A DNA stretch of 49,080 nucleotides from an uncultured Gammaproteobacteria bacterium (lineage in GTDB: Bacteria; Pseudomonadota; Gammaproteobacteria; UBA4575). Location of the stretch: NCBI GenBank assembly GCA_905479295.1, contig CAJQLY010000017.1:76380-125459 (forward strand), read 5' to 3'. Of the stretch, positions 1-49,080 are shown piece after piece (within the stretch, counting starts at the first letter, position 1; every line of letters begins with the position of its first letter). The notes below the pieces were generated by a model. That model did not search any database and was not told the DNA's origin. It saw only the letters and a list, made by a program, of their open reading frames with translations. Both the position numbers and the translations under genes were made by a program.

Positions 1-1031
<1,031 letters not shown>

Positions 1032-1048
1032 GACTTAGGATTAAAGAG

Positions 1049-2122
1049 ATGAGTTACCAAACTGATGACCTCCGCATTATTGAGATGAAAGAAGTAAGTG
1101 CACCATCACAGGTGCATGCTGAATTTCCTATCTCAGAAGATGCTGCTCGCTGTGTGACGCAGGCACGAGATGATATTCAGAAGATCTTAAATGCCGATGA
1201 TGACCGTTTAGTGGTTATTGTTGGGCCTTGCTCTATCCATGATCCAGTTGCAGCACGTGAATATGCTGAGCGCTTGATGAAGCAGCGTGAGCTGTGGGCG
1301 GACGACCTGCACATTGTGATGCGTGTTTACTTTGAAAAGCCACGAACTACCGTAGGCTGGAAGGGGTTGATCAACGACCCTAAGCTGGATAACAGTTTTG
1401 AAATAAATACTGGTTTGCGTCTTGCACGCGAGTTATTACTAGACCTCAATAGTATGGGCATGCCAGCGGGTACCGAGTACTTAGATCTAATTAGTCCGCA
1501 ATATGTAGCTGATCTGGTGAGTTGGGGCGCGATTGGTGCTAGAACCACCGAAAGTCAGGTACATCGTGAACTTGCTTCTGGCCTATCCTGCCCAGTTGGT
1601 TTTAAAAATGCGACTGATGGCGGTCTGCAGGTCGCAGTTGATGCGATCGGTTCAGCCACTCGTCCACACCACTTCTTATCTGTTACTAAAGAAGGTAAAT
1701 CAGCGATCTTTTCTACCGCTGGTAATCCTGACTGCCATGTCATCTTACGCGGTGGCAAGGACACTAATTATGACGCGGCTAGTATTGAAGCCTCCTGTGC
1801 TGACTTAGAAAAAGCCAAACTACCAGCAGTGATCATGGTGGACTGTAGTCACGCTAATAGCTTGAAACAACACGATAAGCAGATGGAAGTAGGGGCTGAC
1901 ATTTGTGCTCAAATGAGTAAAGGTGAAAAACGTATTTTTGGCGTTATGATCGAGAGTCACTTGGTCGCTGGACGTCAGAATGTAGTCGATGGTAAGGCCG
2001 AGACTTACGGTCAAAGTGTGACTGATGCCTGTATTAACTGGGATCAGACTACTGTCCTGCTAGAACAGTTTGCAAAAGCTGTGCAGGCGCGTCGTATTAC
2101 GAACAAAAACACAGTCGCATAA
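1049..2122 (+). CDS. aroG: 3-deoxy-7-phosphoheptulonate synthase, class I (AroG type)
   Basis: This DAHP synthase condenses PEP and erythrose 4-phosphate, the entry step of the shikimate pathway. It has 357 residues, close to E. coli AroG (350). Conserved blocks visible are GPCSIHDP (about 59-66), [21 protein letters not shown] (about 91-111), [20 protein letters not shown] and the C-terminal SVTDACINW. The N-terminus ([10 protein letters not shown]) resembles the AroG N-terminal extension used in feedback regulation, and the [11 protein letters not shown] block is also closer to the Phe-sensitive AroG than to AroF; that assignment of effector is inference. It sits between hisG and hisD with 17- and 5-base gaps, so it is likely cotranscribed with histidine genes, which is unusual. 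A weak ribosome site (AAAGAG) precedes the ATG. Confidence 0.95.
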
Positions 2123-2133
2123 TAGCCGTGTTA

Positions 2134-3435
2134 ATGATTCGCAGATTGAACAGTCAAGCCGATGGGTTTTGGCAAGACTTTGATCAGATGTTGGATGCCA
2201 ATCTAGAAGGCGCCGGTGATGTGAATGCGACAGTGCAGGGTATCATCGACCGTGTCCGTTCAGAAGGTGATGCAGCGCTACTAGATTACACCCGACAGTT
2301 TGACCACTTAGATCTAACCACTGCCTCAGAGCTAGAAATTCCAAAGGCTGAGCTATTTAAGGCCTTGGAACAGATTGATCCAGCCCAACGTGATGCCTTA
2401 GAGCAGGCGCAAAAACGCATCTATGACTATGCCGAGAAGCAGGCAATGCAGTCTTGGCAGTACACTGATGACATGGGTAATGTCCTAGGACAGAAAATTA
2501 CAGCGGTGGATCGTGCCGGTGTCTATGTGCCAGGTGGCACTGCTGCGTATCCTTCTTCAGTGTTGATGAACGCCGTGCCAGCTAAGGTTGCTGGGGTTGA
2601 AGAAATCATCATGGTTGCCCCAACACCTAGCGGGAAGATTAATCAAACCGTGCTAGCTGCAGCTGCAGTTGCCGGTGTTGACCGTGTCTTTCGGATTGGT
2701 GGTGCGCAAGCAATTGCTGCTCTAGCCTATGGTACCGAGCAGGTGCCAGCAGTCGATAAGATTGTTGGTCCAGGGAATATCTATGTTGCAACAGCTAAGC
2801 GTATGGTGTTTGGTAAGGTTGGTATTGATATGGTCGCCGGGCCTTCTGAGGTACTTATTATTTGTGATGAGTCAGCTAATCCAGAATGGATTGCGATGGA
2901 CTTGTTCTCACAGGCTGAGCACGATGTACTAGCGCGTTCGACACTACTCTGTACCTCTGATCAGATGATCGAACAGGTAGCTGCTGAGATGGATCGATTA
3001 ATCGATGGATTAGAGCGTGCAGATATTGCACGACAATCGATTGAATCCTATGGTTGCTTAGTCAAAGTGAATGATTTGGCCGAAGCGGCAGAGATCTCTA
3101 ACCGTGCAGCACCAGAACATTTAGAGCTCTCAGTGGAAGACCCGCAGGCCTTGTTACCTTTGATTCGCCATGCTGGTGCTATCTTCATGGGACATCACAC
3201 ACCAGAGGTGTTTGGTGACTACTGTGCAGGGCCGAATCATGTGTTACCAACTAGTAGCACGGCACGATTTTCATCGCCTTTAGGGGTTTATGATTTTCAA
3301 AAACGTAGCACAGTACTGCAGTGCTCTGCTGAGGGCGGCCGACAGCTCAGTGGCGTTGCCAGTATTTTGGCGCGTAGCGAAGGGCTGACTGCACATGCAC
3401 GTTCAGCAGAATATCGGGCTGAGTTGAAAGACTAA
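2134..3435 (+). CDS. hisD: Histidinol dehydrogenase
   Basis: HisD oxidises L-histidinol to L-histidine in two NAD-dependent steps, the last reactions of the pathway. The 433-residue protein has the usual family length. Recognisable blocks are [20 protein letters not shown], the [12 protein letters not shown] stretch, [12 protein letters not shown], and the Zn- and substrate-binding DLFSQAEHD and [14 protein letters not shown] regions. The ORF track starts at GTG 2128; ATG 2134 (MIRRLN) gives the more usual N-terminus, and both are possible. Only a few bases separate it from the aroG-type stop, and hisC follows 18 bases later, so the group looks like one operon. Confidence 0.96.
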
Positions 3436-3453
3436 TGCTGTCCTACTTGGAGC

Positions 3454-4536
3454 ATGGTAATGGCCTCTAGTCTCGATCGTTTACGTCCAGAGCTACTTAA
3501 GCTAAGCGCCTATCAGGTGGCTGATGCCAGTGGGTTGATTAAGCTGGATGCGATGGAAAACCCCTATGATTGGCCGCCAGAGTTGCGCCAAGCGTGGCAA
3601 CAGCATTTGGCGCAAGCAAAGCTTAATCGCTACCCACAGCCAGACCCTATCGCGTTGAAAGAGAAGTTACGTTCACGTTTTGGCCCACATAGCGACGCTG
3701 CCATTATGTTAGGTAATGGCTCTGATGAGTTGATTCAATTGCTCGCGCTAGCAGTGGCAAAGCCAGGTGCCTGTGCGCTGAATGTTAGCCCGAGCTTCTC
3801 GATGTATACCATTATTGCGGAATTGGTCGGTCTGAAGAGTGTGGTGGTTGATTTAGATCAACAGTTTGAACTCAATATGGACGCCATATTAGCCGCCATA
3901 GCCGAGCATGATCCGGCCCTGATTTTTCTAGCCTATCCTAATAACCCAACGGGTAATCTCTGGCCACGTGAGGATATCTATCGCATCCTCGAAGCCAGCT
4001 CTGGCCTGGTTGTGATCGATGAGGCCTATGGCCCATTTGCTGCCGATAGCTTTACCGATGATCTGGTGCGTTATGAAAATGCTTTACTATTACGGACAGC
4101 CTCTAAACTGGGTTTAGCCGGTATTCGTTTCGGCTGGCTTGCGGCGGCACCGACACTGATGGCAGAGCTAAATAAGATCCGTTTACCCTATAATATCAAT
4201 GAGTTAACGCAGCTGACAATGGATTTTGCTCTAGACCATTACGAGGTTTTTGCGCAACAGGCAGAACAAATATGCGCCTCTCGTAGTCGCATGCTAGAGG
4301 CCTTGCAGGTGTTAGAGGGTGTTGAGGTTTATCCAAGTGAAGCTAATTTTGTGCTTATTCGCTTACTGCAAAAAGATGCGACTGAGCTGTTTCAACAGCT
4401 GCGTGATGAAGATGCTATCTTGATTAAAAACCTGTCACAACAAGTGGGATTAGCACAATGTCTGCGTTTAACCGTTGGTACAGAGACTGAAAATCAGGCA
4501 CTTTGTGAAGCGATTACGCGAAGGCTTGCAGCCTAA
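3454..4536 (+). CDS. hisC: Histidinol-phosphate aminotransferase
   Basis: HisC is a PLP-dependent class I/II aminotransferase converting imidazole acetol phosphate to histidinol phosphate. The 360-residue length is standard. The PLP lysine is K218 in RTASKLGLAGIRFGW; the aspartate in VVIDEAYG and the asparagine in YPNNPTGN are also present. The track's start is at 3454; ATG 3460 (MASSLDRL) is equally plausible. It closes the murA-hisG-aroG-hisD-hisC block and converges on the minus-strand protease gene. I saw no strong terminator in the 36-base convergent gap. Confidence 0.95.
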   Translation: MVMASSLDRLRPELLKLSAYQVADASGLIKLDAMENPYDWPPELRQAWQQHLAQAKLNRYPQPDPIALKEKLRSRFGPHSDAAIMLGNGSDELIQLLALAVAKPGACALNVSPSFSMYTIIAELVGLKSVVVDLDQQFELNMDAILAAIAEHDPALIFLAYPNNPTGNLWPREDIYRILEASSGLVVIDEAYGPFAADSFTDDLVRYENALLLRTASKLGLAGIRFGWLAAAPTLMAELNKIRLPYNINELTQLTMDFALDHYEVFAQQAEQICASRSRMLEALQVLEGVEVYPSEANFVLIRLLQKDATELFQQLRDEDAILIKNLSQQVGLAQCLRLTVGTETENQALCEAITRRLAA

Positions 4537-4572
4537 CTAAGTGCCAAGCATCTAGTTGCTAAAATAGGCTGA

Positions 4573-5742
4573 TTAATAGGTTTTAGAACCATAAACTGGG
4601 CGTTCGCCTACGCGAATACTGAGCTCAAAGTGGTGGCCGTCGCGGAATCCTGTAATAGTTAAATCTTGTCCAGGCTTATAAGTGATCACCTTATCCAGTA
4701 CCTCCCGCTGATATTCGATCGGTTCGTTATTAATAGTCGTAATGATGTCACCAGGATAGAGATTGGCGAGATGAGCTGGGCCGCTGCGAACAACACCAGA
4801 GACGAGTACGCCACGGATGTCATCTAAGGCGAAAGACTCCCGCAGTTGAGCGGATATATTTTGCACGCGCACACCAAGCCAACCACGAATAACGTGTCCA
4901 TTCTCAATGATCTGTGTCATCACGTCCTTGGCTAAAAAAACGGGTACTGCAAAACCGATACCGACTGAGCCGCCATTACTGGATGAAATCAGCGTATTAA
5001 TACCAATTAAATCACCGTGTGCATTAATCAATGCGCCACCTGAGTTTCCTGGGTTAATTGCAGCATCTGTTTGGATATAGTTCTCGAATACATTGACACC
5101 GACTTGATTACGTCCGGTTGCGCTAATAATCCCTTGGGTGACGGTCTGGCCGACACCAAAGGGGTTGCCAATAGCAAGTACGACATCACCGACGGCAAGA
5201 TTCTGTGTCTGTGCTAAATGGATGCTGGGTAAACGCTCGGCTTCAATCTTGAGTACTGCCAAATCGGTCTCAGGGTCGACGCCGACGGCTAGGGCGTGGA
5301 AACGTCGGCCATCTTGCAGGGCGACCTCGATCTCAGCAGCATTTTCAATTACATGGTTACTGGTCAAGATATGACCCTGTGGGCTCACAATCACGCCTGA
5401 ACCTAGTTTAGTAGCTTGTTGATCCTTCTGATTATAGGGATCACGCAGAAAGCGCTGCATTTCGGTAGAGCTGAATGGCAGGGTGCGTCTACCAGGTAGT
5501 AATTTTTTAGTATAGATATTGACCACAGCAGGTGCTGCACGTGAAACCGCAGCAGCATAGGAATAGGGGCCAGCTGAACTTTGTATGGTAGGGCTTACTT
5601 CGTGAAAAACAGGGCCAGAGTTGAATCTGAGGCCTTGCCAGGTATTAGGTAGCATCACGATCACAATGATAGCTGCAAGTACACCGATTGCAGCTGATTT
5701 AAGGGTGAAGGTTAGGACTGTTCTTAATGCCATTTGTTGCAC
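4573..5742 (-). CDS. algW: Membrane-anchored periplasmic serine protease, DegS/AlgW type
   Basis: Members of this HtrA subfamily sense misfolded outer membrane proteins and make the first cut in the anti-sigma factor (RseA/MucA), releasing the envelope-stress sigma factor. The 389-residue protein has one N-terminal membrane anchor (about 13-31), a trypsin-like domain with triad H130 (TSNHV), D160 (ETDLAVLKI) and S234 (NPGNSGGAL), and a single C-terminal PDZ domain (about 285-380). One PDZ and an anchor rather than a cleaved signal separate it from DegP/DegQ. The location beside hisC matches AlgW in Pseudomonas. No anti-sigma or sigma factor genes are in the window. DegS is the alternative name for the same role. 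Confidence 0.9.
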   Translation of the reverse strand: MQQMALRTVLTFTLKSAAIGVLAAIIVIVMLPNTWQGLRFNSGPVFHEVSPTIQSSAGPYSYAAAVSRAAPAVVNIYTKKLLPGRRTLPFSSTEMQRFLRDPYNQKDQQATKLGSGVIVSPQGHILTSNHVIENAAEIEVALQDGRRFHALAVGVDPETDLAVLKIEAERLPSIHLAQTQNLAVGDVVLAIGNPFGVGQTVTQGIISATGRNQVGVNVFENYIQTDAAINPGNSGGALINAHGDLIGINTLISSSNGGSVGIGFAVPVFLAKDVMTQIIENGHVIRGWLGVRVQNISAQLRESFALDDIRGVLVSGVVRSGPAHLANLYPGDIITTINNEPIEYQREVLDKVITYKPGQDLTITGFRDGHHFELSIRVGERPVYGSKTY

Positions 5743-5756
5743 CCTATCACGTCATC

Positions 5757-5770
5757 TGGCTGACGTCAGC
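5757..5770. promoter_or_regulatory. Perfect 14-bp palindrome between divergent algW and Nif3 genes
   Basis: GGCTGACGTCAGCC is a perfect palindrome in the 72-base divergent intergenic region. A possible -10 element TATAGT lies at 5785-5790, ahead of the downstream gene start at 5815. Its size and place suit a dimeric regulator site, but a core TGACGTCA can arise by chance and I cannot name a regulator. Confidence 0.35.
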
Positions 5771-5814
5771 CGGCAGTCTTGGTACTATAGTGACCCCTCA
5801 TAGCAGGCCATTAG

Positions 5815-6573
5815 ATGTCGACCATTCAACAACTTAGCAATTACTGCGCGCAATATCTGAAGATTCAAGATTTTCGGGATTACTGTCCCAATGGTCTACA
5901 GGTGGAAGGACGCACTGAGGTAAAGAAGCTCGCTACTGGCGTAACCGCTAGTCTGTCATTTATCGAACAGGCTTTAGAATGGGGCGCCGATGCATTATTA
6001 GTACATCATGGTTATTTTTGGAAAAATGAAGATGCCACGATTACAGGGATTAAGAAGCGCCGTCTTCAACGTCTTTTAACCGAAGATGTCAGTCTACTAG
6101 CCTACCATTTACCCCTAGATGCGCATGCGGAGGTCGGAAATAACGCCTGTTTAGCCGCAATGCTTGGTATTGATGACTTAGAGCCATTGCAGACAGGTGT
6201 CAGACGCAGTGTAGGCAATGTAGGTACCTTGGCTCAGGATACAGGCGTAAACGATTTTGTAGCACGCTGTCAGCAGGTTTTAGGCCGTGATGTGCTGCAC
6301 ATCAACAGTGGTGCTGCAAATATTCGCCGTGTTGCCCTATGCACAGGAGGTGCGCAGGCGATGATTGATGATGCTGTACGGGTGCAGGCTGACCTGTATT
6401 TAACCGGTGAAATCTCAGAACAGACCGTACATATAGCAAGAGAAGCCGGTATACACTTTATTGCGGCAGGGCATCATGCGACCGAGCGCTACGGTGCACA
6501 GGCATTAGGTAAGCATCTGGAACAGGAATTTAATCTCATACACCGCTTTTTTGATATTGATAATCCCGCCTGA
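5815..6573 (+). CDS. Nif3-like dinuclear metal centre protein (YbgI family)
   Basis: A 252-residue Nif3/YbgI family protein. Members form hexamers with a dinuclear metal site; a GTP cyclohydrolase-type activity and roles in metal or DNA-damage responses have been proposed, but the cellular function is not settled. Visible metal-ligand motifs are LLVHHGYFWK near residue 63, the HLPLDAHAEVGNN block near 100, and AAGHHATER near 220. Length matches the family. It is divergent from the AlgW-type protease and precedes petABC, the same neighbourhood seen in related gammaproteobacteria. The ATG follows a short leader with a candidate -10 (TATAGT) and the palindrome described separately. Confidence 0.93.
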   Translation: MSTIQQLSNYCAQYLKIQDFRDYCPNGLQVEGRTEVKKLATGVTASLSFIEQALEWGADALLVHHGYFWKNEDATITGIKKRRLQRLLTEDVSLLAYHLPLDAHAEVGNNACLAAMLGIDDLEPLQTGVRRSVGNVGTLAQDTGVNDFVARCQQVLGRDVLHINSGAANIRRVALCTGGAQAMIDDAVRVQADLYLTGEISEQTVHIAREAGIHFIAAGHHATERYGAQALGKHLEQEFNLIHRFFDIDNPA

Positions 6574-6720
6574 AAATGGGATAAACCTTAACGTTTTTTA
6601 GACACTGGACCATCCTAGCGCGCATTTTGGTAGGTTTAGTATTTTAGGTCGCCACTTAACTGCCTAATATAAGTGTAGGGTGGGGCCGGAATTTGATTTG
6701 GTAATCTTAAGGAGACATGC

Positions 6721-7323
6721 ATGACTAAACACGTTGTTGATACTAGTCGTCGAAAAATGCTGACGACCAGTGCAAGCGTTGTTGGAGCGGTCGGAGCAGC
6801 GGTAACGCTATGGCCTTTCGTTTCTACTATGGGCCCAAGTGCACGCGCACTCGCTGCCGGCGCCCCCGTTGAAATCGATGTGAGCAAACTCGAGCCAGGA
6901 CAAAAGATTCAAGTTGAATGGCGCCGTAAGCCTGTTTGGATTATCCGCCGTTCAGATGACATGCTTGCTACTCTAGGTACGATGGACGATCGCTTACGTG
7001 ATCCAAATTCCACAGCGCCTGAGATGCAGCCTGTATTTGCACAAAATGAAACACGATCACTTAAGCCTGAAATTCTTGTTTTAGTCGGTATTTGCACTCA
7101 CTTGGGCTGTTCTCCAACATTCCGTCCAGAGATTGCGCCAGAAGATATGGGGCCTGATTGGGTCGGTGGTTTCTATTGCCCATGCCATGGCTCACGTTTT
7201 GATTTGTCTGGCCGGGTCTACAAGAACGTTCCAGCAAACAACAATTTAGAGGTTCCTCCTTATCAATACCTTAGCGATAAGGTTCTATTGATTGGTGTGA
7301 ATGCCGAAGAAGGAGCTGCGTAA
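6721..7323 (+). CDS. petA: Ubiquinol-cytochrome c reductase, Rieske iron-sulfur subunit
   Basis: PetA carries the 2Fe-2S cluster that takes the first electron from ubiquinol at the Qo site of the bc1 complex. The 200-residue protein opens with a twin-arginine type N-terminal anchor (SRRKM, then a hydrophobic stretch about 15-38). Cluster ligands are C125 and H127 in CTHLGC and C153 and H156 in CPCHG; the disulfide pair is C130 and C155. A strong ribosome site AAGGAG lies at 6709-6714. The 147-base leader upstream has no clear terminator and no convincing promoter that I can define. The stop overlaps the petB start by one base, so petABC is an operon. Confidence 0.97.
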   Translation: MTKHVVDTSRRKMLTTSASVVGAVGAAVTLWPFVSTMGPSARALAAGAPVEIDVSKLEPGQKIQVEWRRKPVWIIRRSDDMLATLGTMDDRLRDPNSTAPEMQPVFAQNETRSLKPEILVLVGICTHLGCSPTFRPEIAPEDMGPDWVGGFYCPCHGSRFDLSGRVYKNVPANNNLEVPPYQYLSDKVLLIGVNAEEGAA

Positions 7324-8714
7324 TGAGTAAGGAAAAACAAGGAGTTCTCGGTTGGGTAGACGAGCGTCTACCTATTGTCGAATTTTGGGAGGCTCACCTC
7401 TCTAAATATTATGCACCTAAGAACTTTAACTTTTGGTATTTCTTTGGTTCGTTAGCTTTATTAATACTGGTTATGCAGATTCTTACCGGTATTTTCCTGA
7501 CCATGCACTACAAGCCAGACGCTGAATTGGCCTTTGCCTCTGTCGAATACATCATGCGTGATGTTAATTGGGGTTGGTTGATACGTTATATGCATTCAAC
7601 TGGTGCATCTGCGTTCTTTGTCGTGGTCTATATGCATATGTTGCGCGGTCTAATGTATGGCTCGTTCAAGCAACCACGTGAATTAATTTGGTTATTTGGT
7701 GTCTTGATCTACGTCTGCCTAATGGCAGAAGCATTCATGGGTTACTTATTGCCATGGGGTCAGATGTCATACTGGGGTGCACAGGTTATTGTGAACTTAT
7801 TTGGTACAATTCCAGTTATCGGTGATCAGCTAGCGCTATTCATTCGTGGTGACTATGTTGTTTCAGATGCCACTCTAAACCGCTTCTTTGCATTGCATGT
7901 GATCGCTGTGCCTATTGTTCTTCTCGGTTTGGTTGTTGCTCATATCGCTGCACTACATACCGTTGGTTCTAATAATCCAGACGGCGTTGAAATCAAAAAG
8001 AACAAGGGCGCTGATGGTATTCCTCTAGATGGTATTCCATTCCACCCGTACTACACCGTGAAAGATATCGTTGGTGTGGTGGTGTTCCTATTCTTATTCT
8101 CTATCGTGGTCTTCTATTTCCCTGAAATGAATGGCTACTTCTTAGAGCATGCGAACTTTGAGCCAGCAAATCCATTAGCGACACCGGAGCATATTGCCCC
8201 AGTCTGGTACTTCACGCCGTTCTATACCGTATTGCGTGCCATACCGAATCCGTTCGGTGGTGTTGTTGCGATGGGTGCGGCGGTAATGATCTTATTCTTC
8301 CTACCTTGGATTGATAAGAATAAAGTGAAATCAATTCGCTACCGTTCTGTTCTATATAAGGTCAACCTAGCGGTATTCTTAGTCGCATTTGTTTGGTTGG
8401 GTTACCTTGGTATGCAAGGTGTTACTCCAATGCGTTCGGAAATGGCATTACGTATGTCTGAGCTGTACTTCCTATTCTTTGTCGTTTTAGGTGTTTATAG
8501 CACTAACCGTTCAGCGTTCTACTACATCAAGTGGTTTGTCATTATTATCGGTATTATTAGTGCCTATGACCTCTACCGTAGTAATGCTGAAATTGCCGCT
8601 TTAGTATGGCAAACCTGGTTGGTCCCAGTGGCCTTCCTTGTTGTTGCTTTACTTGGTGCAGCATTTACAAACTTAGATCAGGATAAAACAGTTCCAGAGA
8701 GGGTCACCGAATGA
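7323..8714 (+). CDS. petB: Ubiquinol-cytochrome c reductase, cytochrome b subunit (long form)
   Basis: The multi-spanning core of the bc1 complex, carrying hemes bL and bH and both quinone sites. Heme ligand pairs are H91/H192 and H105/H207, with the usual HX13H and HX14H spacing. The Qo motif reads PVWY (293-296) rather than PEWY, a variant I recall as known in beta- and gammaproteobacteria. At 463 residues it is longer than the roughly 400-430 I expect: after the usual last helices (to about 393) there is an extra stretch of about 55 residues, with two hydrophobic segments (about 401-415 and 432-448), before the familiar tail KTVPERVTE. The petC start overlaps the stop by four bases. Confidence 0.97.
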   Translation: MSKEKQGVLGWVDERLPIVEFWEAHLSKYYAPKNFNFWYFFGSLALLILVMQILTGIFLTMHYKPDAELAFASVEYIMRDVNWGWLIRYMHSTGASAFFVVVYMHMLRGLMYGSFKQPRELIWLFGVLIYVCLMAEAFMGYLLPWGQMSYWGAQVIVNLFGTIPVIGDQLALFIRGDYVVSDATLNRFFALHVIAVPIVLLGLVVAHIAALHTVGSNNPDGVEIKKNKGADGIPLDGIPFHPYYTVKDIVGVVVFLFLFSIVVFYFPEMNGYFLEHANFEPANPLATPEHIAPVWYFTPFYTVLRAIPNPFGGVVAMGAAVMILFFLPWIDKNKVKSIRYRSVLYKVNLAVFLVAFVWLGYLGMQGVTPMRSEMALRMSELYFLFFVVLGVYSTNRSAFYYIKWFVIIIGIISAYDLYRSNAEIAALVWQTWLVPVAFLVVALLGAAFTNLDQDKTVPERVTE

Positions 8715-9466
8715 AATCATTAGCTCGTTTAATCGTTTCGGCGATCGTACTTAGCACTTCCACCAGCTTCGCCGCTGGTGGTAATGCCCCGGCATTCCAC
8801 GTCAATATAGATATGGATAACCGTGCGTCCTTGCAGCGTGGTGCAACATTATTTGTGAACCGTTGTTTGTCTTGTCACTCAGCAGAGTTTAGTCGCTACA
8901 ACCGTGTAGCAGATGACTTAGGTATTCCACAGGCCGTGATGGAAGAAAATATGATCTTTACAGGTCGTAAGTTCGGTCAAACCATGACGGTTGCGATGAC
9001 TACAGAGAACGCAACAGAATGGTTTGGTGCACCGCCACCTGACTTGAGCGTTAAGGCACGTGCCCGTGGTGCTGATTGGATCTACAGCTTTCTTAAAGGT
9101 TACTACGTCAGTGAAGATTCACCTCGTGGTGTTGATAACCTAATGTTGCCAGGTACTGCTATGCCGCATGTGTTGTGGGATTTGCAAGGCTATCAGGCAC
9201 TGAAGGCTGTTGATCACCAAGATGAACATGCGGATAGTGGTCATGCTGCTGCTCCTGCATCACCGTTTGAATTGGTGCAAGAAGGTAAGATGGCGGCTGT
9301 TCAGTATGACCGTGCAATGACTGATTTGGTGAACTACTTGGTCTACATGGCGGAACCCGCTCAGTTGAAACGTAAATCAGTTGGTGTAGGTGTGTTATTC
9401 TTCCTCGCTGCATTTGGTGTTATTGCGTACTTCCTGAAGAAAGAATTCTGGAAAGATATTCATTAA
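8711..9466 (+). CDS. petC: Ubiquinol-cytochrome c reductase, cytochrome c1 subunit
   Basis: Cytochrome c1 passes electrons from the Rieske protein to soluble cytochrome c on the periplasmic side. The 251-residue protein has a cleavable signal (about 1-22, ending SFAAG), the heme c motif CLSCH at 52-56, the SRYNRV block, the axial methionine M151 in LPGTAMPH and one C-terminal anchor (about 225-242). A histidine-rich loop (about 169-178, HQDEHADSGH) lies between the heme domain and the helix before the anchor; it is not part of the core fold that I know and may be lineage specific. Last gene of petABC; sspA begins 37 bases later. Confidence 0.97.
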   Translation: MKSLARLIVSAIVLSTSTSFAAGGNAPAFHVNIDMDNRASLQRGATLFVNRCLSCHSAEFSRYNRVADDLGIPQAVMEENMIFTGRKFGQTMTVAMTTENATEWFGAPPPDLSVKARARGADWIYSFLKGYYVSEDSPRGVDNLMLPGTAMPHVLWDLQGYQALKAVDHQDEHADSGHAAAPASPFELVQEGKMAAVQYDRAMTDLVNYLVYMAEPAQLKRKSVGVGVLFFLAAFGVIAYFLKKEFWKDIH

Positions 9467-9503
9467 TACTGACCATAACAAAGCAATTTAACCGAGGTTC
9501 TTT

Positions 9504-10136
9504 ATGGCTTTAATCGCGAATAGGCGGTCTGTAATGACCTTGTTTTCTGATCCAGTGTGCATGCATAGTCATCGCACACGGATCGTGCTTGCTGAGAAAG
9601 ATATTACAGCCGATGTTATTCATATCGATCCGAATAACAAACCTGAGGATTTATTTGCTTTAAATCCTTATAACTCAGTGCCCACCATAGTTGATCGTGA
9701 TTTAGTGCTTTACGATTCGCGTGTGATTATGGAATATTTCGATGAGCGTTTTCCGCATCCACCTTTGATGCCGGTAGACCCTGTGTCACGTTCAAAATCA
9801 CGCCTAGCACTTTTCCACATTGAAAAAGATTGGTGTGCACCAGTAGAAAAGGTTCTTCACGGCACCGTCGTACAACAAGAAAAGGCGCGCAAAGTCTTGA
9901 CTGATAGCATGGTGAGTTCTCTAGAGATCTTTGAAGCCAAACCTTATTTCTTAAGTGATGACTTCAGTTTGGTGGATTGCACTTTGGCACCTCTAATGTG
10001 GCGGTTACCACTATTAGGGATTGAGATACCTAAACAAAGTAAGGCAATTCATGAGTACTGTGAACGTGTCTTTAGTCGCGAGTCATTCATCAGTAGTCTG
10101 ACTGAAGAAGAGCTCGAGATGCGCCCAGTAGAATAA
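9504..10136 (+). CDS. sspA: Stringent starvation protein A
   Basis: SspA is a glutathione S-transferase-fold protein that binds RNA polymerase and alters promoter use in stationary phase and acid stress; it has no GST activity in E. coli. The 210-residue length is typical. The thioredoxin-like N-domain starts with LFSDPVCMHSHRTRIVLAEK, followed by NPYNSVPTIVDRDL and YDSRVIMEYFDERFPHPP, and the C-domain is helical. A ribosome site (CGAGG) precedes ATG 9504. It follows petC by 37 bases and precedes sspB, the usual pairing. A hairpin lies between sspA and sspB. Confidence 0.95.
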   Translation: MALIANRRSVMTLFSDPVCMHSHRTRIVLAEKDITADVIHIDPNNKPEDLFALNPYNSVPTIVDRDLVLYDSRVIMEYFDERFPHPPLMPVDPVSRSKSRLALFHIEKDWCAPVEKVLHGTVVQQEKARKVLTDSMVSSLEIFEAKPYFLSDDFSLVDCTLAPLMWRLPLLGIEIPKQSKAIHEYCERVFSRESFISSLTEEELEMRPVE

Positions 10137-10144
10137 ATACTGTT

Positions 10145-10190
10145 AACACAGTGTGTCTTGCATTCTCTACAAGCGCGCTGTGTTTAATTT
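10145..10190 (+). terminator. Long imperfect hairpin between sspA and sspB
   Basis: AACACAG (10145-10151) pairs exactly with CTGTGTT (10178-10184). Inside, TGTG pairs with CGCG through G-U wobbles, and CTTG (10157-10160) pairs with CAAG (10170-10173) around a nine-base loop, giving about 15 base pairs. The sequence continues TAATTT, a weak U-tract. It could terminate or attenuate transcription after sspA, or protect the 3' end of an sspA transcript. Confidence 0.5.
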
Positions 10191-10228
10191 GAGTAAGCCC
10201 ACTCCTTTACCTCGTTGTTACCAACACT

Positions 10229-10621
10229 ATGACTTCATCACGGCCTTATCTAGTTCGCGCTATTTTTGAGTGGATTCTTGATAACGATATGACACCCCAT
10301 TTACTGGTCGATTGTCAGAATGAGCATGTGATTATACCTAGGCAACATGAACAAGACGGCCAAATTGTTTTGAATGTCAGTCCTGGTGCCGTACAAAATT
10401 TAGACCTTGGTAACGAGGCAATTGTCTTTGATGCACGCTTTAGTGGTGAGAGTGTTGCTATATATGTGCCGATTGCTTATGTCTTGGCTATTTATACGCG
10501 TGAAAATGGGCAGGGCATGATGTTTAATGAAGGTGATCAGAACACACCACCACCAGATGTGGATCAACCTGATCCTGATCAACCACCTCCACGTCGGCCT
10601 CATTTAAAAGTAATTAAATAA
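10229..10621 (+). CDS. sspB: ClpXP protease specificity-enhancing factor SspB
   Basis: SspB binds the ssrA degradation tag and delivers tagged proteins to ClpXP. The 130-residue protein has the substrate-binding domain at about 1-90 (RPYLVRAIFEWILDNDMTPH, then ISPGA-like NVSPGAVQNL and VYVPIAYVLAIYTRENGQGM in the expected order), a proline- and aspartate-rich flexible linker (about 104-122) and the C-terminal ClpX-binding motif LKVIK. All parts needed for adaptor function are present. It is separated from sspA by 92 bases containing a hairpin, so the sspA/sspB ratio may be set there. Confidence 0.95.
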   Translation: MTSSRPYLVRAIFEWILDNDMTPHLLVDCQNEHVIIPRQHEQDGQIVLNVSPGAVQNLDLGNEAIVFDARFSGESVAIYVPIAYVLAIYTRENGQGMMFNEGDQNTPPPDVDQPDPDQPPPRRPHLKVIK

Positions 10622-10633
10622 GCGCATTGCATG

Positions 10634-10652
10634 AAGCTAGATAGCCTAGCTT
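10634..10652. terminator. Short inverted repeat between convergent sspB and the oxidoreductase gene
   Basis: AAGCTAG and CTAGCTT form a perfect 7-bp stem around a 5-base loop in the 40-base convergent gap. There is no real T-tract on either side, so it is only a possible bidirectional terminator. Confidence 0.3.
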
Positions 10653-10661
10653 ATCAGGAGC

Positions 10662-12050
10662 TTAGCTTTCTGTTGGCCAGCCTTTGTTTGGATTAAGAAT
10701 CAGGTCTGGGTCAAACTGTTGCTTGATTTGGCGCATTAAACGTAACTCGGTTTCCCCTAATTCACGGTCTACATAATCTCGTTTAGCGATACCAACGCCA
10801 TGCTCACCAGACAGTGTTCCATCCAAACTAAGCACTAAACTAAAGATCTCTGGTAGACAACTCTTGGCATTCTGATCCTGTATTGGATCTGCTGCATCGT
10901 ACAATATGTTGACGTGTAAATTGCCATTACCGGCATGACCAAAATTGACGATTGGTAGATTATAACGCTCGGAAAGTTGATCTAAGCCAGTCAATAAATT
11001 GCTTAACTGTGGGATTGGTACAACCACATCCTCGTTGATTTTATTTGGAGCTAGGTTGCGCAATATAGGGGAAAGGGCTTTGCGTGCTTGCCATAATTCT
11101 TTTGCTTGTTCCGGGCTATGTGCACAGTTGATCTCCAATGGTGATAATGCGGCCAAAGTGCTTTCAATATGACGGCTGCTGACAGCTAAAGAATCAGGGT
11201 CACCATCGATCTCAACCATTAGCATAGCTGCTGCAGCCTGTGGTAGTTCCAGTGGGCTATGTTGGCGTAGTAAGTCTAGGGCGTGGTGGTCCATAAACTC
11301 TAAGGCACACGGTGTATGCGCTTGTGCCATTAAGGCCTGAATTGCCGTGCTTGCCTCGGCGTGTGATGAAAACAAAACACGGAAAGTATTTTTGTCAGAA
11401 GGCAGTGGTAATAGCTTGAGGTCTGCTTCAGTGATAATAGCAAGACAGCCTTCAGAGCCAATCAGTAAACGAGTGAGATCAAGGCCGACAACCCCTTTAC
11501 TAGTTTTGCTGCCAGTAATAATGGTTTCAGCATTGCCAGTGACAGCTTTTAGACGCAAAGTATTATCACGACAAGAACCATATTTAACTGCACGAGGCCC
11601 AGCCGCATTACAGGCTAGGTTGCCACCAACACTACAATATTCTGCGCTACTAGGATCTGGTGCCCAGAAAAAATGATGTGGTTTTAAAAAATTCTGTAAG
11701 GCTAAATTAGTGATGCCAGCTTGTACTCGGATGCTACGATTGCCAGGATCGAATTCAAGCACTTGATTCATTCGTTCTAACGATAGAACAATGCCGCCAC
11801 TAGTTGGAACTGCAGCCCCTGTTGTGCCAGTCCCTCGACCACGTGTAGTTAATGGGATTTGATATTCTTTACATAGAGCAACGCAAGCAACTACCTGCTC
11901 ATGTGAACTAGCCATGGCTACAGCATCGGGTGGGTGGTGAAGTTTGCTATTGTCATAGCCATAGATCCAGCAGTCAGCTGCATCTAGATAGACATCATCC
12001 TGACCAAAGATGGTCAGTAAGGCTTCGACTACTGCAGGCTTTATGGGCAC
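10662..12050 (-). CDS. FAD-linked oxidoreductase, D-2-hydroxyacid dehydrogenase type (GlcD/Dld/D2HGDH family)
   Basis: A 462-residue flavoprotein of the VAO/PCMH superfamily that oxidises a D-2-hydroxyacid such as glycolate, D-lactate or D-2-hydroxyglutarate and passes electrons to quinone or another carrier. The FAD-binding N-domain includes TTRGRGTGTTGAAVPTSGG (about 59-77) and SSAEYCSVGGNLACNAAGP (about 134-152); the C-terminal FAD-oxidase domain includes NFGHAGNGNLHVNI (about 367-380) and SGEHGVGIAKRDYV (about 416-429). No signal peptide or 4Fe-4S motif is seen. It is a lone minus-strand gene, 133 bases from the end of yraN. The substrate cannot be read from sequence; no glcE or glcF gene is adjacent, which makes a GlcDEF glycolate oxidase subunit less likely. 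Confidence 0.88.
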   Translation of the reverse strand: MPIKPAVVEALLTIFGQDDVYLDAADCWIYGYDNSKLHHPPDAVAMASSHEQVVACVALCKEYQIPLTTRGRGTGTTGAAVPTSGGIVLSLERMNQVLEFDPGNRSIRVQAGITNLALQNFLKPHHFFWAPDPSSAEYCSVGGNLACNAAGPRAVKYGSCRDNTLRLKAVTGNAETIITGSKTSKGVVGLDLTRLLIGSEGCLAIITEADLKLLPLPSDKNTFRVLFSSHAEASTAIQALMAQAHTPCALEFMDHHALDLLRQHSPLELPQAAAAMLMVEIDGDPDSLAVSSRHIESTLAALSPLEINCAHSPEQAKELWQARKALSPILRNLAPNKINEDVVVPIPQLSNLLTGLDQLSERYNLPIVNFGHAGNGNLHVNILYDAADPIQDQNAKSCLPEIFSLVLSLDGTLSGEHGVGIAKRDYVDRELGETELRLMRQIKQQFDPDLILNPNKGWPTES

Positions 12051-12183
12051 GGCTTACTCGGTTGAATCAATCATTAATACGCTGATTTTAACAAGGCTGA
12101 CGTGTGAAGATAGTGTTAATTAATGAATTCTTCTGCTCAAAGTGGAAGCGTGTACTACTTCCTTAGGGGCGATTTGGCTTCAT

Positions 12184-12528
12184 CTAGTCAGTGCTAAAGG
12201 CATTGCAGAACCATTCTAAGGCGTTGTCGTCATGTAGGCCAACAACATCAAAACGTGTGGCAGGTAGGTGTGTCTTTTGTTGTAGGTAATGATTTGCAGT
12301 AAAGATTAACTTGCGTCTTTTATGGGCATCAATACTTTCCAAGGCAGAGCCATAGCGTTGGTTATTACGTAGGCATACTTCGATAAAAGCTAGTGTGTCA
12401 TCATCTAGCATGATGAGGTCTATTTCGCCGTGCCGGCAGTGATAATTACATGTCACGAGCTTTAAGCCTTGTTGCTGCAGATAGCAGCAGGCTAAGTCTT
12501 CTGCTTTTTTACCGCGTAGTCGACTCAT
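12184..12528 (-). CDS. yraN: UPF0102 family protein YraN (nuclease-fold)
   Basis: A 114-residue YraN/UPF0102 protein with a restriction-endonuclease-like fold; the function is not established. The family signature is visible as GKKAEDLACCYLQQQG (about 6-21), then HGEIDLIMLDDDTLAFIEV (about 33-51), where the spaced acidic residues match a PD-(D/E)XK-like active site. Its start overlaps the lpoA stop by 20 bases, so the two are cotranscribed and perhaps coupled. The lpoA-yraN pair beside rsmI is widespread in gammaproteobacteria. A weak inverted repeat (12144-12162) downstream may end the transcript. Confidence 0.92.
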   Translation of the reverse strand: MSRLRGKKAEDLACCYLQQQGLKLVTCNYHCRHGEIDLIMLDDDTLAFIEVCLRNNQRYGSALESIDAHKRRKLIFTANHYLQQKTHLPATRFDVVGLHDDNALEWFCNAFSTD

Positions 12529-14458
12529 GTATCGGTTGCAGTGTGATGGAGTCGTCTGGTAATGCCATCATTTCAATTTCAGCTAAGGATGGGGTTTTAT
12601 CCAATGGCCGTGCCCGACCCTTATGAAACTTTGCAAAGGGTAGTTGGCTCTTTAGATGGCCGTCTTGTATTAAATGTAATTCACCGGTAACCCCATTGTA
12701 GCCGTGTTCGCCTGAATTCATCAGTCGACCTAATTCATTCGGGATTCGATAGGCGTCGATGCCTAAGGCCGTTAGACGGGGTGCGTAATTGTAACTATCA
12801 GTTGCTGTAATCAGTAGCACATCACGAAGTAAGTCAGTGCTGGCGTCTGTTTGTAAAATCCATGGCAGATCACAATAAATCGTGCCATCGATATCACGAT
12901 CACGGGCAATATTTTGAATACCAGAAAAGATTCGAGAGGTGCTGTAGACCGCTAGATCGGTAGCGTAGTAAAAATCAATCTGAGGACGTAGTAAGCGTGC
13001 AGTTGTAGGTTCAGAAAGTAAGAAGACCATATCTACATCTTGCCGACGTCTAGGCTCAAATGTTGGACGAATACCTAATGCCTCTCTTAGCTTGCGATTG
13101 CGTTGTTCACTTTGGCTGATGTGCAATGCCTGCTTTAAAGGTTCGGAATGATCTTTCTCAGTACTTTGATAGGTCTGGGTAGTTAAGACCGTGCCAGCTA
13201 GACGCTCGAATTCTAGTTTAAAGCTCTTAGCAAGTTCACTGCCCCAGGCAGTATCTGGGGTAATAATAATGGCACGTCTATGCTTGTCTGAGATCGCTCG
13301 TTGTGCAACTTGTTGCGCTTGGTCTGTTTCATTGAGTGCAAATTGAAATAGGTTCTTAGGCAGTGAGCGATGAGATTTAATTTGGCTCAAGGCTAGTAGA
13401 GGCACCGTAAGTTTTGATTGTCGTGCGAATAACTGGAGGGCACCCGGGGTATAGGCGCCAATAACAAAGTCTGCACCTTCATTGACTGCTTCACGATACT
13501 TATTTAAGGCAGTAAGGCTGCGACTTTCACTATCATAGCTTCGTAGTTCTGGCTGGTAATCTGGCGTAGTACTTAATTCTGCTGCAGCCTCTATGCCAGC
13601 CAATATCGCTAGACCTTCTTTTGCATAATCTCCAGTCAAGGGTAAGACGATGGCAATATGTTGAGGCGCCGGGATATGTCGACGCATCTGTTGCAAGATC
13701 TGACCGAGTAAATTCTCACTAATGGGATGTTGTCGATGACGTACTCGCCAGTCTGATATGGCACGTTTGAAATCAGTCTGTGCGCTGTAACTCACGCGCC
13801 AGGTTTGTGCTAGTGCAGCCCAGCCAGAGAGAGGCTGAATAGCAGATGCTTGCCAGCTATCGAGTTGTTCTGCATCAATGGTTTTGAGTGACTGCCATAG
13901 TTGCTGTTCATTTTTAGTCTTGGCTGATGAGTTCAGCCATTTGCTGAGTTGTGCGCGGGCTTTAATCTGCTCTAGTGGCTTATTAAGTGCACTGTAGGCC
14001 ACTACTAATAGCTCTGCATGCCTCAGTTGGACAGCCTTTAGGTTGTTCTTGCTGTCTTGGTCTGCCAACGCCTGAATGATTCCAATATAATCTTCAGAGT
14101 GCAACGCAAGCTCTGCTTCAGCGATACGTTTACGTGTTATAGCGAGTGGCGTTAGTTGATCTTCAGTAATGGCGGCAAGGTCGTCTACCGCCTGTGCGTA
14201 GTCTCTGGCTAACAGTGTTAATTCAGCAGCGCGTAACCAATAGGGTGCCGCATGGTCAGAGGTCTTGGCATTACGGCGGTAGAGTTCAGCAGCGCGCAGA
14301 TAAAGGCCTCTGGTAGCCAGACTTTCTGCCTCTGGGAGCAGTGTGCTTGCAGCTGTTTCTGGTCTACTGAGTTCGCTCGGAAGAGGCCCACAGCTGGTTA
14401 ATAGCAGCATAGGCAAGAGCATTAGCAATAATATAAGATGGCAATGGCGCTGTTTCAT
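12509..14458 (-). CDS. lpoA: Penicillin-binding protein activator LpoA
   Basis: LpoA is an outer membrane lipoprotein that reaches through the periplasm to activate the bifunctional synthase PBP1A. The 649-residue protein has a lipoprotein signal with lipobox LTSC (cysteine near residue 23), an N-terminal helical TPR-like region (about 45-250) and a C-terminal periplasmic-binding-protein-like domain (about 265-630) beginning IAIVLPLTGDYAKEGLAILAGIEAA. Length is similar to E. coli LpoA (678). It is divergent from rsmI with only 48 bases between starts, so promoters must overlap there. PBP1A is not in the window. Confidence 0.93.
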   Translation of the reverse strand: MKQRHCHLILLLMLLPMLLLTSCGPLPSELSRPETAASTLLPEAESLATRGLYLRAAELYRRNAKTSDHAAPYWLRAAELTLLARDYAQAVDDLAAITEDQLTPLAITRKRIAEAELALHSEDYIGIIQALADQDSKNNLKAVQLRHAELLVVAYSALNKPLEQIKARAQLSKWLNSSAKTKNEQQLWQSLKTIDAEQLDSWQASAIQPLSGWAALAQTWRVSYSAQTDFKRAISDWRVRHRQHPISENLLGQILQQMRRHIPAPQHIAIVLPLTGDYAKEGLAILAGIEAAAELSTTPDYQPELRSYDSESRSLTALNKYREAVNEGADFVIGAYTPGALQLFARQSKLTVPLLALSQIKSHRSLPKNLFQFALNETDQAQQVAQRAISDKHRRAIIITPDTAWGSELAKSFKLEFERLAGTVLTTQTYQSTEKDHSEPLKQALHISQSEQRNRKLREALGIRPTFEPRRRQDVDMVFLLSEPTTARLLRPQIDFYYATDLAVYSTSRIFSGIQNIARDRDIDGTIYCDLPWILQTDASTDLLRDVLLITATDSYNYAPRLTALGIDAYRIPNELGRLMNSGEHGYNGVTGELHLIQDGHLKSQLPFAKFHKGRARPLDKTPSLAEIEMMALPDDSITLQPIHESTTR

Positions 14459-14506
14459 AGCTGGATTTCAGGTATAAACCTTAGGTAATCAAAAACAGGT
14501 GAAAAC

Positions 14507-15340
14507 GTGTCTACACTCTATATTGTTGCAACCCCGATTGGAAATCTTCAAGACGTTAGTTTGCGTGCACTGGAGGTTCTTAAATCAGTAGATTTAGTCG
14601 CTGCCGAAGATACGCGAGTGGCGCAAAAGTTACTGACTGCTCACGGTATCTCGAGCAGGCTGGTCTCTTATCATCAGCATAATGCCGATGAGAAGGATCC
14701 TCTGTTACTTGAATTGTTGCAACAGGGTCAAAGCATTGCTTACGTCTCAGATGCTGGTACCCCTCTACTAAGTGATCCAGGTCACTCATTAGTAAGAATT
14801 TGCTATCAGCACAATATTCCAGTGACCGCTATCCCGGGTGCAAGCGCTGTCATGGCAGCCTTCTCGATTAATCCATTTAATGCCAGCCGATTCTCTTTTG
14901 AAGGATTTTTACCACCCAAGAGTGCTGCCCGTTGTGAACGCCTACGACAGCTGCAGGGAGAAACCCGCGCGATTATCCTATACGAATCGAAGCATCGCTT
15001 GCTTGAGTTGGTGTCAGACATGATTACGGTCTTAGGTGCGCAGCGTGAGATTATGTTGGCGCGTGAGTTGAGCAAGCTACATGAGCAGGTGTTTTACGCT
15101 AGTCTGGCTGAGTTAGGAGCCGCTTTGAATGATGGCAGAATAACGCTGAAAGGCGAATTTGTCCTCATTTTAAAGGGAGATGATGGTAGTTATGCACAAG
15201 ATGAGCGACAACAGCAGGCTGATATTTTGTTTCAGCAGCTTAAAACATGCATGAGTCAGCGAGATGCCGTGGATTTGGCGCAGAGCTTATTCAAGCTGCC
15301 ACGAAACACCCTGAAAATGATGGCAGCTAAGCACTATTAG
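14507..15340 (+). CDS. rsmI: 16S rRNA (cytidine 1402-2'-O)-methyltransferase
   Basis: RsmI adds the 2'-O-methyl group to C1402 in the 16S rRNA decoding centre, the same nucleotide N4-methylated by RsmH, encoded 1.2 kb downstream. The 277-residue protein is a tetrapyrrole-methylase-fold SAM enzyme. The N-terminal domain shows LYIVATPIGNLQDVSLRALE and AEDTRVAQKLL, then YVSDAGTPLLSDPG and IPGASAVMAA; the C-terminal helical domain ends the protein. GTG at 14507 is the best start, since the family begins directly before this TLYIVATPIGNL block. It precedes rnpB by about 60 bases. Confidence 0.96.
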   Translation: MSTLYIVATPIGNLQDVSLRALEVLKSVDLVAAEDTRVAQKLLTAHGISSRLVSYHQHNADEKDPLLLELLQQGQSIAYVSDAGTPLLSDPGHSLVRICYQHNIPVTAIPGASAVMAAFSINPFNASRFSFEGFLPPKSAARCERLRQLQGETRAIILYESKHRLLELVSDMITVLGAQREIMLARELSKLHEQVFYASLAELGAALNDGRITLKGEFVLILKGDDGSYAQDERQQQADILFQQLKTCMSQRDAVDLAQSLFKLPRNTLKMMAAKHY

Positions 15341-15366
15341 ATCTCTTGAATTTGGCTAAATCGTTC

Positions 15367-15395
15367 TGAACTGTAAGCGATGAGTGTGCTAGAGT
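15367..15395 (+). promoter_or_regulatory. Candidate rnpB promoter with extended -10
   Basis: TGC followed by TAGAGT (15390-15395) makes an extended -10 element, six bases before the inferred 5' end of RNase P RNA at 15402. A poor -35 match (TGAACT, 15367-15372) lies 17 bases upstream. The agreement between -10 position and RNA start is the main support. Confidence 0.5.
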
Positions 15396-15401
15396 CGCCT
15401 G

Positions 15402-15751
<350 letters not shown>

Positions 15752-15953
15752 CTTATTAAATTGGTTATTTATGTCATTTTAATGGGTTAAATAACCCAAA
15801 TCTTGTCCTGAAATCCCCTCAAGTTAAAGTAAACTGTTAACAAGTCAATTCAAGCAGCTAATATAGCAAGTTTTCTTTGATTCCTTTGCTTGCTAAAGTC
15901 ACGTAAGTAACTGTCTTACAAGGTAAAATCTTAAATTCATCCGTTGATTTCTC

Positions 15954-15982
15954 TTGCTTTTTAGCAAGCGCATTCCTATAGT
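15954..15982 (+). promoter_or_regulatory. Candidate promoter of the mra/dcw cluster
   Basis: TTGCTT (15954-15959) and TATAGT (15977-15982) are separated by exactly 17 bases, a good sigma-70 pair. It lies about 95 bases upstream of mraZ and directly before the repeat array, the arrangement known for the E. coli mra promoter. The -35 sits in the left arm of the CTTGCT/AGCAAG hairpin. Confidence 0.6.
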
Positions 15983-16025
15983 GTGGAATTGTGGAAGAAA
16001 GTGGTAGTTTGTGGAAAATTGGGTC
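15981..16025 (+). promoter_or_regulatory. Decamer-spaced repeat array, putative MraZ operator boxes
   Basis: Repeats begin at 15981, 15991, 16001, 16011 and 16021 with an exact 10-base period: GTGTG, GTGGA, GTGGT, GTGGA, GGGTC. The middle three units read GTGGAAGAAA, GTGGTAGTTT and GTGGAAAATT. MraZ is known to bind a few direct G-rich pentamers (TGGGN in E. coli, AAAGTG-type in mycoplasmas) with 10-base spacing upstream of its own gene. The position from the -10 element into the leader fits autorepression. The sequence differs from the E. coli box, so binding is inferred. Confidence 0.65.
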
Positions 16026-16073
16026 GGCATAGTGTCTTTTTTGACCCCTTACTCTTAGAGCGTAACAGACGAG

Positions 16074-16526
16074 ATGTTTCGAGGTATTACAGCAACAACG
16101 CTAGATGTAAAAGGGCGTATTACTATTCCGACTAAGTATCGGGATGAGATTGCTGTTGCCTGTGAGGGGCGTCTAGTTGTGACTGCTGATATTGATCGCT
16201 GCCTGCTGATCTATCCCTTCCCGGAATGGGAACGCATCGAATCTGAGCTTCTCAGTTTGCCGAATGTTAAACGTCAAGTGCGACGTTGGCACCGCCTTTA
16301 CTTAGGCTATGCCAAACCCTGTGATATCGATAGTCAATCACGACTATTACTTCCTCCAGAACTGCGTGATTTTGCCGGTCTTGATAAGAATATTTTCTTG
16401 GTCGGTCAAGGTAATAAGTTTGAGCTGTGGGATGAGCAATCTTGGCAGCGTAATTGTGAAAGTTGGTTGGATGAAGAAACAAATTCTGATGAAGGTGATT
16501 CATTACTTGATAGCTTGAAAATCTAG
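16074..16526 (+). CDS. mraZ: Transcriptional regulator / division protein MraZ
   Basis: MraZ is a ring-forming DNA-binding protein of the SpoVT/AbrB fold that represses the dcw cluster. The 150-residue length is normal. Two swapped-hairpin half-domains are visible: DVKGRITIPTKYRDEI (about 12-27) and DIDSQSRLLLPPELRDFA (about 81-98), each with the DxxxR-type DNA contact motif. It is the first gene of the cluster, preceded by the repeat array that it probably binds. rsmH starts only 3 bases after its stop, so the two are coupled. Confidence 0.97.
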   Translation: MFRGITATTLDVKGRITIPTKYRDEIAVACEGRLVVTADIDRCLLIYPFPEWERIESELLSLPNVKRQVRRWHRLYLGYAKPCDIDSQSRLLLPPELRDFAGLDKNIFLVGQGNKFELWDEQSWQRNCESWLDEETNSDEGDSLLDSLKI

Positions 16527-16529
16527 CGC

Positions 16530-17462
16530 ATGTCAGACACAAAAGCCCATGTACCCGTGCTATTGGCCGAGACGCTGGCAGCGCTAAATATCAATGCTGA
16601 TGGTTGTTACATCGATGGTACTTTTGGCCGTGGTGGCCATAGTGCTCGCTTACTTGATGCCTTATCGCCGCAAGGGCGGCTGATTGTTTTTGATAAAGAT
16701 ACAGCCGCGATTGAGGAAGCTAAACAATATTTTTCTGGTGATCAGCGGTTGCAGTTGCGGCATGACTCGTTCGCTAATATGGCCCGGCTGGGAACAGAGC
16801 AAGACCTGTTTGGTAAGGTCGATGGTGTGATGCTCGATTTAGGTGTTTCTTCGCCTCAGTTAGATGAGGCAGAACGAGGCTTTAGTTTTAGTCGTAACGG
16901 GCCATTGGATATGCGTATGAATACCGCTGGTGGTGAAACTGCAGCAGAGTGGTTAGCGCATGTTGAGAAGGTTGAGTTAGTTCGCGTCTTACGAGACTTT
17001 GGAGAGGAAAAGCTGGCTAAAATGATTGCCGCTAAGATCATTCAATATCGTACTGATAACGTGCTGGAGACCACTCAGCAGCTGGCTGAAATCGTGCGTA
17101 GCTGTTATTCCCCGCAATATAAAGGAGTACATCCTGCAACACGTACATTCCAAGCTATTCGTATTCATATCAACCAAGAATTAGATGATTTAGTGCAGGG
17201 CTTAAATGACGCCTTTGAATTACTTGCGATCGGTGGGCGTCTTGTAGTTATAAGTTTTCATTCGTTAGAAGATCGTATTGTTAAACGATTTATCCGTGAT
17301 ACCCAAGTCAGCCATACACCAAAACATCTGCCTGTGATAGAGCAAACCACGCCATATTTAAAATCAGTAAGTAAGTTAGTTCGGCCGAGTGATGCTGAAT
17401 GTGAAGAGAATCCTCGAGCCCGTAGTGGGCGTTTACGCATTGCTGAAAAGGTGATGCCATGA
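16530..17462 (+). CDS. rsmH: 16S rRNA (cytosine 1402-N4)-methyltransferase
   Basis: RsmH methylates N4 of C1402 in 16S rRNA using S-adenosylmethionine. The 310-residue length fits. Family blocks are HVPVLLAETLAAL (about 7-19), the SAM loop IDGTFGRGGHSARLL (about 28-42), DGVMLDLGVSSPQLD (about 99-113), the FSFSRNGPLDMRM block and the C-terminal VISFHSLEDRIVKRFIR. It overlaps ftsL by four bases (ATGA). Together with rsmI at 14507 this window holds both C1402 methyltransferases. Confidence 0.97.
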   Translation: MSDTKAHVPVLLAETLAALNINADGCYIDGTFGRGGHSARLLDALSPQGRLIVFDKDTAAIEEAKQYFSGDQRLQLRHDSFANMARLGTEQDLFGKVDGVMLDLGVSSPQLDEAERGFSFSRNGPLDMRMNTAGGETAAEWLAHVEKVELVRVLRDFGEEKLAKMIAAKIIQYRTDNVLETTQQLAEIVRSCYSPQYKGVHPATRTFQAIRIHINQELDDLVQGLNDAFELLAIGGRLVVISFHSLEDRIVKRFIRDTQVSHTPKHLPVIEQTTPYLKSVSKLVRPSDAECEENPRARSGRLRIAEKVMP

Positions 17463-17725
17463 AGATGCTGCTTTGGCTTATGGTTTATGTCCTGGTTGTT
17501 ACTAGCGCATCTGCTGTTGCCTATAGCAAACATTTACAGCGGCGTAATTTTTTTGATTTACAGCAGTTACAAGAGCGAGGCGCTGCTCTAGAAACAGAAT
17601 GGGAGCGATTACTATTAGAGGAGAGTACCTGGGCAGATCAGGGCCGGATTGAAAAAGTAGCACGTGAGCGACTTAATATGCACATCATCGTACGGGATGA
17701 TATGCGCGTTATGGGATTGCCTTGA
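17459..17725 (+). CDS. ftsL: Cell division protein FtsL
   Basis: FtsL is a small bitopic protein that joins FtsB and FtsQ and helps activate septal synthesis by FtsWI. The 88-residue protein has a short cytoplasmic start, one membrane span (about 3-21) and a periplasmic coiled coil rich in Leu and Glu (about 28-65, LQQLQERGAALETEWERLLL). Sequence conservation in this family is low, so identity rests on size, topology and position between rsmH and ftsI. The four-base overlap with rsmH and three-base gap to ftsI indicate coupling. Confidence 0.93.
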   Translation: MKMLLWLMVYVLVVTSASAVAYSKHLQRRNFFDLQQLQERGAALETEWERLLLEESTWADQGRIEKVARERLNMHIIVRDDMRVMGLP

Positions 17726-17728
17726 GTC

Positions 17729-19441
17729 ATGGCTAAACTAGAGCAGTTCAATAAGCGTAGAATTTTTACTTTAACGATGATCGCTTTGGCCTTCATAGGA
17801 CTGTTCGCTAGAGCCTGCTACCTACAATTAATAGAAGCTGATTTTTTACATGCTAAGGGTAATAATCTATATGTACGCAGCATGGAAATTTCTGCACATC
17901 GCGGTGCAATCTACGATCGTAATGGCCAGCCACTAGCGATTAGTACGCCAGTATATAGAGTGATTGCTGATCCTCAAATCAGCTGGCAATATCCTGAGAG
18001 CATTAAGATTGTCGCCCAAAATCTAGGTATCTCAGAATCTAAACTCAAGCGAAAAATTGAGCAACGAAAACAAAAACGCTACCTTTCAATTCAACGCCAT
18101 GTGTTGCCAGAAATTGCGCAGCGATTAAAAGGTATGCGCAATACAGGGTTCAGGATTGAGCGTGAGTATCGACGTTATTATCCGGCTGGTGAAATGGCTG
18201 CACATCTTATTGGGTTAACCAATAGTGATGATGCTGGTGTTGAAGGTTTGGAGAAAATCTATGAGTCTTGGTTGGGTGGTGCTGTAGGTAAAAAGAAAGT
18301 AGCCAAGGATAAGCGTGGGCGTGTAGTAGCTGATATCGGACAGATACTACCACCTAAATTAGGCAGGGATCTTAGCTTGTCGTTAGATAAGCGTATTCAA
18401 TATGTCGCTTATCGTGAATTAAAGAAAGCAGTATTAAAGCATCAGGCGAGGACCGGCTCAGTAGTAGTTTTAGATCCAGCCAATGGTGAGATCTTAGCAA
18501 TTGCTAATTACCCCAGCCTTAACCCTAATAATCGAAACAATGTAGGTGCTAGTTCGATCGATCAATTGATCCGTAATCGTGCTATCGCAGATGTGTTTGA
18601 GCCTGGCTCCACAGCTAAACCTTTCGTTATGGCGGCAGCCTTCGAAGGTGGCCACTATAAAGTGGCGAGTACGATTGATACAAACCCAGGGTTTTTAAAA
18701 GTAGGCAGTACGACGGTACGTGATAAGAATAATCTTGGCATCATTGATATGACTACGGTTTTGTCTAAATCAAGTAATGTCGGTTCCGTTAAAGTAGCCT
18801 TAAATACATCTGAAGAAGACCTTTGGCGCGTTTACTCAAATGTGGGCTTTGGCCAGACTTCTGGTTCAGGTCTGCTAGGTGAGCAGTCCGGTGTGCTGAA
18901 AAATTATAGTGATTGGAATAAAGGACAGCGCGTTACGTTGGCCTTTGGCTATGGTATGTCGGTGACAACCTTGCAGTTGGCGCGTGCTTATGGGGTGCTG
19001 GCAAATGATGGTGTATTAGCTGAGGTCAGCTTTGTGCATGGTGATAACCAAGCTGGTGGCACACGGATTTTAAGTGCTAAGACAACACAACAAATTCGTC
19101 AAATGCTGCGCAAAGTAGTGTCGGTCGAGGGCACTGCACAACAAGCAAGACTACAGGTCTATACGGCGGCCGGTAAGACCGGGACCTCGCGTAAATTGAG
19201 TAATGGTGAATACGCCAAAGATCAACATATCGCCTTATTTGCAGGCATGGCACCGGCAACCCAGCCTGAGGTAGTTATTGTAGTAATGATTGACCAGCCA
19301 ACTCAGGGTGGTTACTACGGTGGTGTTGTTGCAGGGCCAGTATTTGCACAGGTGGCTGAAACTGTATTACGGCTACGGAATGTGCGACCAGATCGGATAT
19401 TGGATACAGACTCTTCTCTATTGTTGTCGGGGGCTAAGTGA
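17729..19441 (+). CDS. ftsI: Septal peptidoglycan transpeptidase FtsI (PBP3)
   Basis: FtsI cross-links peptidoglycan at the division septum as partner of FtsW. The 570-residue protein has an N-terminal anchor (about 12-32), the PBP dimerisation region beginning HRGAIYDRNGQPLA (about 57-70), and the transpeptidase domain with S294-T-A-K297, S348-S-N350 and K483-T-G-T486, so all three active-site motifs are intact. The start is ATG 17729, three bases after ftsL; murE begins over its stop codon. It is the expected beta-lactam target in this organism. Confidence 0.97.
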   Translation: MAKLEQFNKRRIFTLTMIALAFIGLFARACYLQLIEADFLHAKGNNLYVRSMEISAHRGAIYDRNGQPLAISTPVYRVIADPQISWQYPESIKIVAQNLGISESKLKRKIEQRKQKRYLSIQRHVLPEIAQRLKGMRNTGFRIEREYRRYYPAGEMAAHLIGLTNSDDAGVEGLEKIYESWLGGAVGKKKVAKDKRGRVVADIGQILPPKLGRDLSLSLDKRIQYVAYRELKKAVLKHQARTGSVVVLDPANGEILAIANYPSLNPNNRNNVGASSIDQLIRNRAIADVFEPGSTAKPFVMAAAFEGGHYKVASTIDTNPGFLKVGSTTVRDKNNLGIIDMTTVLSKSSNVGSVKVALNTSEEDLWRVYSNVGFGQTSGSGLLGEQSGVLKNYSDWNKGQRVTLAFGYGMSVTTLQLARAYGVLANDGVLAEVSFVHGDNQAGGTRILSAKTTQQIRQMLRKVVSVEGTAQQARLQVYTAAGKTGTSRKLSNGEYAKDQHIALFAGMAPATQPEVVIVVMIDQPTQGGYYGGVVAGPVFAQVAETVLRLRNVRPDRILDTDSSLLLSGAK

Positions 19442-20952
19442 TGATGGCAACGACTCAACACAACCGACAGCTTCTATCTGATTTGCTAATGGGTTTTGCT
19501 GCCATTGCACCAGCTGACGATATTGAAATTTATGGTGTTAGTCAGTTCAGTGGTGATACACAACAGGGTGATGTATTCCTTGCGACAGCTAATGGCACAA
19601 CACATGGTTTGAGTTATCAGCAAGATGCAGTTGCACGGGGTGCCGCTGCCATTGTTTGGGAGACGGCAGCAACGATTGATGCTGAGTCTCTAGACTGCAC
19701 AGTCCCTAATGTTGAAGTGCCCGCATTAAGTAAACATGTACTTGAGCTAATCCAGCGCTTCTATGGTCCTGTATCTCAAGGCTTAAGTATTAATGCAGTT
19801 ACAGGTACAGATGGTAAAAGTTCAGTTACCCATCTTTTGGCACAGGCCTTAGATAGTCTAGGTCATAACTGTGGCCTTATTGGTACCTTGGGCTACGGCC
19901 GTCTTTCCCAGTTGAATGGCGCAACGCATACGACACCACCACCGGCACGTTTGGTGCGTGAGTTTTCTCAGTTAGTTGAACAGGGTTGCCAGCAGGTCGC
20001 TATCGAAGCCTCATCACATGCCTTGGCGCAGGGGCGTCTAAACGAGCTGAAAATTAACACTGCAATCTTGACTAATATCAGTCATGACCACCTGGATTAT
20101 CACCAAACACAAGAAGAATATATTGCGGCTAAGGCTAAACTCTTTTTTGATGCCAATGCAGAGTATGTCGTACTCAATATTGATGATGCGGTAGCAGAAG
20201 CTTGGGCTCAATCATGGCAGCAGGCTGCAACGCTAATAAGCTATTCAGTGACGCGAATGGATGCTGATGTCTATGCCAGTTCGATTCGGTACAGCGCTGA
20301 TGGTGTCGACCTGAACCTTCATCTTGGTACTGATTGTCTTGCCATACATAGCAAACTACTTGGTCCATTTAACATCAGTAATTTACTTGCTGTGGCTGCC
20401 GCATTATCTGTGCAAGGCTTTAGTAGGAATCAGGTTAAATCATCATTAGAGCAGTTGTTACCGGTACCTGGGCGTATGCAGATTGTGCCGTCTACAGCTA
20501 GGCACGTCATTGTTGATTTTGCACACACGGCAAATGCCTTGCAGGCGGCGATAGCTGCTGTCCGCGTACATTATTCAGGCCGTCTGATCTGTGTCTTTGG
20601 TTGTGGTGGTGAGCGCGATCAAGCAAAGCGCCAGATGATGGGTGAGGTGGCTGCAAGATATGCTGATGAGATTATTATCACCAATGATAATCCACGAACT
20701 GAGTCCCCTAGTGCAATAGCGGCTGAGATATTAGATGGCGCACAAAAAGCTGCGACAAAGGGACAAGCAATCACAGTCATCTTAGATCGAAAGCAAGCCA
20801 TTGCTACGGCGATTAATCACAGTACGGCCGCTGATGTCATTCTGCTAGCCGGTAAGGGGCATGAGGCCGAGCAGCAAATAGGTAATCAGAAATTTCCCTT
20901 TGATGATGCCTTAGTTGCGGCTGAGCTTCTAAATGGGAGGGCTGATGTCTGA
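19438..20952 (+). CDS. murE: UDP-MurNAc-L-Ala-D-Glu:meso-diaminopimelate ligase
   Basis: MurE adds the third amino acid of the stem peptide. The 504-residue protein has the Mur ligase N-domain (about 20-105), central ATP-binding domain and C-domain (about 345-500). The TNDNPRTESP motif near 420 contains the DNPR signature associated with meso-diaminopimelate rather than lysine. The P-loop reads GTDGKSS (about 122-128) in place of the common GTNGKTT; Lys is kept and Thr to Ser is conservative, so activity is expected. ATG 19438 overlaps the ftsI stop. The next Met codon, 19441, would give an almost identical protein. Confidence 0.96.
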   Translation: MMMATTQHNRQLLSDLLMGFAAIAPADDIEIYGVSQFSGDTQQGDVFLATANGTTHGLSYQQDAVARGAAAIVWETAATIDAESLDCTVPNVEVPALSKHVLELIQRFYGPVSQGLSINAVTGTDGKSSVTHLLAQALDSLGHNCGLIGTLGYGRLSQLNGATHTTPPPARLVREFSQLVEQGCQQVAIEASSHALAQGRLNELKINTAILTNISHDHLDYHQTQEEYIAAKAKLFFDANAEYVVLNIDDAVAEAWAQSWQQAATLISYSVTRMDADVYASSIRYSADGVDLNLHLGTDCLAIHSKLLGPFNISNLLAVAAALSVQGFSRNQVKSSLEQLLPVPGRMQIVPSTARHVIVDFAHTANALQAAIAAVRVHYSGRLICVFGCGGERDQAKRQMMGEVAARYADEIIITNDNPRTESPSAIAAEILDGAQKAATKGQAITVILDRKQAIATAINHSTAADVILLAGKGHEAEQQIGNQKFPFDDALVAAELLNGRADV

Positions 20953-22330
20953 TTGGTTGCAATTAAGTGAGATTGCCAACCTAGCTGATGCTCAATGGCA
21001 AGGACAAGACACTGCCATTACGGGTATTAGTACTGATAGTCGTCGTATTCAGCCAGGTGATTTATTTGTCGCATTGAAAGGTGAACGTTTTGATGCACAT
21101 GATTTTATAAGTCCTGAATTAGAGCAGCAAGCGCAAGCACTGATGGTGCATCAAGCAACAGTAAGCAGTCTGCCTATTTTACAGGTTGATGATACCTTGC
21201 GTGGCCTCTCGCGTTGGGCATCTGCTTGGCGTCAGCAGTTAGATTTAAAGATGCTCAGTATCACTGGTAGCAATGGTAAAACAACAGTTAAGCAAATGTG
21301 TTCTAGCATCCTTGCTCAGATGGGCTCGGTCTGCGCAACAGAGGGTAATCTAAATAACCATATTGGTGTGCCTTTGAGTCTATTAAAGCTACGCCATGAA
21401 CATGATTATGCAGTGATTGAGCTAGGTGCAAATCATCAGTATGAGATTGCACAACTGAGTGAGCTGGCTTTAGCTGATGTGAGTGTGATTACTAATGCAG
21501 GGCCAGCACATCTTGAAGGCTTTGGTTCGCTTGATGGCGTGGCACAGGCTAAGGGTGAAATCATTGACGGTTTAAGCTTAGAGGGCAGCGTAATACTGAA
21601 TGCAGATGATGCTTATTTTGAGCAATGGTGTGAACGTGCTGGTAAGCGCAGGGTGATTAGTTTTGGCTGCTCAGAAAAGGCAGATTATTCAGCAAAATGG
21701 CAGTCTGATAACCGCTTGCAATTAAAGACAGCAGAATATGAATTAAATATTCAGATTGCTCTACAAGGCCAACATAATGCCTATAATGCTGCCGCTGCTG
21801 CAGCAGCTTGTGCGGCACTTGGGGCTACTGCTAAGGCTATTCATGATGGGTTATCAGCGATGCAGGCTATTACAGGACGCCTACAGATGCGTGTTGGCCG
21901 TCATGGTGAGACTATTTTTGATGATAGTTACAACGCTAACCCAGCCAGTGTGAGAGCAGCTATTGAAGTGCTTGCCGCAGCAGCGGGAAGTAACTATCTA
22001 GTCTTAGGTGATATGGGTGAGCTGGGTAGCTCTGGTGGCCAGCTGCATCAAGCAATAGGTAAGTTTGCTAAATCAAAGCATATTCAGAAGGTATATGCCT
22101 TGGGCGATCTCAGTCGGCAAACGGTAGTAGGCTTTGGTTCAGGTGCACAGCATTTTTCTTCCCATGCAGATTTACTCTCTGCCTTGTTGCAGGACTTAAG
22201 TGCCGAACAAGATTCTTCTGTTCACATTCTGGTGAAGGGCTCTCGTTCTATGTCTATGGAGCAGATTGTTGTGGGGTTGCTGGCTACTGATGAACAGTCA
22301 CTAAGTGATACCTGGGAGAACCGATGTTAG
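20945..22330 (+). CDS. murF: UDP-MurNAc-tripeptide:D-Ala-D-Ala ligase
   Basis: MurF adds the D-Ala-D-Ala dipeptide to complete UDP-MurNAc-pentapeptide. The ORF track starts at 20933, but ATG 20945 is favoured: the strong ribosome site GGGAGG (20935-20940) sits five bases upstream and the protein then begins [13 protein letters not shown], giving 461 residues. The N-domain contains [27 protein letters not shown], the ATP loop is [13 protein letters not shown] (about 105-117) and the C-domain starts around 310. It overlaps murE by eight bases and mraY by seven. Confidence 0.96.
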
Positions 22331-23406
22331 TTCAACTCTTTGAGTATCTTCAGCAGTATTACACAGGCTTTAATGTCTTTGGTTATTTAACCTTGCGTGG
22401 AATATTAGCGGTGTTGACTGCCTTAATTCTGTGTCTGGTCACAGGGCCTTTCATGATCTGCTGCTTTAATAAATATCGAATGGGCCAATCTATTCGTGAT
22501 GACGGCCCACAAAGTCATTTGATCAAAGAGGGTACGCCCACTATGGGTGGTCTGTTTATTCTCTTTAGTGTGTTGCTGACGACTCTATTATGGAGTGATT
22601 TGAGTAATCGTTATGTCTGGATAGTTTGTGCCTGCACCTTGGGTTTTGGTGTGATTGGTGCGATCGATGATATTAAGAAATTAATCCATAGCGATAGTGC
22701 AGGTCTTTCTGCACGTTACAAGTATGTATTGCAGTCCTTAGTCGCCTTACTGATTAGTTGGTCTATTTTTCATAATGCTGAACTGGCTATAGAGACTAAT
22801 TTTTATCTACCACTATTTAAAAATATCGTTATTGATTTGGGGCCATGGTTCATCTTACTCAGCTATTTTGTGATTGTGGGTTCAAGTAATGCAGTGAATC
22901 TAACGGATGGCTTAGATGGCTTAGCCATTATGCCAACCACCTTGGTAGCAGGTGCTCTAGGTATCTTTGCTTATCTTAGTGGCCACGCTGATTTTGCACA
23001 GTATCTGGTAATCCCCCATATCCCTTTGGCTGCTGAATTAGTTATTTTCTGTGCGGCATTAGTTGGTGCTGGACTTGGTTTCTTATGGTTTAACACTTAT
23101 CCGGCACAGGTCTTTATGGGCGATGTCGGAGCGCTGGCCTTAGGGGCTGCCTTGGGTGTCGTTGCAGTATTGGTACGACAAGAAGTGGTGCTCTTTATTA
23201 TGGGTGGTGTGTTCGTTGTAGAGACTGTATCTGTAATGATGCAGGTGGCTTCTTTTAAGCTCACAGGTAAACGTATTTTCCGTATGGCACCACTACATCA
23301 TCACTTTGAATTAAATGGTTGGCCTGAGCCTAGAGTAATTGTTCGTTTCTGGATTATCACAGTAATTTTAGTGTTAATCGGTTTAGCCACCTTAAAGATT
23401 CGTTGA
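22324..23406 (+). CDS. mraY: Phospho-N-acetylmuramoyl-pentapeptide transferase
   Basis: MraY transfers phospho-MurNAc-pentapeptide to undecaprenyl phosphate, making lipid I in the inner membrane. The 360-residue length equals E. coli MraY. About ten membrane segments are visible. Active-site motifs are GAIDDIKKL with paired aspartates (about 115), [13 protein letters not shown] (about 188-200), the [10 protein letters not shown] loop (about 264-273) and the histidine motif [15 protein letters not shown] (about 321-335). It overlaps murF and is followed nine bases later by murD. Confidence 0.97.
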
Positions 23407-23415
23407 TTAAAGAGG

Positions 23416-24777
23416 ATGAAAACGCAGGCGCTAATGCAGCTAGATAATCGACAATTTGTCATCGTTGGCAGTGGTATCTCTGGGTACTCAGCCCTGCGCT
23501 ATTTATTGGCGCAAGGGTATGCAGTGCGGGTGATGGATACACGTGAGATTGCACCTAATGCAAGTGAGATTAAAGACTTACTGCCAGCGACATCGATTCA
23601 TTTTGGTGGTTTGCAACAAGAGTGGTTAGAGCAAAGTGACGTGATTGTATTGAGTCCTGGGCTATCTCCACAGGAGCCAGCGATAGCGGAGGCAGTCGCA
23701 AAGGGTGTGACACTGATTGGTGACGTCGAGTTATTCGCCCAAGTTTGTACTAAACCCTATATAGCGATTACAGGCTCTAATGGTAAATCGACAGTCACCA
23801 CACTAGTCACTGAGCTATTACATAGCCAAGGTATTAAGGCCTATATGGGTGGCAATATTGGCACCCCAGTACTCGATTTATTACAGCAGAAAGATGCCGA
23901 GCTCTATGTGTTGGAGCTATCTAGCTTCCAATTAGAAACCTGCCCATCACTAGCACCAGTCGCTGCTACGGTATTGAATATCAGTGATGATCATATGGAT
24001 AGGCATAGTTCACTTGCACGTTATAGTGAAGTGAAAGATCGGATTTATCATAAAGCGGCATATGGCGTTTATGCAGAAGACTATCCATTGCAACCACAAG
24101 TACATGAGAAACAGGTTGTACGTTTTGGTATTACACAACAAGTAGGAATTGATTTTTCTGTTGAGTTATATAATCAACGACGCTGTCTTATGCGTATGGG
24201 TGAGCACTTAATTGCTGCGGATGAGCTGACATTGCCAGGGGCTATGGGAGAGCTGAATGTGTTGGCAGCTTTGGCTTTAGTTGAGCCTTACATAAAAGAC
24301 AAGACAGCAATGCTAGCAGTTTTGCGTGGTTTTGAAGGTCTACCTCATCGTTGCCAATTAGTCGCTGAACATGCAGATGTGCTTTGGGTAAATGATAGTA
24401 AAGGTACTAATCCAGGCGCAACGATGGCGGCGATAAAAAGTTTTGACCGCGGTATGGTCTTAATTCTTGGTGGTGTACATAAGGGTGGCGCAATAGATGA
24501 TTTGATCGAGTTGATTCGCCATCGCATTCACAGTGTTATTTTACTTGGCCGTGATGCGGCAGTCTTTGCTGAGGCATTAGAAGGGCATGCTTGTTATCAA
24601 GCATCTGATTTGGCGGCAGCAGTGACATTAAGTATCGAGCACTCTCGCGCTGGAGATGTTGTCTTGTTCTCTCCTGCCTGCGCTAGCTTTGATATGTTTG
24701 ATAACTATCAGCAGCGTGGTGCCAGCTTTGTACAATTAGTACATAAGCAGGTTGTAGGAGGGCAGCATGTTGTTTAA
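23416..24777 (+). CDS. murD: UDP-N-acetylmuramoyl-L-alanine:D-glutamate ligase
   Basis: MurD adds D-glutamate to UDP-MurNAc-L-Ala. The 453-residue protein has a Rossmann-like N-domain (VIVGSGISGYSALRYLL, about 14-30), the ATP loop ITGSNGKSTVTTL (about 117-129), the LELSSFQLE block and the C-domain containing VNDSKGTNPGATMAAI (about 325-340). A ribosome site (AAGAGG) precedes ATG 23416. It overlaps ftsW by 11 bases. No missing motif seen. Confidence 0.96.
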   Translation: MKTQALMQLDNRQFVIVGSGISGYSALRYLLAQGYAVRVMDTREIAPNASEIKDLLPATSIHFGGLQQEWLEQSDVIVLSPGLSPQEPAIAEAVAKGVTLIGDVELFAQVCTKPYIAITGSNGKSTVTTLVTELLHSQGIKAYMGGNIGTPVLDLLQQKDAELYVLELSSFQLETCPSLAPVAATVLNISDDHMDRHSSLARYSEVKDRIYHKAAYGVYAEDYPLQPQVHEKQVVRFGITQQVGIDFSVELYNQRRCLMRMGEHLIAADELTLPGAMGELNVLAALALVEPYIKDKTAMLAVLRGFEGLPHRCQLVAEHADVLWVNDSKGTNPGATMAAIKSFDRGMVLILGGVHKGGAIDDLIELIRHRIHSVILLGRDAAVFAEALEGHACYQASDLAAAVTLSIEHSRAGDVVLFSPACASFDMFDNYQQRGASFVQLVHKQVVGGQHVV

Positions 24778-25951
24778 ACAAAAGCCACTGCCATGGGCAG
24801 AGCAATTGTCGGAGCATATCGACCTACGTTTATTATATGTGCTGCTTATCCTGATTGCAGTCGGTATCACTATGACGACTTCAACTACGGTTGAGATGGC
24901 GTATAAGAATGGTTTGCCTGCCTTTACGCAGGTCAAGCGTCAGTTAATATTCATGGCGCTGGGTCTGATTGTTATGTTCATGGTATCGCGTATATCGCTG
25001 CGTGTATGGCAACGTTTGGGGCCATTAGCATTAGTGATCGCGTTTGCTCTTTTAATTCTAGTATTAGTCCCTGGTATCGGGCGTAGCGTCAACGGCAGTA
25101 GTCGTTGGTTGGCTATTGGTCCCTTCACTTTACAAGTTTCTGAATTTGCCAAAGTGGCGCTTATTATTTATCTCGCTGGTTACATTGTGCGTCATCAAGA
25201 ACGTTTGCACATAGAGCTTTCTGCCTTTATTAATCCAATGTTAGTGCTGTCAGCCTTTGTTGGCCTGCTTATGTTAGAGCCAGACTTTGGCTCATCAGTT
25301 GTCTTTGTTGTGATTGCCTTTGCTATGTTGTTTTTGGGTGGCGCACGATTCATCTACTGTTTTATCGCATTAATTTTGGGTGGTGCTGGTCTTGCTTTAC
25401 TAGCCTTGAGTGAAAACTATCGTCTGGCTCGCTTAACCGGTTTTATGGACCCATGGGCAGACCCTCAAAATACTGGCTTTCAATTAATTCAAGCCCTGAT
25501 TGCAATCGGCAATGGGGGCGCCTTTGGTGTTGGTCTCGGTGACAGCATGCAGAAGTTGTTTTACCTGCCAGAAGCACATAACGATTTTGTCTTTGCTGTA
25601 CTTGCAGAAGAGACTGGACTCTTTGGTGTAACGCTTTTATTGGCAACCTATGTCTTCATGATTTGGCGTTGTTTTGATTTAGCGGCACAAGCGGGTCGTT
25701 CAGGTCTGATGTTTGCACAAGCAGTTGGCTATGGTTGTTCGGTTTGGTTTGCCTTGCAGACGTTAATTAGTCTCGGTGTGAATATGGGTGTATTGCCAAC
25801 TAAAGGTCTTAGTTTGCCGTTGATCAGTGTCGGTGGTAGTAATTTTCTGGCAACCAGTATTGCCTTAGGTTTGATGATGCGTGTCTATCTCGAAATCAAC
25901 CAACAAGGTGCACGTCGCAGGTCATTGAGAAGTAGCGGGGTGCGGACATGA
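24767..25951 (+). CDS. ftsW: Septal peptidoglycan glycosyltransferase FtsW
   Basis: FtsW is the SEDS-family polymerase that builds septal glycan strands from lipid II with FtsI. The 394-residue protein has about ten membrane segments. SEDS signatures are SRWLAIGPFTLQVSEFAKVALI (about 107-128), LEPDFGSS in the central region (about 173-180) with the catalytic aspartate, and near the end GVLPTKGLSLPLISVGGSNFL (about 342-362). The GGSNFLAT ending resembles FtsW of gammaproteobacteria rather than RodA. It overlaps murD by 11 bases and murG by four. The longest frame start is used because it suits the cytoplasmic N-tail. Confidence 0.96.
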   Translation: MLFKQKPLPWAEQLSEHIDLRLLYVLLILIAVGITMTTSTTVEMAYKNGLPAFTQVKRQLIFMALGLIVMFMVSRISLRVWQRLGPLALVIAFALLILVLVPGIGRSVNGSSRWLAIGPFTLQVSEFAKVALIIYLAGYIVRHQERLHIELSAFINPMLVLSAFVGLLMLEPDFGSSVVFVVIAFAMLFLGGARFIYCFIALILGGAGLALLALSENYRLARLTGFMDPWADPQNTGFQLIQALIAIGNGGAFGVGLGDSMQKLFYLPEAHNDFVFAVLAEETGLFGVTLLLATYVFMIWRCFDLAAQAGRSGLMFAQAVGYGCSVWFALQTLISLGVNMGVLPTKGLSLPLISVGGSNFLATSIALGLMMRVYLEINQQGARRRSLRSSGVRT

Positions 25952-27045
25952 GACCAGTGATGATTATGGCTGGTGGTACCGGTGGACATGTATTTCCTGC
26001 ATTGGCAGTGGCTAAAGAACTGCGTCAACGAGGCGTGCCTATTGTTTGGGTTGGTACAGCAAATGGTATTGAAGCTGATGTTGTTCCAGCAGCAGGATTG
26101 CGTTTAATTCATATGCATATTCAAGGCTTGCGCGGCAAAGGTAAGCTGCAGTTATTGAAGGCTCCTTTTTTATTGGCTAGGGCGATGGCAGAGGCATTTG
26201 TTATTGTTCTGCGTGAGCGACCACAGACCTTACTAGGTATGGGTGGTTTTGTTGCGGGGCCCTGCGCCTTGGCTGCTAGTCTGCTGCGTATGCCGTTAGT
26301 GATTCATGAGCAGAATGCAACTGTAGGTTTGACTAATCGCTTACTGGCCCCACTCGCTACAACTTTCTTTAGCGGCTTTGATCTCACCCAATCAAATGCA
26401 AAAGCGGTGCACTGTGGTAATCCGGTGCGCTCTGAAATGCTATCTCTGCCAACTCCAGATGAGCGCTATGCAGGCAGAACAGAGGCGCGGCGGATTTTGA
26501 TTATTGGTGGCAGTCTTGGTGCACGTGGTCTGAATCAGTTATTGCCGATTAGTTTGGCTGCTATTGAGCAAGCGCAGACATTAGAGATTTGGCATCAAAC
26601 GGGCAAGCAGCAAATTGATGAGGTGAGTCAGGTTTATAAAGATAAAGGGCTGAAAGCACGTGTGACGCCATTTATTGAGGATATGGCTGCTGCCTATGCC
26701 TGGGCTGATTTATTGATTTGCCGTAGTGGCGCAATGACCCTTGCTGAGATAGCGAGTGTTGGTCTACCCGCCGTATTAGTGCCATATCCGCATGCGGTAG
26801 ATGATCATCAAACCAGTAATGCCAACAGCTTTGTGCGTATTGGTGCAGCCTATCTGATGCAAGAGCGAGATACTACAGCAGAGCAGATGTCTGCGTTATT
26901 AAGCAAATTGATATCTAAGCCTGAGCAATTGCTTGCGATGGCGAATGTAGCATATAGCCTGCGCCGAGCAGATGCAGTCACTATGCTTGCAGATAGTTGT
27001 CAGCAGGGTGGTGGTTCACCTGCGAGTGCCGGAGGTCTGCGTTAA
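25948..27045 (+). CDS. murG: Undecaprenyl-PP-MurNAc-pentapeptide GlcNAc transferase
   Basis: MurG adds GlcNAc to lipid I to form lipid II at the cytoplasmic face. The 365-residue GT-B protein has the N-terminal glycine-rich loop MIMAGGTGGHVFPALAVA (about 5-22), a second loop LGMGGFVAGPCALAA, the linker GGSLGARGLNQLLP (about 188-201) and the UDP-GlcNAc site CRSGAMTLAEIASVGLPAVLVP (about 259-280) followed by DDHQTSNA. It overlaps ftsW by four bases. Its last codons contain the GGAGG that serves as ribosome site for murC. Confidence 0.97.
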   Translation: MRPVMIMAGGTGGHVFPALAVAKELRQRGVPIVWVGTANGIEADVVPAAGLRLIHMHIQGLRGKGKLQLLKAPFLLARAMAEAFVIVLRERPQTLLGMGGFVAGPCALAASLLRMPLVIHEQNATVGLTNRLLAPLATTFFSGFDLTQSNAKAVHCGNPVRSEMLSLPTPDERYAGRTEARRILIIGGSLGARGLNQLLPISLAAIEQAQTLEIWHQTGKQQIDEVSQVYKDKGLKARVTPFIEDMAAAYAWADLLICRSGAMTLAEIASVGLPAVLVPYPHAVDDHQTSNANSFVRIGAAYLMQERDTTAEQMSALLSKLISKPEQLLAMANVAYSLRRADAVTMLADSCQQGGGSPASAGGLR

Positions 27046-28481
27046 TGAAGAGTCTAAGCGGCCTGATGCCTAAACGTGGTGTTAAAAATATATTCTTCAT
27101 CGGTATTGCTGGTGTTGGTATGAGTGGTATTGCTGAGGTCTTACTCAGTCTTGACTATCAAGTCTTTGGCTCTGATCAAGTAGAAAATGCAGCCAGTCGT
27201 CGCCTACTTGATTTGGGTGCGACCATCTATCAGGAACATGTTGCCGAACAGGTTGAGAGCATGGATGTGATTGTTGTGTCGTCTGCAATCCAGCCTGATA
27301 ACGTCGAGCTTATGCGGGCCCATGAAAAACGTATTCCAGTTATTCCTAGAGCGGAAATGTTGGCTGAGGTGATGCGTTTCCGCCAAGGTATTGCGATTGC
27401 AGGTACGCATGGTAAAACCACAACAACCAGTCTGGTTGCTGCGGTTTTAGGTGAGGCAGGTTTAGATCCAACCTTTATTATTGGTGGCAAGGTTAATAGC
27501 ACGGGGAGTCATTCACGCTTGGGTGCTGGTGATTTAATGATTGCTGAAGCCGATGAGAGTGATGCGTCGTTTCTGCACCTACAACCAGTAGTTGCTGTTG
27601 TCACTAATATTGATGCTGACCACCTGTCTGCCTATGAGAATGACTTTTCGAAACTACGTGCAGCCTTTGTTGAATTTCTGCATAACTTACCTTTTTATGG
27701 TTTGGCTGTGCTTTGTATTGATGATCCGGAAGTGCGCTCAATATTGCCTGATTTAGGACGTCCCTTTATTAGCTATGGTTTTTCTGAGGACGCCGATGTG
27801 CGTGCACATGATCTTGTGCATGAGCAGGGTAAAGTATCATTTTCAGTAACGGTTTCAGCTGCGGCAGAAGAGCTGAAATTCCGTCTTAATTTGCCTGGTG
27901 AGCATAATGTGCAAAATGCCTTGGCGGCGATTGCTATTGGTTTGGAATGTAATCTGGATACCGCCTCCATTGCACAGGCATTGAGTTCTTTTGCTGGTAT
28001 CGGTAGACGTATGCAATGCCTGGGTCGTGTGCCTTATGCAGATGGTGAAGTGTGTTTTTATGATGATTATGCGCACCACCCTAGGGAACTAATCGCAAGC
28101 TTAAATGCAACGCGTGCAGCATGGCCGGGAAAACGTCTCGTTGCCGTCTTTCAGCCGCATCGGTATAGCCGAACAGGTGATCTGTTTGATGACTTTATTG
28201 ATGCCTTAGCTTTGGTCGATGTATTGCTCCTGATGCCAGTCTATGCCGCTGGCGAAGAGCCACTGCAAGATGCAGACAGTGCTGCTCTGGCGCATGCATT
28301 ACGCAATAAAGGATTAGTTGAACCTATCTTGCTGACGGCTGAGCAGTCACTCTTTGTCGCACTTAAAAATATTATGTTAGTGGATGACTTAGTCCTGACT
28401 ATGGGTGCAGGCAGCATAGGCCGTTTAGCGCAGGAAGCCTTTGACCAATTTAATCAGGAGGCGAGCCATCATGTTAGCTGA
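27045..28481 (+). CDS. murC: UDP-N-acetylmuramate:L-alanine ligase
   Basis: MurC adds L-alanine to UDP-MurNAc, the first peptide-forming step. The ORF track runs from 26997, inside murG, but ATG 27045 is favoured: GGAGG at 27031-27035 is well placed and the protein then reads MKSLSGLMPKRGVKNIFFIG, giving 478 residues. The N-domain has FIGIAGVGMSGIAEVLL (about 17-33), the ATP loop is IAGTHGKTTTTSL (about 115-127), followed by DEADESDASFL-type metal and substrate contacts and the C-domain block FQPHRYSRTGDLFDDF. It overlaps murG by one base. Confidence 0.96.
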   Translation: MKSLSGLMPKRGVKNIFFIGIAGVGMSGIAEVLLSLDYQVFGSDQVENAASRRLLDLGATIYQEHVAEQVESMDVIVVSSAIQPDNVELMRAHEKRIPVIPRAEMLAEVMRFRQGIAIAGTHGKTTTTSLVAAVLGEAGLDPTFIIGGKVNSTGSHSRLGAGDLMIAEADESDASFLHLQPVVAVVTNIDADHLSAYENDFSKLRAAFVEFLHNLPFYGLAVLCIDDPEVRSILPDLGRPFISYGFSEDADVRAHDLVHEQGKVSFSVTVSAAAEELKFRLNLPGEHNVQNALAAIAIGLECNLDTASIAQALSSFAGIGRRMQCLGRVPYADGEVCFYDDYAHHPRELIASLNATRAAWPGKRLVAVFQPHRYSRTGDLFDDFIDALALVDVLLLMPVYAAGEEPLQDADSAALAHALRNKGLVEPILLTAEQSLFVALKNIMLVDDLVLTMGAGSIGRLAQEAFDQFNQEASHHVS

Positions 28482-29373
28482 GTTACAGGCGTTGGATGTT
28501 CGCGGCAAGCTAGTCTTTGATGAGCCGATGATGGCATATAACACCTGGGGTGTTGGTGGTAGAGCACAGTGCGTATTTCAGCCAGCTGATATGGCTGATC
28601 TACAAGCCTTCTTTAAACAATATGATGGTGCACTTCCATTTTTCTGGATGGGCTTGGGTTCAAACGTCTTAATCCCTGATGAGGGTCTATCAGGGGTGGT
28701 TGTGATTTCACATCCTGGCCTGCAAAAAATCAGTTATGAAGATGGCTGTAGTGTTTATGTTGAGGCGGGTGTCGCTTGTTCTAAGCTGGCGCGTAATTCT
28801 GTGAAGCATGGACTTCAGGGTGTTGAATTTATGGCTGGTATCCCTGGAACAGTCGGTGGTGCTTTAGCAATGAATGCTGGTGCTTTTGGTGGCTGTACTT
28901 GGGAGCATGTTCAATCATTAGAGGTGATTACTCGTGCTGGTGAGGTGCAACAACGCCCAGCAGATCAATTTAAGGTTTCCTATCGATCAGTAGAGACGAC
29001 TGATAATGAATGGTTTGTTGCTGCTCACTTTCAATTATCGCCAGCTAAAGAAGATGAAGACTCAGTTTCAATTCGGGAACTATTGGCTAAACGTAATGAT
29101 AGTCAACCAATTGGAGAGAAGAACTGTGGCTCTGTATTTAAAAATCCTCCTGGTCTATTTGCAGCGAAGATGATTGAAGAATGTGGTCTTAAAGGATTGA
29201 GGATTGGAGGTGCAGAGATCTCTCCTAAGCATGCCAATTTTATCACTAACATTGGTAATGCAAGTGCTACAGATATTACACAGTTGATGTCGACAGTGAT
29301 GAGTGCAGTGAAAAAACAATATGGCATTGAATTAGAGCCTGAAGTGCGTCTGCTCGGTGGGATGGAATGGTGA
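28471..29373 (+). CDS. murB: UDP-N-acetylenolpyruvoylglucosamine reductase, short (type II-like) form
   Basis: MurB reduces the enolpyruvyl group with NADPH and FAD to yield UDP-MurNAc. ATG 28471 is chosen over the track start 28441 because AGGAGG lies at about 28456-28461 and the protein then opens MLAELQALDVRGKLVFDEPM, with 300 residues. FAD-binding blocks are WMGLGSNVLIPDEG (about 64-77) and FMAGIPGTVGGALAMNAGAFGG (about 120-141); the catalytic serine is in CGSVFKNPPG (about 220). The length and GSVFKNP loop resemble type II MurB rather than the 342-residue E. coli type I. Overlaps murC and ddl. Confidence 0.95.
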   Translation: MLAELQALDVRGKLVFDEPMMAYNTWGVGGRAQCVFQPADMADLQAFFKQYDGALPFFWMGLGSNVLIPDEGLSGVVVISHPGLQKISYEDGCSVYVEAGVACSKLARNSVKHGLQGVEFMAGIPGTVGGALAMNAGAFGGCTWEHVQSLEVITRAGEVQQRPADQFKVSYRSVETTDNEWFVAAHFQLSPAKEDEDSVSIRELLAKRNDSQPIGEKNCGSVFKNPPGLFAAKMIEECGLKGLRIGGAEISPKHANFITNIGNASATDITQLMSTVMSAVKKQYGIELEPEVRLLGGMEW

Positions 29374-30311
29374 TGACAGATATAGAGCGAAATGATTTTG
29401 GCAAGGTTGCCGTATTAATGGGTGGGTTTTCCGGTGAACGTGAGATATCCCTGCGCAGTGGAAATGCAGTGCTGGCTGCGTTAGTTAATGCAGGTGTTGA
29501 TGCGCATGGCATCGATGTCGATAAGCATATTTTTAATCGTTTGCAAGATGAAAAGTTCAACCATGCTTTTATTGCTTTGCATGGTCGTGGTGGTGAAGAC
29601 GGCTGTATTCAAGGTGGTTTAGAAATGATCGGGCTTCCCTATACCGGTAGTGGCGTTATGGCATCCAGTATTTGTATGGATAAGATCATGACAAAAAAGA
29701 TTTGGCTGGCGATGGGTGTCTCAACCCCATGTTTTTCTGAGATACATGACAATACTCGATTTAAAGAAGTGGCGAATCACTTGGGACTGCCATTTATTGT
29801 GAAACCTTCATGTGAAGGTTCTAGCCTAGGTATCGCAAAGATTACTAGTGAGACTGAATTTGTCACTGCCTGCCTAAAAGCACATGCCTTCAGTGGTGAG
29901 TTAATGGCTGAAGAGTGGGTGCAAGGTAGCGAGTACACCATTGCTGTTTTAGATGATGAGGCCTTGCCAGTAATTCAGTTACAAACACCACATGATTTCT
30001 ATGATTTTGAAGCCAAATATAAATCGAATGATACGCAATATTTGCTGCCCTGTGGTTTGGATGAAATGGCAGAGGTTCAACTGCAAGTTCAGGCATTACA
30101 GGCGTTTCGTGCAACCGGTGCAGCATCCTGGGGGCGAGTAGATGTAATGTTAGACGATCAGGGTAAATCTTGGTTTTTGGAAGTGAATACTGTGCCTGGT
30201 ATGACCGATCATAGTTTAGTTCCTATGGCTGCAAAGCATATAGGCGTTGATTTTCAGCAATTGGTATTGCGTATTTTAGCAGCGAGTAGAGCTGGTCATG
30301 AAGTTGCATAG
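29367..30311 (+). CDS. ddl: D-alanine:D-alanine ligase
   Basis: Ddl (DdlB) joins two D-alanines for use by MurF. The 314-residue ATP-grasp protein has GGFSGEREISLRSG at the N-terminus (about 18-31), the HGRGGEDGCIQGGLE block (about 72-86), GSGVMASSICMDKIMTK (about 95-111), the phosphate-binding KPSCEGSSLGI (about 149-159) and the metal site EVNTVPGMTDHSLVP (about 275-289). The NTVPGMT sequence and Tyr-free active loop indicate D-Ala-D-Ala rather than D-Ala-D-Lac. Start may be 29367 or ATG 29373; both overlap the murB stop. ftsQ overlaps its end by 14 bases. Confidence 0.95.
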   Translation: MVMTDIERNDFGKVAVLMGGFSGEREISLRSGNAVLAALVNAGVDAHGIDVDKHIFNRLQDEKFNHAFIALHGRGGEDGCIQGGLEMIGLPYTGSGVMASSICMDKIMTKKIWLAMGVSTPCFSEIHDNTRFKEVANHLGLPFIVKPSCEGSSLGIAKITSETEFVTACLKAHAFSGELMAEEWVQGSEYTIAVLDDEALPVIQLQTPHDFYDFEAKYKSNDTQYLLPCGLDEMAEVQLQVQALQAFRATGAASWGRVDVMLDDQGKSWFLEVNTVPGMTDHSLVPMAAKHIGVDFQQLVLRILAASRAGHEVA

Positions 30312-31053
30312 ACATACACGAACTCGTTCACGTAAGACTCAAGGTGTCGCCCAGGTGACGCGTGTTGAAATGCGCGAATTATTTAAATTACTTGCAGTGG
30401 CCAGCTTAGTTATTACAGCTTTATACCTGGTCAGTTTGCTTGAGCGTGTTTCTATCCGATCGATTGTTGTAAATAGCACCTTGAAGCATGTAGATCGTGA
30501 TGGGTTACGTGAGGTGGTTGCCGATTATTCGCATGAAGGATTCTTTACTATTGATTTGGCTACGTTTGAAAAAGATATAGAAGATTTGCCTTGGGTATTT
30601 AGTGCCACTATTAAGCGTCGTTGGCCTAGTGAGCTATCGATTGTAATAAAAGAGCAAAAGCCTGTATTTCGATGGCAGGAAAGTGCTTTATTGAATCAGC
30701 GTTATCAGGTGTTTGAGGTCAGTGAGGCCAAGCAGTTTGAACGATTAGTTGCGCTTTCAGGCAGTCCTGAACGTAGCGTTCATCTAGCTAGTTTTTATCG
30801 CGATTATGCAGACTCTTTTGCACAATTGGATTTAGCGATACATGCAGTGCATGAAGATGGTCGCTATGACAAACGAGTAAAGCTTGAAAATGGCATCGTA
30901 TTGAAATTAAGTCGGCGCGATTATCTTAAGCAGATGCAAATAGCACGTTCGGCATTAAGTTTATTCCCTCTAAAGGAAAGAGCCATGATTGCCGAAATAG
31001 ATTTACGTCATAGCAATGGATTTGCTGTGCAATGGAAACAAAAAGACTCATAA
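30298..31053 (+). CDS. ftsQ: Cell division protein FtsQ
   Basis: FtsQ links the cytoplasmic ring to the periplasmic divisome through FtsB and FtsL. The 251-residue protein has a basic cytoplasmic tail (about 1-27), one membrane span (about 31-49), a POTRA domain starting IRSIVVNSTLKHVDRDGLREVV (about 55-75) and the FtsQ beta domain through residue 250. WVFSATIKRRWPSELSIVIKEQKP, the end of POTRA, is a typical family stretch. It overlaps ddl by 14 bases and is followed 15 bases later by ftsA. Confidence 0.95.
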   Translation: MKLHRHTRTRSRKTQGVAQVTRVEMRELFKLLAVASLVITALYLVSLLERVSIRSIVVNSTLKHVDRDGLREVVADYSHEGFFTIDLATFEKDIEDLPWVFSATIKRRWPSELSIVIKEQKPVFRWQESALLNQRYQVFEVSEAKQFERLVALSGSPERSVHLASFYRDYADSFAQLDLAIHAVHEDGRYDKRVKLENGIVLKLSRRDYLKQMQIARSALSLFPLKERAMIAEIDLRHSNGFAVQWKQKDS

Positions 31054-31068
31054 ACCGGACTATGCGAG

Positions 31069-32304
31069 ATGGGAAAACGAAGTGAACAAGGCATGATTGT
31101 CGGACTCGATATTGGCACCTCAAAAGTGGTGGCAATTGTTGGTGAAATTACTGAGGAAGGCGAAATCGAAATTATCGGTATCGGTTCTCATCAGTCACGT
31201 GGCCTAAAAAAAGGCGTGGTTGTGAATATTGAAAGCACAGTGCAATCAATACAGCGGGCAGTGGAAGAGGCTGAGTTGATGGCTGGTTGTCAGATTCATT
31301 CTGTCTATGCTGGTATTGCAGGCAGTCATATTAGAAGTATGAATTCACATGGCATTGTTGCAATTAAAGATCGTGAGGTTGTGGAAAGTGATGTTGATCG
31401 TGTGATTGATGCAGCGAGGGCTGTTGCTATTCCAGCAGACCAAAAAGTACTGCATGTAATTCCACAAGAATTTGTTATTGATGAGCAAGAAGGGATACGT
31501 GAACCAATTGGAATGTCTGGTGTTCGTTTGGAAGCCAAGGTTCATCTAATTACAGGTGCTGAATCATCTGCGCAGAATATTGTTAAGTGTATCCAACGCT
31601 GTGGCTTGCAAACCGATGACATTATTCTTGAGCAGTTAGCTTCAAGTTATGCAGTGCTGACGGAAGATGAAAAAGATTTGGGTGTTTGCTTGGTTGATAT
31701 TGGTGGCGGTACTACTGATATCGCTGTGTTTTCTGAAGGTGCAATTAAACATACGGCAGTCATTCCAATTGCGGGTGATCAAGTGACTAATGATATTGCA
31801 GTTGCTATGCGTACACCTACGCAATATGCCGAGGAAATTAAAACTAAGTATGCCTGTGCGCTGCGCCAACTAACCAATCCAGATGAGGTGATTGAGGTGC
31901 CTAGTGTCGGTGATCGTCCGCCGAGGAAGTTAGCACGACAAACTTTGGCTGAAGTGGTTGAGCCGCGCTATGAAGAGTTGATGTCACTAATTTTGGCAGA
32001 GCTACGCCGCAGTGGTTATGAAAACCTAATTGCAGCAGGTGTCGTCTTGACCGGCGGCAGCGCGAAAATGGAAGGCGTCGTTGAGCTGGCTGAGGAAGTA
32101 TTTCATATGCCAGTGCGTTTGGGTGTACCGCAATATGTCACTGGGCTGATTGAGGTGGTGCGCAATCCGATACACGCCACCGGTGTTGGCTTGTTGTTAT
32201 TTGGAGCGCGAAATGCAGCTTTAAAGGAACCAAATACATTTTCTGCGAGTGGTATTTCATCCAAATTCACACGTGTAAAAAATTGGCTACAAGGTAATTT
32301 TTAG
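31069..32304 (+). CDS. ftsA: Cell division protein FtsA
   Basis: FtsA is the actin-like protein that tethers FtsZ to the membrane and signals to FtsW/FtsI. The 411-residue length is typical. Actin-fold nucleotide motifs are VGLDIGTSKVVAIVGE (about 12-27), VDIGGGTTDIAVF (about 204-216) and VVLTGGSAKMEGV (about 325-337). The extreme C-terminus, KFTRVKNWLQGNF, has the expected amphipathic membrane-targeting helix. It precedes ftsZ by 48 AT-rich bases. Confidence 0.97.
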   Translation: MGKRSEQGMIVGLDIGTSKVVAIVGEITEEGEIEIIGIGSHQSRGLKKGVVVNIESTVQSIQRAVEEAELMAGCQIHSVYAGIAGSHIRSMNSHGIVAIKDREVVESDVDRVIDAARAVAIPADQKVLHVIPQEFVIDEQEGIREPIGMSGVRLEAKVHLITGAESSAQNIVKCIQRCGLQTDDIILEQLASSYAVLTEDEKDLGVCLVDIGGGTTDIAVFSEGAIKHTAVIPIAGDQVTNDIAVAMRTPTQYAEEIKTKYACALRQLTNPDEVIEVPSVGDRPPRKLARQTLAEVVEPRYEELMSLILAELRRSGYENLIAAGVVLTGGSAKMEGVVELAEEVFHMPVRLGVPQYVTGLIEVVRNPIHATGVGLLLFGARNAALKEPNTFSASGISSKFTRVKNWLQGNF

Positions 32305-32321
32305 TACTTTATATATTTTAA

Positions 32322-32346
32322 TTATTAGTAATAAAAAACGAGGAGA
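32322..32346 (+). promoter_or_regulatory. AT-rich ftsZ leader with palindrome and strong ribosome site
   Basis: The 48-base ftsA-ftsZ gap contains the palindrome TTATTA-G-TAATAA (32322-32334) and then AGGAGA (32341-32346), well placed for ATG 32353. This is among the stronger ribosome sites in the cluster, which fits the high FtsZ level needed. A TATATT upstream could be part of an ftsZ promoter, but no clear -35 was found. Confidence 0.45.
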
Positions 32347-32352
32347 AGATAA

Positions 32353-33510
32353 ATGTTTGAGTTTGACGATTCATATGGACAAAGTGCCGTCATCAAGGTG
32401 ATTGGTGTTGGTGGCGGTGGTGGTAATGCTGTTGAGCACATGGTGCAAGCATCGATTGATGGTGTAAGCTTTATTTGTGCCAATACAGATGCACAAGCAC
32501 TACAACGATCGAGTGCAAAGATTACATTCCAATTAGGTACCGATATTACAAAGGGCTTAGGTGCGGGTGCTAATCCTGAGATTGGACGCCAGTCGGCATT
32601 AGAAGATAGAGATCGTATTCATGATGCGATTGCTGGTGCTGATATGCTTTTCATTACGGCTGGCATGGGTGGTGGTACGGGCACTGGCGCAGCACCGATT
32701 GTTGCAGAAGTTGCGCGCGAGCTTGGTATCCTGACAGTGGCTGTCGTGACCAAGCCCTTCCCATTTGAAGGCTCCAAACGTCGTAAGATTGCCGAGCGTG
32801 GTATCGAAGAATTATCACAACATGTGGATTCTCTGATTACTATTCCAAACGAGAAATTACTCACTGTTCTAGATAAAGATATGACTATGCTGGATGGCTT
32901 TAAGGCAGCCAATGATATCTTGTTACGTGCAGTGCAAGGTATTGCGGAAGTGATTACCTGCCCTGGGTTGATCAACGTTGATTTTGCTGATGTGAAAACG
33001 GTGATGTCAGAAATGGGCATGGCAATGATGGGGTCTGGAATGGCCACTGGTCCTGAACGTGCGCGCGAAGCGGTTGAGTCAGCAGTGTCTAGCCCGCTAC
33101 TTGAAGACATTAATATCACCGGTGCACATGGTATCTTGGTTAATGTGACGGCTAGCAGCAAGCTTACTATGAGTGAGATCTCTGAAGTAGGTTCACATGT
33201 TGAAGGTTTAGCTTCGGATGATGCAACTGTGGTGGTCGGTACCGTTATTGATGAAATGATGGAAGATAGACTACGTGTCACGGTAGTGGCTACGGGTATT
33301 GGTAGAGAAGCTGCACAACAGTTAGGTAAACCAGAGATTAAGCTGGTTAATCAGGAATTAGCTGATACATCACAAATGAGTAGCGACTATAGCAAGTTGG
33401 ATCGTCCAACCGTTTTACGTGCGGCTGAAGACAATAATACAGCGGCTGCCGGAGGCCTAGATGAAGATTATCTAGATATCCCTGCTTTTTTACGTCGTCA
33501 GGCAGATTAG
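32353..33510 (+). CDS. ftsZ: Cell division protein FtsZ
   Basis: FtsZ is the tubulin-like GTPase that forms the division ring. The 385-residue protein has the GTP-binding VIGVGGGGGNAVEHM (about 16-30), the tubulin signature GMGGGTGTGAAP (about 104-115), the catalytic T7-loop aspartates in NVDFADVKTVM (about 208-218), a variable linker (about 320-368) and the conserved C-terminal peptide LDIPAFLRRQ that binds FtsA, ZipA and ZapD. It is the last gene of the dcw cluster. The next gene is on the opposite strand 11 bases away, and no hairpin terminator is visible there. Confidence 0.98.
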   Translation: MFEFDDSYGQSAVIKVIGVGGGGGNAVEHMVQASIDGVSFICANTDAQALQRSSAKITFQLGTDITKGLGAGANPEIGRQSALEDRDRIHDAIAGADMLFITAGMGGGTGTGAAPIVAEVARELGILTVAVVTKPFPFEGSKRRKIAERGIEELSQHVDSLITIPNEKLLTVLDKDMTMLDGFKAANDILLRAVQGIAEVITCPGLINVDFADVKTVMSEMGMAMMGSGMATGPERAREAVESAVSSPLLEDINITGAHGILVNVTASSKLTMSEISEVGSHVEGLASDDATVVVGTVIDEMMEDRLRVTVVATGIGREAAQQLGKPEIKLVNQELADTSQMSSDYSKLDRPTVLRAAEDNNTAAAGGLDEDYLDIPAFLRRQAD

Positions 33511-33521
33511 TAAGCGTTAGT

Positions 33522-33902
33522 TTATTCGAGAATCTTACGTAGTTTTTTGCATTCTGATTTATAGCGAGAACTATGTGGATTCATGCCGGACTTTGTTGGT
33601 TTTGTGATGTTGTCAGACATACGATGATCCAATCGAACGCGTAGGCGATAAAGAGGTCGACCTAATTCAGTTGAGAACTCCTCGTTCAGCTGCTTTAAGA
33701 TCTCATGTTGTTGATAACGCAGCAGAGTTGCACGCTCTGCTCGATTGGTGATGATAGTCAGTTGATTGGTTGTGATATCTGCAACCCAGCAATATGGCGC
33801 TAAATCTGGTGATAAACGGCTACGTATACTAGTGCTAAGTTGACTTAGAAAGGCGGCTTTCTTTAGATAATGCCGATGAATAAGATGGCTGATTGATTGC
33901 AT
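33522..33902 (-). CDS. dciA: DciA-like protein (DUF721), probable replicative helicase loader
   Basis: DciA is the ancestral loader or chaperone of the replicative helicase DnaB in bacteria that lack DnaC. The 126-residue protein shows DUF721 features: an N-terminal helix and hydrophobic core (about 18-60), LTIITNRAERATLLRYQQHEILKQLN (about 49-74), and a KH-like fold followed by a basic tail. Position just after ftsZ and before an M23 peptidase and secA is the usual gammaproteobacterial context. It is convergent with ftsZ. Family assignment rests on size, pattern and context more than a sharp motif. Confidence 0.8.
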   Translation of the reverse strand: MQSISHLIHRHYLKKAAFLSQLSTSIRSRLSPDLAPYCWVADITTNQLTIITNRAERATLLRYQQHEILKQLNEEFSTELGRPLYRLRVRLDHRMSDNITKPTKSGMNPHSSRYKSECKKLRKILE

Positions 33903-33980
33903 AGTGTGACAAAAGTGATAGTGATTTGACGCTTAAGCATTCTATATACGAAAGCGCCCCAAGGCCGTAGAATAACCCAA

Positions 33981-34904
33981 ATGAACGTACTCATCTCCCC
34001 CCGTGGCATTAAGCGACGTTTAGACTTCTCACTGTATAGTCAGCGTCAACGCTGGTTAGCTCGGCTAGGTCTACTGATAGTGGCGGCTAGCTGTGGCCTT
34101 ACTGGCTACTATTTTGGTGGTAGCCTTGGTCAGCAGACACTATTAACGCAATGGAAGAAGGATGTAGCACAACAGCATAGCTTGTTAGAGGGTATGCGAG
34201 GCGAGAGTGAAGCGCAAATAGAGGCATTAACGCAGAAGATCGTGTATTTTCAGGCCTATATTAATCGTTTAGAGGCAATTAGTAATAAATTGATGATCAC
34301 CGCTAAGATCGATGATCTAGAGATTGATTTTAGTTCGGATCCTGGTTTTGGTGGCCCAGCAGCGGCCTTAGAGAGTAGTGATCATGTTGGATTGCTCTCA
34401 GAAATGGAACAAACACTGAGCTTGATCGAGTCTGAATTAGAGAGTCAGCAGAATAAATTATTAACCTTGGATGCAGTTTTAAGCTCACGTCAGCGAAATG
34501 AAGACGCTATGCCAAGCGGTCGTCCAATTAGAAAAGGCTGGGTGTCATCTAATTTTGGTGAACGTACTGACCCTTTTACTGGGCGTAAAGCGCTGCATAA
34601 AGGTATCGATTTTGCCGGTAAATCTGGCGCAGATGTTTTAGCTGTAGCTGATGGGATTGTGACCTTGGCCGCTATACGCCCTGGTTATGGCAAGTTAGTT
34701 GAGATCGATCATGGTAATGGTTATGTAACGCGTTACGGCCATAATAGAGATTTTCACATTAACCCAGGTCAAGTGGTAAAGCGTGGAGATGTGATTGCTG
34801 CAATAGGGAGCACGGGACGCTCAACCGGTCCGCATGTTCATTTCGAAGTGTTAAAAAACGGACATCATGTTAATCCTATGAAGTTCCTTAGTCATTCGAA
34901 ATAA
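33981..34904 (+). CDS. M23 family metallopeptidase (LytM domain), membrane-anchored
   Basis: A 307-residue inner-membrane protein with one anchor (about 26-48), a periplasmic coiled coil (about 55-105 and 135-170) and a C-terminal LytM/M23 domain (about 185-300). Zinc ligands are complete: H206 and D210 in HKGIDFAG, and H287 with H285 in PHVHFEV, so it may be an active peptidoglycan endopeptidase rather than a degenerate EnvC/NlpD-type activator. It lies between dciA and secA, as in Pseudomonas. The 172-base gap to secA holds a small palindrome (TAAGCTAGCTTA, 34917-34928) and no secM-like ORF. Confidence 0.9.
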   Translation: MNVLISPRGIKRRLDFSLYSQRQRWLARLGLLIVAASCGLTGYYFGGSLGQQTLLTQWKKDVAQQHSLLEGMRGESEAQIEALTQKIVYFQAYINRLEAISNKLMITAKIDDLEIDFSSDPGFGGPAAALESSDHVGLLSEMEQTLSLIESELESQQNKLLTLDAVLSSRQRNEDAMPSGRPIRKGWVSSNFGERTDPFTGRKALHKGIDFAGKSGADVLAVADGIVTLAAIRPGYGKLVEIDHGNGYVTRYGHNRDFHINPGQVVKRGDVIAAIGSTGRSTGPHVHFEVLKNGHHVNPMKFLSHSK

Positions 34905-35076
34905 GCGGTCTAATAATAAGCTAGCTTAGGAATAAGACATTCTAAGGTAGCGAAAAATATTTGAACATAATAGATAAGCCTGTATCCGCATGGCAGTCAG
35001 CGGTTTATAAACTATATACGGTGCAAAGTGAAATTGATCTGCGCCTTACATTAACGTCTTAGTCGATCTCTTATAT

Positions 35077-37806
35077 ATGCTTGGAAAAATCGCAAAAAAA
35101 ATCTTTGGTAGTCGTAATCAACGAGTGCTATCAAAATATAAAAAATTAGTTGTCCAGATTAATAATCAGGCAGCACAGATGCAGGCCCTTAGTGATGTTG
35201 AGCTGAGTGCCAAAACAGAAGAGTTTAAGGCTCGGTTAGCAGCTGGTGCTACATTAGATTCACTTATCCCTGAAGCTTTTGCGGTAGTTCGTGAGGCCGG
35301 TGTTCGGGTGATGGGTATGCGTCATTATGATGTGCAACTGGTTGGTGCTTTGGTATTACATGATGGCAACATCGCCGAGATGCGTACTGGCGAAGGTAAA
35401 ACCTTAGTCGCTACTCTGGCAGTCTATCTAAATGCCTTGCAGGGTGAGGGTGTCCATGTTGTTACGGTGAATGATTACCTGGCAGAACGAGATGCAGCCT
35501 GGATGGGTAAGTTGTATACCTTTCTTGATATGAGCGTTGGAGTTATTACTGGAGGTCTTCCAGATGAGCAACGTCGTGATGCCTATCTTTCAGACATTAC
35601 CTACGGTACTAATAACGAGTTTGGTTTTGATTATCTACGCGATAATATGAAATTCGCAGCCGATCAAAAAGTCATGCGCGCACCATTTTTTGCCGTGGTT
35701 GATGAGGTCGATTCAATTCTTATTGATGAGGCTCGTACACCACTGATTATCTCAGGCCCTACCAATGACAGTTCTGACTTATATGAACATGCGAATAAGA
35801 TAGTACCGTCACTTTCACGTCAAGCCGATGAAGAAAGTGACGGCGACTACCTCGTTGATGAGAAATCAAAACAAATTTTTCTCAGTGAACAGGGGCATGA
35901 GCATATTGAGGAGCTACTTATCGAGGCTGGCTTATTAGAGGCCGATGACTCTCTGTATGACAGTGCAAATATTAGCTTATTGCATCATATGAATGCCTCC
36001 CTGCGTGCCAATGTCTTATTTCAAAAGAACGTTGATTATATTGTGCGTGATAATGAGATTGTGATTGTCGATGAATTTACTGGCCGAACTATGCCTGGAC
36101 GCCGTTGGTCTGAAGGGTTGCATCAAGCAGTGGAAGCAAAAGAAGGCGTGGAGATTCAAAATGAGAACCAGACACTAGCTTCGATCACCTTTCAAAACTA
36201 TTTCCGTCTATATGACAAGCTGAGTGGTATGACGGGTACCGCTGATACCGAAGCATTTGAGTTTGAACAAATCTATGGTCTTGAAGTGGTCGTTGTACCA
36301 ACTAACCAAGAAGCTATACGTGATGATCGTAGCGATTTGGTCTATCTCACGATGCAAGACAAGTATCAGGCTATCTTAGAAGATGTGCGCGACTGTGCCT
36401 CTAGGGGACAACCTGTCTTAGTCGGAACTGCCTCGATTGAATCTTCAGAGATTTTGGATGGTTTACTAACTAAAGCGGGTATTGCGCATCAAGTACTGAA
36501 TGCAAAACATCATGCCTCTGAATCACAGATCATCATTCAGGCTGGGCGCCCTAAAGCAGTTACTATTGCCACCAATATGGCTGGTCGTGGTACTGACATT
36601 GTACTCGGTGGCAACATTCAGCCAGAGATTGATGCTCTAGGTGAAGAAGGTGATGCAACAGTTATAGAAAAGTTAAGAGCCGATTGGAAACAAGCCAATG
36701 CAGAAGTTTTAGCTGCAGGTGGGTTACATATTATTGGTACTGAAAGACATGAGTCTAGACGTATTGATAATCAATTACGCGGACGTTCTGGCCGTCAAGG
36801 TGATCCTGGATCTAGTCGTTTTTATCTGTCTATGGAAGATACCTTAATGCGTATTTTTGCCTCTGATCGTGTGCGTACCATGATGCAAAAGTTAGGTATG
36901 GAAGAGGGTGAAGCGATTGAACATCCTTGGGTTAGTAAGGCGATTGAGAATGCACAGCGAAAAGTAGAATCACATAACTTTGATATACGAAAGCATTTGT
37001 TGGAATACGATGATGTCGCTAATGATCAACGTAAAGTGGTATACGAGCAACGTAATGAATTGATGCAGACTGATGATATCAGCGAGGATATAGAGGCAAT
37101 CTGTTTTGATGTGGTTGAGGATATTATTAGCGGCTATATTGCGCCACAGAGTATGCCTGAACAGTGGGATCCCAAAGGTTTAACAGTTGCATTAGATAAA
37201 GAGCTGGGCCTAAAAGCAGATATCGATCAATGGCTAGATGAAGATGATAAGTTGCATGAAGAGAGCTTGCGTCAACGTATTCACCAAGAAGTAAGCGATA
37301 TGCTGAATGCCAAGGAAGAATTGATTGGCGTAGACGTTATGAAGAATCTGAAGAAGGATATTATGATGCAGATTCTTGATGGCAAGTGGAAAGAACATTT
37401 GGCGGCGATGGATTATTTACGTCAAAGTATTGGTCTGCGAGGTTATGCGCAGAAAAATCCAAAACAAGAATATAAGCGTGAAGCATTTGATATGTTCCAG
37501 CAATTATTGGATCAGATTAAATCAGATACGGTAGGTCTGCTGTGTAAGATTCAGTTTGAGGCGGCACAGAAACCAGAATTTGAACCAGTCTTTAAGCCAG
37601 AACAAGACGCTGTTGAAATGCGTCATGAGACAGCTAGTAATATTCTTAACCCACAGGCACAAAATAATGCTGAAAGGCCTGTAAGCAAAAAACCTAACAA
37701 GCGAGTGGCAGCGCCGATGCGTGTTCCAGATAAAATTGGCCGTAACGATCCTTGCCCCTGTGGTTCTGGTAAGAAGTTTAAACAATGTCATGGTAAGTTG
37801 GGTTAG
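35077..37806 (+). CDS. secA: Preprotein translocase ATPase SecA
   Basis: SecA is the motor that drives secretory proteins through SecYEG. The 909-residue length is close to E. coli (901). Walker A is MRTGEGKT (102-109), the DEAD-like motif is [17 protein letters not shown] (about 208-224), and helicase motifs [14 protein letters not shown] and [14 protein letters not shown] are intact. The C-terminal zinc-binding tail is present: C893, C895, C904 and H905 in [16 protein letters not shown], so SecB and ribosome binding are expected. ATG 35077 is preceded by a long leader; no arrest-peptide gene was found there. Confidence 0.98.
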
Positions 37807-37815
37807 AGTCTAGTT

Positions 37816-39033
37816 ATGCCTGTGAATTTAACCGCACCGACTGCCTTGCTGCCTGTCCCTGGTGTGCGTTTAGCGACTGCCGCTTCAGCTATGCGCTATC
37901 AAAACCGTGATGATCTGGTGTTGATTGAAATTGATCCTGCAGCCGAAGTGACAGCGCTATTCACCCAGAATAAATTTCGTGCACCCCCAGTTGAGTTGGC
38001 GATAGCTCACTTACAAGCAGCTACACCACGCTATCTTATTATCAATGCAGGCAATGCTAATGCAGGTACAGGTAGTGCCGGTATGCAGGCAGCAGAAAAA
38101 ACCTGTCTTGATGTTGCTAATCAATGTGTCGTGAATTCTAATCAAGTATTACCATTTTCCACCGGCGTGATTGGTGAGCTACTAGATAGCGATAAGGTTA
38201 AGCTCTGTTTAGCTGATCTACAGCAGAATCTCTCTGAGGATCATTGGTTACAGGCCGCTGCTGCTATCTTGACGACTGACATTGTCGCCAAGGCTCAAAG
38301 CAAACAAATCATACTGAATGGTAAAGCGATCACAATTACTGGTATGACTAAAGGTTCAGGCATGATTTCGCCAAATATGGCAACCATGCTGGCTTATGTC
38401 GCTACTGATCTAGCGATTTCTAAAGATGTATTAAAGCGCTTATTGAGCGAGATGGTTGAACAGTCTTTTAATTCCATTACGGTCGATAGTGATACTTCAA
38501 CCAATGATGCCTGTGTGCTGATTGCCAGTGGTAATGCCAAATTAAATTATGCCGATCTAACGCCAGCACAACAGCTAGAATTTGAAGCTGCACTGCGTGA
38601 TGTGATGCAGACCCTAGCGCAATCAATAGTGCGTGATGGTGAAGGTGCGACTAAGTTTGTTACTGTGCAAGTGGCGACCGCGGCAGATAAGGCCTTAGCC
38701 AAGCAAGTGGCTATGTCGGTGGCCAACTCACCTCTAGTGAAGACGGCTCTAGCTGCCTCTGATGCTAACTGGGGTCGAATTCTTGCTGCTGCTGGCAAGG
38801 TTGAATCAGAGCGATTAGATTTAACTAAAGCCAGCCTGACAGTAAATGATGTGGTGATCTGGAAAGACGGACGTATCCACCCCAGCTATAGCGAAGCACA
38901 GGGTAAGGCTGCATTCATGCAAGATGAAATTAATCTGCTAATCGATTTAAATGATGGTATTGAAACAGTCACAGTATGGACCTGTGATTTGACGCATGAG
39001 TACATTCGTATCAATGCAGAATATCGAACCTAA
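37816..39033 (+). CDS. argJ: Bifunctional glutamate N-acetyltransferase / N-acetylglutamate synthase
   Basis: ArgJ moves the acetyl group from N-acetylornithine to glutamate, recycling it in arginine synthesis; bifunctional forms also use acetyl-CoA. The 405-residue precursor cleaves itself before the catalytic threonine, T190 in the motif SPNMATMLAYVATD. Other blocks are the NAGNANAGTG stretch (about 77-86) and FSTGVIGELL (about 114-123). The C-terminus HEYIRINAEYRT is complete. It follows secA by nine bases, as in Pseudomonas. Confidence 0.96.
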   Translation: MPVNLTAPTALLPVPGVRLATAASAMRYQNRDDLVLIEIDPAAEVTALFTQNKFRAPPVELAIAHLQAATPRYLIINAGNANAGTGSAGMQAAEKTCLDVANQCVVNSNQVLPFSTGVIGELLDSDKVKLCLADLQQNLSEDHWLQAAAAILTTDIVAKAQSKQIILNGKAITITGMTKGSGMISPNMATMLAYVATDLAISKDVLKRLLSEMVEQSFNSITVDSDTSTNDACVLIASGNAKLNYADLTPAQQLEFEAALRDVMQTLAQSIVRDGEGATKFVTVQVATAADKALAKQVAMSVANSPLVKTALAASDANWGRILAAAGKVESERLDLTKASLTVNDVVIWKDGRIHPSYSEAQGKAAFMQDEINLLIDLNDGIETVTVWTCDLTHEYIRINAEYRT

Positions 39034-39062
39034 GTTTAATCAGCCCTGTATAGCAAACTAAT

Positions 39063-40007
39063 ATGCATGATCCACTGCATGTAGCAATTGCATTAATACA
39101 CAATCAAACATCTGATATTCTGCTTCAGCAACGTGCTGAAAGTGTGCATATGGCTCGCTTATGGGAATTTCCGGGTGGCAAGGTTGAGCTGGGAGAGTCT
39201 CCCAAAATAGCCTTGCGTCGTGAATTAAAAGAAGAACTTGGGATTGTAGTCACTCAGGCAAGACTCTTCTTTAGCTTTAACTACCAATATCCAGAGTTGG
39301 CTATTCGTTTTCATGTGTTTGTTGTTGAAGCCTATGAGCATCTACCAATGGGGCATGAAGGCCAGCTAATACGCTGGCAAGCGCTAGCGGATTTATCTTT
39401 AAGTAGTATGCCGCCAGCTAATCAAACGATAGTTCAGGCATTGCGATTAGATACTCGTTATATGATTGCAGATCAGGACGTACTAGCCGAGCAATTAGAG
39501 CAGCAGATTGAAACACAGCTTGCATCCGGTATTCAGTTAATTCAATTGCGTGCACACACTCTCTCAAGACAACAGTACTTCAAGCTATTGAATAATGTGC
39601 AAGGTTTGCTGTTAGCAAAGCAAGCGCAGGTGATTTTGAATTGTCCACTAGATTGGCTTAAGGCAGAGCAATGGCCTTACTTGCACTTGAGCGCCAAGCA
39701 ACTACGTCTTGCATATGCAAAGTATCAATCAGGAGAAAGGCATCAGTATTTCTCAGCATCGGTACATGATGAGGAAGAATTGAATATGGCAAATGCTTTG
39801 TCATTACGTTGTATCTTGTTGGCGCCTGTTTTAAAAACACCCACCCACAGTGAGTGTAAATCTTTAGCCTGGGCCGGATTTCAACGGCTAGCTAGTATGA
39901 GCAATTGGCCTGTATTTGCTTTGGGTGGTATGACAAAAGATCAATTGGCTGTGGTGCAAGCCCATGGCGGTCATGGTATTGCAGGTATTCGCGCCTTTGC
40001 AGATTAA
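39063..40007 (+). CDS. mutT: MutT-type Nudix hydrolase fused to a ThiE-like domain
   Basis: The N-domain (about 1-130) is a MutT Nudix enzyme, expected to hydrolyse 8-oxo-dGTP. The Nudix box is complete, GGKVELGESPKIALRRELKEELGI (about 38-60). The C-domain (about 140-314) resembles thiamine-phosphate synthase (ThiE/TenI barrel), with GIQLIQLRAH and the end ALGGMTKDQLAVVQAHGGHGIAGIRAF. The lysine that usually follows QLR in ThiE is a histidine region here and other contact residues are weak, so thiamine synthesis is doubtful. The same fusion occurs in Pseudomonas. It is convergent with zapD; yacG, often next to these genes, is absent. Confidence 0.9.
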   Translation: MHDPLHVAIALIHNQTSDILLQQRAESVHMARLWEFPGGKVELGESPKIALRRELKEELGIVVTQARLFFSFNYQYPELAIRFHVFVVEAYEHLPMGHEGQLIRWQALADLSLSSMPPANQTIVQALRLDTRYMIADQDVLAEQLEQQIETQLASGIQLIQLRAHTLSRQQYFKLLNNVQGLLLAKQAQVILNCPLDWLKAEQWPYLHLSAKQLRLAYAKYQSGERHQYFSASVHDEEELNMANALSLRCILLAPVLKTPTHSECKSLAWAGFQRLASMSNWPVFALGGMTKDQLAVVQAHGGHGIAGIRAFAD

Positions 40008-40022
40008 GATTATTCTATTGTT

Positions 40023-40814
40023 TTAGAATGTGCAGCAGGTGAGTTTAAACTTCATATTAAGCTGAACCTGTTTAGGGTTAAGTTTAAGGTCGTGCTGATT
40101 CATGAATCGAATTGAGAAGCGATGCTTACCTGCACTGATCTCAGGAAAACATCCCAGCTCTCTATCGACTGCTACCCGTAGTATTTGAGAGGGTTGCCCC
40201 GAGTCTAAGGTACGCTGATAAAAGCCTTGTTCTGCGATACAGTCTTCATATATTGCACTGGTTCTGATTAGATTTAAGCAGGTGCTAATCGAGCGCTGAA
40301 TTAATTCCAGTGGTGCGACCCATTCTCGTAGTGCTTGTTGTCTGCTATTGATGTCTTGTGCCAGCCAAAAATGATAGGCCGGTAGATCAAATTCACAAGT
40401 GCCACCAGGAATACCAGCACGTTGACTAAGGGCCTTAATAAACTCATTTTCCTTTGTGCTTGATAAGAGCTGACCATTGATTATGCTCATTTCAGAAATC
40501 AGTTGTTCATGGGTATCAACTAAGTCTTGTAGCTTGCTACGATCAATTTTTTCAGTCTTAGAAAAACCATCTAATGTATTTAATTCGCGGCTAAGCTCTT
40601 TTAGTATTTCTTGTTTCAGATCACCACGCGAAATTAGATTTATTAGCTCAATTAAGGCTGATAAAGATAGATGGCTGCCCCAAGATGTAGTCTGATCTAA
40701 GCAATAGTTACAACGTGCAGATAGATGTTCAATACGCATAAATGTACGGATCCGCTCATTGAGAGGTTGCTCAAATACAATAGACTTCTGTGCTGGGTTT
40801 GGCTGATTAGACAT
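40023..40814 (-). CDS. zapD: Cell division protein ZapD
   Basis: ZapD binds the FtsZ C-terminal tail and bundles FtsZ filaments. The 263-residue protein opens with a short extension and then the family start IVFEQPLNERIRTFMRIEHL (about 12-31). The middle is helical (about 50-130), with TCEFDLPAYHFWLAQD (about 137-152), and the C-terminus ends IRFMNQ...FKLTCCTF, close to the E. coli ending FELACC. Its start overlaps the coaE stop by eight bases; coaE-zapD is a common gammaproteobacterial pair. The convergent gap to mutT is only 15 bases. Confidence 0.93.
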   Translation of the reverse strand: MSNQPNPAQKSIVFEQPLNERIRTFMRIEHLSARCNYCLDQTTSWGSHLSLSALIELINLISRGDLKQEILKELSRELNTLDGFSKTEKIDRSKLQDLVDTHEQLISEMSIINGQLLSSTKENEFIKALSQRAGIPGGTCEFDLPAYHFWLAQDINSRQQALREWVAPLELIQRSISTCLNLIRTSAIYEDCIAEQGFYQRTLDSGQPSQILRVAVDRELGCFPEISAGKHRFSIRFMNQHDLKLNPKQVQLNMKFKLTCCTF

Positions 40815-41430
40815 AAGTAGGATTATGGGACGCTTGATGTGTTAAATCCAAGTATTTTTTATGTAGCTGATCTAGTTGGTCAGTCAGACTGGCGTGATTG
40901 CTATTGTTTGTCACAATATCATCAGCACACTCTAATCGATGCTTATCGTCTAGCTGGCGTGCCATGATCTTTTCAATATCTTCTACTTTACAATCATCAC
41001 GCGCTATAACACGCTGGATTCGTAAGTCTTTAGAGCAATCAATTACCAATAAACGCTCTATGAGGTCATTCATACCAGCTTCAATGAGTAATGGTGCTGA
41101 AAGTATGCAGTAAGCAGAATCACTATGATCGATTTGTTTTTTTATCTCACTGCGGACACGTGGATGAATAATTTGCTCAAGCTTTTGGCGTGCAGCCTCA
41201 TCATCAAAAATTAATGTTCGAAGTGCTTTACGGTCTATATTGCCTTCTGCATCAAAGATATGAGCAGGAAAATTCTGCTGTATTTCATAATAGGCATTAC
41301 TACCTTTTTGTAATAGCTCGCGACTGATCACATCGGCATCAATTATTTTTATGCCATAACATGAATGTAAATAATCGCTGACTTCTGTTTTACCAGCGCC
41401 AATACCACCAGTGAGTCCAATCAATAACAT
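40807..41430 (-). CDS. coaE: Dephospho-CoA kinase
   Basis: CoaE phosphorylates dephospho-CoA, the last step of coenzyme A synthesis. The ORF track starts at 41529, inside pilD; ATG at 41430 is chosen because the protein then begins MLLIGLTGGIGAGKTEVSDYL, directly with the P-loop, and has 207 residues, the family length. The DADVISREL motif (about 31-39) and the conserved IIHPRVR block (about 80-86) are present. It starts seven bases after the pilD stop, matching the widespread pilD-coaE-zapD order. Confidence 0.95.
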   Translation of the reverse strand: MLLIGLTGGIGAGKTEVSDYLHSCYGIKIIDADVISRELLQKGSNAYYEIQQNFPAHIFDAEGNIDRKALRTLIFDDEAARQKLEQIIHPRVRSEIKKQIDHSDSAYCILSAPLLIEAGMNDLIERLLVIDCSKDLRIQRVIARDDCKVEDIEKIMARQLDDKHRLECADDIVTNNSNHASLTDQLDQLHKKYLDLTHQASHNPTYV

Positions 41431-41437
41431 TGTGCGG

Positions 41438-42253
41438 TCAGTAGTTAAAAAAGTAGTTGTTAAGCTGATCATGCCATAGTAGACAAATACTAGCCCCAAG
41501 AGCAAGAAATGGTCCAAATGGCATAGCACTATCTTTCTTTAGTTTACCAAATAATAAGAGGGTGATTCCAATCACGCTGGCACTGATGGAAGCGATTAAA
41601 ATGGTTGGCAGTAATACACCCCAGCCTAAGCAAGCGCCAATCATCGCTAGTAATTTAAAATCCCCATAGCCCATACCTTCGCGATTAGTTAGTAATCGAT
41701 GTAACTGAAAGACTAACCATAGACTGGTATAGCCGATCATCGCTCCAAGTACACTTTCTTCTAAGGTAATAAAAGAGCCAAAGAGATTAAATGCAAGACC
41801 AAGCCAAAGTAGACCCAATGTGAGTTCATCTGGTAGCGTCATGGTATTAAAATCAATCACAGATAAGGCGAGTAAACCTAGCAAAAACACTATGGCGAAG
41901 AGGCCATTTGCAGTCAGTCCAAATTGCTTGATTGCGATGCAGCTGAGTAATACGGAGGCCAATTCAACGATAGGGTATTGAATGCCAATGGCTTGCTTAC
42001 AATGACGACATTTACCAGTGAGCAGGATGAAACTTAATAGTGGAATGTTTTCAAACAGAGTCAACTGTGTCTTGCAGCAAGGACAGAACGAACGTGGCTG
42101 CATGAAGTTAAAGGTTTTCTTAGAAGAGAGAGGTAAATCTGATTCCAGCATCAGTGGTAAGCGGTAGATCAACAGATTGAGAAAACTACCTAAAACTAAG
42201 CCAAGCAGTGCTACATATAGGTAGATGGTTGGTGTCACTAAAAATTCGATCAT
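41438..42253 (-). CDS. pilD: Type IV prepilin peptidase / N-methyltransferase
   Basis: PilD cuts the leader of type IV prepilins and pseudopilins and methylates the new N-terminus, in the inner membrane. The 271-residue protein has an N-terminal segment with the zinc-type cysteines C57/C60 and C82/C85, about seven further membrane spans, and two catalytic aspartates: D134 in SVIDFNTMTLPDE and D198 in the GYGDFK motif. All motifs are intact, although the adjacent pilC is broken. It may still process the intact pilin or pseudopilins encoded elsewhere. Confidence 0.95.
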   Translation of the reverse strand: MIEFLVTPTIYLYVALLGLVLGSFLNLLIYRLPLMLESDLPLSSKKTFNFMQPRSFCPCCKTQLTLFENIPLLSFILLTGKCRHCKQAIGIQYPIVELASVLLSCIAIKQFGLTANGLFAIVFLLGLLALSVIDFNTMTLPDELTLGLLWLGLAFNLFGSFITLEESVLGAMIGYTSLWLVFQLHRLLTNREGMGYGDFKLLAMIGACLGWGVLLPTILIASISASVIGITLLLFGKLKKDSAMPFGPFLALGASICLLWHDQLNNYFFNY

Positions 42254-42335
42254 CTTAGTCTCATATAAATGTATTAGGGCAAATTATTTTGAGTTTCCAA
42301 GCTATTGCCCTGCAGGCTAGTCTTATTCAATTTAA

Positions 42336-43591
42336 TTATATAATTGAGCTCAATTTGAAAATGGGCAAGTACATTGCAAGTACAAGACTTCCGACGATAA
42401 GCCCAAGTAGGCTGATGATCAAGGGTTCTAATAGACTATTCATGCCAGCAACCCATTGCTCAAGATCATTTTCATATATTTCAGATAGATTGCTTAATAA
42501 CTGTAATAAGCTACCTGATTCTTCCCCAGTCCTAATCATGTCTTGCATAAGAGGTGTGAAGTAACGAAATTTTTAAAGCTAGTAGAGAGTGATGCACCGG
42601 CACGGATATCTTTTGTAATAACAATGCAGGCCTCTTGGAATAATAGATTGGGCATGACTGTGGAGAGCTTGTTGAGACAGTCAACCAAGGGTAAGCCAGC
42701 ACCAAATAGTGTTGCTAAAGTGCGGTTAAACCTGGCTAGCAAGCTGCAATGATAAGCCTTGCCAAATATCGGGATATGTAATCGTGCAGTATCTAAGTGG
42801 CGTTGAACAGTTAGATTATTGTGATAGCCATAACGAATGATGATGAGGAAGGTAATGCTAGTGCTAATGATTAAAAGAATATGGTCTTTTATAGTGTGTG
42901 AGAATTGAATTAATAAGCGAGTGTAATGAGGTAGTTCGGCGCCGAAATCAATAAATAGTTTTTCAAACTGTGGCATTACCCAAATAAACAATATTAGAAC
43001 AACAACGAATGAAATCATTAGTATTGTGCAGGGATAGATTAATGCGCGGCGAATATTACGCTGTAATTCTTCAAGCTTACGTCTATGTCGAACAGCCTTT
43101 TCAAGCACCTTATTCAGGCTTCCGGAATGTTCACCGAGTGCAATTAAATTACATAAGATGGGATCAAAACTATTACCTTGTCTACGTAAGCTATCGGCCA
43201 ACGAGGTACCACTTTCTAATTCTTTTTTTATGCCAGTAAGTAAGTGTCTGATGGCAGGTTTCTTCTGTCCATAATTAAGCGTATTAAAGCATTGTAATAT
43301 CGGTATACCTGCCTGAAGCAACATGCTGAGTTGCTGTAAAATATGACTAATATCTGATCTTTTTACTCGTCTCTGGTTGGTGAGTTTGTCGTTTAACAAA
43401 CACCTCTGGATTGTGGTATTTATTAAATGTTATAGGACAGGAGGTGCAGTCTCAGCATGGAGTAATTTGATGCCTTGTTGTCGCAATAAAGTGCGCAAAG
43501 AATCTTCATCTCTTGTGCAACTACGCCCATGTGCAGATTTTCCAAGGTAATCCTTACCATGCCAAATAAAAATGATGCTATTTTTAGGCAC
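42336..43591 (-). pseudogene. pilC: Type IV pilus inner membrane platform protein PilC, disrupted by a stop codon and a frameshift
   Basis: PilC is the membrane platform on which the PilB motor assembles the pilus. Three pieces together cover the family. The N-terminus, not in the ORF track, reads from GTG 43591: KNSIIFIWHGKDYLGKSAHG and DSLRTLLRQQGI, then hits an in-frame TAA at 43430-43432. The same frame resumes (SDISHILQQLSMLLQAGIP) to the core T2SSF domains and runs out at 42536. The last part (RYFTPLMQDMIRTGEESGSL to MYLPIFKLSSII) is in another frame, as if one base were lost from the AAATTTTT run at 42567-42574. The total span, about 418 codons, is the expected full length. Two independent lesions suggest real decay. 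One could be a sequence error. Confidence 0.85.
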
Positions 43592-43623
43592 AGAAATCAG
43601 TGAATATTTTTAGTGGAGTTTAA

Positions 43624-44136
43624 TCAACTATCTGTAGATTCTGTTTCATCTAAGACCTCTTTTGGAGATTCTTCAATAGGCAATTCTTTTTTACAATTAC
43701 TAGGGAAATAGGATTGGATATCTGCATTACTAAGCAGGCAGCTCCAACGCAGCATGCCACCCGTAATCGCAGGTGTGAATGTAGCACTATCGCTTTCACC
43801 AAAATGTTCACCTAATTTTTTATAGACCACCTGAATGGCACCAGAAGCCAGTACATCGATTGAGCTAATGAGGTTGTCGGCATAGGTTTCTTTTGCTGGT
43901 AAGCCATAGTTTTTGTTACCAGCGTCTGGAAAAGTTCCCTGCCGTGCAAAGGTCTCAGCAGCGATGAATTTGACACTATTAATTGCGCTCATGCTGGCCG
44001 CTACTTTGCTACGCACTGTGTAGTCTTGATACATAGGTACAGCCACCGTGGTTAAAACACCAATAATAGCAATAACTATCATCAGCTCGATTAGGGTGAA
44101 GCCTTTGGTTTTATTTCTATCTTTAAATGTCTTCAT
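43624..44136 (-). CDS. pilA: Type IV major pilin-like protein
   Basis: A type IVa pilin precursor of 170 residues. The short basic leader ends in KTKG, and the mature chain begins FTLIELMIVIAIIGVLTTVAVP, with Glu5 and the hydrophobic assembly helix. A disulfide pair near the C-terminus is likely (C in LRWSCLL and C in PSNCKK). After it runs an acidic tail of about 20 residues (ELPIEESPKEVLDETESTDS), longer than I expect for pilins. Ribosome site GGGAG lies about 11 bases upstream; no sigma-54 site was seen. pilB is missing and pilC is broken downstream, so assembly from this locus is doubtful. Confidence 0.9.
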   Translation of the reverse strand: MKTFKDRNKTKGFTLIELMIVIAIIGVLTTVAVPMYQDYTVRSKVAASMSAINSVKFIAAETFARQGTFPDAGNKNYGLPAKETYADNLISSIDVLASGAIQVVYKKLGEHFGESDSATFTPAITGGMLRWSCLLSNADIQSYFPSNCKKELPIEESPKEVLDETESTDS

Positions 44137-44376
44137 CTTTAAATACTCCCACCTAGCAAAAACGTATCCAGAGAGTACGTCTTTTTTCTAGCTTTGACTA
44201 ATGGTGTATTTAGATAACGATAGTAGGTGCAGATATAACGCACAAATGCGGCGATGACGTGTAACTGCGGTACAGTTGAGAGGCCGAAACCGTCGCTGGT
44301 ATATGATAATATTCAGTCAGAATTAACACTGATTATTCAGTTTACGCTGTCTTTTTATAGCTATGGTTATCATCTA
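44137..44376. promoter_or_regulatory. Divergent intergenic region between pilA and nadE
   Basis: About 240 bases with divergent starts. It must hold promoters for both genes, but I could not define a convincing -35/-10 pair or a sigma-54 element. One short inverted repeat (ACGTA ... TACGT, about 44161-44179) followed by CTTTTTT is visible on the plus strand. The ORF-track extension of nadE to 44254 lies here and is rejected. Confidence 0.4.
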
Positions 44377-46008
44377 ATGTCTGATTCATCTTTGCATATC
44401 GTACTTGCCCAACTGAATTTCACTGTGGGTGATATTGAGGGTAACTGTGAAAAAATGATGGTCGCCCTAGCGCAAGCGAAGGCTGAACAGGCAGACTGTG
44501 TGGTCTTTAGTGAATTAGCGACTATTGGCTATCCACCTGAGGACTTGCTATATCGTAGTCATATTTTTGAGCGGATTGATCAGACGATTACACGATTAGC
44601 GCAGGCATCGGTTGGTATCGTGACGATTGTTGGCACGCCATGGATGCAACAGGATGATCTATATAATGCAGCCTTAGTCTTACGTGATGGTGAAATTACA
44701 GCACAGTATTTCAAAAACAAATTGCCTAACTATAATGTGTTTGATGAGAAACGTTATTTTAAGGAGGGTACCGCTGCTTGTGTCTTTGATTTAGCCGGTA
44801 CCTCGGTAGCCCTGACGATCTGTGAGGATATTTGGTGGCCACAACCTATTGCAGCAGCTAAGCAGGCAGGTGCTGAGTTAGTTTTAAATATTAATGCTAG
44901 CCCGTTCCATAGTGGTAAGCAGTTAGAGCGCACTCAGAATTTAAAGCAGAGAGTCGCTGAAACAGGTCTGCCGATAGCCTATTTGAATCAGATAGGTGGT
45001 CAAGATGAACTGGTCTTTGATGGTCAGTCGTTTGCGATCAACCCAGATAAAGAAGTCGTATTTTTAGCTCAAGCCTTTACTGAGGGAGTCTATAGTTTAG
45101 AGTTTGACTGCGAGCAGCATAGTTTTGTAAAGCAGGCTTGCGCAGAGCCTATAGAGACGAATGCAGCGATTTACCAAGCGCTGACCTATGGTCTGCAGGA
45201 TTACGTGCGGAAAAATGGTTTCAAGGGTGGTTTGATTGGCTTATCAGGTGGGATTGATTCTGCATTGGCACTAACATTGGCAGTCGATGCATTAGGTTCT
45301 GAGAAGGTACATGCGGTGATGATGCCTTCACCATACACTTCGCAAATGAGCCTTGATGATGCGGCCGAACTTGCCGCTAATCTGGGAGTGCGTTACAGCG
45401 TCATCTCGATTGAATCACTTTATGATCAATTTCTTGATGTCTTGGCGGTGCCTTTCGCTGGTGCAGCAGCAGATACTACAGAAGAGAATATTCAGGCACG
45501 CATCCGCGGTTTATTACTAATGGCATTGTCTAATAAGACGGACTATATGCTGATTTCGACCGGCAATAAGAGTGAAATGGCGGTTGGTTATGCCACCTTA
45601 TATGGCGATATGGCTGGTGGCTTTGCGCCCTTAAAGGATGTTTTAAAGACCCGGGTGTTCGCCTTAGCAAACTATAAAAATGATGACGTTGAGGTTATTC
45701 CACAGCGTATTATTGATCGACCACCGAGTGCTGAATTGGCGCCAGATCAAAAAGATGAAGACTCTTTGCCACCATATTCTGAGCTAGATCGTATTCTTGA
45801 ATTATTTATTGAGTATGACTTTTCACGTAAAGATATCGTCGATCAAGGCTTTGATCAGGCGATAGTGACGCGTGTAATCAATATGGTCTTTAAAAGCGAG
45901 TACAAGCGTCGACAAGCACCGCCAGGGGTTAAGGTATCGAAACGCTCGTTCGGTCGGGATCGTCGCTATCCAATCACTTCAGGAGCTTTAAGCTATCTGA
46001 AGGATTGA
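44377..46008 (+). CDS. nadE: Glutamine-dependent NAD+ synthetase
   Basis: NadE converts deamido-NAD to NAD using ammonia drawn from glutamine. The 543-residue protein has a nitrilase-type glutaminase domain (about 5-255) with triad E46 (VVFSELATIGYPPED), K115 (FKNKLPNYNVFDE) and C149 (TICEDIWWP), and an NAD synthase domain with the PP-loop SGGIDS at 290-295. ATG 44377 is chosen; the track's 44254 start would add 41 residues not seen in the family, while MSDSSLHIVLAQLNFTVGDI is the normal opening. It is monocistronic and convergent with bamD. Confidence 0.96.
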   Translation: MSDSSLHIVLAQLNFTVGDIEGNCEKMMVALAQAKAEQADCVVFSELATIGYPPEDLLYRSHIFERIDQTITRLAQASVGIVTIVGTPWMQQDDLYNAALVLRDGEITAQYFKNKLPNYNVFDEKRYFKEGTAACVFDLAGTSVALTICEDIWWPQPIAAAKQAGAELVLNINASPFHSGKQLERTQNLKQRVAETGLPIAYLNQIGGQDELVFDGQSFAINPDKEVVFLAQAFTEGVYSLEFDCEQHSFVKQACAEPIETNAAIYQALTYGLQDYVRKNGFKGGLIGLSGGIDSALALTLAVDALGSEKVHAVMMPSPYTSQMSLDDAAELAANLGVRYSVISIESLYDQFLDVLAVPFAGAAADTTEENIQARIRGLLLMALSNKTDYMLISTGNKSEMAVGYATLYGDMAGGFAPLKDVLKTRVFALANYKNDDVEVIPQRIIDRPPSAELAPDQKDEDSLPPYSELDRILELFIEYDFSRKDIVDQGFDQAIVTRVINMVFKSEYKRRQAPPGVKVSKRSFGRDRRYPITSGALSYLKD

Positions 46009-46056
46009 AGACTCCGCAGATGTAAGTGATGCCTAATGCTGGCTGCTGAGGCTGGT

Positions 46057-46935
46057 TTAATTACAGTAGTAAGTCTTTAAATTTAAACGTTCAAGTAAGC
46101 GAGACCATGCACTAGTGGCACAGCTGACCTTGCTGGCTGTGATTGATGGGTCTTTTATCGATCCATCAGGTAGTACAAAGTTGGCGGCATAGACCTTACT
46201 TGTATCATCGGCTAAGTCGTCAATCTTTAACTGACGGTAGGCCAGCTCTAAGATGTAAACTGCCTGTGGCATGATCGGTGCACCCTGGTATTTCTGCATC
46301 ACATATTGTGCACGATTGGCTGCTGCAAGATAGGCGCCACGACGCATGTAGAAATCTGCAACAGTGACTTCATGTTCGGCTAATTCATTACGTAAAAAGA
46401 TCATGCGCTGCTGAGCGTCAAAGGCATAATCACTATCAGGAAATCGGTTAATTAAGGTATTAAATACTTCGAATGCCGCTAGCAAAGGTTTTGGGTCTTT
46501 ATCTGATGGGTTGCGCGGTATAATCGCATTAAAGATCGACTTACTCTTATTGAATAAGGCAAGACCTTTGATGTAGTGAGCATATGCAACATTTTCATGC
46601 TCAGGGTTGAGTCGGATGAAGCGGTCGGCCATATCGACAGCAATATCCATATCCATCTGATTGTAATACAGATAGGCTAAATCTAGCTGTGCTTGCTGTG
46701 CGTAAACACCAAATGGATAGCGTGACTCTAGCAGGGCGTAACTGGTGACCGCATCCAGTGAGCGGTTACCAAACATTTCACCACGCGCCTTATCATAAAG
46801 TTGACGTGCGCTGATATCATCACTAATCTCGTCTTTATCATCATCATCATCTCCCCAGAATCCCTTAATCGTGGAACAGGCAGATAGATTGATGCAAAGA
46901 ATGGTAGCGAGAAGGAGCTTTAGCAGTTTAGGCAT
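46057..46935 (-). CDS. bamD: Outer membrane protein assembly factor BamD (lipoprotein)
   Basis: BamD is an essential lipoprotein of the BAM complex that inserts beta-barrel proteins. ATG at 46935 is chosen over the track start 46980 because it gives a clean lipoprotein signal, MPKLLKLLLATILCINLSAC, with lipobox LSAC. The mature protein has TPR repeats (about 40-250) with YDKARGEMFGNRSLDAVTSY and YAHYIKGLALFNKS. Directly after the acylated cysteine is an acidic spacer (GDDDDDKDEISDD). Length is 292 residues, above the 245 of E. coli because of the spacer and a C-terminal extension. It is divergent from rluD, the usual arrangement. Confidence 0.94.
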   Translation of the reverse strand: MPKLLKLLLATILCINLSACSTIKGFWGDDDDDKDEISDDISARQLYDKARGEMFGNRSLDAVTSYALLESRYPFGVYAQQAQLDLAYLYYNQMDMDIAVDMADRFIRLNPEHENVAYAHYIKGLALFNKSKSIFNAIIPRNPSDKDPKPLLAAFEVFNTLINRFPDSDYAFDAQQRMIFLRNELAEHEVTVADFYMRRGAYLAAANRAQYVMQKYQGAPIMPQAVYILELAYRQLKIDDLADDTSKVYAANFVLPDGSIKDPSITASKVSCATSAWSRLLERLNLKTYYCN

Positions 46936-46997
46936 CGGTATCGAAGTAGTTTTACTCAAGCTCGGTAGTATACCGCACACATTAGCGCACGCACATT

Positions 46998-47954
46998 ATG
47001 TCTGAACAAATCACCCATAGTTTTATTATTCCTGATGATCACCTTGGCTGGCGCCTCGATCGCTCGCTAACTGAATTACTTGGGAAATATTCACGTTCAC
47101 GTGTACAGAGCTGGATCAATCAAGCTCAGGTACAAGTCGATGGCGCAACTCAACCCTGTAAATTTGCTCTAAAAGGGGGGGAGTCAGTCCATCTGGTGAT
47201 TGTGGCTGAATCTGTCAATGAGCAACATCAAGCGGAAAATATCCCTCTAGAGGTCGTTTTTGAAGACGAGCACCTCCTTGTGGTGAATAAGCCAGCTGGA
47301 CTAGTGGTCCATCCAGGTGCGGGTATCGCTAAGGGCACTCTACTCAATGCATTGTTATATCATTCTGAGGAGCTCACTGAAATTCCTCGGGCCGGTATTG
47401 TTCACCGTCTGGATAAAGACACGACGGGGTTAATGGTGGTGGCTAAATCCTTAGTCGCACATACTGAGTTAGTGAAAAACTTACAAGATCATGTGGTTCA
47501 ACGGCGATATTATGCTGTTCTTAGGGGGCAGGTAATCTCTGGCGGCAAGATAGACCGACCAATAGGGCGACATCCGCATGATCGAATTAAAATGGCTGTC
47601 AATCCACGTGGTAAGGATGCAATCACTCACTACAAGGTGGTTGAAAAATATCAAAAGCACACGCTGATCGAGGCCAGTCTGGAGACGGGTAGGACACATC
47701 AGATTCGTGTCCATTTTGCGAGCTTAAATTATCCCTTAGTTGGTGATACCACTTATGCACGTCGGATTCAGCGAGTCTCTGGTGTTGCACCAGAGCTGAA
47801 TGAAGTATTAGCGAACTTCCCAAGACAGGCTTTACATGCGCATAGCTTGGCCTTTAAACACCCAGTGACGGCTGAAGAAGTAAAATGGTCGGTGCCGATG
47901 CCTGAGGATCTCCAAACCTTAGTGACTGCTTTAAAGACCTATTCAGCACAATGA
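46998..47954 (+). CDS. rluD: 23S rRNA pseudouridine synthase RluD
   Basis: RluD makes pseudouridines 1911, 1915 and 1917 in helix 69 of 23S rRNA. The 318-residue protein has an S4 RNA-binding domain (about 14-75), the catalytic domain with VVNKPAGLVVHPG (about 95-107) and the motif HRLDKDTTG with nucleophile D139, then ETGRTHQIRVH (about 228-238). Length matches E. coli RluD (326). Divergent from bamD and overlapping pgeF by four bases, a strongly conserved trio. Confidence 0.96.
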   Translation: MSEQITHSFIIPDDHLGWRLDRSLTELLGKYSRSRVQSWINQAQVQVDGATQPCKFALKGGESVHLVIVAESVNEQHQAENIPLEVVFEDEHLLVVNKPAGLVVHPGAGIAKGTLLNALLYHSEELTEIPRAGIVHRLDKDTTGLMVVAKSLVAHTELVKNLQDHVVQRRYYAVLRGQVISGGKIDRPIGRHPHDRIKMAVNPRGKDAITHYKVVEKYQKHTLIEASLETGRTHQIRVHFASLNYPLVGDTTYARRIQRVSGVAPELNEVLANFPRQALHAHSLAFKHPVTAEEVKWSVPMPEDLQTLVTALKTYSAQ

Positions 47955-48706
47955 GTAAGTCAGGGCTGGATCTTATCCGGCCTGTTTGGCCCTTACAGCA
48001 TTCTGTTGAAGTGGTCAGCACGACACGTTTAGGTGGTTTCAGCACAGCACCATATAACGAGCTGAATTTAGCTTTACATGTAGCTGACGATATTACTTCA
48101 GTGGGACACAATCGAGCCTTATTAAAGCAACAGTTACAGTTACCTCAAGAACCTAAATGGTTACAGCAAGTACATGCTACGACAATAGTTTGTGCTGATA
48201 ATTTAGTGCCAGATAAGACGCAAGCTGATGCTAGTTATAGTCAGCAAGCAGGGACAGTTTGTGCGATTTTAAGTGCTGATTGTATGCCAGTAGTTTTGGC
48301 TGCAAGTGATGGTAGCTGTGTTGCGTTAGTGCATGCCGGTTGGCGAGGTCTTGCAGCAGGCATATTGCAGAAAGCCTTGACAGTAATACGATCCAAGCAA
48401 TCTACAGATGCTGAATTTTATGCATGGTTAGGGCCTGCTATTGGTCCCCAAGTATTTGAAGTTGGCAGTGAAGTGAGAGCTGCGTTTATGAAACAAGATA
48501 CTAGCTTAGCCTGTGCTTTTCGAGAGCATCGTAAGCAAAGTTATTTATGTGACCTCTATCTCTTGGCACGTCGTATTCTAGCGGCTGCCGATATTAGTCA
48601 AGTGTTTGGTGGTGAGCACTGCACATATACGGAGAAAGATCGCTTTTTTTCTTATCGTAGAGAAGCCATTACAGGTCGTATTGCGACATTAGCTTATTTG
48701 AAATGA
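47951..48706 (+). CDS. pgeF: Peptidoglycan editing factor PgeF (YfiH, laccase-domain family)
   Basis: PgeF/YfiH prevents misincorporated serine in the peptidoglycan stem peptide; family members also show purine nucleoside phosphorylase or polyphenol oxidase activity. The 251-residue protein has the three metal ligands H75 (LQQVH), C111 (SADCMPVVLA) and H128 (HAGWRGLAAGI), and the ending DRFFSYRRE. Its ATG overlaps the rluD stop. In Pseudomonas and Escherichia clpB follows; here the next gene is on the other strand. Confidence 0.95.
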   Translation: MSKSGLDLIRPVWPLQHSVEVVSTTRLGGFSTAPYNELNLALHVADDITSVGHNRALLKQQLQLPQEPKWLQQVHATTIVCADNLVPDKTQADASYSQQAGTVCAILSADCMPVVLAASDGSCVALVHAGWRGLAAGILQKALTVIRSKQSTDAEFYAWLGPAIGPQVFEVGSEVRAAFMKQDTSLACAFREHRKQSYLCDLYLLARRILAAADISQVFGGEHCTYTEKDRFFSYRREAITGRIATLAYLK

Positions 48707-48920
48707 CTTGAATTTAATATCATCTATCCCAACACATATAGTATACAAACTCAATTAGGGGCGGGGTATGTGAATTGAAAATTCTCGCACATAGCCTTCA
48801 ATAAGCACTGCAGGACGAGAAATAAAGCTGTTGCTTAAGAGTAGGGGGAATGTTTAGTTGTTGCTGCGCAGATGGCGTCAGACTTTCGGTATTGCTAGGA
48901 AGGTATTACTGATTTAAAAC

Positions 48921-48944
48921 TCGGGCCCTCATCAGAGGACCCGA
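48921..48944 (-). terminator. Rho-independent terminator of the minus-strand gene at the right edge
   Basis: On the minus strand TCGGGTCCTC-TGAT-GAGGGCCCGA forms a 10-bp stem with a single wobble pair and a four-base loop, followed by GTTTT. It lies about 20 bases after the stop of the edge gene. This is the clearest terminator in the window. Confidence 0.8.
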
Positions 48945-48966
48945 ATCCATCAACTAAAACAGCTTC

Positions 48967-49080
48967 TTATAGGTCGAAGTCGTCGTCGTTGTTATTAGCA
49001 TCACAAGGACGTGTATCAATGGCGTTGTCAGCTGCGTACTTAGCCGCACCTGCGTCAATGATAGCCTGTGATAGGGCTAC
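48967..49080 (-). CDS. Unidentified protein, C-terminal 37 residues only (5' beyond window)
   Basis: A minus-strand frame is open from the window edge to TAA at 48967-48969 and reads ALSQAIIDAGAAKYAADNAI followed by DTRPCDANNNDDDFDL. The end is acidic and Asn/Asp rich. A good terminator follows, which supports a real gene end. It is too short for the ORF track and I do not recognise the family. It is not the clpB that follows pgeF in other gammaproteobacteria, because strand and ending differ. Confidence 0.6.
   Translation of the reverse strand, partial: VALSQAIIDAGAAKYAADNAIDTRPCDANNNDDDFDL

Follow-up and report, generated by a model that had tools for sequence, protein, structure and literature searches.

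The window (the whole 49-kb stretch of DNA that was analysed) carries the type IVa pilus platform gene, pilC, on the minus strand from 43591 to 42336, and translation of the window shows this gene disrupted at two sites. Is pilC a genuine pseudogene or an error of the sequence, and in what kind of pilus system did it break? We suggest that it is probably a recently inactivated platform gene, in a genus previously stripped of pilB and pilMNOPQ. The window genome (G000) is a draft metagenome bin of a marine-type gammaproteobacterium (77% completeness, 5% contamination), and it was compared with two congeners, G001 (UBA4575, DGKH01000068) and G002 (MAG JAQWYM, JAQWYM010000030). The features of the locus are as follows.

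40023..40814, minus strand: zapD (ZapD 6.1e-70), conserved flank and control gene
40807..41430, minus strand: coaE, conserved flank and control gene
41438..42253, minus strand: pilD, prepilin peptidase, intact, 271 aa (A24_N_bact, Peptidase_A24)
42336..42569, minus strand: PilC C-terminal piece in the shifted frame (T2SSF 2.2e-14, model positions 59-125 of 125)
42536..43399, minus strand: PilC core ORF, TTG start, 287 aa, the version of an ordinary caller, with the last ~ten residues out of frame
42567..42574, minus strand: frameshift site, an A5T3 run one base short of the aligned stretch in the congeners
43430..43432, minus strand: in-frame stop TAA, in the window genome only; a sense codon in G001 and G002
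43433..43591, minus strand: PilC N-terminal piece, 53 codons from GTG 43591, aligning with the PilC N-termini of G001 and G002
43592..43623, minus strand: pilA-pilC junction, with pilB missing from its family-typical site
43624..44136, minus strand: pilA, major type IV pilin, intact, 170 aa (Pilin 2e-10, N_methyl 9e-10)

The first-pass annotation had read a PilC N-terminus in the frame from GTG 43591, ending at TAA 43430-43432, and translation returned exactly this start and this stop. Past TAA 43432-43430 the same frame resumes and leads into the PilC core, which had also been claimed, together with a one-base shift near 42567-42574; both are borne out by the translation, Pfam and the congener alignment. 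The core ORF matches Pfam T2SSF at 2.2e-37 and is 64-65% identical to the intact PilC of G002. The 53-codon N-terminal piece is too short and gave no Pfam/NCBIfam match by itself. The run at 42574-42567 reads AAAAATTT on the gene strand, and the core frame stops about ten codons beyond it, with the second T2SSF domain divided over two frames. The window pilC does not hold two T2SSF domains in one open frame and its N-terminus is severed by the stop; the PilC frame of G002 is open. Ordinary ORF calling, with its TTG 43399 start, indeed loses both ends of pilC, as had been predicted. The orthology to PilC follows from the pilA, pilD, coaE and zapD neighbours and from an identity to PilC that is higher than that to GspF. 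A plasmid search with the pilC region gave no match.

A comparison with close relatives had been proposed as a check, and in the alignment of the three genomes the stop and the one-base deletion are found in G000 only, both congeners being open there. G002 has an intact 418-aa pilC gene; that of G001 holds a 64-base N gap, which is away from both lesion sites and leaves the middle of the gene unread. The linker was also reported to be longer than usual, and so it is by comparison with the rest of the family (PilC of 406-408 aa). As a sign of damage the claim did not stand, since G001 and G002 carry the same linker; the longer linker is a trait of the genus and no third lesion.

Sequencing, assembly or strain-mixture error would leave pilC intact in the cell, with one or both lesions as consensus artefacts. 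At one of the lesions a single base has changed within an A/T run, one-base homopolymer changes are classical sequencing or assembly errors, and the G000 bin carries contamination at the level given above. The stop codon, by contrast, differs at two bases from the codon present in both relatives, which is atypical for an indel error. Every other large ORF of the window is intact, leaving pilC as the sole broken gene; given one random error in the 1.26-kb pilC, a second error in the window would share that gene with a chance of only ~3%. The uncovered stretches longer than 150 bases are limited to the RNase P gene region, a short gap before ftsI (the expected place of ftsL) and the two pilC flanks. 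We consider the error explanation unlikely, and pilC is most likely a real, recent pseudogene in G000, as read from the draft assembly.

The age of the damage was approached by fitting a codon model to G000, G001 and G002; dN/dS values of the pilus-bearing trios were saturated at synonymous sites and were left unused. The pilC omega is 0.165 within the genus, and on the G000 branch it is 0.11 (free-ratio) or 0.18 (two-ratio), not 1, so the lesions would be recent. The strong purifying selection on pilC up to the tip also counts for the error explanation. Setting the entire G000 branch to neutral lowers lnL from -2744.4 to -2747.0, a cost of 2.7 units, which makes this a weak test, and a short neutral period at the end of the branch fits nearly as well as none. 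These values point to a pilC that was functional until recently, with the lesion age poorly bounded by the weak neutral-branch test. The earlier description of a decaying gene, drawn from the two lesions, is supported for G000, with both lesions absent from the congeners and the other large ORFs intact; a long decay does not agree with a branch under purifying selection.

The split gene could also still work, by restarting at TTG 43399 and by slippage at the A/T run restoring the C-terminus. The core ORF is long and AGAGG, a purine-rich motif, stands just before TTG 43399, but only three bases separate the two. Five A and three T make a short run for slippage, no -1 slippery heptamer in register was seen by eye, the congeners get by without recoding and the N-terminal piece would be lost all the same. 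We regard such rescue as highly improbable.

The larger event lies outside the pilC coordinates. The gene order in G017, a genome of the same family, is nadE, pilA, pilB, pilC, pilD, coaE, zapD, and the pilB-pilC-pilD order was detected in G012, G015 and G011 as well. G000, G001 and G002 all have pilC immediately after pilA, across a short, alignable junction, and no PilB above cut-off was detected in these three genus members, only GspE and a PilT-like ATPase. The short junction is common to the three species, so pilB would have been lost before their split, with selection acting afterwards. Further, mrcA is directly followed by aroK on contiguous sequence in G000 and G002, at the site where pilMNOPQ is present in G004 and G009; this read-through covers two of the three genus genomes, the aroB of G001 not having been found. 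Family searches in the three genus members detected no PilO, no PilN and no PilQ above cut-off, and for PilM a single weak match, a 351-aa frame. This PilM_2-matching frame was not accepted as PilM, being weak and present also in genomes without pili, and is presumably an actin-like protein such as MreB. The 446-aa secretin of all three genus members was rejected as a PilQ replacement; its gene, placed after that of a probable chaperone, belongs to an unrelated operon. Across the genus the same genes recur together, for a small secreted protein, the probable chaperone, this secretin and a sensor kinase, and G017 also has the first genes of this operon.

Chance absence of any one locus from all three drafts is unlikely because their completeness is 77, 91 and 82% (G000, G001 and G002). 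Synteny and searches together show clean deletions in the genus, of pilB from the site where pilA now meets pilC and of pilMNOPQ from the site where mrcA now meets aroK. A functional type IVa pilus requires PilB, and in the three genus members its pilA-pilC site is empty; it also requires PilMNOP and PilQ, and the mrcA-aroK junction is without the operon. This wider setting, the genus-wide loss of pilB and pilMNOPQ, was absent from the first-pass annotation.

Still present in the genus are pilC and the major and minor pilins (pilA and five minor pilin genes), prepilin peptidase (pilD) and retraction ATPase (pilT) that a pilus requires. PilT is intact and above the NCBIfam cut-off (TIGR01420). 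In G002 an intact cluster next to ispH encodes FimU-, PilV-, PilW-, PilX- and PilE-like minor pilins, with no pilY1 seen in the interval from pilX to pilE; of this cluster, G000 has the FimU-to-PilX part, on a short contig. The pilV ORF of G002 is shorter and raised the suspicion of a break, but alignment showed an in-frame internal deletion instead.

Omega within the genus is 0.091 for pilT, 0.197 (about 0.2) for pilA, 0.117 for pilD and 0.18-0.26 for the minor pilins, every value far under one. Between the genus and the pilus-bearing genera, PilT identity is 45-49%, vs 76-88% among the pilus-bearing genera, and PilC identity is 34-36%, vs 67-81%. The controls zapD and coaE showed no comparable acceleration; that of nadE was slight and that of pilD modest. 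This pattern fits a constraint on PilC and PilT that changed on the genus stem with the loss of pilB and pilMNOPQ and was later renewed.

The Legionella PilD is encoded with pilBC and also serves the type II secretion system (T2SS) (PMC6617341); pilD was probably kept in the genus since PilD also processes T2SS pseudopilins. A complete gspC-N gene set was detected on contig C51 of G000, and gspD-E-F matches were found in G001 and G002 also. The gspE, gspF and gspG genes on C51 are 99.9-100% identical to those of G001, vs 86-90% for the genes of contigs C17 and C2, and C51 may be cross-binned from the population of G001, which makes a T2SS of G000's own putative. By eye only, a secretin contig of G000 (C31) is similarly close to G001.

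Pilus loss was also detected elsewhere in the family. In G009, a single-contig genome, pilC is split, pilM has stops and pilQ lies in two ORFs, in an independent decay of the pilus. Genus g6 gave no PilC, PilB or PilO match, and one weak ATPase match only. In the single-contig genome G004, pilMNOPQ is present along with T2SS genes and ATPases of the PilT type, but searches there gave no PilB above cut-off, no match to a family PilD and nothing closer to PilC than the GspF level.

A separate observation concerns the window between ftsZ and secA, where lpxC normally sits in gammaproteobacteria. This slot (33511-35076) holds only DciA/DUF721 and an M23 peptidase, without lpxC, and is the same in G002. 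No LpxC match was found in the three genus members, and LpxC was found in 15 of the 16 other family genomes; the first committed step of lipid A synthesis is possibly lost or replaced in the genus. Upstream of the window on contig C17 of G000 (L155:10736-13597), we named kdsD, kdsC, lptA and lptB by eye, so some LPS genes are kept despite the missing lpxC; no lptC was seen there between kdsC and lptA. A motif scan, a crude one that covered only part of the G000 and G002 genomes, gave no lpxB, lpxK, kdsA or hexapeptide matches.

In the history that we propose, the genus ancestor first deleted the extension ATPase gene pilB and the alignment/secretin operon pilMNOPQ. The pilD gene would have stayed for T2SS pseudopilin processing, and pilA, the minor pilin genes, pilC and pilT are still selected in the sister species. 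In G000, the core was then cut off by the stop from the N-terminus (53 codons) and by the frameshift from the C-terminal half of the second T2SSF domain; we infer from the sequence that this species makes no full PilC platform, and the loss of pilC would be the next step of dismantling. By itself the pilC break is an ordinary pilus loss, and its setting is an unusual genus-level pilus reduction.

The remaining pilus genes are under selection in the sister species, therefore the residual set did something before pilC broke. All described type IV filaments keep a pilin, a peptidase, an extension ATPase and a platform (PMC10191384). As the extension ATPase is universal in known filaments, either another ATPase must supply the motor or the set erodes slowly; the residual set is thus either a slowly eroding relic or one repurposed around PilT or GspE. 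Repurposing would mean that PilA, FimU/PilV/PilW/PilX/PilE, PilC and PilD made up a pared-down type IV filament or membrane pseudopilus, run by PilT or by the T2SS GspE, which only G000 has lost. The far greater divergence of PilC and PilT than of the controls, yet with low omega within the genus, and the selection acting after the loss of pilB argue for it. On the other side, such a filament is a prediction from genes, the selection on the branches that follow the split may be that of a slowly declining system, and retraction rather than extension is the known role of the PilT family; a divergent motor hidden in the unassembled sequence of all three drafts is unlikely. No papers on PilB-independent pili were found in the limited literature searched. 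We offer repurposing tentatively, as possible but doubtful; it is compatible with the recent inactivation of pilC after genus-level deletion and concerns only the role of the residual set beforehand.

Somewhat more doubtful still is the full proposal, a stripped filament without PilB, PilMNOP and PilQ, in which a strongly diverged PilT or GspE would drive PilC, PilA and the minor pilins, and of which G000 would just have lost the platform. If it is true, G000 is a natural platform knockout beside two intact sister species. Returning to the recent inactivation of pilC in a genus already stripped, the family shows the order of events, from full pili to the deletion of pilB and pilMNOPQ with platform, pilins and PilT under selection, beside a decaying locus in another lineage and complete loss in a third genus. 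It also offers a test of whether a platform, pilins and a PilT-family motor can act without an extension ATPase.

Compared with known systems, the window pilC resembles the PilC of pilBCD operons (T2SSF, PF00482) in its two T2SSF domains and its place upstream of pilD-coaE-zapD, and the PilC of G002 is ~35% identical to that of pilus-bearing family members. The window gene differs by the stop and the frameshift, by the missing pilB partner and by a linker longer than in other family members. The full type IVa systems of G011, G015 and G017 share pilA (in G017), pilC, pilD, pilT and the gene order with the window genus, which differs from them in lacking pilB and pilMNOPQ and in its strongly diverged PilC and PilT. 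GspF of the T2SS belongs to the T2SSF family like PilC, and the best NCBIfam match of the core is GspF, below its cut-off; however, a separate intact GspF is present in the gspC-N cluster, with which the pilC product shares only 29% identity. The core-only Com pilus of monoderms is like the genus set in having a platform, pilins and a peptidase, without MNOP and without a secretin (PMC10191384). It differs in its dedicated extension ATPase ComGA, the absence of PilT and the monoderm host, whereas the window genus is diderm and has a PilT-family ATPase as its only PilT/PilB-type motor outside the T2SS.
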